A DNA stretch of 56,620 nucleotides from a virus. Of this stretch, positions 1 through 56,620 are shown piece by piece (within the stretch, counting starts at the first letter, position 1; every line of letters begins with the position of its first letter). The translations under genes and the position numbers were made by a program. The stretch is taken from positions 1 to 56,620 of IMG/VR virus record IMGVR_UViG_3300036835_000176. The stretch is one strand, 5' to 3'. Below the pieces are notes generated by a model. The model worked only from the letters and a program-made list of their open reading frames with translations. It was not told where the DNA came from and made no database searches.

Positions 1-395
1 CAGAGGCGCGTCACTGGGCTTCTATGTCACCTGAATGGCGATATAACAAGACTCCAGTATATGAGCCGCGCAAAGACAGGAAAGAAGGGGCAACCGTAGG
101 GCGCATAGATGAATTCCTTGGCGCTATACAGCGCTACGTCAATAACTTTCTATGGAAAAACGACGGCTGCGATGAAGTTCTTGAGATGTTCTACAGCCAA
201 GATCAGAGATTAAATCAGTTAGAGGTTCGATCTTTTGGCTGGTGTGAGCCAACGATAGGAAGCGTTCTGTATGAAATCCTATCAGAACGCAAACGTGACC
301 GTCCTGTCCTGAATGACATTGGGCACATGCTGGCCGAAAGAACGCAACGTCTTGAGAAACATACAGGCTTGGCAGATAGGGATAGCGAGTCATGA
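1..395 (+). CDS. GIY-YIG endonuclease, C-terminal part (continues from the end of the window)
   Basis: This reading frame is open at base 1 and is the in-frame continuation of the GIY-YIG gene that starts at GTG 56370; the 13 bases shared by both ends join them exactly. The joined protein would be 210 residues. The part here begins with AEARHW, which supplies the conserved GIY-YIG glutamate region, then a YNKTP motif typical of the end of the domain, then about 100 residues I do not recognise. An internal ATG at 24 could give a shorter product, but the domain continuity argues against it. It overlaps the next gene by ATGA at 392-395. Family members cut DNA at specific sites and usually spread themselves. 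Confidence 0.85.
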   Translation, partial: EARHWASMSPEWRYNKTPVYEPRKDRKEGATVGRIDEFLGAIQRYVNNFLWKNDGCDEVLEMFYSQDQRLNQLEVRSFGWCEPTIGSVLYEILSERKRDRPVLNDIGHMLAERTQRLEKHTGLADRDSES

Positions 396-718
396 CAGAA
401 GATCAGCCTAAAGTCGGTGACATTTTGGCCCGACTAGACAACGGGCTGGTCCTCCAGCGCATGACCGCTAAGGATAGCCCTGAGCAGGCGATGATGTGGG
501 CGGATTCCGGCGATAACATCATCAAGAGCAATGTGGTGGTTATCCGCATTCCCTGCGTTGCGAGCGACTGCCAGGGCTTTGCGTTGGCGAGAGTAGACGT
601 GACGGATGCGCTCTCATCAGTCGAGGTTGACGCGCCGTGCGATTTGTGCGGCCAGGTCTACCATATACGTCATCAGTTCAGCAGCAACGACGTTCAGGTG
701 AGTTGGGAGAGCGTCTAG
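392..718 (+). CDS. Hypothetical zinc-ribbon-like protein
   Basis: A 108-residue protein with no family I can name. It has four cysteines in the second half, arranged C-x4-C and then CxxC (PCVASDC and CDLCG), which could hold one zinc ion. It starts on the ATGA overlap with the GIY-YIG gene and ends one base before the next ATG, so it is translated as part of the plus-strand operon that begins at 55892. Function unknown. Confidence 0.7.
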   Translation: MTEDQPKVGDILARLDNGLVLQRMTAKDSPEQAMMWADSGDNIIKSNVVVIRIPCVASDCQGFALARVDVTDALSSVEVDAPCDLCGQVYHIRHQFSSNDVQVSWESV

Positions 719-719
719 C

Positions 720-959
720 ATGACCTGGCCTGAGTTCTTCCTAGCCGCGATCATCGCCGCCGTCACGTTCACGAACGTGTGCATCCTGGCCGTTGTCATG
801 CGCCAGTGGCGCCCGCGCAAGGTGGAGGTCATCGTGCGGAGCGTCTTCGCGGGCGATGTGGTGCAGGAGGAAAGAATCGTGGTGAAGGGCCGCGATAACA
901 CGCCGGTAGAGCTGACGTTTGATCTGGATCAGCGTGAGAAGGTAAAGGAGTGGTTATGA
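720..959 (+). CDS. Small single-pass membrane protein
   Basis: A 79-residue protein with one hydrophobic segment at about residues 5-27 (FFLAAIIAAVTFTNVCILAVV) and a charged cytoplasmic-type tail of about 50 residues. The next gene starts on its stop codon (ATGA at 956-959). Small membrane proteins in lysogeny-type operons sometimes block superinfection; nothing in this sequence proves that role. Confidence 0.7.
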   Translation: MTWPEFFLAAIIAAVTFTNVCILAVVMRQWRPRKVEVIVRSVFAGDVVQEERIVVKGRDNTPVELTFDLDQREKVKEWL

Positions 960-1537
960 CGGTACGCAAGATCGGCGAATACACTGGGCCAGATGGGCGC
1001 GTGGTATTGCGGCGCTGGCGGATAGAGGAAAGAAAGGAAAGAGGCGCGACCATGAGCAATCCACTGAACGATGAGCGACTTGAGGAAATTAGGGCGCAAA
1101 CCAAAAGCGCAACACCTGGCCCATGGTCAGTCCTGGCTGATATTGCCGGTGGTAAAGTTTTCGCCTGGATGATTCGGGAGCCGCAGGCACGCACATTGTA
1201 TCCAACTGATGCGGTGTTTATTGCCGATGCGAGATTAGCCATTCCCGAACTGCTGGACGAGGTAGATCGCCTGCGCGCCGAGAACGACCACCTGCGCGCG
1301 CAACTGGCGCGGGTCATGCCGATTGTGGAGGCGGTGGCGGAAGGTTCAATACTTCGCCATGGCGATGAGTTCGGGCTTCGCTGTAGCAGTTGTGATGCGG
1401 ACCTAGAAATGGTTGAAGCGCATAAGCCGGGCTGCTTGCTGATACAAGCCCGCGCGGCGATGGAGCAGGGACAGGAGGCGAGCGTGCCAGAGGAGATGGA
1501 ACGGCTGGCCGAAGATGATCTGGCGCAAGACGATTAA
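956..1537 (+). CDS. Phage ATPGPW-type protein with leucine-zipper segment
   Basis: 193 residues. Residues near 55-60 carry the ATPGPW motif and the following DAVFIADAR segment seen in many phage proteins of the Ead/Ea22-like kind, whose role is unknown. A coiled coil (LLDEVDRLRAENDHLRAQLA) and a CSSC...C cluster follow. Two starts are credible. ATG 956 has a strong AAGGAG five bases upstream and overlaps the previous stop; ATG 1052, after GGAAAGAGG, gives a 161-residue protein that begins where the family usually begins. The first 32 residues may be an extension or a short leader read in the same frame. It is the last gene of the operon and is followed by a terminator. Confidence 0.7.
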   Translation: MTVRKIGEYTGPDGRVVLRRWRIEERKERGATMSNPLNDERLEEIRAQTKSATPGPWSVLADIAGGKVFAWMIREPQARTLYPTDAVFIADARLAIPELLDEVDRLRAENDHLRAQLARVMPIVEAVAEGSILRHGDEFGLRCSSCDADLEMVEAHKPGCLLIQARAAMEQGQEASVPEEMERLAEDDLAQDD

Positions 1538-1610
1538 TCGTGCGCGCCCGATTCTTTTGCGGTCGCGCACGTTTTTGCGTGCAAAGCGCCCGTTTTCAGG
1601 CAACAAAAAG

Positions 1611-1650
1611 CAGCCCCTTGGACGGTGAATCCAAGGGGCTTTCGTTGGTA
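1611..1650. terminator. Bidirectional Rho-independent terminator
   Basis: A perfect 11-base-pair stem (AGCCCCTTGGA at 1612-1622, TCCAAGGGGCT at 1630-1640) with a 7-base loop lies between two converging operons. On the minus strand it runs into CTTTTTGTTG; on the plus strand into TTCGTTGG, which is weaker. It would stop the leftward late operon and, less efficiently, the rightward operon. A weaker GCACG/CGTGC hairpin lies just to the left. Confidence 0.85.
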
Positions 1651-1701
1651 CGGCTTTACGATGCCAACTCCCCAGGGCGTCCCCCAGGTAGCATCAGTAT
1701 A

Positions 1702-2154
1702 TCACTCAGCAGGCGGCTCGGCTGACAGCGCAGGCTGCGGAGCCGCTGGCGTTCGCAGTTCCGCGCCGCCGTCATAGTCGCTCGGCGGATAGATCAGGTC
1801 AGGATCGTCAACTGGCGCGTACACGGCCTCGCGCTTCGCCTTCGCGTTGCCCGACACTTGATCATAGATCACATGGCCGCTCGCGGTCATCAGGCCGGCC
1901 GTCGCAAGGATGCGCTGTAAGAGTTCGACGCCGGCGTCGAAGCTGTGCGGCATCATGCCTGTCGCCAGGCAGAAGATCAGCACAGCGACCGCGCAGATCA
2001 CAAAGAGCAGCTCGCGCAAGTTCTTTGCGTGCGACGGGTTGCTCTGGCTAAACCAGCCGAGCTTGCCGAGGTACGGCTTGAGCTTGTCGAAGGCCCAGAT
2101 CAGAAACGGCATAAACGCGGCAGGCAGCACGATCTGCTCAACTTGGAGAGGCAT
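1702..2154 (-). CDS. Probable holin (phage membrane protein next to endolysin)
   Basis: 150 residues with hydrophobic segments at about 5-22, 48-67 and 76-95 and a long polar, proline-rich tail. Start ATG has GAAAGGA upstream. Position is the main evidence: it is the last gene of the late operon, directly downstream of the predicted endolysin. Holins make the inner-membrane lesions that release or activate the endolysin. The sequence family itself is not recognised, so a different membrane role is possible. Confidence 0.6.
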   Translation of the reverse strand: MPLQVEQIVLPAAFMPFLIWAFDKLKPYLGKLGWFSQSNPSHAKNLRELLFVICAVAVLIFCLATGMMPHSFDAGVELLQRILATAGLMTASGHVIYDQVSGNAKAKREAVYAPVDDPDLIYPPSDYDGGAELRTPAAPQPALSAEPPAE

Positions 2155-2219
2155 AGTACGCGGTTCCTTTCTGGCGGCCAGCTCGGCCGCCTCACGCTTG
2201 CCAGAAGACGATCTGGCGA

Positions 2220-3230
2220 CTACTTGAGGGCAGCGGCGAGCGCTGCGAGGGCCGACGCGCCGCTCTTGGCAGCGGCCAGAATGGCCTGATCGGCGGCCGA
2301 GATCACGCTCGCGCCGAACAGATGGGCATCCGCTGGCGTGATGTGGCCGCGATAGGCCGCGCCAGGCACGCCCGGCACGCTGTCGTAGCCATGCGCGCCA
2401 TCAAGCACCAGCACGCCGCGCTCGCACACGATGCGCCAGGCGTTCGGGATCACGTTGCCTTTGGCGTCCTTGCACGTCTCCTCTAGCGCTAGCGGCAACC
2501 CGAACTCTGAGAAGCCAAAGAGACTGCCGATAGACGGATACTGCCGGTACGCCGTCAGCAGCCCGCCACGAATCAACACGGTGGGCTTATCGTTGCGCGC
2601 CCACCCATCGCCGCTGGCGTGAAAGAAGCCACTCACCTGCGAAAGCTCAAGCATGGTCTGTGTCCCTCCGGTTCCCCCGCTGACGCTCATTGGCCAGCAC
2701 TCGTTGTAGCAAAGCAACTTCTGCCATGTGGCGATCTTGCGGCGATCTGCGAACCCGCCCCACGGATTCATGACCGTCATGTACCCGGCGGGATCGTCGT
2801 CGATCTGATAGACCGCGCCGACGTGGCTAGAGCCGGGATGCATCGGGTCAGCGGGCGGTGTATTCCAGGCGCTCGGCATGGTGATGAGCGTGGGATGGCC
2901 CGCCTTGATCTCTGAGCGAATGGCCGATACCAGCGCCGCTTGACTCGACGCCTTCTGACTCCACAACAGGACGTTCCTGGGCAGGTAGAGCTTGGCGACC
3001 TCTTTGATGTAGTCGCGCGCGGCGGTGCCAGCGTTGGCGTACTTCTCGCCGTACACGTCGTCTTTGAGCCGGTCGCCACTATGCCAGACGCCGGTGAGCC
3101 AGCGACAGGACGCCGCTATCGAGGTCGCCACGCAGTTGTAGCGCTTGTTCTCGCTCACGCCGTCGCGGTCCTCTGCCTCGACGGGTTCTGTGAGCTGGTC
3201 TTGGGCCTTAAATCCTGCGAGTTGCGCCAT
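2220..3230 (-). CDS. Endolysin-like C39-type cysteine peptidase with C-terminal wall-binding region
   Basis: 336 residues. The N-terminal half looks like a papain-fold C39-like peptidase: Cys33 in YNCVATS, His136 in SSHVGAV and Asn155 in MNPWGG fit the Cys-His-Asn triad. After about residue 200 comes a different region with GFFHASGDGWARNDKP and later FGLPLALEE...CERGVLVLDG, reminiscent of the FGLPL...YFERG repeats of Chloroflexota surface proteins, which suggests cell-wall attachment and hints at the host. Its place between a coiled-coil membrane protein and a holin supports a lysis role, probably cleaving the peptide part of peptidoglycan. There is no signal peptide, so export needs the holin. 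It could instead be a tail-associated peptidase. Confidence 0.65.
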   Translation of the reverse strand: MAQLAGFKAQDQLTEPVEAEDRDGVSENKRYNCVATSIAASCRWLTGVWHSGDRLKDDVYGEKYANAGTAARDYIKEVAKLYLPRNVLLWSQKASSQAALVSAIRSEIKAGHPTLITMPSAWNTPPADPMHPGSSHVGAVYQIDDDPAGYMTVMNPWGGFADRRKIATWQKLLCYNECWPMSVSGGTGGTQTMLELSQVSGFFHASGDGWARNDKPTVLIRGGLLTAYRQYPSIGSLFGFSEFGLPLALEETCKDAKGNVIPNAWRIVCERGVLVLDGAHGYDSVPGVPGAAYRGHITPADAHLFGASVISAADQAILAAAKSGASALAALAAALK

Positions 3231-3242
3231 AGGTTCCTCACA

Positions 3243-3272
3243 CGAAAAAGCGCCCCATCCGAGACAGGGCGC
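3243..3272 (-). terminator. Rho-independent terminator upstream of the endolysin
   Basis: On the minus strand GCGCCC (3267-3272) and GGGCGC (3250-3255) form a stem followed by TTTTT (3245-3249). It lies between the 3299-3619 gene and the endolysin, inside the late operon. It may be a leaky or antiterminated stop that lowers lysis-gene expression. Confidence 0.7.
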
Positions 3273-3298
3273 ACAGGCTAGAATGGACGTGCTACGGG

Positions 3299-3619
3299 CT
3301 AATGGATTGAGACGCGATCAGAGATTTGGATGAGCGTAAAGATCAGCGCCGCCGCGCCGCCGAGGGTGAGCAGTAACCGCGTCCAAATGTTTTCGATGCG
3401 CTTGCGTAGCGCCGCGTTGGATCTCCGCAGCCGCTTGATGTCGTTTTGTAGCGCCAGTATCTGCGGCTCGTACTCGATACGCTGAATGGCCGTGCGTTCG
3501 ATTCTGGCCGTGATGTCCTTGACGCTGCTGATGTCGGCCTTGAGCGGCGCGATTACGTCAAGGATGATCTGGCGTATATCGTCGGATTCCAAAGGCGTAC
3601 CCTCGCGTTGCACTGTCAT
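3299..3619 (-). CDS. Coiled-coil protein with C-terminal membrane helix (XhlA-like)
   Basis: 106 residues from ATG 3619, which has AAGGCGG seven bases upstream; a GTG at 3625 is too close to that site. The middle is a long charged helix with heptad character (IKRLRRSNAALRKRIENI), followed by one membrane helix at about 81-99 and a short tail. This layout matches hemolysin XhlA-type holin partners found in lysis cassettes. It sits just before the endolysin, which fits. Confidence 0.6.
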   Translation of the reverse strand: MTVQREGTPLESDDIRQIILDVIAPLKADISSVKDITARIERTAIQRIEYEPQILALQNDIKRLRRSNAALRKRIENIWTRLLLTLGGAAALIFTLIQISDRVSIH

Positions 3620-3652
3620 ACTCACACCGCCTTGCCAGCCCGCTACCCGCTG

Positions 3653-4279
3653 TTACCATATCCGCTGCGGCGCGCCGCCACCGGTCCCGCCCCAATAGAC
3701 GCCAAGCACCGCCGTTGGCGCGCCTGATGAACTCTTGCCGTAGACGCCCTGCACAGGCGTTGGCGAGCCGCTGGAGTCGTTGCCGTATATCTCTTTCGAG
3801 TACTCGGCATAGGCGCTGAGTTGTGCAGTCACCGATCCAGAGGCGAGCGTACCAGGCGCGGTTGGGACATTGGCTGTACTACCTTGCGGGTCAGGATGAA
3901 CCTCGCCGCCTGAGTTGATGTAACTGTAGTTGGCCGTCTGCGCAGGCGTGCGCCAGAAGCCGACGTAGAGGACCTCATTCTCAGCCGCCAGATAGGGCGT
4001 CAGCAGGTCAGCGGCCTGGAAGCTCTGCTGATTGACGCCGGTTCCAGACGCCGCCGAGAAGGTAATCGGGCCAGTCTGCGCGACCACCGCGCGTGAGCTA
4101 TTCCAGAGGACTAGCTGGCCAGTGATCGTGCCGCCGTTGCCCGCCACGTAGACATGAAGGCGGGTAATCAAGCCCGCTTCCGGCATGGTGATCTTCATGC
4201 CTACTTGGTTGTTCGAGCCGGTATTGCTCCTTGATAGGTTATTTCCGCTTGTAGTCGTTCTTCCTACTGTGGAAGTCAT
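3653..4279 (-). CDS. Tail-tip or fibre-associated structural protein
   Basis: 208 residues, rich in Gly, Ser and Thr, with a beta-rich body (LHVYVAGNGGTITGQLVLWN and similar) that resembles a jelly-roll carbohydrate-binding module. The C-terminus carries an imperfect tandem repeat, GNDSSGSPTPVQGVYG then GKSSSGAPTAVLGVYW. It lies directly downstream of short fibre genes. Best guess is a receptor-facing or capping part of the tail tip; no named family. Confidence 0.55.
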   Translation of the reverse strand: MTSTVGRTTTSGNNLSRSNTGSNNQVGMKITMPEAGLITRLHVYVAGNGGTITGQLVLWNSSRAVVAQTGPITFSAASGTGVNQQSFQAADLLTPYLAAENEVLYVGFWRTPAQTANYSYINSGGEVHPDPQGSTANVPTAPGTLASGSVTAQLSAYAEYSKEIYGNDSSGSPTPVQGVYGKSSSGAPTAVLGVYWGGTGGGAPQRIW

Positions 4280-4296
4280 GGCGCGCTCCGGCTTGA

Positions 4297-4581
4297 CTAG
4301 CTCAGATGAACGAATATCTCATAGGCGTCGAGCGTGCCTGGCAGCGACGTTCCGACGCTGAGCGTGAAGGCATGGCCGTTGTGCGTGCCGACGACGACGA
4401 CCGCTTTACCGTTCGTCGTGAGCGCTGCCGTGACCTCTACCGCGCCCGTGAACGTCGCGCCAGCAAGATCCGCCTTGGCGTCGTCTACCGCCTCAATGCC
4501 GTCCTCGATGTTGTTGGCGTTGGTATGGGTGAAATTGCCGCCGTTGGTGTACGGACCTTCCGGCGTGAAGTGGTCAGACAT
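4297..4581 (-). CDS. Short tail-fibre protein
   Basis: 94 residues with the KADLAGATFTGAVEV motif that marks trimerising tail-fibre shafts in many phages. Strong ribosome site TAGGAGG four bases before ATG. It is much shorter than a usual fibre, so it may be a fibre tip or part of a multi-protein fibre with its neighbours at 3653 and 4590. Confidence 0.6.
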   Translation of the reverse strand: MSDHFTPEGPYTNGGNFTHTNANNIEDGIEAVDDAKADLAGATFTGAVEVTAALTTNGKAVVVVGTHNGHAFTLSVGTSLPGTLDAYEIFVHLS

Positions 4582-4589
4582 ATGGCCTC

Positions 4590-4973
4590 CTAAGCGAAGG
4601 ATTCTGTAAAGACAACGCCGATTGATTCCTTATCCGTCTTTGAGTGCGAGTACAGCCCACGCCCGATGAGCGTGCCGGTGTCCGCTGTGGCGGTCGCGTC
4701 ATCACCGCCAAACCAACCCACCTCGGCGATAGCGACCCCTACCGCGTCTTGTGGGCTGAGGTAGAGCGTAAAGATAGACTCGCCGGTCGAAACACCGTCA
4801 TCGCCAGCGGTGAGCGCCTTGCGAAAGACCTCAGCGCCGAGCGTCGTATCACTGCTACTCGGTGAGGTGTTATCTGTGCCTACCGCGACATACTTCACAC
4901 GCGCATCAATGAACGAGCGCGCCGCCAGCGCGTAGAGGTCAAGGCCGCCATCAGTTATGGTCACAGTCGCCAT
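4590..4973 (-). CDS. Tail-fibre family protein
   Basis: 127 residues. The segment VKYVAVGTDNTSPSSSDTTLGAEVFRK matches the pattern (VGTGTTAP..DTALG.EV.RK) common in phage tail-fibre and baseplate-periphery proteins. It lies between the hub and the short fibre gene, with AGGAG six bases before ATG. Probably a fibre or fibre adaptor at the tail tip. Confidence 0.55.
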   Translation of the reverse strand: MATVTITDGGLDLYALAARSFIDARVKYVAVGTDNTSPSSSDTTLGAEVFRKALTAGDDGVSTGESIFTLYLSPQDAVGVAIAEVGWFGGDDATATADTGTLIGRGLYSHSKTDKESIGVVFTESFA

Positions 4974-4993
4974 AGGTCGCTCCTAGCAGAGAG

Positions 4994-7624
4994 TCAGCAG
5001 AGAGTGAGCGGAAAGACGGACGTGCCGAGCAATGGGCAGGCGTAGACGGTTGCGACAAAACTGCCTGTGACGCTAATTGAGCCAGTAAAACTTTCTGTCA
5101 GCGCCAGCGTCGAACTGCTGCCCACCTGAAGCGTGTCGCCGCTGCTACTCGCGTCCTTGACCAGCGCGCCGAAGAACTGTTCCCAACTGGTGTTGATCGG
5201 TCCCAGGATGGCCGACACGTCGTACCAGATGATCTGCCCTTGCTCATCGCCGATATGCACGCTCTCGATGAGCATGTCATCGTTGAGACCGTGACGCGGG
5301 ATGGTAACGTGGATCAACTGGCCCGGCTTCAATCCCGCGCGTCGTGTCTGAAAGCGCAACTGCGTCGCATTCTGCGCGTACTTGGCGAGCAACGCCGCCG
5401 CTTCGGCAAACGCCGCGTCACTGGTCGTTAGCGACGCATCCGAGACGATGCTTTCGACTTTGCCCGATGTCCCGCCGCCTTCCAGCATCTGCTGGAGCGT
5501 GATCTCGGCGTTATCCTCTGAAATCACGATGAGTGGGAACTCGCCAACATAGGTGACACGCAGGATGTCGCTACTGGTGAGTGGTGTGCCGCCGCTATCC
5601 TGGGATACCTCGTTCTTGCCGCCGTTCCAGTACCAGTCCTTGCCTGAGTCCGATCCGCCAATGCCGACCGTCTGCGCGACGTAGCCGCCACTGGCGATAT
5701 TGACCTCAACGGTCGGTACGGCGTGTAGCGGGAAGCTCATGACAAAGGCTCTATTGGTTCCGTCGCCAATGCGCGTCTCGATCTGCGGGTCCGTCTGACC
5801 CTTGATGTCGCGGATATATTGGACGTTGCGATACTTGGGCTTGGCGCGCTTGACGCGCACAGTTCCGCGCCGCGCATCGGTCACAACGCCGTTGACATCG
5901 CTGGTCAGATTCCATGGCGCAGGGATGCCTGCGTAGGGCTGGAACCAGAACTGCCGGTACTGGTCGATCTGCCACCAATACGCGCCAGACTTTTTCGCCA
6001 GCGCATCCGAGCAGTCGGCGGCGGTCGCGTAGTCGAACACGACATCCGGCAGCATCGCGCCGTTCGCGATATGGTGAGTGGCAGTGAGCGCATTATCCAG
6101 CGTCGCGCGGTAGTTGGCGCCATCGTCGAGCGTCAGGAAATCCGTCAATGCAGCGTCAGCGGCGATCTCGGTCGCGCTCAACTTGCGCGGGCTGAATAAC
6201 CAGTCCTGATAGAGCGTGTTGATATGGTCGCCACCGCTACCATTGGAGCCGATGTAGAAGAACTCATCAAAGGCGGCTGGCAGCGGTGGATTATTCTCAG
6301 TGCAGCGCAGCGTCCCGTCCACGTAGACGAGCAGGCTCGCGCTATCCCACGCGACTACGAACTTGTGCCAGCCATCCGGCGTACTGCTGTCAGCGAAAGA
6401 AGGGAACTTGGCGCCCGCGATATTGACGACCCAATTGGCGCTGCCGTCGCTATGAAAGAGCGACAGCCCGCCGCCACCGCCATCCTTGTTGACGCCAAAG
6501 AAGTTCGGGAAGTTGCCCGATTCTTCCCGCCGCACGGTCGCATCCACATAGGCGCGGAACTGCAATGTTCCCTCGTCTGGCCGTACGTTGCCCTTACCCG
6601 GCAGTTTCAGCGTCTCAGCAGCGCGTGGCGTCCCGCCGATCTGCCATTGCGTCGCGTGGCCCTTCGCTTCGATTTGCCAGCCATCCACGTAGAACGTCAG
6701 CACCTCCGCGTTCTTCGACTTGACGCACATGCGCAGATCCGTGACCGCGCTCGCGCCCGTCGTGATCGTGACCGTCACCCTATCCCATCCACCCGTCAGC
6801 GTGAGGTCAGTTGAGCCGACAACCGAGTTGGTGAAGTCGCGCAGCGCCAGCGTCACAACCTTGCCCGCCGTGCCTTTGACCCTGGCCTGTGCGCTGTGCT
6901 TCGTGTTGGCGCTGGCCGCTATGGCCGTCGTCTCCGCGCCTTCACCCGCGTTGGCGTTCGTTGTCACAACCTGAAGGCTTGCCGCGCCAGACCAATGCTC
7001 AGTAGTCACACGGCTGATACTCGCGCCAGTCGCCAAGAGCGCGCTGGCAGATGCGCTAAACCCGGTCGTATCGGTCTCGACGCTGCTCTGATTCGCACTC
7101 AGCAGGTTCGTCGTACCTTCTTCAACACGTACCGCCTTGCTGCCCGCGATGTCGCCCGTCTCATAGCGCGGCGCGTCGCTGCTGACGCTGGTCCCGTCGA
7201 GCTTATAGGCCGTGCTGGCGCGCGCAAACGCTGGTTGTGTTGTGGTTCCAACGACGCCCTCTTCAGCGAGCCAGCCCGCTACGATGTCGGATGCGACATC
7301 CCCCGCCGTCTCACCCGCGTCATACGTGGCCGCGACTAAGCGCTTATCCGCTAAGTAGTGCCAATCTTTCAGCGCGACCTTGTGCCGTAGCCCGCCGTTC
7401 GGCTCAAGCGCTTCCTCGTCATCACCGTCCATGACGCCTGAGAAGATGAGCAGATCATCTTGCTCATCATCGAAGACATCTACACGTTGGCCATCTTCGT
7501 AGTGGTTCTCGGCGTCATCGTCTCTGAGCGTCAGTTGCGCCGTCGAGCGTTGCCCAACGGCGTTGTCCAGGCTCATCGAGTTGACATAGATGGGTGTGTC
7601 TACACCGTCTACTTCGACGCGCAT
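4994..7624 (-). CDS. Tail hub protein with an inserted lectin-like module
   Basis: 876 residues, next after the tape measure gene, where siphophages keep the distal-tail or hub proteins. The first ~122 residues (ending GETAGDVASDIVAGWLAEEG) and the region after ~510 (ALAKKSGAYWWQIDQYRQFW, later LLAKYAQNATQLRFQTRRAG and GLKPGQLIHVTIPRHGL) read as one hub fold. Between them, residues ~125-505 hold two beta-rich modules: a carbohydrate-binding-like one (HWSGAASLQVVT) and a LamG/concanavalin-like one (LQFRAYVDATV, GWHKFVVAWDSASLLVYVDG, FYIGSNG). This suggests a hub that itself binds a surface glycan. Start ATG follows AAAGGT. Confidence 0.7.
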   Translation of the reverse strand: MRVEVDGVDTPIYVNSMSLDNAVGQRSTAQLTLRDDDAENHYEDGQRVDVFDDEQDDLLIFSGVMDGDDEEALEPNGGLRHKVALKDWHYLADKRLVAATYDAGETAGDVASDIVAGWLAEEGVVGTTTQPAFARASTAYKLDGTSVSSDAPRYETGDIAGSKAVRVEEGTTNLLSANQSSVETDTTGFSASASALLATGASISRVTTEHWSGAASLQVVTTNANAGEGAETTAIAASANTKHSAQARVKGTAGKVVTLALRDFTNSVVGSTDLTLTGGWDRVTVTITTGASAVTDLRMCVKSKNAEVLTFYVDGWQIEAKGHATQWQIGGTPRAAETLKLPGKGNVRPDEGTLQFRAYVDATVRREESGNFPNFFGVNKDGGGGGLSLFHSDGSANWVVNIAGAKFPSFADSSTPDGWHKFVVAWDSASLLVYVDGTLRCTENNPPLPAAFDEFFYIGSNGSGGDHINTLYQDWLFSPRKLSATEIAADAALTDFLTLDDGANYRATLDNALTATHHIANGAMLPDVVFDYATAADCSDALAKKSGAYWWQIDQYRQFWFQPYAGIPAPWNLTSDVNGVVTDARRGTVRVKRAKPKYRNVQYIRDIKGQTDPQIETRIGDGTNRAFVMSFPLHAVPTVEVNIASGGYVAQTVGIGGSDSGKDWYWNGGKNEVSQDSGGTPLTSSDILRVTYVGEFPLIVISEDNAEITLQQMLEGGGTSGKVESIVSDASLTTSDAAFAEAAALLAKYAQNATQLRFQTRRAGLKPGQLIHVTIPRHGLNDDMLIESVHIGDEQGQIIWYDVSAILGPINTSWEQFFGALVKDASSSGDTLQVGSSSTLALTESFTGSISVTGSFVATVYACPLLGTSVFPLTLC

Positions 7625-7638
7625 GGTCGTACCTTTGG

Positions 7639-10155
7639 CTAGTAGTCCTTGATCGCGCCAGCGCGGCGTAGCTCGTCAAGGATGTAGGGCATGAAGCCGC
7701 GCACGATGGTACGCCCGTCGAGGTCAAACCGCGCCTCGCCACCGGATGCGCTACTGCCACTGCCACTGCTCGGCGCGACTGAGCCGAGCCGGTTGAGCGG
7801 AATCACTGCCTCTGGCACGTCGCCCACGCCGACGACTTGCGGACTCATGAAGATGCCGCCCTTGGCGTACCAGTCCACGTTCAGATGTGGCACCGATGGC
7901 GGGTTGATCGAAAAGCTACCGCCGATACTGAAATGGGGAAGCGGTATGTGTGGGATGGGAATGTGAAGTGAACGGAAGAAGCCAACTACCTTATCCAGCC
8001 CACCACGGAATAGCCCGACGAAATCGTTGATCTTGCCCGTCGCCATACTCACGAGACCGGATAGTCCCGCCGCAGCTCGCCCTGGCAAGGACAGGATTGA
8101 CGACACGATGCTAGAGACCATGTTGCCGATGATTGAATTGGCCTGGTCTTTCGCGCTCTGGAATCGCGCGATCAGGTTCAGCACGAACGAGACGGCATTG
8201 GCCAGTGCGTTCATGAGCGCATCGTGGATCGTGGTTCCGAGGTTCGAGAACCATTGGCCGAGCACCTGTATCCCGACCTGTGCGGCCTTGACTACCGCAT
8301 TCCAGACGCCGGACAGGAAATTACTCACTTCCGTCCAGTGCGTCACGAGCAGGATAATGCCAGCGATCAGGAGCGCTATCGCTGCGATGATGAGCAGGAT
8401 AGGCCACGTCGCGGCGATGGTGGCAGCCGCAGCGGCCCATCCTGCGGCGGCGTAGGCAATCAGTCCGGTAATTGCGGCAGCGATGCCACCCGCAGCGGCA
8501 GTGGCCATTGCCACCGCCTGCGCGATGACCGCCGGGATGAGGGTACCGAGCATCTGGCCTGCTGTAATGACCGCCTGTACGCCGGTCGTGATAAGCGATG
8601 CGACGAAGGACGCGACGACCTTCGCGCCGTTCACGACCGCTTGCGCTCCCGCCGTCGCCATAGACGCCACGAAACTAGCCGCAACCTGCGCGCCTGCGAC
8701 AACCGCTTGCGCTCCCGCTGTGGCGAGCGAGGCAATGAACGATGCCGCGATTTGCGCGCCCGCCGTGACCGCCGCAGCGCCCGCGCCGATGAGTGATGGC
8801 CCAAAGATGAGCGCCAGCACACCCGCGACGCCCGCGATGACGCCCTTCCACTCGTTGAACTTGTCTATCGCGCCCTGCGCCACGCCGGTCGTGAAGCCGG
8901 ATACCTGCGTGCCAAGGTCGCTAAAGAACTGGCCTACTGTGGATAAGCCAATTTGTACGCCAGCAACGGCGGCAGCCCATACGCCAGTGAGGAAGGTAGA
9001 GACCTCCGACCAGTGCTGTATGAGTAGCTTGATTCCGATGACGAGCAGCGTGATACCGGCAATGATGGCGATGATGGGCGCGGCGGCCACAATCGTAGCG
9101 AGGGCCGCAGCTCCAGCAACACCCGCCCATGCGATGAAGGCAGGCACAAGTCCAACCAGAATAGGCGCAGTCACGGCGGCGATACCAAGACCCAGTCCGA
9201 GTAGCACGGTCTTGACCATATCGCCGTTCGTGATGAGAAAGTCAATCCACGAACGCAGAGTAGTGAACGCGGCGATGGTCGCGGCAATAGCGGTTGGTAG
9301 GTTATTGGCCAGCGTATCCACGATCGGCATGATCTTATCAAGCATCTTGGTCAGCACTGGCAGGAGCGCGCCGCCGATGGTTTCCTGCACGTTGCCAAGT
9401 TTGCCCTGTAAGATAGCCAGCTTACCTGCGAATGTGCCTCCTGCCGCCTCAGCAGCCCCGCCGAATTCGGTGTTCAATTCCCCCAGGATGATTTTTTGCG
9501 CGCCAAGCACGTCATTGTGCTTCATCAGCGTTTCGATTTGTTTCTTCTGCGTGTCCGTCAGCTTGACGCCGACCTTTTGCAGCGCCGTCACGCCAGCGAC
9601 CGGATCATTCAGCGCCTTGCCCACTTGGATGGCGGTCTGGCGCAACTGCTCTGCGCTTGGAATAGCGCCACCGTTCATGGACGTGGCCATGTTCAGCACG
9701 GCTTTGGTTGCTGGCTCAAAGGCGGCGCTGCGAATTTGGGTAAACGTCGCCAGCATGTTTTCCGCGCCCTGGATCGCCTCGTCATCCGCGCCGGACAAGT
9801 CCATAAGGCGTGTCGCCAGGTCGCTGATGCTCTGCGCGGTCTGGCCGCTGATACCCTTGGTTGATTGCAGGACAGCGTTGGTCTGCGCCATGACCGACTC
9901 GGACTCAGCGGCGGCTTTGACGGTATCTATGATCCCGCCAACGAGACTCTGTACGCCGACCGTAACGCCCGCGATAGCCAGACCAGCGCCAACGAAGCCA
10001 AGCACACTCTTGGCAGCGCTAACGAAGCCTCCACCGCTCGCCTCAGCCTGTTTCCCCATCTTCTGCGTATCGTCGCCAGTTTGTTTGATTTTCCGCTCGG
10101 CGTCGGTATTGTCACCGAGAATCTTCACGACCAACTCTTTGAGTTCACCGCTCAT
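7639..10155 (-). CDS. Tail tape measure protein
   Basis: 838 residues, in the usual place after the two chaperone genes. The N-terminus resembles TP901-type tape measures (KILGDNTDAERKIKQTGDDT; later LMDLSGADDEAIQGAENMLATF). The middle is strongly hydrophobic and Ala/Gly-rich. It holds a threefold ~22-residue repeat (AGAQAVVAGAQVAASFVASM and variants, near 8550-8790) and two copies of a longer block (LLIQHWSEVSTFLTGVWAAA and LLVTHWTEVSNFLSGVWNAV). At about 1.5 angstrom per residue the tail would be roughly 125 nm long. Start ATG follows AAGGA at nine bases. Confidence 0.9.
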   Translation of the reverse strand: MSGELKELVVKILGDNTDAERKIKQTGDDTQKMGKQAEASGGGFVSAAKSVLGFVGAGLAIAGVTVGVQSLVGGIIDTVKAAAESESVMAQTNAVLQSTKGISGQTAQSISDLATRLMDLSGADDEAIQGAENMLATFTQIRSAAFEPATKAVLNMATSMNGGAIPSAEQLRQTAIQVGKALNDPVAGVTALQKVGVKLTDTQKKQIETLMKHNDVLGAQKIILGELNTEFGGAAEAAGGTFAGKLAILQGKLGNVQETIGGALLPVLTKMLDKIMPIVDTLANNLPTAIAATIAAFTTLRSWIDFLITNGDMVKTVLLGLGLGIAAVTAPILVGLVPAFIAWAGVAGAAALATIVAAAPIIAIIAGITLLVIGIKLLIQHWSEVSTFLTGVWAAAVAGVQIGLSTVGQFFSDLGTQVSGFTTGVAQGAIDKFNEWKGVIAGVAGVLALIFGPSLIGAGAAAVTAGAQIAASFIASLATAGAQAVVAGAQVAASFVASMATAGAQAVVNGAKVVASFVASLITTGVQAVITAGQMLGTLIPAVIAQAVAMATAAAGGIAAAITGLIAYAAAGWAAAAATIAATWPILLIIAAIALLIAGIILLVTHWTEVSNFLSGVWNAVVKAAQVGIQVLGQWFSNLGTTIHDALMNALANAVSFVLNLIARFQSAKDQANSIIGNMVSSIVSSILSLPGRAAAGLSGLVSMATGKINDFVGLFRGGLDKVVGFFRSLHIPIPHIPLPHFSIGGSFSINPPSVPHLNVDWYAKGGIFMSPQVVGVGDVPEAVIPLNRLGSVAPSSGSGSSASGGEARFDLDGRTIVRGFMPYILDELRRAGAIKDY
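8545..8795 (-). repeat. Internal tandem repeat of the tape measure gene
   Basis: Three to four degenerate ~66-base units encode AGAQAVVAGAQVAASFVASM-type segments. Both DNA and protein are repeated. Copy-number change here would alter tail length. Confidence 0.7.
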
Positions 10156-10254
10156 GTTGGTCTGTCCTTGCTACTGGCTGTTACGCAGGCGAAACACTGT
10201 GCGTATGGATGAATAGAGCGCCTGATAGTCAGGCAAGAAAGGAGAGACAAGACG

Positions 10255-10638
10255 ATGGCAAAAACGACATGGGGCGACGTGGCGAAAGCCATGCGAGATG
10301 GGTCATTCAAACCGTGGGCGTGCGCTGAGTGCGGGCAGAAAAACATCAGCGCCAACAAGCAGGTATGCCCGAAGTGCCATATCGCGCGACCGGGCAGCGA
10401 CGCCGCAAATGCTGAGGCGGCAGAAGTCGCCAGCGGCCAGACGACGCGCACCTATGAGGGCGAGAAGGCGCGTGACGCCGGAATTGTCGAGATGAGCAAG
10501 CAGGGTTGGAAGGTCACGAGCGTCAACGCTTACCAGCCGCGTGCAGGAGCGGGTCGCATCGTCGCGCTTGGACTACTTGCGGCAGTGGCTAAACCGCCCA
10601 TGCGCTTCACAGTGATATTCGAGCGGGCTACCGCCTAA
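10255..10638 (+). CDS. Zinc-ribbon moron protein
   Basis: 127 residues, transcribed against the surrounding late operon, with AAAGGAGAG before ATG. It has an N-terminal zinc ribbon (CAECGQKN...CPKCHIA). The second half (GEKARDAGIVEMSKQGWKVTSVNAYQ) resembles small bacterial proteins with an 'M..QGW.V' beta-alpha fold followed by a hydrophobic strand. Orientation and flanking gaps mark it as an independent cargo gene (moron) placed between tape measure and tail chaperones. Role unknown. Confidence 0.65.
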   Translation: MAKTTWGDVAKAMRDGSFKPWACAECGQKNISANKQVCPKCHIARPGSDAANAEAAEVASGQTTRTYEGEKARDAGIVEMSKQGWKVTSVNAYQPRAGAGRIVALGLLAAVAKPPMRFTVIFERATA

Positions 10639-10646
10639 ACTTCCGG

Positions 10647-10676
10647 TTCTGCTCGCTCGTCTAAGAATGGTAGAGT
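10647..10676 (+). promoter_or_regulatory. Candidate promoter of the GIY-YIG homing gene
   Basis: TTCTGC, an 18-base spacer, then TAGAGT preceded by TGG, giving an extended -10. It lies just after the moron gene and points at the endonuclease gene. Confidence 0.4.
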
Positions 10677-10690
10677 AGAACTGCCGTCTA

Positions 10691-10713
10691 GGTTGGGAGT
10701 AATTAACCCAACC
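10691..10713 (+). ncRNA. Hairpin in the leader of the GIY-YIG gene
   Basis: GGTTGGG (10691-10697) and CCCAACC (10707-10713) pair around AGTAATTAA. A second inverted pair CCCTAG/CTAGGG follows downstream before the start codon. The leader could control translation, or the first hairpin could act as a weak stop; there is no T-run. Confidence 0.4.
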
Positions 10714-10777
10714 GAAAAGCCGTTCCCTAGCGGCCTGGCGGCGCACATTCTAGGGACCACCATAGGGAGTGGCAACC

Positions 10778-11530
10778 GTGGAACCCTCTGCCTCCGCGTG
10801 TCCGTCAGGCATCTATGCCATTACCCACATCGCTAGTGGTAAGTGCTACATCGGCTCCACAAACAACTTTCGTCGGCGCTGGAGCGAGCATCGGGCAGAA
10901 CTGAATCATGGCAAGCATCATAGCAAGCCACTCCAGAACGCTTGGCGCAAATATGGGTCTGCCGCTTTTGCGTTCACCATCCTTGAGTATGTACCCGATC
11001 TTACACTGCTCATAACTCGCGAGCAGTATTACTTAGATACACGGCTCATTGCCAAAGGCAGCAGAGAATACAACGTTCTCTTGGACGCCACAAGCATGCT
11101 CGGACTGAAGCACACCCCAGAGACACGGGCAAAATTAAGCTGGCTCCTCAAAGGTCGAAGCATCACGTGGTCTGATAAATTGCGTGGGCGCGTTGTGTCT
11201 GAGGAAACACGTATCAAATTGAGCGAGAATGCCAAGAAACAAGCGCGCACGCCGGAAAGCAACGCGAAACGTTCTGTTACGCTGAAAGGTCGCCCTAAGA
11301 ATGCGCGCCTTACTGAGTTGGCGCGCGAGACACGACGCAGAAACATTCTCGCAACGCAAACGCCAGAGGCGCGAGCGAAGTCTATGCAGACGCGGCATAG
11401 TCGCCCACCAACTGAGAAACAATTAGCCTATTGGGCACGATTGAGCATTGAAACAACTAGGCGGAATCGCCAAGGAAGGCGCAAACCCTTGCGCGCCACT
11501 CAGCCATTCTTGTGGCCCGATGAGGATTAG
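10778..11530 (+). CDS. GIY-YIG homing endonuclease with NUMOD repeats
   Basis: 250 residues from GTG 10778, eight bases after AGGGAG; a GTG at 10769 lacks such a site. The GIY-YIG nuclease spans about residues 9-92 (SGIYAI, CYIGST, RRRWSEH, EQYYLDT giving the catalytic Tyr, Arg and Glu). Several NUMOD3-like DNA-binding motifs follow (LKHTPETRAKLS, SEETRIKLSENAKK, TPEARAKS), the standard build of I-TevI/Seg-type enzymes. It faces against the late operon between moron and tail genes. It is a free-standing homing gene; no intron is evident around it. Confidence 0.88.
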   Translation: MEPSASACPSGIYAITHIASGKCYIGSTNNFRRRWSEHRAELNHGKHHSKPLQNAWRKYGSAAFAFTILEYVPDLTLLITREQYYLDTRLIAKGSREYNVLLDATSMLGLKHTPETRAKLSWLLKGRSITWSDKLRGRVVSEETRIKLSENAKKQARTPESNAKRSVTLKGRPKNARLTELARETRRRNILATQTPEARAKSMQTRHSRPPTEKQLAYWARLSIETTRRNRQGRRKPLRATQPFLWPDED

Positions 11531-11721
11531 CGCCTACGCCTGGCGGCTTCCTGCGCGTCCTTAGCTGCCTTATCCTTCATCATCAGCCACGTGATTTCCT
11601 CTAGGATGTCGCGGGCTGAGAGGCGGTCAAGCATGTCATCTACGGATAAGCCTTGATAGGACTCATCGCGTATTCTGTAATACGTTCCGAGTTCGCTATT
11701 CCTCAGACGGAAACTCCGCAT
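11527..11721 (-). CDS. Tail assembly chaperone, second (T-like) frame
   Basis: 64 residues ending in a charged tail (KDKAAKDAQEAARRRR). It overlaps the end of the G-like gene by 26 bases in another frame and lies just before the tape measure region, the classic place of the frameshifted chaperone extension. An ATG opens the frame, so separate initiation is possible. Otherwise it is reached by a +1 (or -2) shift in the overlap, where the upstream frame reads GAG TTT CCG and the new frame reads AGT TTC CGT. Confidence 0.65.
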   Translation of the reverse strand: MRSFRLRNSELGTYYRIRDESYQGLSVDDMLDRLSARDILEEITWLMMKDKAAKDAQEAARRRR

Positions 11722-12121
11722 CCGCTTGCGCGGCTTCCTCGATTCCGCTCAGGACGCGCGCCGTCTTTGCCAGCTTCTCCAGTGGCCCTGATCCCAGGTT
11801 CAGCAGACTATCGCGGTCTGTCGGCTCAAAGAGCAGTTCGCCGTCCTCAGGATCGCGCGCAGTCATAAGGACAATCTCAGCGGCGAAGCGCTCGTAATTG
11901 ATTTGCACTTGCCCCGGCGCTTGCCGTTGTCCTGGCTGTGCGGCGGTGATTCGCGTTATAAGATGTGCGCGTTCCTTCGCCGTGAGGGATCGCACAAGGA
12001 TGACGCACTTCGTCTCGCCCTCATCCCACTCAGGAACGTGAACTAATTCCTCAGGTAGCTTCGTCTGATTCAGCACCCTATCGCGTAGAGCGCTGAATTT
12101 GCTGTTTGCCTTCACCGCCAT
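11696..12121 (-). CDS. Tail assembly chaperone, first (G-like) frame
   Basis: 141 residues from ATG 12121 with AAAGGA ten bases upstream; a TTG at 12127 is an alternative. The acidic C-terminus and the order tube protein, chaperone, chaperone extension, tape measure match siphophage tail assembly chaperones, which bind the tape measure and recruit tube protein. Confidence 0.75.
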   Translation of the reverse strand: MAVKANSKFSALRDRVLNQTKLPEELVHVPEWDEGETKCVILVRSLTAKERAHLITRITAAQPGQRQAPGQVQINYERFAAEIVLMTARDPEDGELLFEPTDRDSLLNLGSGPLEKLAKTARVLSGIEEAAQADAEFPSEE

Positions 12122-12150
12122 GCTCAATCTGTCCTTTCACCTACCGGAAC

Positions 12151-12774
12151 TCAGCTTGCCCGGTAAAATACTTTTCCGTCCACTTCCCAGTCCAAATCCT
12201 CACCTATCGCATCCGCCACCGCGCTCTTGATGCTATTCGCCTTCAGGTAGGCGTAGGCTTCAAAGCGCTCGCCCGCGCTGAAGTGCGGGTAGAAGATCAT
12301 CACGAAGCGCGAGCCGAGCAGGGCGAAGAACGTGCCGTCCAGGTAGTATTGCGATGCCTTGCCCGTGGCGTCGTGCAGCCCGACGCGCTTGACCTTCCAA
12401 TCATCGCCAAACGTGGTGATGTCCAGAATGTCAGCGCTTGGCGACAGTTCCCAGTTGAACGCCTGGCCCACCTGCGAGATGGCGAGGTACTTCCCACTCG
12501 CGCGGATCAGGTCCGTTCCGCCGTTGGCGCTAGCGAACGTGACGACGCCGCCAACATAGTCCACGGTGTAGTTGGTAACGGTAGACCAGTTATCGCCATC
12601 GTCCGTGGATTTCTCTATCAGCAGCGTGGCGGTATCATCCCAGTACCGATGCGCGGTCGTCGTCGGCGTGTAGATGGTGTGGTCGCCACTATCCGTCATG
12701 GCCTCCTCGGTGAAGGTGACACCGGCGCCACTCGCCATATAGAGATCGGCTTGGTAGCCAGCAATCGCGGCCAT
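12151..12774 (-). CDS. Tail tube protein paralog with extra N-terminal domain
   Basis: 207 residues. Residues ~108-205 repeat the fold of the next gene: the segment NWELSPSADILDITTFGDDW is nearly the same as SWELSPSSDILDITSFGDDW in 12806-13195. The first ~100 residues are an added beta-rich part. Start ATG follows AAGGAG. Likely a tube or tail-terminus protein; the extra domain could project from the tube surface. Confidence 0.75.
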   Translation of the reverse strand: MAAIAGYQADLYMASGAGVTFTEEAMTDSGDHTIYTPTTTAHRYWDDTATLLIEKSTDDGDNWSTVTNYTVDYVGGVVTFASANGGTDLIRASGKYLAISQVGQAFNWELSPSADILDITTFGDDWKVKRVGLHDATGKASQYYLDGTFFALLGSRFVMIFYPHFSAGERFEAYAYLKANSIKSAVADAIGEDLDWEVDGKVFYRAS

Positions 12775-12805
12775 GATCGTTGCTCCTTCGGTATCCGACT
12801 AGAAG

Positions 12806-13195
12806 CTAGCTGGCGTTATAGGCAATCGCGTCGTTGCCGTCCAGGTCTATGTCCACGCTCACCACGTCGGCCACGCCCGCCTTCGGGCTGACAGCCTTCA
12901 CGAACGCGGTACCCGTGAACGTCTGCGTCCCGTCAGGCGACAGCACGAGCGAGACGGTGGAACCGTTCAGGAACGCCGTCCAGAGCGCGAGCTGCCCGTT
13001 CGTGTCGCTGAAATCGAACTGGCCACTGACTTTCGCGGACCAGTCTTTCAGCCCGGCGATCTTGTTTTTCCAATCATCACCAAAGCTGGTAATGTCGAGA
13101 ATGTCACTGGACGGCGACAGTTCCCAACTGTTGAGCAGCACGACGGTGAAGGTGCCTATCTTCACACTGCCCTCATAGCCCACTACAGCAGACAT
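12806..13195 (-). CDS. Major tail tube protein
   Basis: 129 residues from ATG 13195 (GAGGAAACAC upstream; a GTG at 13207 lies inside that site). Compact, beta-rich, TP901-1-like tube protein with WELSPSSDILDITSFGDDW and FTGTAFVKAVSPKAGVADVVSVD. Located between the tail completion gene and its paralog. It polymerises around the tape measure. Confidence 0.8.
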   Translation of the reverse strand: MSAVVGYEGSVKIGTFTVVLLNSWELSPSSDILDITSFGDDWKNKIAGLKDWSAKVSGQFDFSDTNGQLALWTAFLNGSTVSLVLSPDGTQTFTGTAFVKAVSPKAGVADVVSVDIDLDGNDAIAYNAS

Positions 13196-13224
13196 GTGTT
13201 TCCTCACAATCCACTAGAGGCGCA

Positions 13225-13650
13225 CTAAGATGTCGCCTCGACCAGCGCCATGTAGCGCGTCACACCGTGCCAGGTGATTCCGTCTGGATCTTCGAGCGTG
13301 TCGTTGTAGTCGAGACGCAAATAGACGAGATGCAGCGTCGCCAGCGTCAGCGCTTGCCGATTGAGTAGCGCAATCTGGCTCGCCTGTATCGCCTGCGCTT
13401 CCGTCCGTCCCTTGTAGCGACTCCACACGTCGATCTGTAATGTCACGAGCCGGAAGCCGTCCGTAAACCCATCCGCCCATGTCTCGGAGAGCGCCGCGAA
13501 GGATTCAAACGGGAACATGGCATCCGTCGCGTCGGGAACGTGGTCATACACGCCCGTCACGAGCGCCATGTGGTCATTGTCGCCTGTCAGCGCGGCATAC
13601 ACGGCGTCTTGCAACTCAGGGCCTGCGGTGGTGATATTGAGAGCAGTCAT
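13225..13650 (-). CDS. Tail completion protein (DUF3168 type)
   Basis: 141 residues. LQDAVYAALTGD at the start, YDHVPDATDAMFPFES in the middle and the VTLQIDVWSRYKG strand are the DUF3168 pattern. These proteins cap the head-proximal end of the tail (tail terminator). AGGAG lies six bases before ATG. About 127 bases upstream of it (13651-13777) hold no convincing gene. Confidence 0.8.
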   Translation of the reverse strand: MTALNITTAGPELQDAVYAALTGDNDHMALVTGVYDHVPDATDAMFPFESFAALSETWADGFTDGFRLVTLQIDVWSRYKGRTEAQAIQASQIALLNRQALTLATLHLVYLRLDYNDTLEDPDGITWHGVTRYMALVEATS

Positions 13651-13777
13651 AGGCGGCTCCTAGACCATGCGGATTTGCGGCCACCGTCAGGCAGGCGTCG
13701 CGTTGACTGTTTCTCACGACCGTAGGGGCCAACTTGCCAGAATCGCCTTACAATGCGTCTGGTATGGTTGAGCTTGC

Positions 13778-14266
13778 TTAGAGCGAGTCCAGCATCCGAT
13801 TCAGCGCCGTCGTCAGGTCGCGCACGAACTTGACGCTGACCGTATCGTGCGCCCGACTCAGCCACGGCCTTGCGCGGATACCCACCAGCCGTATCTTGCG
13901 GGCGATGAGGTAGCCGCTGCCCGGCGGGAAGCCATGCCTAGCGCCCCACCGCTCTAAGGGCGCGGATGGCGGCTGATGCTGTGCGAGTTTGCCCGCCGGC
14001 GCGGTGCCGAATTCGATAGCGGCGGCAACGGGATTCGGGCTGTACACTTCCGCGCCAAGCCCGCCATCACTGGCCCGGTAGCGGGTCTCTGCGCGCGCCT
14101 GGCCGGTATCCACGCCGCCTACGTCGCCAAGGTTGCGCTTGGCCTGCGTTTCCATCTCCAGGCCCGACGCCGCAAGTTGGCGTTTCATGACCTCTAGCCC
14201 CTGCTCGCTGGCCCGCTTGAGCGCCGCCTGTAGCTCAGGAATGCCCTCGATTTTGACGCTGGCCAT
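13778..14266 (-). CDS. HK97 gp10-like head-tail or minor tail protein
   Basis: 162 residues with the N-terminal IEGIPELQAALKR and the AIEFGT motif near residue 85 that mark the HK97 gp10 family, plus a C-terminal RARPWLSRAHD segment. Members sit at the neck between connector and tail terminator. Gene order agrees. Confidence 0.85.
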   Translation of the reverse strand: MASVKIEGIPELQAALKRASEQGLEVMKRQLAASGLEMETQAKRNLGDVGGVDTGQARAETRYRASDGGLGAEVYSPNPVAAAIEFGTAPAGKLAQHQPPSAPLERWGARHGFPPGSGYLIARKIRLVGIRARPWLSRAHDTVSVKFVRDLTTALNRMLDSL

Positions 14267-14276
14267 AGGTCACGTC

Positions 14277-14480
14277 CTAGCGCATGCGACCAAGGCAGAG
14301 CGCAAGGCCTCTTTCCCGGTCGCCATACTCGTTCTTGTGCCAGGGTGATAGGTGGATGGCAACGCCGCGCCACCGACGCCCCTCTTGCGTGCGTCCGCCG
14401 CAACGGTCAACGATGGGCGCGCCCGTAGGCTGGATAACCGTTGTGAAAATGAAGCCGAACAAAACGTGTGCGCCTCGCAT
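14277..14480 (-). CDS. Hypothetical small protein
   Basis: 67 residues filling exactly the space between two neck genes. GAGGAG lies five bases before ATG. Starts with a hydrophobic stretch (HVLFGFIFTTVIQ) and ends basic. No family recognised; position suggests a minor neck component or an assembly factor. Confidence 0.55.
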   Translation of the reverse strand: MRGAHVLFGFIFTTVIQPTGAPIVDRCGGRTQEGRRWRGVAIHLSPWHKNEYGDRERGLALCLGRMR

Positions 14481-14490
14481 GTCGTCTCCT

Positions 14491-14862
14491 CTATGCTCCC
14501 GTCGCGCCGGGCACGTACTCGCATGTCAAGGTAATCCAGCGGTTCTGCTGATCTGGCCCGGTGATGCTGCGAATGTTGTAGCCCCGGCTGTCTGTCAGAT
14601 CCACGAGGCGCATAGACGCGGCAAGGGCAATCGAGCGCGGATACCGAATCTTGTAGCGGCGGAAATAGGTCGCGGTCATCTGCGCCGCGCGTAGCGTCTC
14701 GCTACCGGACAAATCCGTACGCTCCGCTCGTGTCGCGTAAACCGTTTCCCATCCTGCGTCCGCTTGCCCGCCGCGTGTATCCGGCGTGGTCAGGTGGCGC
14801 TCGATACGGATAGGCGTCCGCAGTTGCGGCATGGGGTCGCAACCGTTCTTGCGTGCGCTCAT
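14491..14862 (-). CDS. Head-tail adaptor (head closure) protein
   Basis: 123 residues with the SPP1 gp16-like/head-tail joining pattern: an N-terminal IRIERHLTTPDTRGGQ, a WETVYATRAERTDL strand and a C-terminal YNIRSITGPDQQNRWITLTC. Its place between connector genes and gp10-like protein agrees. It overlaps the upstream gene by four bases. Confidence 0.8.
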   Translation of the reverse strand: MSARKNGCDPMPQLRTPIRIERHLTTPDTRGGQADAGWETVYATRAERTDLSGSETLRAAQMTATYFRRYKIRYPRSIALAASMRLVDLTDSRGYNIRSITGPDQQNRWITLTCEYVPGATGA

Positions 14863-15107
14863 ACGATGGTCACCTTCCGCGCCCGGCGGCGTTCCCTGCG
14901 TAGGCGCATGCGAAGCTGGCGCACTTCGCGCTCTAGCCGCTGCTCACGTTTTGGGTTATTCGTGGTTGTTGTCGTGATGATCGTCCAACCGCCCATTGCT
15001 GGCGCCCACGGCGCGATCTGCGGATTCCAAGGCGTGATGGGATATGGCTGTGGAATCGCCGGATACGTCGGCCAGTAGTCACCAGCGCCAAGAGGAAAGA
15101 TCGACAT
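14859..15107 (-). CDS. Hypothetical proline-rich protein with basic C-terminus
   Basis: 82 residues from ATG 15107 (GGAG eight bases upstream). First half is rich in Pro, Trp and Gly; second half is a very basic helix (LEREVRQLRMRLRRERRRARK). Overlaps the adaptor gene by ATGA. Possibly a small nucleic-acid-binding or head-interior protein. Bases 15108-15258 upstream hold no convincing gene. Confidence 0.5.
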   Translation of the reverse strand: MSIFPLGAGDYWPTYPAIPQPYPITPWNPQIAPWAPAMGGWTIITTTTTNNPKREQRLEREVRQLRMRLRRERRRARKVTIV

Positions 15108-15258
15108 GAGCAATCTCCGCGCACGAAATAGCGCCGCGAACGCCCGCCACCGTGCCGGGTAGCGAACGCCGCGACGCTCCTATATCAAGACGAAAGGCGA
15201 AGGGCGCCGGGCACGCAGGCGGAGAAAGGACGAAAGCACGCCTACGCCCCGGCGCTCG

Positions 15259-15867
15259 CTAATCAAGCCGGTAATCCGCGCCATCATACACGTAGTGGCC
15301 CAAGTGGCCGCAGGCTACATCAAAGTCGCACAGCACCGGGAAGCCCGCCGCTTGCGCCTGTCGGCAGAAATACAGGTCTTCGCTAATCGAATGCTGGACA
15401 TCCGGCGCGATCTCAAAACGGAACCACGGCGGGTCAATCGCCTCCATGACATCGCGGCGGATGAGCAGGAAGCCCGCGCCAACGCCGTCCACCTCGCGCG
15501 CGCCCTTGCTCACGTCGCTTACAGGCGTGTAGCCGCCGCGCTCGTCACGCTCATACGCCACCGGATGCACCGGCGCGGCGCGAGTATAGTAGAGTCCTGA
15601 GGCTATCGGCGCGTCGTGGGCCAGCAGTCGCATCAGGCCGTCGCGTGGAGCTAACACGTCATCATCCCAAAAGAGCAGATGCGTCGCGCTACTGCCCACG
15701 AACTGCGCGGCAAGGATATTGCGCGCGGTGGCCACGTCGGTGCGCAGCGTCGCGCCACGGACCCATCCTGAGCCTTCGCCGCGCGGCTTGTCGAGCATGA
15801 GGAAGTTATCCAGCCACATGGGTTCTATCAGCCCGCCGTGTGGCGTGGCGATCATGATTTTACTCAT
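15259..15867 (-). CDS. Glycosyltransferase-like protein 2 (GT-A fold)
   Basis: 202 residues. It opens with MIATPHGG, has the DxD-type metal site FWDDDV near residue 68 and the late motif SEDLYFCRQAQAAGFPVLCD, all typical of nucleotide-sugar GT-A enzymes. It is about 40 percent alike by eye to the gene upstream and overlaps its end by eight bases, so the pair arose by duplication. It is embedded among head-tail connector genes, which suggests that the acceptor is a virion protein rather than DNA or host lipid. Confidence 0.75.
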   Translation of the reverse strand: MSKIMIATPHGGLIEPMWLDNFLMLDKPRGEGSGWVRGATLRTDVATARNILAAQFVGSSATHLLFWDDDVLAPRDGLMRLLAHDAPIASGLYYTRAAPVHPVAYERDERGGYTPVSDVSKGAREVDGVGAGFLLIRRDVMEAIDPPWFRFEIAPDVQHSISEDLYFCRQAQAAGFPVLCDFDVACGHLGHYVYDGADYRLD

Positions 15868-16549
15868 GCGCTGGCTCGTTTGGCGGCTCGGCGATGCAAT
15901 CCTCTAGCCCGTAGGCGCGCTGGCCGACGTGCAGGCATTGCACATCGAAGTCAAGCCAAATACGGAAGCCCGCCTTTTTCATCATGCGGCAAAAGTAGAT
16001 GTCCTCACTCACATTGCGCCGGATGTCTGCCGAGCAGATGAACTGAAACCACGGCGCGGGCAGGGCCTCGAATACCTGGCGCTTGATGAGCGTGAACGCG
16101 CAGCCGATGGCGTCTACTTCCTGCACGCCCTCGACGAACTCAGTGAGGCTCTGATAGCGCCCATCATCGGTGGCGCGATACGCGCATGGGATGACGGGCC
16201 GCCCGCGTGTCGTACAGAAGCCGCTGACCATATCCAGATCGCGCGAGAGCAGCGTCATCAGGCCATCATTGGGCGGGATAATGTCATCATCCCAGAACAG
16301 AATGTGCGTGGCGTTGCGCTCAAGTTCAGATAGATTGCCGCCGTTGATGTGGCGCACCTGCTCAGATTCCGGCGCAACAAAGAGCGTCGCCAGGAAGTTG
16401 CGCGCGGCGGCGATCTCCATTCGCACAGTCGAGCCACGGAACCAGTCCGGCGCGCCGTCATCGGATTTGGGCTTCTCAAGCCGCATGAATGCGCCAAGCC
16501 AGAGCGGGTCTACTGTGCCGACATGCGGCGTCGCGATCATGACCGACAA
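15860..16549 (-). CDS. Glycosyltransferase-like protein 1 (GT-A fold)
   Basis: 229 residues from TTG 16549, which has AAAGGA seven bases upstream; ATG 16540 is possible but spaced too far. Motifs parallel its neighbour: MIATPHVG, FWDDDI, EVDAIGCAFTLIKRQVF and SEDIYFCRMMKKAGFRIWLD. It has a longer middle loop (residues ~58-75). Likely transfers a sugar from a nucleotide donor to a phage structural protein, as described for glycosylated mycobacteriophage virions; the acceptor here is inferred. Confidence 0.75.
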   Translation of the reverse strand: MSVMIATPHVGTVDPLWLGAFMRLEKPKSDDGAPDWFRGSTVRMEIAAARNFLATLFVAPESEQVRHINGGNLSELERNATHILFWDDDIIPPNDGLMTLLSRDLDMVSGFCTTRGRPVIPCAYRATDDGRYQSLTEFVEGVQEVDAIGCAFTLIKRQVFEALPAPWFQFICSADIRRNVSEDIYFCRMMKKAGFRIWLDFDVQCLHVGQRAYGLEDCIAEPPNEPAHE

Positions 16550-16570
16550 TGCTGTGTCCTTTCACGACAC

Positions 16571-17206
16571 TCAGAGGCGGTACGGGATGTAGTCGCTGGA
16601 TAGGATGCTGTCAGGAATGGGGCAGTCATGGCAATCGTAGAGATGCGCCGCGCCCATCTTGACCGATTGACGCAGATTCATCGGTACATCGCTTGCCGCG
16701 TCGCCATAGCCCGCTATGTACGTCACGCGCAGACGTGGCCCGCGACGCTCGATAGGAAACACGCCGATACCGGTGAATGTGCCAGTCCAGTAGCTCAGTG
16801 TCCAGTCAGCCAGCGCGATATACGCGGGCGCGTCAGGACTCGGATTGTCTAACTGCCACTCCGTATCCGCAACCAATGTTTGCCACTGATTCGTACTGGT
16901 CTCAATCTCCACCGTGGTCACGCTCTGCGCGGGTCCTGGCGTCAGTTCCACGGCAAGATCAGATCCAAAGCCGATGATGCCTGAGAGCGGCGCATGCACG
17001 AGTTCGTCTGTAAGCGTGGCCACCAGTCGTACCGTCTGTGTGATGAGCGCACGTCCCGTCTTGCGCTCAAGCCACTGGCGGCTGGCGGTGATGAAGTCGC
17101 TGATATCTTGGTCGTCCTCGCCAAAGTCCACACGCAGGTAGCGTTTGACTTCCGAGACGGTGACTGGCTCCACAGCGGGAGCCACCGTAACCACATACTG
17201 GCGCAT
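16571..17206 (-). CDS. Head-tail connector protein (gp6-like)
   Basis: 211 residues. VTVSEVKRYLRVDFGEDDQDISDFITASRQWLERKTGR is the standard opening of the phage gp6-like connector/DNA packaging family, and the C-terminus has VPMNLRQSVKMGAAHLYD. Forms the ring below the portal. GGGAG before ATG. Confidence 0.85.
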   Translation of the reverse strand: MRQYVVTVAPAVEPVTVSEVKRYLRVDFGEDDQDISDFITASRQWLERKTGRALITQTVRLVATLTDELVHAPLSGIIGFGSDLAVELTPGPAQSVTTVEIETSTNQWQTLVADTEWQLDNPSPDAPAYIALADWTLSYWTGTFTGIGVFPIERRGPRLRVTYIAGYGDAASDVPMNLRQSVKMGAAHLYDCHDCPIPDSILSSDYIPYRL

Positions 17207-17245
17207 AGGTGACTCCCACTAGGAAACGACTCAGGAAACGACAGG

Positions 17246-17644
17246 CTAGAAGGTCGGCGCGTTGTGCGGGTCGCCAAGCACGATAGACGCGCTAAACAGC
17301 CCGCCCGTGGTGGTGGTACCCGTCACGGTGTCCTTGACACGCACGTAGCGCTTGCTGCCCTTGTAGCCCACCCACTGAATCGCCTCGTCACTAGACGAGT
17401 CAGCGGCAGTGAACGCGCCCATCAGGTCCGATGCGCTCACGTTCGTGAAATCGCCATCAGTGGTCGTCGCCGACTCCTGAAGCGTAAACGTGTGCGTGCC
17501 ATCGGTGATGACGCCAATGCTGACGATAGCGGCCACAGACTCGTAGCCCGCCGTATCCTGCGCGGTGCCGGTCGCGGTCGCGGTGATCTTGATCGGCTCG
17601 ATGTTCTGCATAACCTTTACGTTGTGCGCGAGGTCTCTCTTCAA
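17246..17644 (-). CDS. Capsid-associated structural protein
   Basis: 132 residues from TTG 17644, eight bases after AAGGAG and overlapping the HNH stop (TTGA). The body (GYESVAAIVSIGVITDGTHTFTLQE, then KRYVRVKDTVTG) is the small beta-sandwich protein often encoded just after the major capsid gene in siphophages; some members decorate the head. The HNH gene has been inserted between it and the capsid gene. Confidence 0.65.
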   Translation of the reverse strand: MKRDLAHNVKVMQNIEPIKITATATGTAQDTAGYESVAAIVSIGVITDGTHTFTLQESATTTDGDFTNVSASDLMGAFTAADSSSDEAIQWVGYKGSKRYVRVKDTVTGTTTTGGLFSASIVLGDPHNAPTF

Positions 17645-18330
17645 GGTAAAGACTCCTTGTCTTTGCTCCTGCTGGCGGCAAGCCATGCAAGGAACTCTTC
17701 GTCGGTCTTGGTATGCTTGCTGTGGTTACAGGGGCCACAGGACGGCACGATGTTGGAAATGTCATTACTGCCACCGCGAGCAAGTGGAATACGATGTTCC
17801 GCTTGAATCTTGTCTGCGCGGATTCCGCAGTAATAGCAGCGATAACCAGCCACAAAGCAAAGCGCTTCAAATTCATCAGCGGTCCAAGAGCCGCCAGTGG
17901 CGAGTGCGCGGGCGCGACGCCGGTTCTGGTTAGCGCGCTTGATTGCGCGATAACGCTGGCGGTTTTCGTTCCGCCAATGCCTACCATATTCGGCATACCG
18001 TTCCGCGTTGGCATTCCGATGTTCTCGGATATCATCACGGTGCTGGACGCGATATATCCGCGCCTGTTCCCGACGATATTCGCGATTAGCTCGGAAATAG
18101 GCCAACTTTTCATCGCGGTGCGCGTAATGGTAGGCTAACGCCTGATCATTGCGTTTCCGAGCATGCTCAGGGTCATTGCGCCGCCGTTCTCGCCAGTAAG
18201 CGTTGCGGTAGTCCTGTAGTTCTCTAGCGCGACAGGGAGGGCATCGCTTTTGGACGGTATTACCAGCGGTAAATGACGCACCGCATTCACGACACACTAT
18301 CTCGAACTTCATTCCGGCTGGCCTGCTCAC
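17641..18330 (-). CDS. HNH homing endonuclease
   Basis: 229 residues from GTG 18330, six bases after AGGAG. It has an N-terminal zinc ribbon (CRECGASF...CPPC), a long very basic, Tyr/Arg-rich helical region with repeated HRD/NRE units (residues ~40-135) and a C-terminal HNH site (CYYCG, EHRIPLARGGSNDISNIVPSC, CNHSKHTKT). It separates the major capsid gene from the next structural gene, a common landing place for selfish endonucleases. A possible -10 (TACAAT on the minus strand near 18367-18372) suggests its own promoter. Confidence 0.85.
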   Translation of the reverse strand: MSRPAGMKFEIVCRECGASFTAGNTVQKRCPPCRARELQDYRNAYWRERRRNDPEHARKRNDQALAYHYAHRDEKLAYFRANREYRREQARIYRVQHRDDIREHRNANAERYAEYGRHWRNENRQRYRAIKRANQNRRRARALATGGSWTADEFEALCFVAGYRCYYCGIRADKIQAEHRIPLARGGSNDISNIVPSCGPCNHSKHTKTDEEFLAWLAASRSKDKESLP

Positions 18331-18433
18331 CCGCTACTCCTAATCCTGCGCCACCTATCAGTAATATTGTATTCCTGCTAAGCGGCGCAAAACCGGAAAT
18401 AGCCTGGATTGGTACCAACCGAACGCGCTAGGA

Positions 18434-19699
18434 CTAGCTGTGCTGCTTCAGGAGGGCGACCGCCTCAGGCTGCACGAGCAGTCCGCCAACGCGCTTGTAG
18501 AACATGAAGCCGACCTGTCCGCTCATCGCAAACAGTTCGTTCAGCCGCAGCGTCGTGATGCCCTGGCGATCAACGAAGCGGTAGCCCTTGTTGAAGTCGC
18601 CAACGGCCATCGTGACCTTCGTCGCGGTCACGGCGCTGTCCATGTCGGTAGCTTCCTTGTAGGGCTTGCCCAGAATGGTTGGCTCCCATCCCGCCTGCAT
18701 GCCCGCCATGCCCCACGCCTGCAGGAGCGGACGGCCATTGGCCACGTCCGTGATCTCGCGCAGGTACTCCAGCACGGCCTGATTCAACAGCCACACGCAA
18801 TTCGGGCTGTTGCGATAGGCGGGCTTGAGCTTCATCAGCGCGCCCACGACATCGGCGTAGACAATCGCCGTCGCGCCCGCCGTGGTCTTGATGTTGCCGC
18901 TCGGCACATCCGCCACGAAACCGGACATCTGGCCAACGCCAGTACCGGACACGAAGCCGGTACCCTCAGTGACGCCGAACTGCTCCGCCACGTCCGCCGC
19001 GATGTCGGATTCCAGGTCAAAGTATTCGTCGTCAAGCTGCTGACGCGTGAACTGGACTTCCGCGTACATCTCGGATGTCGGGATGGTGCGGTTGCCGTAC
19101 GTCTGGCCGGTGGTCTCCGTGCGGGTGCCAGCTTCGGCGATCCACTGCGCGGCCAGCGTGGTCTTGCGGTAGCGAATCTCGACCGCGTTGGCGTTGGTCG
19201 GCTGCACACGGGCCACGTCACGAACGGGCGTGTACAGGATGCTGTCCTTGATGACCTCGTTCTGCAGGATTTCCGGCAGAACGAAGTAGCCGCCAAGCGT
19301 GTCATCGATGGTGCTGAACGCCTTGCGCTCGCCACCGCCAAGCTCAATGGCCTTGGCCTGCAACGCCTGAACGTCTTCCTCACCCGCGCGCATCGGCGCG
19401 AGAATGGCGCGCTGCTCGCTGGACATCTTGAGCAGGCCATGCTTGAGGAAGGCTTTGAACGCATCGTTGCGCGCCGCCTTCGCCTCGGCCTCTTCATCAC
19501 TCTTTGGCTCGGCCTGCGCGGGGCGCTTCGCCCTCGCCTCAAGCTCGTTCCAGTCGGCGTTGATCTTCTTGATCGCCGCCTCAGTTTCGCCAAGACGTGT
19601 GTCGTACGCCTTGGCCTCTTCCTGACCTTGCTTCACGCGCTCCAGCAACTCATGCTGGAGTTCCAAAATCTTCTCAGCCTCTTCAACGGAAAGGGCCAT
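18434..19699 (-). CDS. Major capsid protein (HK97 fold)
   Basis: 421 residues. Residues ~1-110 are a charged coiled coil, the delta domain that acts as built-in scaffold and is removed by the protease. The mature shell domain begins around KAFSTIDDTLGGYFVLPE and contains TSEMYAEVQFTRQQLDD and VSGTGVGQMSGF, standard for HK97-type capsids. It follows the protease gene by two bases. Bases 18331-18433 downstream hold no gene but include the TTGGTACCAA palindrome. Confidence 0.93.
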   Translation of the reverse strand: MALSVEEAEKILELQHELLERVKQGQEEAKAYDTRLGETEAAIKKINADWNELEARAKRPAQAEPKSDEEAEAKAARNDAFKAFLKHGLLKMSSEQRAILAPMRAGEEDVQALQAKAIELGGGERKAFSTIDDTLGGYFVLPEILQNEVIKDSILYTPVRDVARVQPTNANAVEIRYRKTTLAAQWIAEAGTRTETTGQTYGNRTIPTSEMYAEVQFTRQQLDDEYFDLESDIAADVAEQFGVTEGTGFVSGTGVGQMSGFVADVPSGNIKTTAGATAIVYADVVGALMKLKPAYRNSPNCVWLLNQAVLEYLREITDVANGRPLLQAWGMAGMQAGWEPTILGKPYKEATDMDSAVTATKVTMAVGDFNKGYRFVDRQGITTLRLNELFAMSGQVGFMFYKRVGGLLVQPEAVALLKQHS

Positions 19700-19701
19700 G
19701 A

Positions 19702-21090
19702 TTAGCCTACCTTCTCTAACTGGTGGCGTAGCATATCCGCTCGTAACATGAGCAACTTGACACGCGCGCCCTCACTCAACTGGTCATCGTCACTACTCGG
19801 AGTGGTCTGACTGTCGAGTGCATCAGTAGATGCGGCTCCGTCCCCGACTCCGTTCGCATCCGGCGTTGCCGGTGCTATAAGCGATTTCTCGGCTCCATCC
19901 TGAGTGTCGTCACCCGTGACGGACGGCTCAGTGTCAGCGAGAAGTTGCTTCAAATCCTTGTGACCGCTTTCGATAGAATCCAGCGCCTTATACATGCGGT
20001 CACGGTTAGCGCTAGAAATGGAACGCCCGGCTTTTTGATCGCGCGGGCGGGTATCGCTCATGTATCCGGTGTCGCTGTCCTCAGCGTTGCAGCCGTCCGG
20101 GTCAAGGAATTGATCGCCATCGCTATCCAGCATCGGCGTGAAATCCGCCTGAAGGCTGCGCGCGACGAGATCCAGCAGCGCCGTCGTGAAGTCGCCCATG
20201 TTCGCCTGAATGGCTTCCTCGGCGTCCACCTTTGGCGCATCGGGTGCGAGCCAACCATTGGCCTGCGCGTGCTGCTGCCACATAACCTCAGAGATAGCGT
20301 GGGTAAAGGCGATGAACATATCGCCCCACTCGTCTTGCAGGTCATCCGACTGCGCCAGCGACTGAAAGAGCGTGTTGAAGTCGCGCGCCTTGTGGTCGGT
20401 CGGGCGCTGATACTGATTACCGTTCATGGGCTTGGCCTCCGTGGTGATTATCACGGGGCGCTCTGGTTCCGCAGGTGGCGGTAGCAGCCCCTTTAACTGC
20501 TTGAGGTAGCGTGTCAGGGTCTCGCCTACGCCGTCTGTGCGAATGTCGCCATTCCTGAGCAGGCTGTCTATGCGCTCGGCTTGCGCCGCGATAGCCTCAG
20601 CGCCGTCGCCACCGTCCAGTCTCTTGAGTCCGACTACCGGCGTATCTTCGTTGGAGCCTAACGTCACGCTGCTGAACTCGAATAAACGAAGCTCAGTGAG
20701 TATCCTGGCTTGTGCCTTAGAGTCGTATTGGCTCTGGATAACCTGATAGCCGATGGAATGCTCAGTGATCGCGCCCGCTTCGTAGAGCAGAATCACGTCC
20801 TTGCCGAGTGCGGTAGGGACGATCTGATTTTCAAAATACAGGCCCTTCGCGTCCTCTTGGAGGACACGCGGCGCGCCGAGTATCTGATCTACCTGATGCT
20901 GCCAGACGTGCTTGATACGCCCCTTGCCAGTCGGCCCCCACTCGGCAAGCGTCTTAGCAAAGCAGCCTTTGCGGGTAATATCATCGTCCGCGTCTTTGCG
21001 GTCAAACGTGTTGGCGTATCCGCAGACGATACCCTGCTTGGCGTCTATGTCTTTCACCGCGATAGCGGTAGGGATGCTTTTGTAGCGCAT
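19702..21090 (-). CDS. Prohead protease (HK97-type) with long C-terminal extension
   Basis: 462 residues from ATG 21090 (AGAGGA eight bases upstream). The U35-type protease occupies ~1-155: His65 in WQHQVDQILG, Ser112 in HSIGYQV, and LFEFSSVTLGSNEDTPV. The remaining ~300 residues are an acidic, low-complexity extension with an EDSDTGYMSD patch and a KAGRSISSANRDRM motif seen in other extended proteases. The extension may be a second scaffold or a regulatory tail. The gene lies between portal and capsid. Confidence 0.88.
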   Translation of the reverse strand: MRYKSIPTAIAVKDIDAKQGIVCGYANTFDRKDADDDITRKGCFAKTLAEWGPTGKGRIKHVWQHQVDQILGAPRVLQEDAKGLYFENQIVPTALGKDVILLYEAGAITEHSIGYQVIQSQYDSKAQARILTELRLFEFSSVTLGSNEDTPVVGLKRLDGGDGAEAIAAQAERIDSLLRNGDIRTDGVGETLTRYLKQLKGLLPPPAEPERPVIITTEAKPMNGNQYQRPTDHKARDFNTLFQSLAQSDDLQDEWGDMFIAFTHAISEVMWQQHAQANGWLAPDAPKVDAEEAIQANMGDFTTALLDLVARSLQADFTPMLDSDGDQFLDPDGCNAEDSDTGYMSDTRPRDQKAGRSISSANRDRMYKALDSIESGHKDLKQLLADTEPSVTGDDTQDGAEKSLIAPATPDANGVGDGAASTDALDSQTTPSSDDDQLSEGARVKLLMLRADMLRHQLEKVG

Positions 21091-21095
21091 GGGAG

Positions 21096-23312
21096 TTATC
21101 CTCTTACGTGGTAGCCCTGAGTACACCTACACGCACAATCCTGTGCAGGGTCGCCCGTCGTCCCTGGCGTGTCGCATTCTTCGCCACCCACAATGAACGG
21201 CTCATCCAGGTCAACTATCTGGCCGTCCGCATCGGCGTGATCGTCGCGTGTCCTGTCATCCCTAGTGGCTATCCACTCTTTTTGGAGGTCTAGCCCTGTG
21301 GAGCGCGCGCCATAGATAGAACCAGCATTACTGGCCGCCAACACTTCAGTCCTCGACACCAACTCAGCCCGATAGCCCTTGAAGCCGCTGTACACGTCCT
21401 CAAGCCGCGTAGCGAGCTGGTCTATCGTCTCCTCGTGAGCGATACCGTCTGCCAACGTGGTTTGGATGCGCGCGCGTGTCGTCTCGGTGATACCCTTGAT
21501 GCGCTGTGCGCCGTCCGTGTTCAGATATTGCGCGACGAATGTTTGCCACTCGTCGAGCAAGGCGCTTTCCGCTGCGGCTTTCCTGGCGGGAATGCGGCGC
21601 GCCTTCGCCTCATCGGTGATATCCTCGACCGCCTGCACAGCGAATGGCCCGCCTACCGCCACATGAATCGCCGCAAGCAAATCTTTCCAGTCACCATCGC
21701 TGATGACCTTCTGCGCGGCCTTAATCGCGCCTTTACCCGCGCCCGCGCTCTTCAGCGCCTTGACGACCGCTTTGCGTTCAGACTCAAATTGCGCCGCCAC
21801 CTGATCGGATACCGCGCCGTACCACGCCTCACGGCTGGTCTCAGTGCGTTTCCAGTGCGCCGCCTTTTGCTCCTCCGTGTCGAGTCGCAACGCTTTGTTG
21901 GCAGCGCGTGGGCGTCGCTTCGCTGGCGGTTGGTTGTCGGTTGGTGGCGTGTCGGCGTCAGCACCTTCATCCGGCGGGTTGTTCTGTCCGGCGAACGGCT
22001 TCAGCACGTCAGGAACCGGCGCAGGTGGCTCTACGGCTTGCTCAAGTGGCACGTACGTGGATGGGATAATCCGCACGCCGCCGAGGTCGCCACCAACCTC
22101 GCTCTCGCCGATCATCTTGAGCGACTGGTCGAGCGTCAGCAGGCCCGCCGTCCAACCTTGATAGGCGCGTTGGTAGATCGCTTGGCGGTCCTCTTGTAGC
22201 GCCTCAATATCGTCGGTGTCGTAGTCGAGTTCGTAGCGCTCAGTGTCCATGCCGTAGAGTGGCAGGAGCCAACTATTCAACTCGCCTTTTAGCACGTCCA
22301 TCCGTGGCAGGATGGTTTCCTGATAGAAGGCTTTGCGGGCGCTCTCATAGTTGGCATGCGTCTTGTTGGCGCTATCGCCGAGCAACTCAGGCGGGACGGC
22401 CAGTGCTATGGCGATCTCGCGTGCGGCGTGCGCCTTGCCGTCCAGCCAGTCCATTTCTGACGGGTTTTCGCCCATCTTCTCCCACGTCATCGGCGCACGC
22501 GGGATGAGCGGCTTGCCTGCGTTCCGCGGCCCACTGTAGCGCGCCTCAAGATCGTTCTTCAGCGTCTCATGTACGTCGGCTGGAATGACAACCGGCTGCC
22601 CGCCGCTGGATTGTGGCGTCAGCATGCCGGATGGCCGCGCCATGTTCTGCAGCAGCGCAGTATTCCAGTCATTCGCCGCGTTGTGCTGGTCTACAGCGCG
22701 CGCTGCGACCTTCGCAGGAGCAAGGCCCGTGTTGTCGTCTTCGGGCGAAAACTCGGTGATGTAGCGCACGTCAGACGGGTCGTAGTATTGCTTGTCATGG
22801 CCGTTGGCGCTATAGACCCATCGGATTAGCTCGCCTGTCGTGCGGTTCGTGTCCGCCTTCATGCGATCAGAGCGCACAGCGTAGAGTTCCGCAACGCTCT
22901 TTTCCCGCGTGGTGGTAAGCGCGATAAGATAGGCGTCGCCACTCAGCAGTAAGAGCGAGTGCGAGCGTATCCACAGGCGCGCTGCGCTTTCACGTCGGTT
23001 GGCGCGGGCGTTCATCAGGGTCAGCAGCGGATGGTCCGTCACCTCCGTGCGCTCTTTGCCGCGCTTATCGTAGAGTAGCCAGGGGATACCCGCGCAGGAG
23101 TTGGCGGTGTACATGACGGCGCGAAAGAGGTACGGGTTCTCAGAAAAGCCGTGATGCACCATGCCCGCGAAGTTGCGCGCGCTCGGATAGGATGCTGCCT
23201 GTGGCCCGACGAACGTAGCGAGCGAGTTGCCACCGCCTGATGCTGGCGCATCAGTGGCCTTGCGCGCCATCGTAAAGATTGGTGGCAGCCACAGGTCCGT
23301 CCAGCGTCCCAT
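21096..23312 (-). CDS. Portal protein fused to a MuF-type head domain
   Basis: 738 residues with AGGAG six bases before ATG. Residues ~40-430 form an HK97-type portal (NFAGMVHHGFSENPYLFRAV, HPLLTLMNARAN, IALAVPPELLGDS, ALQEDRQAIYQRAY). A proline-rich linker follows. Residues ~480-738 look like the SPP1 gp7/Mu F minor head protein (YRAELVSRTEVLAASNAG, ATRDDRTRDDHADADGQIVDLDEPF, CACRCT). These are usually two genes. The portal forms the twelve-fold DNA entry ring; the MuF part would place about twelve copies inside the head. Confidence 0.88.
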   Translation of the reverse strand: MGRWTDLWLPPIFTMARKATDAPASGGGNSLATFVGPQAASYPSARNFAGMVHHGFSENPYLFRAVMYTANSCAGIPWLLYDKRGKERTEVTDHPLLTLMNARANRRESAARLWIRSHSLLLLSGDAYLIALTTTREKSVAELYAVRSDRMKADTNRTTGELIRWVYSANGHDKQYYDPSDVRYITEFSPEDDNTGLAPAKVAARAVDQHNAANDWNTALLQNMARPSGMLTPQSSGGQPVVIPADVHETLKNDLEARYSGPRNAGKPLIPRAPMTWEKMGENPSEMDWLDGKAHAAREIAIALAVPPELLGDSANKTHANYESARKAFYQETILPRMDVLKGELNSWLLPLYGMDTERYELDYDTDDIEALQEDRQAIYQRAYQGWTAGLLTLDQSLKMIGESEVGGDLGGVRIIPSTYVPLEQAVEPPAPVPDVLKPFAGQNNPPDEGADADTPPTDNQPPAKRRPRAANKALRLDTEEQKAAHWKRTETSREAWYGAVSDQVAAQFESERKAVVKALKSAGAGKGAIKAAQKVISDGDWKDLLAAIHVAVGGPFAVQAVEDITDEAKARRIPARKAAAESALLDEWQTFVAQYLNTDGAQRIKGITETTRARIQTTLADGIAHEETIDQLATRLEDVYSGFKGYRAELVSRTEVLAASNAGSIYGARSTGLDLQKEWIATRDDRTRDDHADADGQIVDLDEPFIVGGEECDTPGTTGDPAQDCACRCTQGYHVRG

Positions 23313-23348
23313 ATCGCGCTCCTGGGCCGCTGGCCCGTTTTGGCGGTC

Positions 23349-24683
23349 TTAGTAGTCCACGAAGCCCCATTGCTGGCCCGCGCCGTCAATCATCAGGTCA
23401 GTCAGCAGCCACACGAGCGCGTCCATGCGGTCAGGGCTGCTATCGCCTGGCGTCCACTGGCACATCTGATCTTCCAGCGCAGGAAACGCGCCGACGTGAT
23501 GTACCCTGGACTGTTCGTAGAGCGCGGCGACCGGCTCAGCGCGCGTCAACTTGCCTCGTGAGGCATGGACGGCGCGATAGGGTATCGTGGATTCAATCGT
23601 GCGTAAGGTATGCTCGACCATTTCGCCGCCATTATTCGTCTCGGCGACGATGCGATCAGCATGGTACTTGTGATAGCCCGTGACAGCAGCGCGCGCCCAG
23701 CCATCCGGTGACGCCTTCAGGCTTGCGTCTTCCAGGATGTAGCCGTGGCCGTCTTTGCCTAACGCGCCGACAATCACGCCGGTCTCGTCGGAATCTTCGC
23801 TGTGTGTCACGGCAGGGTCTATGGCGACGACAACGCGGCTGAAGGCGTCTGGCGGCTTCGTGGTGCGCGACGCTTCGATCTGGTCTCGCTTCCACAGCGC
23901 GCCCGGATTGTCGTCTAGGATTTCAGCGTCTAATTCCTGGCGCCCTAAGCGCGTCCCCGCATACTTCGCGGTGATTTGCTTCATGAAGGCGGGCGCAAGG
24001 TTCGCCGCGTTGTCATAGGTGCGACCGCGCGTCACATGGGACGTTGACGCCGCCACCAGGTCGCGCACGATCTTGGTTGGCCGTGGCGTGGTCGTTACAA
24101 CGGCGCGCGGATCGCTGCCAGCGCGTAGCGTGAACATGAGCATGTCCCAGGCTTCCTGGGCGTACTTCCATGCCGCCAGCTCATCACACCATGCGCCGTC
24201 AACGTTCGGGCCGCGTAACTGGTCGGGTTCCTCTGCGCTATAGGTCGTCGCGGTCGCACCGTTGGGCCATGTGAGCCTGCGCTTGGATGGCTCGTACTCT
24301 GGACGGAACCACGGTGGCGAGATACGCAGGATGCCGGACTCGCCCTCGATCATCACGTCACGTACGTCAGCAGCGGTCGGCGCCACAAGTGCAAGGCTGC
24401 CACATTGGCCGCTCTCGACTTGCGCGCGCACCCATTCACTTCCCGTGCGCGTCTTTCCAAAGCCTCGACCAGCGAGCAGGAGCCACACGAGCCAGTCACC
24501 TTCGGGTGTGAGTTGATTGTCTCGCGCCCAAAACGACCAGCGGTAGCGATGCTCAACCTTCTGCGCTGGCGTCAGGCTTTCCCAATACCTCTGGCGTAGC
24601 TGTTGCGGCAAGGAGTGAATAGAAACGCGCGTCGGCCTCGGCGGCAAGTCCGTTGATGTCGAGTTGACCTGAGAGCTTGACAT
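23349..24683 (-). CDS. Terminase large subunit
   Basis: 444 residues. Walker A is at ~72-79 (GRGFGKTR), Walker B with Asp167-Glu168 in GAWCDELAAW, coupling motif TTTPRPT near 197, and the RNase H-like nuclease starts with Asp289 in VAIDPAVT and ends with DRMDALVWLL. This is the ATP-driven packaging motor and headful or cos nuclease. The chosen ATG makes a 131-base overlap with the small-subunit gene and has only a weak ribosome site, so a later TTG (24611) cannot be excluded. Confidence 0.92.
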   Translation of the reverse strand: MSSSQVNSTSTDLPPRPTRVSIHSLPQQLRQRYWESLTPAQKVEHRYRWSFWARDNQLTPEGDWLVWLLLAGRGFGKTRTGSEWVRAQVESGQCGSLALVAPTAADVRDVMIEGESGILRISPPWFRPEYEPSKRRLTWPNGATATTYSAEEPDQLRGPNVDGAWCDELAAWKYAQEAWDMLMFTLRAGSDPRAVVTTTPRPTKIVRDLVAASTSHVTRGRTYDNAANLAPAFMKQITAKYAGTRLGRQELDAEILDDNPGALWKRDQIEASRTTKPPDAFSRVVVAIDPAVTHSEDSDETGVIVGALGKDGHGYILEDASLKASPDGWARAAVTGYHKYHADRIVAETNNGGEMVEHTLRTIESTIPYRAVHASRGKLTRAEPVAALYEQSRVHHVGAFPALEDQMCQWTPGDSSPDRMDALVWLLTDLMIDGAGQQWGFVDY

Positions 24684-25050
24684 CGGCTCGTTCCCGGTAC
24701 TTCTGCGGTCGCGCGCCTTTGAGCAGGAAGATAAGCAGCGTGTCGCTATATTTGCGAACGTAGAGCGGAGAACCGTCGTCGTTGTGAACGATGCCCTTGA
24801 CCGATGTCACTGGTTCCTCTACGCCCTCGTAAGCGCGGCGTCGCGCCTCGTCTTCCAATGCCTGCGCACCAAGTTCCGCGCACTCATCCCATTCGGCAGC
24901 GAACGCCTCATCCGTCTTGCGATACTGGTAGAGCCGCTGAGGAGTAACGCCAGCAGTTTTCGCCGCCTTCGTCACGTTGCCACACTCAGAAAGGGCGGAC
25001 AGGAATAGCGTGCGTTTTTTAGCTGCCAATAGTTGTAAAGCCGAGGCCAT
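24553..25050 (-). CDS. Terminase small subunit
   Basis: 165 residues with an N-terminal helix-turn-helix (CGNVTKAAKTAGVTPQRLYQYRKTD) followed by FAAEWDECAELGAQALEDEARRRAYEGVEEPV and SDTLLIFLLKGARPQKYRER, the familiar TerS pattern. It recognises the packaging start and loads the large subunit. GAGGA lies nine bases before ATG. Confidence 0.85.
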   Translation of the reverse strand: MASALQLLAAKKRTLFLSALSECGNVTKAAKTAGVTPQRLYQYRKTDEAFAAEWDECAELGAQALEDEARRRAYEGVEEPVTSVKGIVHNDDGSPLYVRKYSDTLLIFLLKGARPQKYRERADVKLSGQLDINGLAAEADARFYSLLAATATPEVLGKPDASAEG

Positions 25051-25062
25051 CTCACACCATCC

Positions 25063-25449
25063 TCAGCTTATCGCCCTGGTAACATCCGCCGACACGATCA
25101 AGAATCCGCCCGCGACGGTATACGGTCGCGGTGGCGACTGCCCGCCGTCCATCACCTGCACGTCGTAGGGCAAGCGTACCTCGTGTGAGGGCAGGCCAGA
25201 GGTATCATCGGCGTCAAGCAGGACGGTCAACGCGCCAGGCGTCGTGTCGCTGCCATTCGTGGTGATCGTGACGCCGCTGCCGAGCGTCTTTTGTATCTGG
25301 GCGTCGGCGTCCGTATCCTCTACGTCGCGTTTGGCGGTGAACACGATGGCGCTGTAGGCGGACAGGCCACCGGCGGGCAGGTTGGTGATAGCCGAGAACG
25401 TCAGGACCGCTGCATCGCCGCGTAGGATGTCGAAGTCGTGTTCTAGCAT
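25063..25449 (-). CDS. Phage structural-type protein of unknown role
   Basis: 128 residues, beta-rich, with FDILRGDAAVLTFSAI at the start and LPYDVQVMDG...PPRPYTVAGGFLIVSADVT at the end. This is the pattern of a family of small Ig-like or BppU-N-like baseplate/fibre proteins. It is the gene nearest the terminase on its upstream side and groups with the fibre-like genes 25456-27950. Confidence 0.5.
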   Translation of the reverse strand: MLEHDFDILRGDAAVLTFSAITNLPAGGLSAYSAIVFTAKRDVEDTDADAQIQKTLGSGVTITTNGSDTTPGALTVLLDADDTSGLPSHEVRLPYDVQVMDGGQSPPRPYTVAGGFLIVSADVTRAIS

Positions 25450-25455
25450 GACATT

Positions 25456-26892
25456 CTATCCTTGTGAGGCAGCGCCTGCGGTTACTGCGGTGACGCTAGC
25501 GTTCTGGGCGGAGGGCGAAGCGACAATGGACGCCGCGCTGACCGTGGGACGTGGCAGAATCACGTGACCCTCGCCGCTCAGGCAGATCGTCGCGCCAGCC
25601 GATACGCTCTTGACCGCCTTCAGCGCAATAGCCGCAGCGGCAATGACCGCGATACCGGATTGTTTCAGCGCGAGGCTCGCGCCAGCGGAAACGCTGTTAT
25701 CGAGTGACTTCAGCGCGATACTGGCCTGCGCGCTCTGTGCGAGGTCGGTGGCTTTCAGTGCCAGTGTTGCGGCGGCTGACTTGCTCAGAGTCGCGGATAG
25801 CGCGATTGACGCCGCTGCGCTCTGGGCGAGGTCTACGCTTTTCAGGGCAACCGTAGCGCCCGCGCTCTTCGTGTTGTCTGCGGACTTCAATGCAATGCTG
25901 GCCGCTGCCGAGACGCTAGTAACGCCAGCATCGGCTAGCGCGATGGTCGCGCCTGCTGAGACCGTATTATCAGCCGAGAGTAGCGCGATGGACGCGTCCG
26001 CGTCTACCGTGTTGTCGGCGCTCAGGAGCGCGAGACTGGCCGCAGCGGATTGCTGGTTATCAACGCTCTTGAGCGCAACCGTCGCGGCGGCTGACTTGCT
26101 CAGGGAGGCCAGGAGCGCAATCGAGGCTGCGGCGCTTTTGCTGAGAGTGGCCGAAAGCGCGATGCTGGCCGCAGCGCTCTTGGCGTTATCTATCGACTTG
26201 AGCGCGATACTAGCCGCTGCGCTTTTGGTGAGGTCAGCCGCTTTGAGTGCGAGAGTGGCCGCAGCGGAGACCGATGAGGAGGTCGCGCCGGGCTTGAGCG
26301 CGACGATAGCCGAGCATGCGCCGTTGTTGGCGTCTCCGAATGACCATGCCTCGTTGCCATAACTGGTCGCGGTCGTCACGAGCCGGTATTGCGACCCCAT
26401 CCCATCAAACGTCCCACCGGTCGGCGTCGCGGCGGTATAGGGTGAGGAGTCGGACCAGTTCGCGCCATTCCAGAACGCCTGACAGGCGGCAAGCATGTCA
26501 TTGGCGACGGTGGTTGTGATCGAGGGGAGGCGCTTATCGGTATGCGAGTCGCGGATGCCATGCACATCAATTGGCGAGGCGTTGTCCACGCCGGTGAAGG
26601 CGAGTATCTGGACTTCGGCGAACGTGTTACCGCTGACCGTCCAGGTGTAGGTAGACGGCTCACTGCCACCGGCGACGAGGTAGTAACTGCGCAGGATGAA
26701 CGATTGGCCGGATGTGCTCGCCTGGGTATCAATCTGTGTCCAGCCGCTCGGCGGCGTGATGGTGTGGCTGCCCTCGATGAGCAGGAACGCGATAAGCACA
26801 TCACCCGATGCGACGCCCGATGGCTTTGTGCCCGCAACGCCGGAGCCATTGCCGGGTTTTGTGAGACTGGCGCTGCGGAATGCGATAGCCAT
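25456..26892 (-). CDS. Repetitive fibre-like structural protein
   Basis: 478 residues. Residues 1-200 form a beta-sandwich domain common in phage structural proteins (ASGDVLIAFLLIEGS, PPSGWTQID, SYYLVAGGSEPSTYTW, FTGVDNASPID). Residues ~205-445 consist of about 14 degenerate repeats of 14-16 residues on the pattern KSAAASIALKSxDN. A short tail follows. The regular Ala/Ser/Leu periodicity suggests an elongated repeat structure such as a beta-solenoid or a rod. GAGGT before ATG. It lies upstream of the terminase, away from other tail genes. Receptor binding is a guess. Confidence 0.65.
   Translation of the reverse strand: MAIAFRSASLTKPGNGSGVAGTKPSGVASGDVLIAFLLIEGSHTITPPSGWTQIDTQASTSGQSFILRSYYLVAGGSEPSTYTWTVSGNTFAEVQILAFTGVDNASPIDVHGIRDSHTDKRLPSITTTVANDMLAACQAFWNGANWSDSSPYTAATPTGGTFDGMGSQYRLVTTATSYGNEAWSFGDANNGACSAIVALKPGATSSSVSAAATLALKAADLTKSAAASIALKSIDNAKSAAASIALSATLSKSAAASIALLASLSKSAAATVALKSVDNQQSAAASLALLSADNTVDADASIALLSADNTVSAGATIALADAGVTSVSAAASIALKSADNTKSAGATVALKSVDLAQSAAASIALSATLSKSAAATLALKATDLAQSAQASIALKSLDNSVSAGASLALKQSGIAVIAAAAIALKAVKSVSAGATICLSGEGHVILPRPTVSAASIVASPSAQNASVTAVTAGAASQG
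25570..26280 (-). repeat. Tandem 42-51-base repeats of the fibre-like gene
   Basis: About 14 degenerate copies encoding SAAASIALKSxDN-type units, most one codon group apart in length. The copies differ from each other at many third positions, so the array is old or under selection rather than a recent expansion. Confidence 0.75.
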
Positions 26893-26900
26893 GACTTACC

Positions 26901-27341
26901 TCACAGCCGTTTGCGGTCGTCTGTGAGGACACAAGAGCCATCATCGAAGAGCGCGAGCAATGTCTTGACGGTGCGGCGCCCAATCTTCTGCTGATAGCCA
27001 ATGACCGTCGCGCGTGGGTCTTGCGCGACGGGCGCGCCAGGATCAAGGATGGCGTAGGCTTGCCGGATACGAAACAGGATCGGTTGCGCGCCGTCAGGGA
27101 TCAGCACGAAGACTTGCTGGAGCGCACCGTAACGTTCGGGATACTGTGGAATGAGCGCAAGCGTCTGCGGTGGATGGGCGACGATCAGTGCGAAGTTGCG
27201 ATGTTCGCCGGTTTCTTCGCAGTATTCGCTAATCGTCTCGCCATTCGCATAGACCGCCAGCCAGTGCCAGGGATCGAACATGTTATCCTCTGGCATGGCT
27301 GGATTCGGTTTGGCGACATGCGGGTTGTTCGGGTCAAGCAT
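26901..27341 (-). CDS. Hypothetical protein in the fibre gene group
   Basis: 146 residues with no family recognised. N-terminus is proline- and asparagine-rich (PNNPHVAKPNPAMPED); the body is a mixed alpha-beta globular domain (FALIVAHPPQTLALIPQYPERYG, LFRIRQAYAILD). GGAAGCGAG precedes ATG. It lies between two fibre-type genes in the late operon. Confidence 0.55.
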   Translation of the reverse strand: MLDPNNPHVAKPNPAMPEDNMFDPWHWLAVYANGETISEYCEETGEHRNFALIVAHPPQTLALIPQYPERYGALQQVFVLIPDGAQPILFRIRQAYAILDPGAPVAQDPRATVIGYQQKIGRRTVKTLLALFDDGSCVLTDDRKRL

Positions 27342-27395
27342 GGAATTGCTCGCTTCCCGTCGTAGTCACGATCATTGAATTGACCGTCAAGCAAG

Positions 27396-27950
27396 CTAGC
27401 TCTCATCGTATGTTATGGTCAAGTTGGGCAATGCCGTGCTCGCGTTGCCGCCACCGGCGTAGGCGGCTGCCACGGCGGCGACGGTCTGCGCGTACTTGCC
27501 ACACTTCGCGCTGTTGGTCGCTGAGCCGCCGGTGGAGTCGTACGTGTAGTCAGAGGTCGAGAGCGCGGTGTAGTTCGTCGGCGCGGCGCCGTTCGTGACG
27601 CTATCATCGGCGGGGTAGTTGCCGCTGGAAGTCCCCTGCGAGCCGTTGTTCTGCACATACGAGGATGCGCCGCCGGTGAGTGTGTGAACCTCTAAGCCGG
27701 ACGTAATGGAACTGGCGAGCTTGATCCGCAGGTTTGACAGCGTGGTCGAGCCGCCGCCGCTACTCACGTAGAGCGAGAGCTGGCGGTAGTAGCTAAACCG
27801 GCGCGTGCTGCCCGTGGGGATGGTGATGGGGCTGGCGGTATCGTTGTACGTGTCACTGCGCGAGAACGAGACTGAGCCGGTACCGCTCGTGACATCGTGT
27901 GAGGTCGGGCCGCTACCATCCCACGCCCTCACTTGCGTAACAGCAGCCAT
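27396..27950 (-). CDS. Structural-type protein, Ser/Thr/Gly-rich
   Basis: 184 residues from ATG 27950 with AGAGAGG seven bases upstream. It reads as a beta-sandwich domain (TIPTGSTRRFSYYRQLSLYVS, TTLSNLRIKLASSI) followed by a serine- and glycine-rich stretch and a short YAQTVAAVAAAYAGGG helix. Similar proteins are found as accessory head or fibre parts in siphophages. Probably a virion protein. Confidence 0.55.
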   Translation of the reverse strand: MAAVTQVRAWDGSGPTSHDVTSGTGSVSFSRSDTYNDTASPITIPTGSTRRFSYYRQLSLYVSSGGGSTTLSNLRIKLASSITSGLEVHTLTGGASSYVQNNGSQGTSSGNYPADDSVTNGAAPTNYTALSTSDYTYDSTGGSATNSAKCGKYAQTVAAVAAAYAGGGNASTALPNLTITYDES

Positions 27951-27954
27951 GTGG

Positions 27955-28149
27955 CTACCTCTCTTTGCAACGCCCAAGCGCCACAGCGGCGGGGCCGATA
28001 CCGTGTGCGAGGTCTAACGCCGCGCGCCAGACGGATTGCTCAGGACGGATAAAGAGCCAGATGACGAGCCACGCTTTGCGGTCAAGCGCGTGGCGCTCGC
28101 AGAAGCGCTCGAAGCGTTCAGGGTGTACGCGGTAACTGTTGGCGCGCAT
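27955..28149 (-). CDS. Hypothetical small protein
   Basis: 64 residues with AGAGGT seven bases before ATG and a stop five bases before the next gene's start. Composition (RFERFCERHALDRKAWLVIWLFIRPEQ) looks like a genuine folded helix protein. Overlaps the end of the 28014-28379 reading frame in another frame. Confidence 0.5.
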   Translation of the reverse strand: MRANSYRVHPERFERFCERHALDRKAWLVIWLFIRPEQSVWRAALDLAHGIGPAAVALGRCKER

Positions 28150-28379
28150 GGTCTGACCTCTAACTGGACGGCGGGGCGGCCACGCTGGAATGTCGCCAGC
28201 AACTTCGCGTGCCGTGACTGTGCCTCTTTGCGTACATCCGCCTGCGCGCTGTCATGTCCAGCGGTCTTGAGCGCCGCTTCGACTGCCGACGCCACCAACG
28301 CGGCGCTTGAGCGACTGCCGTACTCGCCAAGGCGATACCAGTGCGAACCGAGCGCGACGCGATACCACACCACGAACAT
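28014..28379 (-). CDS. Hypothetical protein, first gene of the late cluster
   Basis: 121 residues, GAAAGG seven bases before ATG. The first ~75 residues look real (VVWYRVALGSHWYRLGEYGSRSSAALVASAVEAALKTAG). The last ~45, where the frame overlaps the following gene by 136 bases, become Ser-rich and may be a by-product of overlapping code. No family recognised. Confidence 0.45.
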   Translation of the reverse strand: MFVVWYRVALGSHWYRLGEYGSRSSAALVASAVEAALKTAGHDSAQADVRKEAQSRHAKLLATFQRGRPAVQLEVRPCAPTVTAYTLNASSASASATRLTAKRGSSSGSLSVLSNPSGARR

Positions 28380-28434
28380 GCGGCGACCTTTCAGGCTAGG
28401 CGATTTGCGGATTTACTGGCTGTAAGGTACACTT

Positions 28435-28464
28435 GATCTAGCGGAACTTAGATCGTGATATGAT
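28435..28464 (+). promoter_or_regulatory. Integrase promoter with palindromic operator
   Basis: GATCTA (28435-28440) and TAGATC (28449-28454) form an inverted repeat. Immediately after it TGA-TATGAT (28456-28464) fits an extended -10. A repressor at the palindrome would cover the promoter. The region also has to contain the start of the leftward late transcript, for which I see no clear promoter. Confidence 0.45.
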
Positions 28465-28501
28465 CGGGCTATTTTCGGGCCATATGAAAGGGGATTTTGT
28501 G

Positions 28502-29494
28502 ATGTCAGGGAACGAGATACGCGACGTGGAGATCATTGGGTATCACTCGTTGCCGTGGGAGGTTGACGCGCTACGCGAGTGGATGGCGTCGCTTCGTGGG
28601 CGCTCTGGCTCGCAGAAGACTTTGCGCGGCTATTGGGATACGTTTACCGACTTCGCGCGCACGCTCGCATCTGCGGGCTTCCGCCTTGATGACGATACGC
28701 AGGACGTGGCGCGCGTCGCGCGGGAATGGTCGGAGCGATGGGGCAAGGGCAAGCCACCATCTAAAGCGACCATCGCGCTACGCCTTACGGTTGTCAGCAG
28801 CTTCTATCGCTTCGCCCGGAAGCGGACGAAGTTCGACAAGGCCAACCCGATTGACTTGCTTGACCGGCCCAACGTGGCAGGATACGAGAAGGCGCGCCCA
28901 CTGCCATTCGGAACCGTGAGCGCCGCGCTCGCAAAGATTGACCGCTCAACGCCACAAGGCGCGCGTGACTACGCCTTGCTCTTGCTCGGCTTGCGTACCG
29001 GCAAGCGCAAGTCAGAACTGGCCGCGCTGTCGTGGAGCGATCTGGCATTAGAGGGCGCTATCATCACCGTGACATGGCCGCGTCTGAAAGGTGACAAGAG
29101 CGCATGGACGGAATTGAGCGGCGAAGTATCTGACGCGCTCTTGGCGTGGCTGGAGATGGCCTATGGTCACATCAGCCCGAATGCGATCATTGCGCCGGAC
29201 GCGCCGGTGTGGATCTCATTCGCCCGCAGTCTGCCCAAGGGGCGTATCGAGCGTATGACGCCATCTGCTATCGCCTATATCTGCCAGAAACGGCTCGGTA
29301 CGTCGCGCGTTCACCGTTTGCGCCACACCTACGCGCGTGACTTACTCGCATCCGGCGCATCACCAACAGAGATACAGGCGCTCTTGGGGCATTCCAGCCT
29401 GGTCACGACAGACCGCTATCTGCCACACCTGACGCCAACGCGCGACCCATACGCTGTGAAGATTGCCGCGCTCTATGCTGAGAAGGGCGACTAG
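28502..29494 (+). CDS. Tyrosine recombinase (integrase)
   Basis: 330 residues from ATG 28502, eight bases after AAAGGGG; upstream ATGs at 28460 and 28484 lack a site. Residues ~18-115 are the SAM-like core-binding domain (LREWMASLRGRSGSQKTLRGYW). The catalytic domain has Arg169 (TGKRKSEL), Lys196 (RLKGDK), His271-x-x-Arg274 (HRLRHTYA), His297 (LGHSS) and nucleophile Tyr306 (TTDRYL). It is short and XerC-like, without an obvious arm-binding domain. Lone on the plus strand between late and replication clusters. Confidence 0.93.
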   Translation: MSGNEIRDVEIIGYHSLPWEVDALREWMASLRGRSGSQKTLRGYWDTFTDFARTLASAGFRLDDDTQDVARVAREWSERWGKGKPPSKATIALRLTVVSSFYRFARKRTKFDKANPIDLLDRPNVAGYEKARPLPFGTVSAALAKIDRSTPQGARDYALLLLGLRTGKRKSELAALSWSDLALEGAIITVTWPRLKGDKSAWTELSGEVSDALLAWLEMAYGHISPNAIIAPDAPVWISFARSLPKGRIERMTPSAIAYICQKRLGTSRVHRLRHTYARDLLASGASPTEIQALLGHSSLVTTDRYLPHLTPTRDPYAVKIAALYAEKGD

Positions 29495-29503
29495 AAAGGC
29501 GAT

Positions 29504-29620
29504 GGCCCCGGCAGGCGACAGGGGGAGAGGAACCTATCGTCAGCGCTCCTGCCGGGGAAGCCAGAGGCCCGATGGGGTGACTTACACATCCGGAGTAAGC
29601 CGTACGGTCCCCACCGGGCC
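29504..29620. other. Double-hairpin structured element after the integrase (possible attP or RNA)
   Basis: Two strong inverted repeats stand back to back. The first is CCCCGGCAGG (29506-29515) with CCTGCCGGGG (29548-29557), 10 perfect pairs. The second is GGCCCGATGGGG (29566-29577) with CCCCACCGGGCC (29609-29620), 11 of 12 pairs, enclosing a further CTTAC/GTAAG stem. No T-run follows, so a simple terminator is unlikely. Phage attachment sites commonly adjoin the integrase gene, which is one reading; a structured RNA is another. Confidence 0.6.
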
Positions 29621-29623
29621 AGA

Positions 29624-29812
29624 TTAGAAGATCACGGCTAGCAGCCACTTGAGCAACGGGCGCCGGTATCTGCAGGAGTCACAGGTGCGTTGCGTGGGCG
29701 AACAAGAGACATCGCATTCCGGGCAACGCCAGCCAAAGGGATAATAGACGAGCCGCCTGTCAGCCTTCCATGGCAGTTGCGGCGTTGGCTCGTCGCGTTC
29801 CGGCTTATTCAT
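29624..29812 (-). CDS. Small zinc-ribbon protein
   Basis: 62 residues. Four cysteines in CPECDVSC...CDSCRY (PECD and DSC pairs) suggest one zinc ribbon, followed by a hydrophobic end (LLKWLLAVIF). Overlaps the gene upstream by four bases. Function unknown. Confidence 0.55.
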   Translation of the reverse strand: MNKPERDEPTPQLPWKADRRLVYYPFGWRCPECDVSCSPTQRTCDSCRYRRPLLKWLLAVIF

Positions 29813-30036
29813 CGGCGCTCAAGCCAGTCCAACATATTCAGCGCCGTACGTTGCGATAGGCGCCGCCCATCGTGCATCTGCACGTAGATGGGCCAGCGCT
29901 GGCACGCTAGCGTCAGGAGCCACGCTCGCATCGCCTTGGGCATTGGCAATGCTCTCAGGACCGTGACGGCGCGCAGAAGCTTGTTGATGTTGGATACGTT
30001 GATGTGTACCCGCGCCTTCAACTCGCTCGCGCTCAT
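29809..30036 (-). CDS. Hypothetical small helical protein
   Basis: 75 residues, helical, basic. The start SELKARVHINVSNINKLLRAVTVL could be a helix-turn-helix. It ends on the ATGA start of the zinc-ribbon gene. GGAACGGA precedes ATG. Likely a small DNA-binding protein, not proven. Confidence 0.5.
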   Translation of the reverse strand: MSASELKARVHINVSNINKLLRAVTVLRALPMPKAMRAWLLTLACQRWPIYVQMHDGRRLSQRTALNMLDWLERR

Positions 30037-30137
30037 GTCTACATCCGTTCCTGTTTCAGAGTATGCGCCGCCATCGCGTCATCCAGGTTTACCGTCTCAA
30101 GACGGAAGGTGTGGGAACCGCTCGCCTAATGTGTCTA

Positions 30138-30674
30138 CTACCCGCAGGACTCGCGCATCTGCGTTCTTCTGGCCTTCGCAACAACCGCGTAATGCGTTTG
30201 CCGCCAGTAGAACGGAACGAGCCGGACCAGTAGATTTAACTCGCTCGACAGCTTGATAGGCTTCATGCTCACGGCTTCGGCGGCTTGCGCCACCGTCCGC
30301 TCATCTCGCCAGATCATGACCGCCGCGTCGGTCACCTGCTTGCCAAACCTGGCGTACAAGCGACCCTTGACGTAGCTGACATCCCACCATGCCGCGTCAC
30401 CCCGTTGCTCTGCGACCCATCGCGGAAGTGAATCCTTGATATATCGCGTGAACTCCGGCGCATACGCGCATCCGCCTAAGCGGTCTGGTGTGGCGTCCTT
30501 TCCCTCAACGCTGTCTACCTCCAGGACGTTAATCCTGCCAGGCACACTATCGTGTCGGGTAATGGCTGGCCCTATCGTGTACACCGGCGGGTCAGGGCGA
30601 TAGGCGGGAATATGCGAGGCGGGCGTGCCGTCCATACGGACTGACGCATTGCGCGCCCGGCGCTTCCTGCTCAC
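30138..30674 (-). CDS. Putative DNA-binding regulator
   Basis: 178 residues from GTG 30674 (GGAG just upstream); ATG 30707 would add eleven basic residues without a ribosome site. Very basic N-terminus. The C-terminal third (DAAVMIWRDERTVAQAAEAVSMKPIKLSSELNLLVRLVPFYWR) looks like a sigma-70 region 4 or ArpU/RinA-like helix-turn-helix. It has its own consensus-like promoter at 30736-30765 and stands just upstream of the integrase and late regions, so a late activator role is attractive but unproven. Confidence 0.5.
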   Translation of the reverse strand: MSRKRRARNASVRMDGTPASHIPAYRPDPPVYTIGPAITRHDSVPGRINVLEVDSVEGKDATPDRLGGCAYAPEFTRYIKDSLPRWVAEQRGDAAWWDVSYVKGRLYARFGKQVTDAAVMIWRDERTVAQAAEAVSMKPIKLSSELNLLVRLVPFYWRQTHYAVVAKARRTQMRESCG

Positions 30675-30735
30675 ACGGCTCCTGCTCCTGGGCTTGACAA
30701 CGATCATGGAAAGCCAAAAGCAAACGTCATCAAAA

Positions 30736-30765
30736 GTGATACCACGAAGGTTCCACGCGTGTCAA
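30736..30765 (-). promoter_or_regulatory. Sigma70-type promoter, leftward
   Basis: On the minus strand TTGACA (30760-30765), an 18-base spacer, then TATCAC (30736-30741) preceded by TGG, an extended -10. It reads into the putative regulator at 30138-30674. Confidence 0.7.
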
Positions 30766-30805
30766 GTGCGAAATGCTATTGGTGGAACTTTTGGCTATGC
30801 AAAGA

Positions 30806-31156
30806 TCATGCACGCCCTTGGTAGAGCCTATGTCCGCACGGTTTCGCGCAGGCACAGCGCCCGATCTGGACTCGCTTCTCGACTGCGACGCCGCAATGTG
30901 GGCAAACGTTCGTGTCCAGGGCGCGCAGATATTTCGCCAGCGCCTCATCAGACTGCCGTTTCTGCTCTGCCCACTCCTCTGGCGTCAGTGAGGCAAAGGA
31001 AGGGCATTCACCACAAATAGACGAGCCTTCATAGCACGGGCGCGGCCCCGGCTTGGGATAGGCGATGCCAGCCTTGCAGACCTCGGCGGGCATGATGTAA
31101 TGGCGACACCAGCCGCCTAGCGGATGCTTGCGTATATCCTGGCTATCCTGAGTCAT
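30806..31156 (-). CDS. Cysteine-rich protein of unknown function
   Basis: 116 residues from ATG 31156 (AAGGA upstream). Eleven cysteines, including CGECPSF, CPHCGVAV and CACAKPCGH, suggest two or more metal sites. A charged helix (LTPEEWAEQKRQSDEALAKYLRAL) separates the clusters. Part of the leftward replication-side operon. No family recognised. Confidence 0.6.
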   Translation of the reverse strand: MTQDSQDIRKHPLGGWCRHYIMPAEVCKAGIAYPKPGPRPCYEGSSICGECPSFASLTPEEWAEQKRQSDEALAKYLRALDTNVCPHCGVAVEKRVQIGRCACAKPCGHRLYQGRA

Positions 31157-31160
31157 CACC

Positions 31161-31430
31161 CTATCCTTCCCGCAACTCGCGCAGTATCTCGCGCGCTTGC
31201 TTTACCCACACGGTTATCTCCTCATGATGGACGAGTGCGAGATCATGCGCGACTGGCACATCAGCCACTGCCTCGGCAAGCTCTATCAGCCGCTCGGCGA
31301 TATTATTACGCTTGGCGGAATCGTCCAGCGCGTGCGCCAACGGCGTGTACTCGCCCAACGCTTCGGCGGCGGCCTCATCGCGGCGGCGCGCCTTCTCGAC
31401 CAATTCGCGGCTGTCAGGGTCGTGTGTCAT
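31161..31430 (-). CDS. Hypothetical acidic helical protein
   Basis: 89 residues, almost entirely helical and charged (SRELVEKARRRDEAAAEALGEY, ITVWVKQAREILRELREG). CGGAG six bases before ATG. Ends five bases before the next gene. Unknown. Confidence 0.55.
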   Translation of the reverse strand: MTHDPDSRELVEKARRRDEAAAEALGEYTPLAHALDDSAKRNNIAERLIELAEAVADVPVAHDLALVHHEEITVWVKQAREILRELREG

Positions 31431-31443
31431 GGGTTACTCCGCT

Positions 31444-32124
31444 CTAGTCTTCGCTGAACGAACGATTTTGCTTGGGGTCCGTGATGAACTCGCGTCCGCG
31501 TGGGTCAACTGCCGGACGGCTCGGAGAATCAATGAGCGCTACATCAGCTATCATCATGGCGATGTTGGCCAGCGCCGCCGCTGATTTGGCGATATCAGCG
31601 GAAGTGCTACGCTCCACCGCCTCACTCACTGCCGACACCTGACCGCGTAAGCGCCCAGCTAGCATGCGCAGGTTGCGCCGGTCACGCCATCCAGGCTCAT
31701 CATCATGAAGCGCCAAATCGGCTTCCATTTGATCGGCAAACCAGAGAAGAACCTTGCGCGCCTTACGTTGGCTTGAGATGGTACGCAGCATAGATTTCAC
31801 ATAGGCGAGGCGCGCATTGATGATTGCAAGGCGCTTCTTGACCGCAATTGATTCCTGCGTCTTGCGATCCTTGTAGGCGAAGAAGTTCCGCTTTGCGTTG
31901 TAGTCATATTCCCCATTCCGCAACGATACCTGCTGTCGATGGAGAATGTCCGCGCGAATCTCTGCGAGTTGTGTGTCCGCCTCCTGCTTGAATACCGCAA
32001 GCAACCCCTTCCACTGCACAAGCCCCTCATGCATGTGCAGGAATGCCCTGTCCTCATCTGACGCTGAATCCGCAAGTTCGCGCTCAACGACCTGGCGGAA
32101 GTCAGTTGCGCTCATCAGTTCCAT
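31444..32124 (-). CDS. Hypothetical helical protein
   Basis: 226 residues from ATG 32124, with AAGAGGA overlapping the end of the upstream gene. Long alpha-helical segments (FKQEADTQLAEIRADILHRQ, VKKRLAIINARLAYVKSML) point to a coiled-coil protein. No enzyme motif. The tight coupling to the 32126-32635 gene suggests a joint role. Confidence 0.6.
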   Translation of the reverse strand: MELMSATDFRQVVERELADSASDEDRAFLHMHEGLVQWKGLLAVFKQEADTQLAEIRADILHRQQVSLRNGEYDYNAKRNFFAYKDRKTQESIAVKKRLAIINARLAYVKSMLRTISSQRKARKVLLWFADQMEADLALHDDEPGWRDRRNLRMLAGRLRGQVSAVSEAVERSTSADIAKSAAALANIAMMIADVALIDSPSRPAVDPRGREFITDPKQNRSFSED

Positions 32125-32125
32125 G

Positions 32126-32635
32126 TTATTCCTCTTGATTTTGTGGCGCTGGCAGCATGGGCGGCGTCGCGCTCGGCAAGAGCGGCGGCATGCGTCCACT
32201 CGCGTAGACATCGTGTAGTTGCGGCTCAAGCCATTGCCCGACCGTCTGATGATCCGGCAAAAGCATTTGCGCCAGGAACGCGCTCTCGAAGGTTTCGACG
32301 CCGGAATCAATCGCTACCAGCTTCGCCTTGACGATCATGTACAGCGCGCGCCAGCGCTCCCGTAGCGCCTGCTCGTACAGGTTGCGCGCGGCAGTCTCCG
32401 AACGCGCACGCCAACTATCCAAGTGGGTAAACCGGCGCTCTTTGGCGTCAGGCAGAGGCAAGGTGATGCGCACTTGCCAGCCATCCTTCTTGAACAGCAG
32501 CGCCGCCATTGGCCCTTCGGTCATGTAGGCGAACGCCGTAGCGCCAAAGCGCGTCAACTCATGCTCGATGTCTGCCTTGGTCTTTGCCACCGCTACCGTT
32601 GTGCCAGCGGCGTACGTCCGCTTCGTTGTTGTCAT
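32126..32635 (-). CDS. Conserved phage protein (unknown role)
   Basis: 169 residues. The pattern TTVAVAKTKADIEHELTRFGAT, VRITLPLPD, ERWRALYMIVKAKLVAIDSG and FLAQMLLPDHQTVGQWLEPQL is a widely shared phage protein family, usually encoded near recombination or replication genes; its function is not established. AAAAGGA before ATG. Confidence 0.7.
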   Translation of the reverse strand: MTTTKRTYAAGTTVAVAKTKADIEHELTRFGATAFAYMTEGPMAALLFKKDGWQVRITLPLPDAKERRFTHLDSWRARSETAARNLYEQALRERWRALYMIVKAKLVAIDSGVETFESAFLAQMLLPDHQTVGQWLEPQLHDVYASGRMPPLLPSATPPMLPAPQNQEE

Positions 32636-32659
32636 GTCCTTTTCCTCTCCCCTTCATCC

Positions 32660-33517
32660 CTAACTCTTCGCCATCACCGGAACCATGATATTGCGCCCGG
32701 TATCCGCCGCGTAGCGCTGACCATCAGGACATTGCCCGATGTAACCGCAATAGCAGCACAAAGGCCCTGTGCGCGGCTCGAAGACGTTGCGCTCTTTCGC
32801 CCACTCTATCGCCTGCGCGGCTTCCGTCACATGGCCGACGTACGCGGCGATCTGCCCGGACGTACGCTGTGTGATGCGTATGTCGCTGTCGCAGCGGTAC
32901 GCGCCCGCCTGCGCGCTCGTGACGCCTAGCACGATGAAGATAACCTTGCTCGCGCGCTCAGGCTGTGGCCGCTGCGCTTCGGCCCAGAGATACGCACTCG
33001 CCTGTGGCTTTTTGTGTTCTTCGCTCACCGGCCACGGCTTGCTGGCAGTCTTCCAATCCACAATCCCAACCGAACCGTCTCTCAGCTTCGCGCGGGCGTC
33101 TATGCGTCCGGTGAAGTCCCAATCCGGCATACCGGGCAGCGGGAAGCTAAACGCTTCTTCGACGGATGAAGGCGTGAAGTAGGGCTGTATCTGCTCGACA
33201 TAGGCGCGCAGGATGGCAAGTCCCTTCGTCTTCATCGTGTCTATCGCATCGCGCGACAGCAGCCCGTCAGGATCGTCTTGCTGTAGCTGGCGATCCAACG
33301 CGCCGCCAAAGAGCGAGACGAGCGCGGGCAGCGGGAGCGAGTGCTTGCCGTGCGATTCGATAGCGGTCAAGCCGTCCTGCTCGATTGCGTAGTGGGCAGC
33401 CGACCCCGTGATGAGTGCTTCCGAGGGGCTAGCCTTCTTGCGGTGGATTTTCTGAAACGCCCACTTGGCCGGGCATTGCTGCCATGTTTCCAACTGCGAA
33501 TGGCTCAGGGATGTCAT
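32660..33517 (-). CDS. PD-(D/E)XK exonuclease with iron-sulfur cluster (Cas4/AddB-like)
   Basis: 285 residues. The nuclease core has Asp140 (FTGRIDA), Asp154-Trp-Lys156 (GIVDWKTA) and Gln172...Tyr176 (QASAYLW). Four cysteines fit a [4Fe-4S] cluster as in AddB and Cas4: Cys15 (QQCPAKW) and Cys254-x2-Cys257-x5-Cys263 at the C-terminus. Such enzymes resect DNA ends. Together with the Rad52-type protein at 47639 it could form a two-part recombination system. GAAAGGA before ATG. Confidence 0.82.
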   Translation of the reverse strand: MTSLSHSQLETWQQCPAKWAFQKIHRKKASPSEALITGSAAHYAIEQDGLTAIESHGKHSLPLPALVSLFGGALDRQLQQDDPDGLLSRDAIDTMKTKGLAILRAYVEQIQPYFTPSSVEEAFSFPLPGMPDWDFTGRIDARAKLRDGSVGIVDWKTASKPWPVSEEHKKPQASAYLWAEAQRPQPERASKVIFIVLGVTSAQAGAYRCDSDIRITQRTSGQIAAYVGHVTEAAQAIEWAKERNVFEPRTGPLCCYCGYIGQCPDGQRYAADTGRNIMVPVMAKS

Positions 33518-33529
33518 GGCTTTGTCCTT

Positions 33530-34201
33530 TCAGTGCCGATATGGCCCGTCAAGATCGGGTGGATTATTCCAGGCGTCGCCATGGCGCCGCGCAAGTTCTG
33601 CGTATTGCTCATCGCTCATGCGCGTCACGCCAAAGCCAATGGGCAGCACGTTGAGCATCCGCATGCGCTCAGGCAATACCGGGCTGTTGGGATCACCGAC
33701 CTGGAGCGACGGATCGTAGGATGTCTCGTTCACCCACGCGGTTTGCGTCATGAGCGCAAGCACATTGGCGTCTGGGTTCGGTTCGCCACGCCATGTTTGC
33801 GCCTGCCAGTTGCGCTGGTTGTGTTCGTACGCGGTTGAGCCGCCGAGGGCGCGCATGGTGTGCGCGTGTTTCAGCCACGCCAGAGACGGCATGGTGTCTA
33901 CCAACTCGCGTACCTTCGCGGTACGCCGCGTGACGTGTTCGAGCCGGTAGACCTCGGCCTCACAGAGACGGCAGAAGACGAGAAACGTCATCGGGTCCGG
34001 TTGGCGGCGTGGCTTGTAGGCGCGGAAGGTTCCCACCGCGCGCGGCGCGTCTGGCCCGCCAGCAATACAGGCGCGACAGAAGAACTGCGTTGCACCCTTG
34101 CGCGCCATCGGGTAGGCGTGATTCGCGCAGTGTGGTCGCCCGCAGCGCGCGCAGGAACGGCCAGCGTCACCCGCGCAATGTTCAACGGCGCATGCTGGCA
34201 T
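33530..34201 (-). CDS. Zinc-finger protein of unknown function
   Basis: 223 residues from ATG 34201 (GGAAAGGA upstream). N-terminus has a B-box-like metal cluster: CAVEHCAGDAG, CARCGRPHCANHAYP, FFCRACI; a further CRLCEAE lies near residue 75. The C-terminal part is a globular domain with VNETSYDPSLQVGDP. Sits between the helicase loader and the nuclease, so a replication or recombination accessory role is likely. Confidence 0.6.
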   Translation of the reverse strand: MPACAVEHCAGDAGRSCARCGRPHCANHAYPMARKGATQFFCRACIAGGPDAPRAVGTFRAYKPRRQPDPMTFLVFCRLCEAEVYRLEHVTRRTAKVRELVDTMPSLAWLKHAHTMRALGGSTAYEHNQRNWQAQTWRGEPNPDANVLALMTQTAWVNETSYDPSLQVGDPNSPVLPERMRMLNVLPIGFGVTRMSDEQYAELARRHGDAWNNPPDLDGPYRH

Positions 34202-34224
34202 GGTTGTTTGTCCTTTCCTTCCCT

Positions 34225-35256
34225 CTACCGCGTCCGCAGATTCGGCGCATCGGTGTCCATTTCGATCAGGTCGCACATCTCTGCCAGGCGATCCGCCACG
34301 CCCTTGCCGACGCGCTCGATCAATTCCTCTGGCGCGTAATTGGTCGTGATGAACGTCGGTAGGCGATGGTCATAACGATGATTGATGAGCGTAAAGAGCC
34401 GATCAAAGACCCACTCGCTCGGCTTGTCTTTGCCGAGGTCGTCAAGCAAGAGCAGGCGCGTACGCATCATCGTGTCAAAGAGCGCCGCGCGGTCGCTCTC
34501 CGGTTCCGCGCTTGGGCGTAGCGCCTGCATCAACTCGACAGACGGCGTGAAGCGCATCTTGTATGGCGTGCCAGCGTAGAGATAGGCAATCTCGCGCGCC
34601 AGCCCGATTGCGAGGCCCGTCTTTCCAGTGCTATAGCTACCACTCAGCAATAACCCTTGGTGTCCGTCCCATGCGCCCAGAAACTCGCGCACGTCGCTAT
34701 AGGCTTGCAGGTGCTTCGCAGGGTAACTCTCTAGCGTGCGGTCACGCTGGCGCGGCGGGATACGCGCGCCGTCCCACAACTCGCGCACTTGCCGGTTAAG
34801 CCGCTCCTGCGCAATGGCGCGGCCATGTGGGCATGTGCAGGGATCATTGAGTGACCCCATCACGATCCCGCCATCACGGCACGACCAGCAGCCGCCAGGA
34901 TGCGCCGCTTCCCATTCCACGCGCTCGGCTTCTTCCTGCTCGCGCTCGATGCGTTCGCGTTCCCGCTGACGCTCGCGGATACCCGCGATCTTCGCTTGCA
35001 ACTCTTCGGCGTCACCGCGTGTTATCAGCGGTTGCATAGAGCCAGTGGACCGCGACGGCGCTGCCTCGTGTTGGCTGTATTGGCTACGTGGGCGCAGTTG
35101 GCGGATGTTCGCCTTCTGCGCTTCCTCCCAGGTTCCTGCGGCGATTGCGCCAGTTGTCATAGCGTCTTGGCGTCCCGCTGCCTTGTCCTGCGCTATTTGC
35201 TCCCGGCGCGCCAGCAGCGCCCGGTTTGCCCACTCCAGTTCTGTTTGGCTGTCCAT
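34225..35256 (-). CDS. DnaC/IstB-like helicase loader
   Basis: 343 residues. Residues 1-115 are a charged coiled coil, then a zinc ribbon (Cys123, Cys126, Cys140, Cys142), then an AAA+ core with Walker A ~206-213 (GSYSTGKT), Walker B ~268-274 (LLLLDDL), sensor TTNY and an arginine finger near 323. It loads the replicative helicase; the phage has no helicase of its own that I can see, so it would recruit the host DnaB. GGAGGGAGG precedes ATG, yet the first 173 bases overlap the upstream gene in another frame. Confidence 0.85.
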   Translation of the reverse strand: MDSQTELEWANRALLARREQIAQDKAAGRQDAMTTGAIAAGTWEEAQKANIRQLRPRSQYSQHEAAPSRSTGSMQPLITRGDAEELQAKIAGIRERQRERERIEREQEEAERVEWEAAHPGGCWSCRDGGIVMGSLNDPCTCPHGRAIAQERLNRQVRELWDGARIPPRQRDRTLESYPAKHLQAYSDVREFLGAWDGHQGLLLSGSYSTGKTGLAIGLAREIAYLYAGTPYKMRFTPSVELMQALRPSAEPESDRAALFDTMMRTRLLLLDDLGKDKPSEWVFDRLFTLINHRYDHRLPTFITTNYAPEELIERVGKGVADRLAEMCDLIEMDTDAPNLRTR

Positions 35257-36187
35257 TGCTCCCTCCCTCCGACCTGTTGCAAAGCGCTGTGAGATAGTCC
35301 AGCGGCCTGCCGTCTATGTGTTGCGCTGAGGCTGCCATGATGCGTTTCACAAGTAGCGATGCGGTGTGTTTTTTGGCGAGGCTGCCAATGCGCGAGTAGC
35401 TGGCGGTATCTTCCAGGGAAACGTTGATCTTCTCGTTTGCCAGCCGCACTAAGAGCGCCACGCGATCACCATTTGCGGCGTCTTTCACCAGGCGCATCCA
35501 GTAATCCATCTCTGTTTCGCTTGGACTGCGCGGCGGCAACGGGCGAAGCGGTGGCGATCTGCCGTTAGTGCCTGACCCGCTTGGTTCCATTGCTTCAGGC
35601 GCTAAAGGGCTATCAGTCTCAGGCTCAAAAGACACGGGCGCGTCAGCGCCACCGCGTAGCGGTTCTGGCTCTTGCGGTTCGCTCGGCTCGCTCACGTTAG
35701 TGTCTGATTCTGGAGAAGAAAACGTAACCGAAGAAGAAACAGAAACAGAGGCAACGTTTTGCGGCGATGTGCGCTGTTTTGCGCTGATTTGCGCTGATTC
35801 ATCACGAGATGCGCCATTATGCGCGCTTGACGCCGCATTGTTTCTGGTTTGCGCGGTTCCGCGCCGATCTTCTTTGATGTAGGTCTGATAGGCGTAGAAG
35901 CTCTCAGGGAATGCAACTACGGGGCAGCCTTCGCGCGTCCAGACGATCAAGCCAAGGTCGTGCATCGCCTGGAGTGCATCAGCTACCTCATCTGCGCTCT
36001 TATCGCGGCGGCCCGGTATCACCATCATGAGCAGTTCTTCAGGATTGCCGGGTAGCGTGCCGTCATCTTCCGCGTGGGGGATCATCCATGTGTAGAGCAG
36101 CGCAGCGAAGTCACCGTACTGCGTCGCCAGCCGGTTGATCTTCGCATCAAGGCTGATCTTTGTACTGAGATAACGCCGCCTGCTCAT
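35084..36187 (-). CDS. Replication initiator-like protein (winged helix, DnaD/O-type)
   Basis: 367 residues from ATG 36187, eight bases after AGGAG. Residues ~1-95 form a winged-helix domain (LDAKINRLATQYGDFAALLYTWMIPHAEDDG, ADALQAMHDLGLIVW) like phage replication initiators. A long acidic, Ser/Pro-rich linker follows, then a helical region (MRLVKDAANGDRVALLVRLANEK, YLTALCN) and a basic RYDNWRNRRR tail. It probably binds the origin, which by analogy may lie in its own gene, and hands over to the loader downstream. Confidence 0.7.
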   Translation of the reverse strand: MSRRRYLSTKISLDAKINRLATQYGDFAALLYTWMIPHAEDDGTLPGNPEELLMMVIPGRRDKSADEVADALQAMHDLGLIVWTREGCPVVAFPESFYAYQTYIKEDRRGTAQTRNNAASSAHNGASRDESAQISAKQRTSPQNVASVSVSSSVTFSSPESDTNVSEPSEPQEPEPLRGGADAPVSFEPETDSPLAPEAMEPSGSGTNGRSPPLRPLPPRSPSETEMDYWMRLVKDAANGDRVALLVRLANEKINVSLEDTASYSRIGSLAKKHTASLLVKRIMAASAQHIDGRPLDYLTALCNRSEGGSNGQPNRTGVGKPGAAGAPGANSAGQGSGTPRRYDNWRNRRRNLGGSAEGEHPPTAPT

Positions 36188-36936
36188 CGTTCCCACTCCT
36201 GAGGCGTTCGTGCGCCCTTCGCGCTGTTGCATGGACGGCATGCGGCGACGAGATTGTCTATCGTTGCCGTGCCGCCCTTTGCGTGCGGGATAACATGGTC
36301 AAGCGACAACGGAACGCCATTTGCGCCGCAATAGCGACATGTGAAGTTGTCGCGCGCATAGATTTTCCAGCGAAGGTCGTCTGGTATCTGCACTCTAAGC
36401 AGAGAGTCGCGCGCTTCCTGTGGGCGCAGTTTTGCGCGCTGATGGTTTCTGGACTCCTCGGCAAATACCTGATTGATTTCAGCGGGGTCAGTTTGCCAGA
36501 CATGGAAACGGAAGTTGATGCCGATATAGCCGCGCGTAGGATTTATCTCATCACCGCGAATGTGGAACGGCATGTACCAGATGATGCGTAACCGCCGCAA
36601 CGTCTCGCGCGCAGCCATGATGGATGTCATGGCCATATCCATCTCGCGCGCCCACGAGGGAAGGTCAAACGTCGCTCCAATGCCGAGGCTCTCTTGTGAC
36701 TGAAGTGCTATTTGATTCAGCAACGAATACAGGTGTTCGGGCCATTCAATGCCGATAAACGCGTCCGTCATCGGCGCGAAGATGTAATCTGCCCATTCTG
36801 CGTAGGCGATCTCTGCGTCATTATCACCGCATTCGGCTACCCAATCTTCATCTGAGCGCCCGCCCACTGGCCGCCTCCATAGAGAAGTGCGGTGACCGAA
36901 CACCCTCTCCATGCCCTCGATCTCCGCATTTGTCAT
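36184..36936 (-). CDS. HNH endonuclease-domain protein
   Basis: 250 residues from ATG 36936 (AGGGAGG upstream), ending on the ATGA start of the initiator gene. The first ~185 residues are an uncharacterised helical domain; the C-terminal 65 hold a complete HNH site (YCGANGVPLSLDHVIPHAKG, DNLVAACRPCNSAKGARTP) with two CxxC pairs. Placed in the replication operon; may be a nicking enzyme or a selfish gene fused to a phage domain. Confidence 0.8.
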   Translation of the reverse strand: MTNAEIEGMERVFGHRTSLWRRPVGGRSDEDWVAECGDNDAEIAYAEWADYIFAPMTDAFIGIEWPEHLYSLLNQIALQSQESLGIGATFDLPSWAREMDMAMTSIMAARETLRRLRIIWYMPFHIRGDEINPTRGYIGINFRFHVWQTDPAEINQVFAEESRNHQRAKLRPQEARDSLLRVQIPDDLRWKIYARDNFTCRYCGANGVPLSLDHVIPHAKGGTATIDNLVAACRPCNSAKGARTPQEWER

Positions 36937-36946
36937 GCTGCCCTCC

Positions 36947-37024
36947 CTAAGACCCTGCCCGCACCGCGCGGTCAAGCTCCTCGCGCGTGTAGCGCTTGCG
37001 TTTCATGCCTGGTTTGGTCGCCAT
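36947..37024 (-). CDS. Possible 25-residue peptide
   Basis: A short frame, ATG directly after the stop codon of the DUF5131 gene, with AGAGGGGG five bases upstream. It encodes a very basic start (KPGMKRKRY) and a helix (TREELDRAV). It fills the gap between two operon genes. Too short for family recognition. Confidence 0.4.
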   Translation of the reverse strand: MATKPGMKRKRYTREELDRAVRAGS

Positions 37025-37825
37025 CTATGCCCCCTCTGGCATTTCGTTCCACTCACGGTCATCGAGCAGTCGCCCGCCGTCTTTTGGTCGCAACCCGCCA
37101 TGCTGTTTGAAGAAAAAGGCAATGCCTGCCGCCTGGCATTGGTCGCGCAATTGCTGCGCCCACTCAACGCGCATGGGCCGATGCTTTGGGCCACTTTCGC
37201 CACCAACAATCACCCATTGCAGCGGAGCGTTCCAGAAGACGCCCGATCCGGCAAGATGGTGGCTCAGGTCTACGGCACCCAATAGCGGCTCACAGGACAG
37301 GAAGCGCACCGCTGCGGGCGTCTCTAGCAGTAGCGGGATACGCACATTCGCCCAATGCTGGTTTTCGACTGAGACGCCGAGCCAGACATTGCGAAGGGGC
37401 ATGAGGAACGCGCCATCCCAGCCAGGGCGCAATCCTTGTGGTACCCATCCATTGTGCGTCAACAGCCATTCGCGCATGCGTTCCGGGCGCTTCGTAAGCA
37501 CCTGGAAAGTGTGCTGCTCGGCCTGCGCCATGACAGAGAAGACTTGCAGGATAAACTCGTCTGGTACCTGCTCGTGAAACAGGTCGCTCATGCTGTTGAC
37601 AAAGATCATGCGTGGCTTACGCCAATGCAGCGGAACCGCCAGGCGCTCAGGATGCAGCACCACATTCTCGGCTTCATTCGCCGGCGTCCAGGGTTGGCGC
37701 GTCCAGCCGTAGCGGTGGCTCAGGCGCTCGGCATAGCAATGCGCGCACCCTGGCGATACTTTGCTGCACCCCGTCACTGGATTCCATGTGGCCTCAGTCC
37801 ATTCAATCGCGCTTTTGTCGGACAT
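37025..37825 (-). CDS. DUF5131 (phage Gp37/Gp68) family protein, radical-SAM-like
   Basis: 266 residues from ATG 37825 (GGGGAGA seven bases upstream). Family hallmarks are SAIEWTEATWNPVTGCSKVSPGCAHCYAERLS, with Cys20-x6-Cys27-x2-Cys30, then FVNSMSDLFHE, FQVLTKRPERM, VWLGVSVENQHWA and WVIVGGESGPKHRPM. The fold resembles spore photoproduct lyase-type radical SAM enzymes, and the cysteines could bind an iron-sulfur cluster. True substrate is not known. Confidence 0.88.
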   Translation of the reverse strand: MSDKSAIEWTEATWNPVTGCSKVSPGCAHCYAERLSHRYGWTRQPWTPANEAENVVLHPERLAVPLHWRKPRMIFVNSMSDLFHEQVPDEFILQVFSVMAQAEQHTFQVLTKRPERMREWLLTHNGWVPQGLRPGWDGAFLMPLRNVWLGVSVENQHWANVRIPLLLETPAAVRFLSCEPLLGAVDLSHHLAGSGVFWNAPLQWVIVGGESGPKHRPMRVEWAQQLRDQCQAAGIAFFFKQHGGLRPKDGGRLLDDREWNEMPEGA

Positions 37826-37838
37826 GCCCAACTCTCCC

Positions 37839-38390
37839 CTACGCGCTCACCCGCGCGCTCTTCTTCGCCCATGCGCTTGCTGTCGCATACGCCGAGTTGA
37901 TGCGCTGCATCATCGTGGTATCCCCGCCGAGGTCGGGATGACATGCTTTCGCCAGCCCACGGTACGCCGATTGAATCAGCCAGAGCGGCGCGTCATGGGT
38001 GAGGTACAGCGTGGCGAAGGCGTCAACAACCGGTGATGGTACAAATGTGCTACTCGTGTGAGTCTGCGTATCACTCTGATGGCGACTCTCGGACGCGCCA
38101 AAGTCGTCATCCGGCTCTTGCCGCCATGTCGCGCTGTCCATCTCGCGCGCCAGGCGTGGATAGACCATGGCGAGCAGGCGCATGCCTTCGTCGCTGACAA
38201 CCCACCAGCCCGGCGACCGCTTGCGCTCATGCCAGCGCGCCATGCCATCCGGCAATGCCGCCAGTGACTCGGCCATGTCCGCCAGCGCGTCATCCGTGCC
38301 GGTGTAGGTTAGCCGCCACTTTTTGCCCACGCGCTCTAAGCAGATGTTCTCGACACTCTCCCGTACCCGTTCACGTGTCGCTGTCGCCAT
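37839..38390 (-). CDS. Protein with C-terminal J-domain
   Basis: 183 residues. The C-terminal ~70 residues form a DnaJ-type J-domain (WLIQSAYRGLAKACHPDLGGD, MQRINSAYATA) with the diagnostic HPD triad. The N-terminal ~100 residues contain KKWRLTYTGTDDALADMAESL and a WHERKRSPGWWVV strand. It could recruit host DnaK to the phage replication complex, as DnaJ does for lambda. GGGGTGG before ATG. Confidence 0.75.
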   Translation of the reverse strand: MATATRERVRESVENICLERVGKKWRLTYTGTDDALADMAESLAALPDGMARWHERKRSPGWWVVSDEGMRLLAMVYPRLAREMDSATWRQEPDDDFGASESRHQSDTQTHTSSTFVPSPVVDAFATLYLTHDAPLWLIQSAYRGLAKACHPDLGGDTTMMQRINSAYATASAWAKKSARVSA

Positions 38391-38414
38391 GCCGCCACCC
38401 CGTTTGTTTTCGGG

Positions 38415-38480
38415 GATCGTGTTACTTGGATATCCGCAAGCTCACTGAAGTGAGTCCGCTTAGTTCAAAGTAACGCGATC
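38415..38480. promoter_or_regulatory. Nested inverted repeats between J-domain and RHH genes
   Basis: GATCGTGTTACTT (38415-38427) pairs with AAGTAACGCGATC (38468-38480) at 12 of 13 positions. Inside lies a perfect CTCACT-GA-AGTGAG palindrome (38441-38454). There is no T-run. Candidate operator, cruciform or RNA hairpin controlling read-through into the J-domain gene. Confidence 0.55.
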
Positions 38481-38663
38481 CTGATCCTTGTTCGCGTTCT
38501 CGGCAAGCGGTGGTAGTTTGATACCCTTCTTGCGCGCGAAGTCTAGCAATGCTTCGATACCCATGTCTTGCAGGTTGGTATCGTTTTCAAGCGCCCACTT
38601 CTTGAGCATTTTCTGAGTAGAGCGCGGAAGCCGGACAGCGTACGTCCAGCGATTATCTTCCAT
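38460..38663 (-). CDS. Ribbon-helix-helix transcriptional regulator
   Basis: 67 residues from ATG 38663, six bases after AAAGGGGG. The N-terminal strand RWTYAVRLPRSTQKMLKKWALENDTNLQDMGIEALLDFARKKG is a standard Arc/CopG ribbon-helix-helix. Its promoter and a set of GTCAC repeats lie directly upstream, so self-control is likely; it may also set the balance of replication genes downstream. Confidence 0.75.
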   Translation of the reverse strand: MEDNRWTYAVRLPRSTQKMLKKWALENDTNLQDMGIEALLDFARKKGIKLPPLAENANKDQDRVTLN

Positions 38664-38694
38664 GCCCGCCCCCTTTCGTAGTTCTGGTGTAAAT

Positions 38695-38723
38695 AGCATA
38701 ACCCATAAACCTGAGACGGTCAA
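38695..38723 (-). promoter_or_regulatory. Sigma70-type promoter of the RHH gene
   Basis: On the minus strand TTGACC (38718-38723), 17-base spacer, TATGCT (38695-38700). Start of transcription would fall near 38688, about 25 bases before the RHH start codon. Confidence 0.75.
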
Positions 38724-38734
38724 GCCCCAATTCC

Positions 38735-38779
38735 GTCACTGTCACTTTTTGGTGGCTACAAAAGTCACCCGAAGTCACC
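38735..38779 (-). repeat. GTCAC repeats upstream of the RHH promoter
   Basis: Four GTCAC motifs in 45 bases, two as CGTCACTGTCAC and two within a direct repeat AAGTCACCC (38762-38780 region). Short direct repeats near the -35 are typical of RHH operator sites. They overlap the end of the serine recombinase gene. Confidence 0.5.
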
Positions 38780-40631
38780 CTACCGCTTCACGCGCGACTT
38801 GCGAGAGACTGAACGCCTCGGCGAAGTCTGGCCGCAACCGTATCGTCCCTAACTCGCATGACGGCGGAAGGGTGCTGGCGTCAATCCAGCGATTGTAGTA
38901 TCCCTTGCTCGCGCGCAGGATCAGCGGCATACCCTTCGCTTCGATCATCCGCGCCGCTATCGCTTGCCGTTCCGCGAGCGTCAACTCATCGCGCCAGAGC
39001 GTTACCGCATCGTGAATGATACTGGCTGCGTTCATGAGCCGCGTCACGTGCTGCTCGACCGTCTGCCCCGCGCCCTCTAGCCGTGAAATCTCTTTGCTAA
39101 TGGCATCGTGGCGCCGATCAAACTCGTCGCGCTCGATCTCCCCCAACGCATAGAGATGGTTGTTCGCCTCGCGCCGGCGGTGCGCCTTCGCCAGCTCGCG
39201 CATCCGTTCGCGTGTATCCGCCTGCCCGTCTGGCCGCCCATCTGTATCCCCATTGCGCGCCAGGGTCACCGCCCGCGCGTGAACGGCTTGCTCCCACGCC
39301 TCCGGTAGCGCCTGCGCGCCAAGCCAGTCCAGCCACGCCGCGCGCACGTCCTCGACCCGCGCCCACTTGCCGCTCTGGCTACACTGGACGCCACGATCAG
39401 CAGCGTCGCACACATAGCGTTCGTAGATGCGCTTGACGCCATCCTTTGCCGTGTCATGGACCGTACGCCGCACGTAAAGGACGCCGCCGCATTCGGCGCA
39501 CACCACAAGCCCGCGAAACTCTGCCGTGTAGGGTTCTGGCCTGAGTCCGGCGCTATGCCCCGTCCAGCCGCGCCGCCGTCCCTCGGCGATCTGCTGTAGC
39601 GCGTGCCATTCTTCCCACGACAGCGCCGCCGCATGTGTCCCCCGGTAGGTTCGCCCCTTGCTCACGACGGTCCCATTTGGATCTCCGATGGTGAACGGGC
39701 GATAGAAGCGGTTGCGCCGGATGACGCTCACCGTCTGGCGCGTCCATACCCGCGCCTCATTGGCCTTCTTTCCGCCGCCCGGTGTGAGCGGCGCGGGCCA
39801 GTGGCCATCCCGATTCATGCGCTCGGCGATCTCGCCATCTGTCAGGCACTCGCGCATCAGCGCATAAAGACACATCAACCCTTCCCACGTCCCGCCAACG
39901 TCCGGCTCCGCGCCCGCCTGCCCTAGCGCCTTCGTCGCGGCGCGCGGGTCGGCGCCCATGCGCTCCAGCGCCGCCTTTACCGCATCCAGGTTCTTGCGAT
40001 AGCCATACGGCACGCGACAGGCGTACAGGCCCTTCATCACGCGCTCGGCTTTGCCGTCCGCTATCGCGCCGCCGCGTTTGCGGTTCTCGCCTTCGGTCAT
40101 GGAGATGATGAAACGTAGCGCCATCCAGCCTGCCGGGGTGTTGGCGTCAAACTTCTCTTGCAGCGACACGAAGCGCACTCCGGCGCGCTCTAACTCTCCC
40201 AACGCCAGCAAGGTCACGATCTCTGAGCGCGAGAACCTATCGAGTTTGTACACGGCTACGATGTCGTACTCACCTGAGAGCGCGGCGCGTAGCATTCGCA
40301 GAAAGACGGTGCGTTTGGCGAGCTTGCGATCTGTCGCGCTCTTGGCTGGCTCGTCAAAATAGTCCACGTCCCACTGCACACCATCGCGCGTCTGCGCCTG
40401 CGCTTCCTGCTCGAAGCTTGTGTGCTGCATGGGAATAGACCAGCCATCGTTTTGCATGGCCGAGCTATAGCGGCAATAGGCGGCGACGCGCAGCGGACGT
40501 TGACGCGCGATGAGCGCTTGCTCACCATCCTGTGCAAGCGCGCTCAGGACCGGGCGTTTGCTCGGCGATGTGGCGAGCGATACCAGCCGGTCTACGATTT
40601 CCTCTGGCGACTCAGATGCTCGGCGCGGCAT
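38775..40631 (-). CDS. Large serine recombinase
   Basis: 618 residues from ATG 40631; the frame extends upstream but that part overlaps the preceding gene. The resolvase domain (~45-200) has nucleophile Ser56 (AYCRYSS) and the YDIVAVYKLDRFSRS motif with its catalytic arginine. A recombinase domain follows (PYGYRKNL, MNRDGHWPAPLT), a zinc ribbon (CAECGGVLYV, later CDAADRGVQC), then a coiled coil (DEFDRRHDAISKEISRLE). Large serine integrases insert phage DNA at attP/attB without host factors. Its coexistence with the tyrosine integrase is unusual. Confidence 0.92.
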   Translation of the reverse strand: MPRRASESPEEIVDRLVSLATSPSKRPVLSALAQDGEQALIARQRPLRVAAYCRYSSAMQNDGWSIPMQHTSFEQEAQAQTRDGVQWDVDYFDEPAKSATDRKLAKRTVFLRMLRAALSGEYDIVAVYKLDRFSRSEIVTLLALGELERAGVRFVSLQEKFDANTPAGWMALRFIISMTEGENRKRGGAIADGKAERVMKGLYACRVPYGYRKNLDAVKAALERMGADPRAATKALGQAGAEPDVGGTWEGLMCLYALMRECLTDGEIAERMNRDGHWPAPLTPGGGKKANEARVWTRQTVSVIRRNRFYRPFTIGDPNGTVVSKGRTYRGTHAAALSWEEWHALQQIAEGRRRGWTGHSAGLRPEPYTAEFRGLVVCAECGGVLYVRRTVHDTAKDGVKRIYERYVCDAADRGVQCSQSGKWARVEDVRAAWLDWLGAQALPEAWEQAVHARAVTLARNGDTDGRPDGQADTRERMRELAKAHRRREANNHLYALGEIERDEFDRRHDAISKEISRLEGAGQTVEQHVTRLMNAASIIHDAVTLWRDELTLAERQAIAARMIEAKGMPLILRASKGYYNRWIDASTLPPSCELGTIRLRPDFAEAFSLSQVAREAVG

Positions 40632-40836
40632 AGACGGTACCCGACTTCTTGCCTGACTGCTTGCGGCGCGTGCGCTGTGGCTGTTTCGCCTGCTCTGTCC
40701 GTAGTCCTGCCTGTTCGCGCAAGGCCCGCCGCGCCGCTGCTCTGGCGAGTATCCAGAGTACCGCATCCACGTCTGGCGTGAAACGCATCTCGGCAATTGG
40801 GCTAGCCGCCTTGGTGACTTTCCTGCGTGCGCTCAT
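40612..40836 (-). CDS. Hypothetical basic protein
   Basis: 74 residues from ATG 40836, overlapping the VRR-NUC stop (ATGA). Contains RFTPDVDAVLWILARAAARRAL and a strongly basic tail (QRTRRKQSGKKSG). It overlaps the recombinase start by about 20 bases. May be a small DNA-binding partner of the recombinase, for example a directionality factor; there is no direct proof. Confidence 0.5.
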   Translation of the reverse strand: MSARRKVTKAASPIAEMRFTPDVDAVLWILARAAARRALREQAGLRTEQAKQPQRTRRKQSGKKSGTVYAAPSI

Positions 40837-41153
40837 GGGCGCAACACCCGCTCGATTGACTTGAACATGGATGGGCGCCACACCGCGACGTAGACCGTTG
40901 GCGATGCCTCAAAAGCGTCTAGCCATGCCTGCTGCGCTGCTGTGACCTTGCCCCGTTCCGTCTTGAGTTCGACTACCACTAGCTCGCCATCGCGCGCCAT
41001 CACGAGGTCAGGGAACCCCGGCGCGCTGTGCTTGGAATTGTGAGTATGGTAAACGAGCCACTTGTAGCGCCGCGCCAGGTCAATCACCTGTTGCTGGAAC
41101 TGCTTTTCCGTGATCTGCGCGTCAAGGACCGCGCGCGCCGTCAGCGTGGTCAT
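40833..41153 (-). CDS. VRR-NUC domain nuclease
   Basis: 106 residues, the compact single-domain type. Asp49 (GFPDLVM), Glu62-x-Lys64 (VVELKTERG) and Gln74 (AAQQAW) form the PD-(D/E)XK site. Stand-alone phage members cut branched or Holliday-type DNA in the related families studied. Overlaps its neighbours at both ends by four bases. Confidence 0.88.
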   Translation of the reverse strand: MTTLTARAVLDAQITEKQFQQQVIDLARRYKWLVYHTHNSKHSAPGFPDLVMARDGELVVVELKTERGKVTAAQQAWLDAFEASPTVYVAVWRPSMFKSIERVLRP

Positions 41154-41542
41154 GATGCGTTCCCTAGCCGTATCCAGCTATCATCAACGGACGGAGGCGG
41201 CATCTGCCCCGGTAGTCGGATACCGCGCTTGACGTGAGGCAATAGGACAATCAGGCCACGCTTAGACAGTTGGTTCAGATGCCAGGCCACATGCCCACCT
41301 TCCGCAATGCCCACGCCAGACGCTATCTCGCTTTGATGGGGCGCTAGGCCATCGTGCGAGGCCATGTAGCGCGTGATGTAGCGAAATACATCATCCGGCT
41401 TCACTCGCGCCACCTGTGGCGCCTTCATGCTTCCTTTGATGGAACCACGCGGGCGCGAAGAAACGCCCTTGCCCATCCGCTTACCATCCCGTGTGGAATC
41501 TGCTTGTTTCCCTGTCATACCTTCCGCCTTGCGCTCATCCAT
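41150..41542 (-). CDS. Winged-helix regulator (first gene of leftward arm)
   Basis: 130 residues. A basic N-terminal tail precedes a winged helix (VFRYITRYMASHDGLAPHQSEIASGVGIAEGGHVAWHLNQLSKRGLIVLLP) resembling the LexA DNA-binding domain; no LexA protease part follows. The start is unsure: ATG 41542 has no close ribosome site, while AAGGAG lies four bases before an in-frame ATC at 41558-41560, a rare start codon. ATG 41518 is another choice. Position beside the divergent control region suggests it is a repressor or anti-repressor. Confidence 0.65.
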   Translation of the reverse strand: MDERKAEGMTGKQADSTRDGKRMGKGVSSRPRGSIKGSMKAPQVARVKPDDVFRYITRYMASHDGLAPHQSEIASGVGIAEGGHVAWHLNQLSKRGLIVLLPHVKRGIRLPGQMPPPSVDDSWIRLGNAS

Positions 41543-41572
41543 CGCGGGCCACGCCCCGATGATTCTCCTTCT

Positions 41573-41581
41573 ATTTTACCA
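41573..41581 (-). promoter_or_regulatory. Extended -10 promoter of the leftward arm
   Basis: On the minus strand TGTGG-TAAAAT (-10 at 41573-41578). There is no good -35, as expected for extended -10 promoters. It reads into the winged-helix gene. Confidence 0.55.
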
Positions 41582-41587
41582 CAAACG

Positions 41588-41623
41588 GTTCTATAGGTGT
41601 AGTTGTCACAGTTCTATAGGCGT
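41588..41623 (+). promoter_or_regulatory. Twin operator-like repeat GTTCTATAGGYGT
   Basis: Two direct copies at 41588-41600 and 41611-41623, 23 bases apart, differ at one base. The second lies in the spacer of the rightward promoter; the first covers the upstream side of the leftward one. A related GTTCTATAG occurs at about 47616, before the Rad52-type gene. Confidence 0.6.
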
Positions 41624-41631
41624 GGTAATAT
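41603..41631 (+). promoter_or_regulatory. Rightward early promoter
   Basis: TTGTCA (41603-41608), exactly 17 bases, TAATAT (41626-41631). Among the best sigma70 matches in the window. Transcription would begin near 41638 and lead to the gene at 41717. Confidence 0.85.
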
Positions 41632-41716
41632 ACAAGGCGATGGGTCTAGTGTTTGTGCCGGAACATCTGTCCTATTCGGCTTTTGCGTGCCAGAAACTAG
41701 AGGAAAGGATTGACCT

Positions 41717-42574
41717 ATGGCCAGCGCGAAACGTACTATGAAGGAGACCATTATCCCGTTTCCCGCACGACCCTCACGGAGCCGCCGGGGTGACATGAGT
41801 AGCGTCCGAAGGAACGGAACAGGGGCGCTTATGAGCAAGCAGCCAAACGAGCATACACAGCACATGGTGAATACCATGCGGTTCTTTAAGGCGCTGTACG
41901 AGCAACGCAAGGAAGAGCGCGGCGATACCTACGATAAAATCGCGGAAGCTGCGACTCTGCTAGCGCAGGGCGATGGATGGGATATCAACATTCCCAAGCC
42001 CTACGTCGCGCGCCTGTGTGGCCAGGGCGATCATTACGTGGTCGAGGCGACCGACTTCTCGTATATGCGCGCCTACTACATCCTGCGCGTGTTCGGCAAG
42101 ACGATGGGCGATCTGGAGCGCGCGATGGAACGCATCAGCGATGAGGCCGTGACAGACGAGCAGTTAGCCGTCAACGCCATACGCCATATCCGCTATCCCG
42201 AAGTGCGGCGCGCCGCGCGCAATCTCGTGGAAGACCTGGCAGGGCTGGACGCTTCGCTGCCACGCCCGCGCACAGCGCCATCCTATCTTGAGCCACTACC
42301 GGGCGCGACACAGGGCGCAAAGCCAGAGCCGCTACCAGCAGATGGCGCGCCGCCCAAGCCTGTCTCTGCTGACCCACTCGGCGATCCGTTGGGCGACATG
42401 GCGGCGCAGAAGTTCGCCGAGGCCGATCAGAGCGAAGCGGAACGCAAGGCGCAAAAGGAAGCCGAGCGCAAAGCCGAGTTAGAGCAGCGCAAGGCGGAAC
42501 TGCGCGACCGTAAGCCGTCAGATAGCGCCAGCGATGACGCGACCGGAACCGAAAGCCCAAACGGCGGCCAGTAG
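41717..42574 (+). CDS. Early regulator with HTH-like domain and charged tail
   Basis: 285 residues, AAAGGA eight bases before ATG. Residues ~50-140 look like an XRE-type DNA-binding domain (YDKIAEAATLLAQGDGWDINIPKPYVARLCG, YMRAYYILRVFGKTMGDLERAM). From ~190 a proline-rich linker leads to a Lys/Glu-rich helix (SEAERKAQKEAERKAELEQR). First gene of the rightward arm under the strong promoter at 41603, so a Cro- or antiterminator-like role is plausible. Family uncertain. Confidence 0.65.
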   Translation: MASAKRTMKETIIPFPARPSRSRRGDMSSVRRNGTGALMSKQPNEHTQHMVNTMRFFKALYEQRKEERGDTYDKIAEAATLLAQGDGWDINIPKPYVARLCGQGDHYVVEATDFSYMRAYYILRVFGKTMGDLERAMERISDEAVTDEQLAVNAIRHIRYPEVRRAARNLVEDLAGLDASLPRPRTAPSYLEPLPGATQGAKPEPLPADGAPPKPVSADPLGDPLGDMAAQKFAEADQSEAERKAQKEAERKAELEQRKAELRDRKPSDSASDDATGTESPNGGQ

Positions 42575-42578
42575 CAGT

Positions 42579-42638
42579 AACGGCGCCAGCTTGATCCAGC
42601 TACGGTATCATCTTGATTCCATTCAAGCTGGCGCCGTT
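42579..42638. terminator. Long perfect inverted repeat, probable terminator
   Basis: AACGGCGCCAGCTTGA (42579-42594) pairs without mismatch with TCAAGCTGGCGCCGTT (42623-42638), 16 base pairs around a 28-base loop. It follows the early regulator stop by a few bases. Only TTTC follows, so termination would be weaker than usual. Bases 42639-42773 hold the next promoter and no gene. Confidence 0.65.
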
Positions 42639-42707
42639 TCATAAACCCATCCATAGAGCTTTCGGCAATTCCGACGTATCGTAGCGGTCACAACTCGATC
42701 ACGCCTC

Positions 42708-42736
42708 TTGCAAGCATCCGTATCCTGTGTTACATT
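42708..42736 (+). promoter_or_regulatory. Sigma70-type promoter
   Basis: TTGCAA (42708-42713), 17-base spacer, TACATT (42731-42736), upstream of the 42774 gene. Confidence 0.7.
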
Positions 42737-42773
42737 CCTTGACCATACGCGCCATCTTTGATGGAACTGGAGA

Positions 42774-44144
42774 ATGGAAAGGAAACGAGTGGTAATGAGC
42801 GAGAGCCTGGAACGGGGGCCAGAGGGCAAACGCAGACGGCAGCGGGTAAGCCGCCCGATTCCGCGCGAGGGCGTGGAACCGTTAGACCAGCCGACGATCC
42901 CACTCTTTCTCGCGCCGATTGAGGACTGGCGTACGGAGGCGGACATACGCGACGCGCGTGTGCGGATCGCCTGGGGCATGATTCTGGCGACACGCGAACA
43001 GGCGGTAGACGCGGCGGGACGGGCGCTACGTTGGGTACCTTCCAGCCTGCAGGTGATCGCAAATATGTGGTGGCAATTGGGCGGCTCACCGCACTACATC
43101 GTGCAACGCGACCCGCTCCTACTGGCGCGTGTCTCGCGCAGTGGACAGGCGCCACTCATCCTGCTCTCACTCATGGCGTTAGAGGCGATGATTGCGCGCC
43201 CTGAGTTGATTGACCGCTTGCGGATCGCGATTGAGTATTGCTCGACATGGCTACGGAATCGCGCAGAGGACAGCGACGATCCGAACACCATGCTGGCGCT
43301 GGATAGCGGCGCGGCGTCCCCGTACATCCGCTGGCTACACGACTCATTTGACGTGACGCCGGATCGTCTTGAAGCGCTGCCACCTGAGCCACAGCCGCGT
43401 GTGGATACGCCCATGCCGCTGTACCTGCAAGCGCCAGCGGGTGAGGACTACTACCGCACGCATCCAAGCCCGGCTGGCGTTGATGTGGACGTGAGCGCGG
43501 GGCATACGTATCCAACACACGTTGGCAGTCGGTCACAGCGATTCACGCCAAGCCCGCAGTTCCCGCCACAACCGGAAGAGCAAGCGGTCTCACCCGACGC
43601 CGAGACGCTGCCAGACAATCAGGAACGCACGCAGGAGCGAGCAGAGGAGCGAGCAGAGGAGCGAGCAGAGGATACCGCCACACTCACCCGCGCGCCCGTT
43701 CCCATTGACCCACTTGCTACCGTCCATGGCCCGGTCCTGCCGCGCACACGCGCATTGATGCGTCTCTTACTGCCCACGCCGCCACGCGATGAGGCCGAAG
43801 CGCGACAATGGGCCGCCGATCCGTCGTACATGGCGTATCTGCTGGAACGTGAGCTGGCGTTACGCGCGAAGTATTGGCCTGAAAGCGTCGGCGTCGGGCC
43901 AGTAGACGATGATACCTGCCTGCGCTGCCATCAGGCGTGTCGGCGTATCTCGCCAAACCTCGCGCATCCCGGCCTGATCTGGCTCTGCGCCGGATGTCAA
44001 GCCGAGATCGAAGGCTATGCGCGCGGGCTGGCGCGCAGCAGGCATTGGGAAGTGTACAGCGTGATTGAGCGGATACTCTCACGAGAGCATCTGCTCAAGA
44101 CGGATCACGGAAAGCCCGGTGTCAGGCGCGTAACGCAAGGATGA
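42774..44144 (+). CDS. Large protein of unknown function with zinc site
   Basis: 456 residues; ATG 42774 and ATG 42795 are both possible. Residues ~55-190 are a helical domain (RIAWGMILATREQAVDAAGRAL, LIDRLRIAIEYCSTWLRNRAED). A long disordered Pro/Glu-rich middle has the tandem ERAEERAEERAE. The C-terminal ~115 residues have CLRCHQAC...CAGC, a probable zinc ribbon, then a helix. It has its own promoter and terminator, so it is expressed as a single unit. Not recognised. Confidence 0.65.
   Translation: MERKRVVMSESLERGPEGKRRRQRVSRPIPREGVEPLDQPTIPLFLAPIEDWRTEADIRDARVRIAWGMILATREQAVDAAGRALRWVPSSLQVIANMWWQLGGSPHYIVQRDPLLLARVSRSGQAPLILLSLMALEAMIARPELIDRLRIAIEYCSTWLRNRAEDSDDPNTMLALDSGAASPYIRWLHDSFDVTPDRLEALPPEPQPRVDTPMPLYLQAPAGEDYYRTHPSPAGVDVDVSAGHTYPTHVGSRSQRFTPSPQFPPQPEEQAVSPDAETLPDNQERTQERAEERAEERAEDTATLTRAPVPIDPLATVHGPVLPRTRALMRLLLPTPPRDEAEARQWAADPSYMAYLLERELALRAKYWPESVGVGPVDDDTCLRCHQACRRISPNLAHPGLIWLCAGCQAEIEGYARGLARSRHWEVYSVIERILSREHLLKTDHGKPGVRRVTQG
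43635..43670 (+). repeat. Three perfect 12-base repeats
   Basis: GAGCGAGCAGAG is repeated three times without error, encoding ERAEERAEERAE. Perfect identity suggests recent slippage. Confidence 0.8.
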
Positions 44145-44155
44145 CGCACGGATAG

Positions 44156-44437
44156 CTATTGCGACTGCCTGACCCGCCTTAAGGAATGGGCGGGTTTTTG
44201 TTTGCCTTGCGCCAGCCTCTTGGGATGCGACACTGGCGATTCATAGGTTTGGCGCAGTTCCTCGCGTAGCCGTTCCACGTCCTCTACCTTGATGTACCAA
44301 ATACGCATGTCGCGCGCTTTCAGCTTGTGTCGCGTTACCCCTGTCTCACTCATGAGGCGCGTCATTTTGTACGGTGTCAGCCCCAACTCTTCGCGCGCTT
44401 GCCCGGTCGTTATCCACTGCACTTCGGTCTTCTTCAT
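44156..44437 (-). CDS. MerR/excisionase-like DNA-binding protein
   Basis: 93 residues, AGGAAGG before ATG. Residues ~7-62 form a winged helix of the excisionase type (WITTGQAREELGLTPYKMTRLMSETGV, RIWYIKVEDVERLREEL). It stands alone on the minus strand, divergent from the 44619 gene. It could be the directionality factor for one of the two integrases, or a local repressor. Confidence 0.7.
   Translation of the reverse strand: MKKTEVQWITTGQAREELGLTPYKMTRLMSETGVTRHKLKARDMRIWYIKVEDVERLREELRQTYESPVSHPKRLAQGKQKPAHSLRRVRQSQ
44172..44199 (+). terminator. Rho-independent terminator, rightward
   Basis: ACCCGCC (44172-44178) and GGCGGGT (44189-44195) followed by TTTTTGTTT. It stops the 42774-44144 transcript and lies inside the coding end of the opposing excisionase-like gene. 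Confidence 0.85.
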
Positions 44438-44504
44438 CGTGTCACCTTCCTAATAAGCACAACCGTACCGCTACTCTATTAGACGCACACGGTGGCCATT
44501 TCGT

Positions 44505-44522
44505 CAAATTTCTACGAATTTG
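44505..44522. promoter_or_regulatory. Palindromic operator candidate
   Basis: CAAATT-TCTACG-AATTTG, a perfect 6+6 inverted repeat between the divergent excisionase-like gene and the promoter at 44534. Likely binding site for a dimeric regulator. Confidence 0.5.
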
Positions 44523-44533
44523 CATGAACACTC

Positions 44534-44562
44534 TTGACTTTCTGTGACCGTTCGTGTAGACT
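44534..44562 (+). promoter_or_regulatory. Strong sigma70-type promoter
   Basis: TTGACT (44534-44539), 17-base spacer, TAGACT (44557-44562). Drives the long rightward gene row from 44619. Confidence 0.8.
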
Positions 44563-44618
44563 ACTCGTATGGAACGTTAGAGATTACACACATGGAACGC
44601 AAGTGGGGGGGCAGAGCG

Positions 44619-44999
44619 ATGGCGACGGCAGTAGTTGAGCAGACCCAGGTCCGGCGGTACACGGCGCGCAATGTGCAGAATGCGTTGTGGCGGCGGCAGT
44701 CGCTACGGGCGGCGTTCGAGCAGCACACCGCGTACACGGCGTATGAGGTCGCGGAAGTTCCGCATTGCCATCACGTCATCCGGGTACCGAGTCGGAACGA
44801 TGGCAAGCCAGTACGTGTGGTGTGGGATGGCGTCAAAGACGAGTTCTACTGCAACGAGCATGCGATGCACACCTGTTGCCACTCAGGAGCAGCGCTTTTG
44901 CTGTTAATGGCGCGCGGGTTGCTGCCGCACATGGACAGCAGCGAGCCGGGAGAGTTGGAAGCCAATACGCAGGTTTGGCGTCAGGCGAGCGGGAAGTAA
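44619..44999 (+). CDS. Small metal-binding protein
   Basis: 126 residues from ATG 44619 (GGGGGG run seven bases upstream); ATG 44592 lacks a site. HCHHV, then YCNEHAMHTCCHSGAALLLLMARGLLP resembles a SWIM-like zinc finger, which usually mediates DNA or protein contact. First gene of the accessory row behind the 44534 promoter. Confidence 0.6.
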   Translation: MATAVVEQTQVRRYTARNVQNALWRRQSLRAAFEQHTAYTAYEVAEVPHCHHVIRVPSRNDGKPVRVVWDGVKDEFYCNEHAMHTCCHSGAALLLLMARGLLPHMDSSEPGELEANTQVWRQASGK

Positions 45000-45006
45000 G
45001 GGAAGG

Positions 45007-45187
45007 CGAGCAGCCTATTGGTGAGTCTGTCAGTGAAAGCCGTGGCGGCGTCCGTAAAGCCGGGCGTGCCTAGCCAGAGCTGACCTGGGAAAGCTGTCGT
45101 AAGTACCAGGCTTGATGACGCATAGCGGCTCCGACAGGCCCATGTGGCTAGGTCATCACATTGGCAGATTCACCCATAGGTTGCTCG
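45007..45187 (+). ncRNA. Candidate structured RNA closed by a long stem
   Basis: Bases 45008-45035 pair with 45159-45186 in 28 positions: 23 Watson-Crick, 4 G-U wobbles and one mismatch. Wobbles, not perfect DNA complementarity, argue for an RNA fold. One more pair (45007/45187) extends it. Inside, CCTAGCCA (45069-45076) pairs with TGGCTAGG (45145-45152). CCTGG/CCAGG (45084-45110) and CTGTCG/CGACAG (45095-45137) cross each other, a possible pseudoknot. The region has no credible gene and lies between two co-directional genes. It could be a leader switch, a trans-acting RNA or a ribozyme-like element. Confidence 0.6.
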
Positions 45188-45225
45188 GATGTCAAGAGTC
45201 GCCACAAGCGGGAGGAGAGACGACG

Positions 45226-45525
45226 ATGCGAACACTGGTTACTGAGCGACGTAACGGCGGCTGGCTTGCCGAGTACGTAGGGCGCGAATGCACCGCCTAT
45301 TGGGCAGAGCGCTATATCGGACGCGGTGATGCGCGAGTTCACTATTTCGCGCGGGTCGCTGGTGGCGATGTGGTCGGCTTCCTCAAGAAGATGAATCGTA
45401 GTGCGAAGCTGCTGGCAGTGCCCGATTTGGAATGGTTGCCGCCGGTTCCCGATGAACACCACAGACACGGCCCGTATGGCGCTTATTACGGGACCATTCA
45501 GCGTAGCAAAGAGATTGCGCTGTAG
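45226..45525 (+). CDS. Hypothetical protein
   Basis: 99 residues from ATG 45226, with GGAGGAGA six bases upstream. Contains WLAEYVGRECTAYWAERYIGRG and LEWLPPVPDEHHRHGPYG. No family recognised. It follows the structured RNA candidate, whose end is about 20 bases before the ribosome site. Confidence 0.6.
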   Translation: MRTLVTERRNGGWLAEYVGRECTAYWAERYIGRGDARVHYFARVAGGDVVGFLKKMNRSAKLLAVPDLEWLPPVPDEHHRHGPYGAYYGTIQRSKEIAL

Positions 45526-45556
45526 CAGCATAGCCCACAGGCGAGGAGACGACGAG

Positions 45557-46117
45557 ATGGGGCAATACGACTTGAGCGACCGCGAACTCTACGACGAGCG
45601 CGAAGATGACGATCCGCGCTTGCTCCACATTGACGCCGACGACTGGAAGGTAGCCGAGATGAGGAACGTGGAGATGGAACGCGACCAGAGTGCGAAGATT
45701 GAGACGCCCGCGCAGACAGCGATCCTAGCGTTGATTGCTGAGGCGCGGGAAATCGAGCGCATCAACGATATGAAGGCTGCGGAGGAAGAGCGGCTCAAAT
45801 TGCGCGAACAGGAGCAGCGCGCAGTGAAGGCGTTTACCAGCAAGATAGAGTCGCGCCTGCTGGAAGCGCTTGGCGAGGTCACTGCACAGGAGCGCGACAC
45901 ATGGTCTCGTCTCGTCACACTGCAATTCAGCGCGGGAAACCACGACATTAGCGCTCGCCTTCAGGACTGCTTTTACTACCTCGATGGTTCGAATGGTCGG
46001 CATACCTCATTTGAGGATGTGGCGTCACCGAGCGAGTACACGCAGGGCCTCTTGCTGGCGCTCGGCAATATCATCGCGCCTGCTGCGCCTGTACCTGACG
46101 ACGATATTCCGTTCTGA
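45557..46117 (+). CDS. Hypothetical coiled-coil protein
   Basis: 186 residues from ATG 45557 (GGAGA upstream). Acidic N-terminus (REDDDPRLLHIDADDW), long helix (EREIERINDMKAAEEERLKLREQEQ region), then a globular end (WSRLVTLQFSAGNHDISARLQDCFYYLDG). Ends with DDDIPF, a tail seen on some single-strand DNA-binding proteins, though no OB-fold is evident. Confidence 0.6.
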   Translation: MGQYDLSDRELYDEREDDDPRLLHIDADDWKVAEMRNVEMERDQSAKIETPAQTAILALIAEAREIERINDMKAAEEERLKLREQEQRAVKAFTSKIESRLLEALGEVTAQERDTWSRLVTLQFSAGNHDISARLQDCFYYLDGSNGRHTSFEDVASPSEYTQGLLLALGNIIAPAAPVPDDDIPF

Positions 46118-46159
46118 GCCAGACACGAGCAGCGGCCACGCCGCAGGAGGGATGAGGGG

Positions 46160-46405
46160 ATGGCAAGACGCAAGCGCAAAGAGGACTGGCGGCAGGGCTA
46201 CGTTCCGACGCCAGAGGGGGCGCGCCTATTGCGGATTGACCGCAACTCCGAGACAACAGCGGTGAGCTTCGACCCGAAGACCGGCACGGCACAGGCGACG
46301 GTAGGATGCTCAGGCTTCTTGATTGACTCAGATGGGAGCCAGCAAAAAGTGTTTGTCGGGCTGGATGTTCTGGAAATGCTGGGAATGCTGGAGGCCGACG
46401 CATGA
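46160..46405 (+). CDS. Hypothetical small protein
   Basis: 81 residues, basic N-terminus (ARRKRKEDWRQGY) then a beta-rich body (TTAVSFDPKTGTAQATVGC). Overlaps the next gene by ATGA. Unknown. Confidence 0.55.
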   Translation: MARRKRKEDWRQGYVPTPEGARLLRIDRNSETTAVSFDPKTGTAQATVGCSGFLIDSDGSQQKVFVGLDVLEMLGMLEADA

Positions 46406-46767
46406 CCACGACGAAGCTGACGTCGGCGCAACGGACCATACTCGCGCTCCTAGCAGCGCCACCGGAACACGCCTACCGCGACGTAACGACAAGCTGGCAT
46501 CTGGTTGGATGGCTCTATGGCCAGCAAGCCGAACATTCTACGCGCCCGCATCTGGAATGCGTGTACTCCGATAGCGAGGTTCCCCCTTACCGCCGCAGGG
46601 ATGTGCTGTCTGTCACATTTCAGGCGATCATGCGTCGTGGCTGGATTGAGGAACACGTCCGTTGGTATCACGCCGACGAAAGCGGCCAAGGATTCGGCGG
46701 CCAAGGATACGCCGAATACACGCTGACAGACGCCGGGCGCAAGGCGCTGGAAAGGGTAAGCAAGTGA
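46402..46767 (+). CDS. Winged-helix-like protein
   Basis: 121 residues. LTSAQRTILALLAAPPEHAYRDV at the start and FQAIMRRGWIEEHVRWY...YTLTDAGRKALERVS at the end are the two halves of a MarR/PadR-type winged helix with an insertion. Probably DNA-binding. Overlaps neighbours by four bases on both sides. Confidence 0.55.
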   Translation: MTTTKLTSAQRTILALLAAPPEHAYRDVTTSWHLVGWLYGQQAEHSTRPHLECVYSDSEVPPYRRRDVLSVTFQAIMRRGWIEEHVRWYHADESGQGFGGQGYAEYTLTDAGRKALERVSK

Positions 46768-47066
46768 GTGAGCGCTGCCGTCTCTGCGGGCGGTTCACCT
46801 ATTGGCCGAATGAGGGTCGCACGGTTCTGTGTAACGATTGCTTCTTTGGATTTCATTTCATGAAGTGCAAGACGTGCGGCCATATCTGGCGAGGCGAATT
46901 GCAGCGAGAGGGCAAGCGCCTTATGCCGGATTGTCCAGTGACAACGGTTGCTCACGCGCGCGCAAGAGGCGAGACCTACATCCCACAAGGCAAAGAGAGA
47001 GAGCGCGCCAAGCGTGATTTTTACGCCGCCCTGAGAGACGGCGACGATTTTGAGCCACAGGAGTAA
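46764..47066 (+). CDS. Zinc-finger protein
   Basis: 100 residues from GTG 46764, on the GTGA overlap with the previous stop. Three CxxC pairs (CRLCGRF, CNDCFFG, CKTCGHIW) would hold one or two zinc ions. Basic C-terminal half. Unknown role. Confidence 0.6.
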   Translation: MSERCRLCGRFTYWPNEGRTVLCNDCFFGFHFMKCKTCGHIWRGELQREGKRLMPDCPVTTVAHARARGETYIPQGKERERAKRDFYAALRDGDDFEPQE

Positions 47067-47072
47067 ACCATC

Positions 47073-47351
47073 ATGACCCTCACCTGGCGCACCGTGCGCG
47101 ACTACGCGCTGCGCGTTGTGACGTTCCTGGCTGTGTGCATCCTGGCATCGGTTGGCGCACTCATCACGGTCTACCTCACAGCGATGGCTCTGCGCGCGAT
47201 GTGGCTGGATGCTGTAGTAGCCAACGCCGCGACGATTGCCATAGCGCTTGTGATCGTGTTCGTCGTCCTGTGGTTTGCGTTGGCCATCAGGATCAACGTC
47301 TGGCGCAAAGACTTCCTCTGGCGGCGCTTCTGGATCGACGTGGGGCGGTGA
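47073..47351 (+). CDS. Two-helix membrane protein
   Basis: 92 residues, AGGAG before ATG. Hydrophobic segments at ~14-38 and ~46-72, basic tail (IRINVWRKDFLWRRFW). Short loop between helices. Could be a host-membrane effector or a second lysis protein; not recognised. Confidence 0.6.
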   Translation: MTLTWRTVRDYALRVVTFLAVCILASVGALITVYLTAMALRAMWLDAVVANAATIAIALVIVFVVLWFALAIRINVWRKDFLWRRFWIDVGR

Positions 47352-47352
47352 C

Positions 47353-47571
47353 ATGAACGAGCAAGAGCTACGCGAGATGGCGCGTAAGACGCTAGCCAGC
47401 CTGGAGCGGCTAGAGATCAGAGACGGTCTCACCGACGCGGAGGTAGAGCAGACGCAACGAGACATCGCCCGCACCTTCGCCTACTGGCACCAGTTGGCGT
47501 ATCCCGAACTGTACCAGCGCCCGGCGTGGTACGTGCGGCTCTGGCAGCGGTTCTTCGGTCGAGTAGGCTAG
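47353..47571 (+). CDS. Hypothetical small helical protein
   Basis: 72 residues from ATG 47353. Helices LREMARKTLASLERLEIRDG and VEQTQRDIARTFAYWHQLAYPEL. It starts two bases after the membrane protein gene, so the two are likely co-translated. Unknown. Confidence 0.55.
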   Translation: MNEQELREMARKTLASLERLEIRDGLTDAEVEQTQRDIARTFAYWHQLAYPELYQRPAWYVRLWQRFFGRVG

Positions 47572-47638
47572 ACGTTTCCGGTTTCAGCGCGGTCTGACGG
47601 AATGAGTAAGCAGGCAGTTCTATAGCAAGGAGAGGGCA

Positions 47639-48517
47639 ATGGATAACAGCGAATGGGGAGACGTTGGGCGACGACTCGCGGAACCTTTTGACCCTGCGGA
47701 GGTTGATTGGCGCGTCCAGGGTAAGGTCAACGAGCAGACCGGCAAAGGGAGCGTTGTCGCGTACATTGACGCGCGCTCTGTGCAGGATCGGCTAGATACC
47801 GTGGTGGGCGCGGGCAACTGGTCATTTGACTGGGAGCCAGTTGTCGTCGCCAATGGTGAGGTACAGGTCGCCAAGGGAACGCTGACCATCTATGGCGTCT
47901 CGAAGTCTGACGCCGGTTCCGCCAGCAACTTCGAGCAGACGCTAGGCGCGGTTTCCCATTGCTTTAAGCGCGCCGCTGTCCACTGGGGCGTGGGACGGTA
48001 TTTGTACAACGTCTCGGCACAATGGGTAGCGGTCGAGAAGGGCGGGCGGCTCTCTGAGCAGACGTTGACGCAACTGCGCGCCAGACTGCCCAAGCCTAGC
48101 GGAGCGTCACACGAGCCACGCCAGCAGCAACGCATGGAAACCAAGACGGAAACCAAGACCACCAGCAATCAAGGCAACCATCAGGCGGCTGATGTCTTTC
48201 CCGCGCGCGAGAGTGAGCCGGAGGAAGCGCCAGCGGTAGACCCTAACTTCCTGCCGCTGGTGGGCGATGAGAACTACTGGCAGTCGCTGGTGTTTGGCGA
48301 CGGGCAAGCCGAGTTGACCGCGCTGCTACGTCGCAAGGGCTACACGCAATTGAGCGAAGTCACAGCCTATTTCAACGCGCTGACGCACTCAGAGGACTAC
48401 CGCGATCATGCTGTGGCGCAACTCGCGCAGGGCAAGGCGAAGTGGCTCACCCGCGCGATACAGAAGGCGGCGCTAGACGACCTGAATAAGCGCAAAGACG
48501 TGAAGCAACCGGCGTAG
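47639..48517 (+). CDS. Rad52/Rad22-type single-strand annealing protein
   Basis: 292 residues, AAGGAGAGGG before ATG. Residues ~10-130 carry the Rad52/22 pattern: LAEPFDPAEVDWRVQ, ARSVQDRLDTVVGAGNWSFDW, VAKGTLTIYGV, ASNFEQTLGAVSHCFKRAAVHWGVGRYLY. A charged linker and a C-terminal domain (WQSLVFGDGQAELTALLRR) follow. Such proteins coat and pair single strands; the partner exonuclease is likely the Fe-S nuclease at 32660. A GTTCTATAG copy of the control-region motif sits ~23 bases before the start. Confidence 0.85.
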   Translation: MDNSEWGDVGRRLAEPFDPAEVDWRVQGKVNEQTGKGSVVAYIDARSVQDRLDTVVGAGNWSFDWEPVVVANGEVQVAKGTLTIYGVSKSDAGSASNFEQTLGAVSHCFKRAAVHWGVGRYLYNVSAQWVAVEKGGRLSEQTLTQLRARLPKPSGASHEPRQQQRMETKTETKTTSNQGNHQAADVFPARESEPEEAPAVDPNFLPLVGDENYWQSLVFGDGQAELTALLRRKGYTQLSEVTAYFNALTHSEDYRDHAVAQLAQGKAKWLTRAIQKAALDDLNKRKDVKQPA

Positions 48518-48605
48518 CTTTTTCGCGCCTGTGAGGTTACACGTATGGCATTTCCAATATTCCATCAGTGGAACGGAACGGAATAGGACAGGGGAGGGTA
48601 GAACG

Positions 48606-48737
48606 ATGATCTGGGCAATCGTAGGCGGGCTGGCATGTTGGGGCGCGGTGATCGTCGGCATCGTCGCGTTCTTCGCGGTGGCGCGCGGCGTCAAAGCGCC
48701 AAGCCCGGTGAAGCAAGAGAAGCGGGAGGCGGCGTGA
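48606..48737 (+). CDS. Small membrane protein
   Basis: 43 residues from ATG 48606 (GGGGAGGG upstream). One membrane helix (~3-25) and a short basic tail. Stop overlaps the next start (TGATG). Bases 48518-48605 before it contain a TTCCA-TCAG-TGGAA hairpin but no other gene. Confidence 0.5.
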   Translation: MIWAIVGGLACWGAVIVGIVAFFAVARGVKAPSPVKQEKREAA

Positions 48738-48982
48738 TGAAGCTTTACACCTGTGTCGCCTTCTGCCGCACGTGCGGCAAGGAACTCAATCGCGCCGAGC
48801 ATGTGCCAGAGGATAAGCGCACGCGCGTAGCAATGGCCGCGCCGATGGTGGCGCTCTGCGACGTGCGCGACCACAACTCGCTGCCGGACCTGAACCTGGG
48901 CGTTGTGCTGGTGTGGACGGATGAGGCGACTGGCCTTGTTGACCTGACGATGAGCGATACCGCCAAGATGGAGGCGCACTGA
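48737..48982 (+). CDS. Hypothetical protein with CRTC motif
   Basis: 81 residues from ATG 48737. FCRTCGKELNRAEH suggests half a zinc site; the rest is a small alpha-beta domain (LGVVLVWTDEATGLVDLTM). Unknown. Confidence 0.5.
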   Translation: MKLYTCVAFCRTCGKELNRAEHVPEDKRTRVAMAAPMVALCDVRDHNSLPDLNLGVVLVWTDEATGLVDLTMSDTAKMEAH

Positions 48983-49278
48983 TGAGCCAGACAAAAACCA
49001 AGCGCCAGCCGAAGGCGTGGGAATTCGCCGTCCACAACGAGGCAGGCGAGCAGGTGGCGACGCTGACGGTGCATAAAGGTACCGGGCGGTGGGTAGAGCG
49101 GGTGAACAGGGATGGCGAGATCATCGGTCGCGCCTATGCGTGGGATGCCGCCATTACCTATCACACCGGCCAGCAAGAGGAACTGATGGTTTCCGAGAAG
49201 GCGCTACGGGCGTACCGCAAGGCGGCGCACGCCGCTCTCGCGGCGCGGGAAGCGCAGGAAAAGGCGGCGCAACCATGA
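48982..49278 (+). CDS. Hypothetical protein
   Basis: 98 residues. A basic N-terminus, a beta-hairpin region (WEFAVHNEAGEQVATLTVHKGTGRW) and an Ala-rich C-terminal helix. Overlaps both neighbours. Unknown. Confidence 0.5.
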   Translation: MSQTKTKRQPKAWEFAVHNEAGEQVATLTVHKGTGRWVERVNRDGEIIGRAYAWDAAITYHTGQQEELMVSEKALRAYRKAAHAALAAREAQEKAAQP

Positions 49279-49499
49279 TCTGCCCTGCCTGCGACGGTCA
49301 CGGCTACATCATCCTGCGCGATCTGTTGGGTGCGTTCGAGTACACCTGTCGCCAATGTTGGGGAACGGGGCTACACACGAGTTATCCGGTGGCGGCGAAT
49401 GAGTGCATGCGCTGTCACAAGCGGGCGTTTCCGCGAATGGGCGGGCTGTGCGCGTCGTGTTGGGAACGCGAGCGGAAGGTGGCGACCCATGCCGAATAA
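49275..49499 (+). CDS. DnaJ-type zinc-finger small protein
   Basis: 74 residues on the ATGA overlap at 49275. CPACDGHGYI and CRQCWGTGL are CxxCxGxG repeats as in the DnaJ zinc centre, followed by CMRCHK and CASCWE. Two zinc ions are likely. Function unknown; might help fold or bind another phage protein. Confidence 0.6.
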   Translation: MICPACDGHGYIILRDLLGAFEYTCRQCWGTGLHTSYPVAANECMRCHKRAFPRMGGLCASCWERERKVATHAE

Positions 49500-49752
49500 C
49501 CAGCCAACCGCCATCGTCGCGCGTGAACTCGCGCGCCTCGGCTATGTCGTCAACGGCGATGAGCAGTACACCATCCAAGGCGATCCCAGGCCGGGAACGG
49601 TCTACGTGTTGGTCGGCATCCAAGAGGAAGGCGCGGCGCATGGCGTCGTCATCCGTTGCCTGATGCGACCGGTAGGCGAGCCGGAAAGTTACGGCGCGCA
49701 TCCCGTCAACATTGGGCGGGTGAGCAAGGTAGAGAGCGAGGCGGTGGCGTAA
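49489..49752 (+). CDS. Hypothetical protein
   Basis: 87 residues from ATG 49489, overlapping the previous gene by eleven bases. Mixed alpha-beta (IVARELARLGYVVNGDEQYTI, VYVLVGIQEEG). Overlaps the methyltransferase start by TAATG. Unknown. Confidence 0.5.
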   Translation: MPNNQPTAIVARELARLGYVVNGDEQYTIQGDPRPGTVYVLVGIQEEGAAHGVVIRCLMRPVGEPESYGAHPVNIGRVSKVESEAVA

Positions 49753-50489
49753 TGGGCAAACCGCATCTCTTGGATTTATTCTGTGGCGCTGGTGGCGCAG
49801 GTGAAGGGTACGCCCGCGCAGGCTTTGAAGTCATCGGGTGTGATTTGGACGCCAAGCCGCTACACCACAACCCGCACGAGTGCTATCAGGGTGACGCGCT
49901 AGAGGTCTTGGATACGCTGCTGGCGGGTGAGGCGTGGCAGGGATACCACTTGCGCGACTTCGCCATGGTGCGCGCTAGCCCGCCATGCCAGGACTACAGT
50001 AGCGGCTCATCCTGGCTCACGCCAGCGCGACCGGTGAAGCTACAGCATCCACGCTTGATCGTACCTGTGCGCGAGCGCCTAATGCGAACTGGCCTGCCCT
50101 GGGAGATTGAAAACGTCAGGAACGCGTTGCCTGACATGTTGAATCCGGTGATGCTCTGCGGAACCATGTTCGGTCTGCGCGTCCAGCGCCACCGCATTTT
50201 TGATAGCTCGCATCTGCTCTTCGCCGCGGGAGCCTGCCACCATCAGCCCTATGACGTGAGCGTGCGAAAACACCGGACGGAATACCTGGGCCTGCGAACA
50301 AACCCGCACACCATGCCAAGTGGCGAGATTCGCTATCGCAACCCGCATTGTCCTATCATCGCGGCGCGATCGGCGATGGGCATTGATTGGATGAACAGCG
50401 GTGAACTAGGCGAGGCCATTCCGCCGGCATACACAGAGTTCTTAGGGCGGCAACTGTACTCAGCAATAGAAAGCGAGGCGGTGGCATGA
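49752..50489 (+). CDS. DNA (cytosine-5) methyltransferase
   Basis: 245 residues from ATG 49752. Motif I is LLDLFCGAGGAGEGY, motif IV has Cys79 in SPPCQDYS, motif VI is IENV (Glu120-Asn121), motif VIII is QRHRIF (145-150), and a late AIPPAYTEFLGRQL covers motifs IX-X. The protein is shorter than most bacterial enzymes, so the target-recognition part is small. No matching restriction enzyme is visible; it likely protects phage DNA from host restriction. Confidence 0.85.
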   Translation: MGKPHLLDLFCGAGGAGEGYARAGFEVIGCDLDAKPLHHNPHECYQGDALEVLDTLLAGEAWQGYHLRDFAMVRASPPCQDYSSGSSWLTPARPVKLQHPRLIVPVRERLMRTGLPWEIENVRNALPDMLNPVMLCGTMFGLRVQRHRIFDSSHLLFAAGACHHQPYDVSVRKHRTEYLGLRTNPHTMPSGEIRYRNPHCPIIAARSAMGIDWMNSGELGEAIPPAYTEFLGRQLYSAIESEAVA

Positions 50490-50737
50490 CCTTCGCTGAC
50501 ACACAGACGCTTATCGCCTTCATCGGCGGCGTCTCGCTCGGCGCGCTGCTCGCTGTTGTGACGCTGCCCTGGCTGACGGAACGGACGGCAAAAGGCGCGC
50601 GGGATATTCCACAACCGATTCCAACGCCAGCGCAGGCGAAACAAGACATGTTGGCGCGGTGGCGGTCACCAAACGAGCGCGCGCTGATTGTGGCGCTGCG
50701 CGAACGCTATCAAGAGGATGAGAGGGTGAGGGGATGA
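50486..50737 (+). CDS. Small membrane-anchored protein
   Basis: 83 residues on the ATGA overlap. One helix at ~8-30 (LIAFIGGVSLGALLAVVTLPWL) and a charged tail. Overlaps the next gene. Unknown. Confidence 0.5.
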   Translation: MTFADTQTLIAFIGGVSLGALLAVVTLPWLTERTAKGARDIPQPIPTPAQAKQDMLARWRSPNERALIVALRERYQEDERVRG

Positions 50738-51411
50738 GCAATCCCTATCTTGACGCGGCGCGCAAGGTCAACTTTGGCCGCGTTGATTGGACGTCAGCGG
50801 GGCGTGTCGTGCGCGAAGCCGAGCATCTGCCTGATACCGAGTTCCGCGCGGCTCTGAGCAAGGCCGCTATCAACGCTGTCTCAGTACGCGAGATGCGCGA
50901 CCATTTGCGCGCTCGCTATGCCTATGCCATCCCAAATGACAAGGCGCTAAAACTGCTGGTGCGCTTTGCGCCGTTAGTCGAGATCGGCGCTGGCGTTGGC
51001 TACTGGTGTCATCTACTGAGAGAACGCGGCGTTGACATCATCGCGTACGACCAGAAGCCGCCCAAAGATACCACCCATCGCAACGGCTATTTCAACTATG
51101 GCGGCACGGTAGGCACGCTCTGGACGGATGTGCGCTATGGAACCGCTGTCAAGGCGCGCGAACATCCCGACCGTACTCTATTCCTCTGCTGGCCTCCCTA
51201 CGATGAGTCGATGGCGGCGAAGGCGCTTGGCTATTACGCAGGAAGCACGGTGGCCTATGTAGGCGAAGGTCGCGGCGGCTGCACAGGTGATACGCGCTTC
51301 CACAACACGCTAGAGCGCGAGTGGGAGGAAGTGGATTCCTGCCGGATACCGCAGTGGGATGGGATTCACGATGCGTTGGTGATCTATCAGCGGAAGGCGG
51401 CACGCTCATGA
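50734..51411 (+). CDS. SAM-dependent methyltransferase-like protein
   Basis: 225 residues. LVEIGAGVGYWCHLLRERGVDIIAYDQKPP is a class I SAM-binding loop followed by the acidic second strand. Later, TLFLCWPPYDESMAAKAL and VAYVGEGRGGCTGD match a group of small methyltransferase-like proteins with a WPP motif. Target unknown: it could act on nucleic acid, protein or a small molecule. Adjacent to the cytosine methyltransferase. Confidence 0.7.
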   Translation: MSNPYLDAARKVNFGRVDWTSAGRVVREAEHLPDTEFRAALSKAAINAVSVREMRDHLRARYAYAIPNDKALKLLVRFAPLVEIGAGVGYWCHLLRERGVDIIAYDQKPPKDTTHRNGYFNYGGTVGTLWTDVRYGTAVKAREHPDRTLFLCWPPYDESMAAKALGYYAGSTVAYVGEGRGGCTGDTRFHNTLEREWEEVDSCRIPQWDGIHDALVIYQRKAARS

Positions 51412-51728
51412 CGCACACCTGCCAATGCCTACGCTGCGCGCCTTCCGCCTTCCCGCGCGAATGCTACGGGCCACGTGCGAGTGAGCTACACGTTGGCATG
51501 CGGTTTATCCCGTGGCAAGAGGCCATGCGTACCAATGTCTTCATCAACGGCGAAGAGGAAAAGTGCTGCATTGAGTGCATGGTCGGGCGCGACGGATGGG
51601 CGTTAGTCCACAACGCAGACGAGCGCGGGAACCATCATCCCTGCTACACGTGCGGCGGTGAATCCTGCCTCACCCTCGTGCGTGGCCATGTGCGGCTAGC
51701 GATAGAACAGGAAGGGGAAGTGGCATGA
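51408..51728 (+). CDS. Cysteine-rich protein
   Basis: 106 residues on an ATGA overlap. Ten cysteines grouped as CQCLRC, CCIEC and CYTCGGESC suggest zinc binding. No family recognised. Confidence 0.55.
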   Translation: MTHTCQCLRCAPSAFPRECYGPRASELHVGMRFIPWQEAMRTNVFINGEEEKCCIECMVGRDGWALVHNADERGNHHPCYTCGGESCLTLVRGHVRLAIEQEGEVA

Positions 51729-52168
51729 GCTACCTCACGACACATATCCGCTTTTGCCCAACGCATGACGCGCACCTGCGTTCCTACTTCGCCGATGACT
51801 TCGCGCTGGCGGTTGGGCATGTCTGGCGGCTGTGGATTGAACGCGGCCTACCCTGGTATCGCCTGACGCTGAACTGCGATGACCTCTACGACGAGGGCCA
51901 CGCGCTGAACTGGCTCTACCGCAACTGCTGGACGGTCGCGCAGGGCTGCCCGGTGTGCCATGACCCGAAGCCCGATGAACTACTTGACCGCGCGCACCGG
52001 GCGGTGGATGAGACGCGGTTGGGACTCTACCCACACTGGCGGCTCGGATCACGGCTGGCCATGCGGGTAGCTGACCGTGATGGGCGCGACACGGCTTATC
52101 TCGCGCCATTAGTGGCGACGGAAACGCAAGTACGTCGGCCAGACACTATCGAAGCATCTTGGAACTGA
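51725..52168 (+). CDS. Hypothetical protein
   Basis: 147 residues on an ATGA overlap. Contains CPTHDAHLRSYFADDFALAVGHVWRLW, a CPVCHD pair and a helical end. Unknown. Probably the last gene translated by coupling before the membrane protein at 52181. Confidence 0.55.
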   Translation: MSYLTTHIRFCPTHDAHLRSYFADDFALAVGHVWRLWIERGLPWYRLTLNCDDLYDEGHALNWLYRNCWTVAQGCPVCHDPKPDELLDRAHRAVDETRLGLYPHWRLGSRLAMRVADRDGRDTAYLAPLVATETQVRRPDTIEASWN

Positions 52169-52180
52169 AAGGACAAGACA

Positions 52181-52867
52181 ATGGAAACGAACGAGAACGA
52201 AGGGACACAGCAAGAGATGCCAACGGAACCACAGCCCGCGACCTATCAGGATCGCTGGCAGGACGCGAAGGCCAAATGGACGCAAGCGGCGGCGGCGTGG
52301 CCATTCTCGCGCGCCGCAACGGTTGGTGTGGCGGTAGCGCTACTCATGGTCTGCGTCGTGTGCGCCTGCTGTGGCCAGTTCATGACATCGTTTCATGACC
52401 TCGGCGGCAAGACGAGCGCGCAGAGCCAGCCGACACAGGCGCAATCTGCGAAGGCGACGGCGAAACCAACGCAAGCGCCGAAGGCCGCCGCGACGCCTGA
52501 CCTGTTCACGCCCTACAAGAACATTGTCGTAGCCGACACCACACTGCTCGTGATGGCCATGCAGGATGCGTCAGACTCCTGCGGCGCTGAGGACTTGCCA
52601 GGGTGCCGACGTGACGCGCAGACGGTGAATGAGACCGTTCACGCGTTCCAGTCCGATTTGGACAAGCACCCCGCGCCGCCGTGTCTGAAAGACGCGGATA
52701 AACACCTGCGCGCGGCGCTGAAACTGCTCGATAGCGGCTCACAGAAGGCGGTGGACGGCATAGACGATTTTGACGCCGATGAGATGGGCGACGGCGCACG
52801 CGACCTGAACGCTGGCACGGATGAACTCACCGCCGCGACGGATGCGATGAAGAACGCGAAGTGCTAG
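52181..52867 (+). CDS. Membrane-anchored exported protein
   Basis: 228 residues, GAAAGGA before ATG. A ~45-residue polar N-terminus is followed by one helix (~46-68, VGVAVALLMVCVVCACC), a Thr/Gln/Pro-rich stalk and a ~120-residue helical outer domain with four cysteines (DSCGAEDLPGC, PPCLKDADK, final C). The layout resembles surface proteins of Ktedonobacteria-like and actinobacterial hosts. Possible surface-changing or superinfection-exclusion cargo; inferred from topology only. Confidence 0.55.
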   Translation: METNENEGTQQEMPTEPQPATYQDRWQDAKAKWTQAAAAWPFSRAATVGVAVALLMVCVVCACCGQFMTSFHDLGGKTSAQSQPTQAQSAKATAKPTQAPKAAATPDLFTPYKNIVVADTTLLVMAMQDASDSCGAEDLPGCRRDAQTVNETVHAFQSDLDKHPAPPCLKDADKHLRAALKLLDSGSQKAVDGIDDFDADEMGDGARDLNAGTDELTAATDAMKNAKC

Positions 52868-52915
52868 ATTGGGCAGTGGCATCAGGGCTAGAAACTCGCA
52901 ATAATTCAGCGTTTG

Positions 52916-52924
52916 TGGTATCAT
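52916..52924 (+). promoter_or_regulatory. Extended -10 promoter of leader RNA A
   Basis: TGTGG-TATCAT, with the -10 at 52919-52924 and no clear -35. It precedes the structured leader of the HNH gene. Confidence 0.45.
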
Positions 52925-52936
52925 CTAGATATGAGC

Positions 52937-53071
52937 GGGCGTCCGTCGTACTTGCAATACGACGAGCGCCCTGACCGATTCACTGGTGTTGGCAGTGCAG
53001 CGGCTATACCTTAGTGTACCACGATACCGAGCCAATAGCTGACGTTCGCCAACGCCTCTCAAGGAGGCGTT
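52937..53071 (+). ncRNA. Structured leader RNA A (upstream of HNH gene)
   Basis: Hairpin I pairs 52937-52950 with 52958-52971 (14 positions, one mismatch, one wobble) around loop CTTGCAA and is followed by TGACCGA. After about 70 bases containing AGTGTACCAC comes hairpin II, AACGCCTC (53051-53058) with GAGGCGTT (53064-53071). Hairpin II contains the AAGGAGG ribosome site. The same arrangement recurs at 53634. The 52868-53073 gap has no gene. Confidence 0.6.
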
Positions 53072-53076
53072 TTGTG
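53051..53076 (+). promoter_or_regulatory. Ribosome site hidden in a hairpin
   Basis: AAGGAGG (53061-53067), six bases before GTG 53074, is inside the loop and right arm of an 8-pair hairpin that then runs into TTT. The fold would block translation, or end transcription, until opened. Confidence 0.65.
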
Positions 53077-53622
53077 TTGGATGATGTAGAGACCTTTCGC
53101 AAGTGTAAGACATGCGGCGAAGTGAAGCCTATCACTGAATATTCGCGCGGCAAGCCGTTTGCTGGCGGTAGGCGCCCGAACTGCAAAAAGTGTCTAGCGC
53201 GCTATGAGCAGGAAAACAAGGATAGGTGGCGGCGTAATCCCCATAAAGGGAAGCAGCACCGGACACAGATGCAACGTCGGTTTAGCCACGTGCGCAGGTA
53301 TTTCCGCCTATCTCGTGAAGAATATCTGGAAATGATCGAACGACAGGGGAACCGGTGTGCGATCTGCGGTGCGCCACCACCGGAAGGTAAATTTCTAGAC
53401 GTAGACCACGATCACGCCACCGGGCGCATAAGGGCTTTGTTGTGCGGTAGGTGCAACACATGTCTAGGATGGGCAAACGACAATCCGCAGGTTCTAAGGG
53501 CGGCTGCGGATTACCTTGAGGCGCACGCTAGTAATATCAGTCCGGTGCTGGCCCATGAACCGCACAGCACTCTCTGGGGGCTGCGTTGGTGTGGTATGCT
53601 ATCAACGCCTGCCAACGTGTAG
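53074..53622 (+). CDS. Endonuclease VII-type HNH endonuclease
   Basis: 182 residues from GTG 53074. N-terminal zinc cluster (CKTCGEVKP...CKKC), basic helix, then the recombination endonuclease VII core: LSREEYLEMIERQGNRCAICG, LDVDHDHATGRIRALLCGRCN and LGWANDNPQVLRAAADYLE. Relatives resolve branched DNA (T4 gp49) or act as free-standing homing enzymes. The own leader and promoter, and its isolation from the operon, favour a selfish element. Confidence 0.88.
   Translation: MLDDVETFRKCKTCGEVKPITEYSRGKPFAGGRRPNCKKCLARYEQENKDRWRRNPHKGKQHRTQMQRRFSHVRRYFRLSREEYLEMIERQGNRCAICGAPPPEGKFLDVDHDHATGRIRALLCGRCNTCLGWANDNPQVLRAAADYLEAHASNISPVLAHEPHSTLWGLRWCGMLSTPANV
53592..53600 (+). promoter_or_regulatory. 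Possible extended -10 promoter of leader RNA B
   Basis: TGG-TATGCT in the 3' end of the HNH gene, in the same position relative to leader B as the promoter of leader A. No -35. Confidence 0.35.
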
Positions 53623-53633
53623 GTTGGTTGTGC

Positions 53634-53776
53634 GGACGGACGGCCTGCTGGTAACAGGACGCCCGCCCTGACCGAGGCACGCCGTAAACATGCCCCGGCT
53701 GCGAGCCAGTGTACTACACACCGGCAAGCAAAGCGTGTATGCGGCGTGTCTCTTTACTGAGGCGCGCCGCTTTTTT
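53634..53776 (+). ncRNA. Structured leader RNA B ending in a terminator hairpin
   Basis: Hairpin I pairs 53634-53647 with 53655-53668 (11 of 14) around loop CTGGTAA, again followed by TGACCGA, as in leader A. AGTGTACTAC follows. The end is a 12-pair hairpin, GCGGCG...CGCCGC at 53741-53770, then TTTTTT, a strong Rho-independent terminator. It lies ~80 bases before the secreted protein gene, so it either ends the HNH transcript or attenuates the next gene. No gene lies in 53623-53857. Confidence 0.6.
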
Positions 53777-53857
53777 GTTGCGCGTTCGCCTAAGGCGTAG
53801 AAAGGCAGGTATCCGCGCTTCCCTTTGCTGTGCCGTAAACACACGAAAGGAAACATC

Positions 53858-54343
53858 ATGTTTTCGCGTTGGCGCGCCGTCCTGGTAGCGGTCGCGCTCA
53901 CCCTCACCCTTGCGGCCTTGCCCGCTCCCGCCGCGATGGCGGCTCCGAAATCTGTACAGCCGCATGTTGTCGAATGTAGCGCGTATCGCACCGTCGCTGC
54001 GACGGGCTGGATACAGAACGACTATCTGGAAGAGGCGCAGGTTCGCATCGAGCGCCTCTACACACCTGGCGGCGCTGATTGCAATAGCTGGCGCGCTGCT
54101 GTTCAGTACGATAATTACGCGCCGTATAGCCAGACGATGAACACTTATGTATACCTGCACAGGAACGGCTACGGCTCGTTCTATGGCGCGCATTGCGGGC
54201 CAACGACCTTCCCGCCCTACACCGGAACCACCTGCCGTACGACCTGGGTAGACCTGCACGCCATTCAAGCGGGATGTGGCATCTGGCAGGCGGAAAGCAT
54301 TAACGAGGTCGGCCATCTCTACTCGCCATCGGCGTGTGTGTAG
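53858..54343 (+). CDS. Secreted protein with signal peptide
   Basis: 161 residues from ATG 53858 (GAAAGGAAA upstream). A Sec signal peptide covers ~1-29 (RWRAVLVAVALTLTLAALPAP, cut after AMA). The mature ~130 residues have five cysteines and YxxG/Trp-rich strands (TGWIQNDYLEEAQVRIERLYTP, CNSWRAAVQYDNY), loosely like DUF2690-type secreted proteins of Gram-positive and Chloroflexota bacteria. A lysogenic-conversion cargo is likely; activity unknown. Confidence 0.65.
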   Translation: MFSRWRAVLVAVALTLTLAALPAPAAMAAPKSVQPHVVECSAYRTVAATGWIQNDYLEEAQVRIERLYTPGGADCNSWRAAVQYDNYAPYSQTMNTYVYLHRNGYGSFYGAHCGPTTFPPYTGTTCRTTWVDLHAIQAGCGIWQAESINEVGHLYSPSACV

Positions 54344-54370
54344 CCCGTCCCCCTAGCGCGACGCAAAAGA

Positions 54371-54402
54371 GCGCCCCTGGATCAACTCCAGGGGCTTGTT
54401 AT
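54371..54402. terminator. Bidirectional terminator
   Basis: GCCCCTGGA (54373-54381) and TCCAGGGGC (54387-54395) form nine perfect pairs with a five-base loop. Rightward it runs into TTGTTATT, leftward into TCTTTTGC. It separates the converging secreted-protein and membrane-protein genes and resembles the one at 1612. Confidence 0.8.
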
Positions 54403-54431
54403 TGGGCGGTAGAGGGGCGTTTTACCTGCGA

Positions 54432-55421
54432 CTAACCAGCGGCTTCACTCGCGCCTTGATCGTCGCTTTGCTGGCGGCTATACACCTTGTCAGCCCACCC
54501 CTTCGCAGTGAGATTGTTCGCGTAATAGGGCTTGCCAACCAGCGACATAATCTGCTGATTACCTCCGAGTGAACGGACCATATTCCCGGCAGTAATGTCG
54601 TCCAATACCCGGTCATAAGCCCATGCGACATACGCCTGTAAATCCGCTGCTGTCCACTGCTTTGCCGTCTTCTTCCCCGGCACTCTACTCGCGCTAAACT
54701 TGGCGGGTTTCTCCGAAGTAGACGGCGCGTTTACCTCCAAGTGAACAGGCGTTCCGCTTTCGGCCAGTGTCTCGTCTTTCTTGCCAGTAAAGCCAGCCTT
54801 AAGCGCGCGGCCAGCAGCGCCTATTCCGCCAGCATCCACCTCACGCATCGCCGCCTTATGCCGCTTCTCAGATAGCTCTTTGGCGTGTCGTGCCTCGCGC
54901 TCTTGTTCGGTCTCTACCACCTGTGGACGCGCAGACCAACCATAGAACAGAATCAGTGAAGCATGCAGGAAAGCGACAAAGACAACGCTGATAGGAACGA
55001 CGCGGAAGATTGGGATACCGGTCGTATCTGCCAGCCATTCATCCGCTGGTGTTGGGCGCGCTTGCCGTGACCGTTCCGCGACGCCAGCCCAGATGTCAAA
55101 GCTGACTAAGAGCAGGACGCCAAACATGCCAAACGCGCCCTTTATCCACTTGCCAGCGCCGAATGAATCAGCCATTGTCGCGGATAAGCCGAGTGCGATA
55201 CCAGCGGCGGCAAGACCCAATAGGATAGCCACGACGAAGTTGAGCCAGTCATACCATGCCCACGACTGCCAGCCCGCCGGATCACCGACCGAGACCATGA
55301 GAATCATGAGCGTGGTGACGATCCACTGCGCGGCCAGTAAGCCGGACAATGCCGCGTGGCGCTGTATCCAGCTAAACCACGCCGGATGAACGTGCTGCTG
55401 TTGTGGCTGGTTAGCGCTCAT
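54432..55421 (-). CDS. Four-helix membrane protein with charged C-terminal domain
   Basis: 329 residues from ATG 55421, eight bases after GGAGGGGG. Hydrophobic segments at ~25-43, ~57-82, ~93-112 and ~142-160. A charged coiled coil (VETEQEREARHAKELSEKRHKAAMRE) and a cytoplasmic-type domain (TAADLQAYVAWAYDRVLDD, GNMVRSLGGNQQIMSLVGK) follow. No family recognised. It is transcribed from the 55778 promoter beside the regulator genes, so expression in the lysogen is plausible. Confidence 0.6.
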   Translation of the reverse strand: MSANQPQQQHVHPAWFSWIQRHAALSGLLAAQWIVTTLMILMVSVGDPAGWQSWAWYDWLNFVVAILLGLAAAGIALGLSATMADSFGAGKWIKGAFGMFGVLLLVSFDIWAGVAERSRQARPTPADEWLADTTGIPIFRVVPISVVFVAFLHASLILFYGWSARPQVVETEQEREARHAKELSEKRHKAAMREVDAGGIGAAGRALKAGFTGKKDETLAESGTPVHLEVNAPSTSEKPAKFSASRVPGKKTAKQWTAADLQAYVAWAYDRVLDDITAGNMVRSLGGNQQIMSLVGKPYYANNLTAKGWADKVYSRQQSDDQGASEAAG

Positions 55422-55728
55422 GCAGATACGCCCCCTCCAGCACGTCCTTGTGCTGGCGCTCCCACTCACCCGGCGTCAGGCGGAACTCTTGATCGCCACG
55501 CGCGCAGTACCCTTCCGTGTCCCTGAAGTGGTTCAACTCCAGCACCGGTACCGGGCTGCTGACTGGCCAGTAGATACTGATGACCAGCCCGTTGTAGATG
55601 GCGCAGACGAGCGCGTGATGCGCGTCGGCGCTCAGGCGTGCGCGCCAGCCCTCAGCGGCGCTCAGTAGTTCGTTGCGGAGCGCGAGTTCTTCAGGCGACA
55701 GCTCGCGCATTGGTGGCAGAACGGACAT
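55411..55728 (-). CDS. Hypothetical protein
   Basis: 105 residues, GAAAGGAAA before ATG, overlapping the membrane protein start by eleven bases. Contains a helix (SPEELALRNELLSAAEGWRARL) and a mixed region (GLVISIYWPVSSPVPVLELNHFRD). Unknown; co-expressed with the membrane protein. Confidence 0.6.
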   Translation of the reverse strand: MSVLPPMRELSPEELALRNELLSAAEGWRARLSADAHHALVCAIYNGLVISIYWPVSSPVPVLELNHFRDTEGYCARGDQEFRLTPGEWERQHKDVLEGAYLHER

Positions 55729-55777
55729 GCTGGCGTTTCCTTTCAGGTGATATAGGCGGCTGTTTCAATCTCTGGTT

Positions 55778-55807
55778 AGTATATCGCCTAATCACCCATA
55801 ATGGCAA
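55778..55807 (-). promoter_or_regulatory. Sigma70-type promoter, leftward
   Basis: On the minus strand TTGCCA (55802-55807), 18-base spacer, TATACT (55778-55783). Drives 55728 and 55421. Back to back with the promoter at 55835, so the two share a control region. Confidence 0.75.
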
Positions 55808-55834
55808 CGCGCTAGACACGTATGTACCGCTATG

Positions 55835-55843
55835 TGGTATAAT
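55835..55843 (+). promoter_or_regulatory. Consensus extended -10 promoter, rightward
   Basis: TGTGG-TATAAT with a perfect -10 at 55838-55843. The -35 (GACACG) is poor, as is usual for extended -10 promoters. Drives the regulator operon through the circle join to 1537. Confidence 0.75.
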
Positions 55844-55891
55844 TTGCATAGTCATTTGCGCGATGCTAGACTGCCAGAAGGGAGAATGCGT

Positions 55892-56137
55892 ATGCAAGTC
55901 TGGAGTGAGGTAGAGGTGATGCAGACGTTACGGCAAGCGCGCGAAAAAGCAGGGCTGACGCGGGAGCAATTGGCGCAGAAAACGAACGGGCTGGTTACTT
56001 CCGGCACGATCTATCGCATTGAACGAGATAAGTCATCAGCGCTGCCTGCGGTGCGCGTCGCGCTGGCGCAAGCCTTAGGCGTAGCGGTATCCGCAATCGA
56101 ATGGCCTGCGAAGGAGCGCGATAGCGCTAGCGAGTGA
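55892..56137 (+). CDS. XRE-family regulator 1
   Basis: 81 residues from ATG 55892, seven bases after AGAAGGGAG; ATG 55886 is too close to that site. Helix-turn-helix at ~10-65 (LRQAREKAGLTREQLAQKTNG, SGTIYRIERDKSSALPAVRVALAQALGV), ending VSAIEWPAKE. A single-domain repressor like small Cro/CI or SinR proteins. Its target may be the divergent promoters just upstream. Confidence 0.8.
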   Translation: MQVWSEVEVMQTLRQAREKAGLTREQLAQKTNGLVTSGTIYRIERDKSSALPAVRVALAQALGVAVSAIEWPAKERDSASE

Positions 56138-56147
56138 GGTACGGGCG

Positions 56148-56366
56148 ATGCAGGCTCTAGCTGTGAGACCGCGCCCGCTTTCCGCTTTGCGCCTTGATAG
56201 CGGGCTGACGCAAGAGGAATTGGCATACCGTTCAGGCGTGCGCCTTAGCACGGTATGGCGTATCGAGCGCGCGAGGGTCGCGCCGTGGCCCAAGACACGG
56301 GCGAAGATTGCAGCGGCGCTAGGAGTGGACATCGCGGCGGTAGAGTGGCCGTCTAGGGAGGGGTGA
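56148..56366 (+). CDS. XRE-family regulator 2 (paralog)
   Basis: 72 residues. Same fold and ending as its neighbour (LRLDSGLTQEELAYRSGVRLSTVWRIERAR, AALGVDIAAVEWPSRE), so the pair came from a duplication. Starts ten bases after the first stop. The N-terminus lacks the first's extra helix. Two related repressors could form a switch or bind as a heterodimer. Confidence 0.78.
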   Translation: MQALAVRPRPLSALRLDSGLTQEELAYRSGVRLSTVWRIERARVAPWPKTRAKIAAALGVDIAAVEWPSREG

Positions 56367-56369
56367 GGC

Positions 56370-56620
56370 GTGAGTAATCCAGAGGAGCATATCAGCGGCA
56401 TTTACGCAATCCGCAACGCTACAACAGGGCGCGTCTATATTGGCAAGGCAACCAATATCGCAGTGCGCTGGATGGCTCACAGACGCCAATTGGCAAAAGG
56501 CGATCATATCAATAACGCGCTCCAAGAGGACTGGGACCGTTATGGCAAGGAGGCCTTTGAGTTCAGCATCCTTGAACGCGTTGAAGGAAACCGCGCGCTC
56601 AGTGAGGCAGAGGCGCGTCA
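56370..56620 (+). CDS. GIY-YIG endonuclease, N-terminal part (continues at base 1)
   Basis: GTG 56370 with GGAGGGG upstream. The frame runs off the end. It has ISGIYAIRNATTGRVYIGKATNIAVRWMAHR, the GIY, YIG and catalytic arginine motifs, and NALQEDWDRYGKEAFEFSILERV. The last bases encode EAEAR, which resume at base 1 as AEARHWASMSPEWRYN. Together 210 residues. It shares an operon with the two XRE regulators, unusual for a homing gene. Confidence 0.88.
   Translation, partial: MSNPEEHISGIYAIRNATTGRVYIGKATNIAVRWMAHRRQLAKGDHINNALQEDWDRYGKEAFEFSILERVEGNRALSEAEAR
56608..56620. repeat. Terminal 13-base repeat marking circular closure
   Basis: CAGAGGCGCGTCA is identical to bases 1-13. It joins the two halves of the GIY-YIG gene in frame, so it is best read as overlap of one circular sequence, not as a biological end. 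Confidence 0.85.

Follow-up and report, generated by a model that had tools for sequence, protein, structure and literature searches.

The IMG/VR record IMGVR_UViG_3300036835_000176 was analysed whole, and its 56,620 bases are referred to here as the window. The record carries tailed phage genes—terminase, portal, capsid, tape-measure, integrase, and Erf/Rad52-like—and no tRNA was found in the 56.6 kb. The element described here lies in the gap after a gene that stops at 44999 and before a 99-aa gene whose start is at 45226. The locus features the following parts:

44534–44562, plus strand: promoter-like site TTGACT-17-TAGACT, a consensus match upstream of the gene run
44619–44999, plus strand: upstream gene, 126 aa, no known family
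45007–45187, plus strand: likely structured RNA element, 181 bases, fold z −6.5 and −7.2, without coding signal
45226–45525, plus strand: downstream gene, 99 aa, no known family, with a Shine-Dalgarno sequence at 45210–45217

The two flanking genes and the element look like one operon. The promoter-like site lies approximately 450 bases upstream of the element and is the sole one in the stretch scanned, with 0.6 expected by chance; it adjoins a leftward gene whose helix-turn-helix match is weak and below cut-off. The plus-strand gene run extends to a terminator-like hairpin at 53741, and terminator-like sites within the run are no more frequent than expected by chance. The interval had been annotated as gene-free, and codon-usage scores referenced to the phage's own genes agree, being below zero in all six frames over 45061–45240. 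Searches with the flanking proteins in Pfam, PHROGs, NCBIfam, phage records, and IMG/VR pattern scans gave no relative above threshold, and their AlphaFold models, computed without alignments, are uninformative (mean pLDDT of 43 and 37).

Elsewhere, the record features an int-alpA RNA (RF02996) at 10681–10755 on the plus strand, with a score of 40.9 bits against a cut-off of 35.8. This RNA directly precedes a GIY-YIG endonuclease gene (10769–11530), no integrase adjoins it, and none was detected in 14 control genomes. A tyrosine integrase (28460–29494, plus strand) and a large serine recombinase (38775–40796, minus strand) occur in this one phage record. Directly after the integrase stop follows a gene-free, GC-rich, and hairpin-rich stretch (29495–29620), possibly an attachment site or a second structured RNA; the minus-strand fold of 29461–29620 has a z of −3.6 (20 shuffles). 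The methyltransferase-like protein encoded at 50734–51411 on the plus strand has its best phage relatives in the haloarchaeal viruses PhiCh1, phiH, and HGTV-1, at 39–43% identity.

The ends of the element pair with each other to form the closing stem P1:

45007–45035, plus strand: 5′ arm of P1, with 28 of 29 positions pairing with 45159–45187
45159–45187, plus strand: 3′ arm of P1, pairing with 45007–45035

P1 consists of 24 Watson-Crick pairs, four G-U pairs (RNA positions 7, 19, 24, and 27), and one U-C mismatch. The first-pass annotation had described a closing stem of 28 positions with 23 Watson-Crick pairs; the stem itself and the counts of G-U pairs and mismatches stand, while its length is 29 and the Watson-Crick count 24. 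P1 is the best stem of its kind in the record: even when G-U pairs are counted, every other place stays below 26 of 29 positions, and in 25 simulated windows with matching dinucleotide composition the best stems had 24–25 of 29. By itself, the stem contributes approximately −43 kcal/mol, and it stays complete when as many as 400 flanking bases are folded along with it. Two other long stems, at 18333–18403 and 43612–43712, come close to perfect pairing, with 27 and 25 of 29 positions, only if wobble pairs of the minus strand are counted.

The 181 bases of the plus strand fold with −92.7 kcal/mol compared with a shuffle mean of −63.8 kcal/mol (z −6.5; none of 200 shuffles as good). In a scan of 628 plus-strand windows of 181 bases—one sampled window being placed exactly on the element—the element is the lowest with a z of −7.2, the runner-up having −3.8. 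A 160-base scan, with only 20 shuffles for each window and the element not framed, found other windows near z −6. The minus strand of the element is far weaker, with −73.7 kcal/mol and a z of −3.6. P1, the inner stem P3, and both junction hairpins jointly account for −70.8 kcal/mol, and the 123 enclosed bases, taken by themselves, do not surpass shuffled sequence in stability (z −0.6). The abnormal stability originates in P1 and is aided by the nine pairs of P3. Every tolerated pair outside Watson-Crick is a plus-strand G-U, which weakly favours RNA. The first-pass annotation had taken such pairs as an argument for RNA over DNA symmetry; the strand asymmetry of the fold agrees, and the argument is modest by itself, as four G-U and zero A-C pairs would arise about once in 16 times if an inverted repeat merely decayed by transitions. 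The fold is well above chance and has no match in Rfam; the claim of a structured plus-strand RNA is supported, and the RNA reading of the element is likely.

Inside P1, the element features two junction hairpins, the stem P3, and a core:

45039–45049, plus strand: junction hairpin 1, GCCG/CGGC (RNA positions 33–36/40–43; pair probability approximately 0.5)
45050–45065, plus strand: junction hairpin 2, GUCCG/CGGGC (RNA positions 44–48/55–59; pair probability 0.93–0.98)
45068–45076, plus strand: 5′ arm of P3, nine pairs with 45145–45153
45145–45153, plus strand: 3′ arm of P3, pairing with 45068–45076
45077–45137, plus strand: core with possible pseudoknot, helices 45077–45082/45126–45131 and 45084–45088/45106–45110, crossed by 45094–45099/45132–45137

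P3 (RNA positions 62–70/139–147) includes one G-U pair and has nine pairs rather than the eight counted previously. The core helix GAGCUG/CGGCUC (71–76/120–125) stacks directly on P3, the helix CCUGG/CCAGG (78–82/100–104) follows, and the helix CUGUCG/CGACAG (88–93/126–131) crosses both. The crossing helices anticipated in the first-pass annotation thus exist on paper; as a pseudoknot they are unproven, three helices with crossing this strong being equalled by 2% of shuffles. The pseudoknot is only suggested by these predictions and is a reasonable guess rather than a result, since the best nested fold of the core has a comparable energy. A further helix, 75–82/142–149, competes with P3. Readings of the core as a hammerhead (UGAUGA with GAAA) or as a box C/D RNA were dropped because the order of the boxes, as judged by eye, is unfit for either and Rfam gives no match.

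The element had been described as matching no familiar layout, and the Rfam check is in keeping with this: nothing in 45007–45187 reaches the gathering cut-off of any of 4227 Rfam 15 families. Permissive searches returned only WT1-AS_5 at 11.6 bits and MIR807 (RF00886) at 25 bits, both far below cut-off. The latter, the best sub-threshold score, belongs to a microRNA precursor family with a cut-off of 113 bits; it resembles the element only as a long hairpin and bears no relation to it. Blastn of the element against phages and plasmids gave only short, weak matches, none spanning it. DNA patterns over the core loops had six matches in viral and genome contigs, which are attributed to chance since the covariance model finds the element in none of them. 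This model, built from the element as a single sequence, gave no credible homologue in approximately 1,350 genome look-ups. These sampled two phyla, as well as some classes and orders within them, and the draws partly coincide. Two matches at 23–27 bits are judged to be unrelated GC-rich hairpins: they have no loop sequence in common with the element, and either the inner domain is missing altogether or a large part of P1 is. Scores at this level carry no weight because the reverse complement of the element itself reaches 37.5 bits. The two flanking proteins and the protein of the next gene, used as bait, found no credible relatives; portal and terminase led only to distant phages and proviruses, whose fetched loci are without the element, and the model does not find it in the seven whole genomes or records examined. 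This absence of homologues is weak evidence because the sampled draws overlap and the collections may lack very near records.

RNase III-processed operon RNAs are characterized by a helix of at least approximately two turns flanking an enclosed RNA, and the element has such a helix, with 28 pairs over 29 positions kept in longer transcripts. As the first-pass annotation had stated, the element has no T-run; none follows any of its hairpins, and no plus-strand terminator-like site lies between 45007 and 45226. A transcription-terminating riboswitch or attenuator was rejected since no hairpin with a T-run precedes the next gene, and a type III toxin–antitoxin RNA since the element contains no tandem repeat and the next gene matches no family. 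The Shine-Dalgarno sequence of the next gene is predicted to be approximately 0.6–0.8 unpaired with the element whole, cut, or absent, and because this holds in all contexts folded the element looks self-contained. In these predictions the Shine-Dalgarno sequence is mostly free, and the hairpins lack a trailing T-run. This pattern, seen in the ligand-free folds that can be computed, does not favour a switch acting by masking the ribosome site or by stopping transcription.

We tentatively favour, with less than even confidence, an operon-internal RNA in which P1 would be a processing site for a double-strand RNase of the RNase III type, releasing a functional RNA. The element would be copied within a plus-strand phage operon starting near the promoter-like site, and its ends would anneal to the 28-pair helix, which is long enough to serve as an RNase III type substrate. 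Cleavage would free the enclosed RNA of approximately 120–180 bases and, at the same time, part the message of the upstream gene from the downstream message, which would keep a short leader with its ribosome-binding site free. The freed domain—two small hairpins, the nine-pair stem, and possibly the pseudoknot—could act as a small RNA or a protein-binding part. This reading is favoured because the layout of P1 matches rRNA leader–trailer helices and because DicF provides a precedent. In rRNA operons, leader–trailer helices (25–40 bp for pre-16S and 27 bp for pre-23S) flank the enclosed RNA in a polycistronic transcript and are cut by RNase III (PMC10250234). Both have a long helix whose strands flank an enclosed RNA; here, the 123 enclosed bases are not an rRNA and the RNase III cleavage is putative. 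The DicF sRNA originates from the dicB operon of the Qin prophage by processing with RNase III and RNase E (reviewed in PMC12197685). Like the element, it is a phage-derived RNA inside an operon, although such processing is only proposed here; DicF is 53 nt long with a terminator-like structure, whereas the element has no terminator, and no sequence relation is seen.

The ordinary stability of the inner 123 bases speaks against a released functional RNA and would also agree with a stem that carries no cargo of its own. P1 may be a cis-acting mRNA element that, whether cleaved or intact, does no more than keep apart or stabilise the messages of the two neighbouring genes, with the inner sequence as a spacer. 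All excess stability being in P1 and P3 agrees with such an element, and the evidence from position and stem is identical for the two explanations. However, a simple stem would need neither an interior of 123 bases nor an inner nine-pair stem nor the crossing core helices. We regard the cis-acting element as only slightly less probable than a released functional RNA.

The position of the element, early in a long plus-strand gene run after a promoter-like site, would also suit a leader that senses a ligand or protein, or a self-acting antitermination RNA, controlling the downstream genes. The put sites of phage HK022 are an antitermination RNA of this self-acting kind. The helix competing with P3 makes a two-state core conceivable, but no terminator follows the element, the predicted fold hides no ribosome-binding site, Rfam gives no match, and terminator-like sites occur in the gene run only at chance level; control of this type is distinctly unlikely. 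More improbable still is an inverted repeat acting as DNA without an RNA role, whether left over from a small mobile element or serving in protein binding or replication. As DNA, the arms are 83% complementary. Against this, the plus strand folds far better than the minus strand, and the tolerated mispairs are, all but one, G-U on the plus strand. The arms also lack a target-site duplication at the ends, as judged by eye, and occur as a single copy in the record, so that an inverted-repeat mobile element (MITE) was rejected. Chance pairing in a non-coding gap is the least probable explanation, for although no homologue was found to show selection, 28 of 29 positions exceed the simulated maximum of 25 and the fold has the lowest z among 628 windows.

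Phages and prophages encode other structured RNAs without known function, such as ROOL and GOLLD, members of the latter exceeding 800 nt in some cases (PMC12286853). These are much larger than the 181-nt element and often lie near tRNA islands, whereas the element has no tRNA in its window and no Rfam match. On the processing reading, the element could be the first example of a phage structured RNA class not seen before, in which a pseudoknotted domain of approximately 120 bases is excised via the 28-pair helix and acts as a free RNA during infection; we consider this unlikely. If P1 is only a processing stem, it would be a clear though unremarkable site of the RNase III type in a previously unstudied phage. 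If the new class were confirmed, it would extend the short list of phage-encoded structured RNAs, most of which are, to our knowledge, without known function, and would indicate that such elements can be detected even when a genome is so isolated that comparative methods do not apply.
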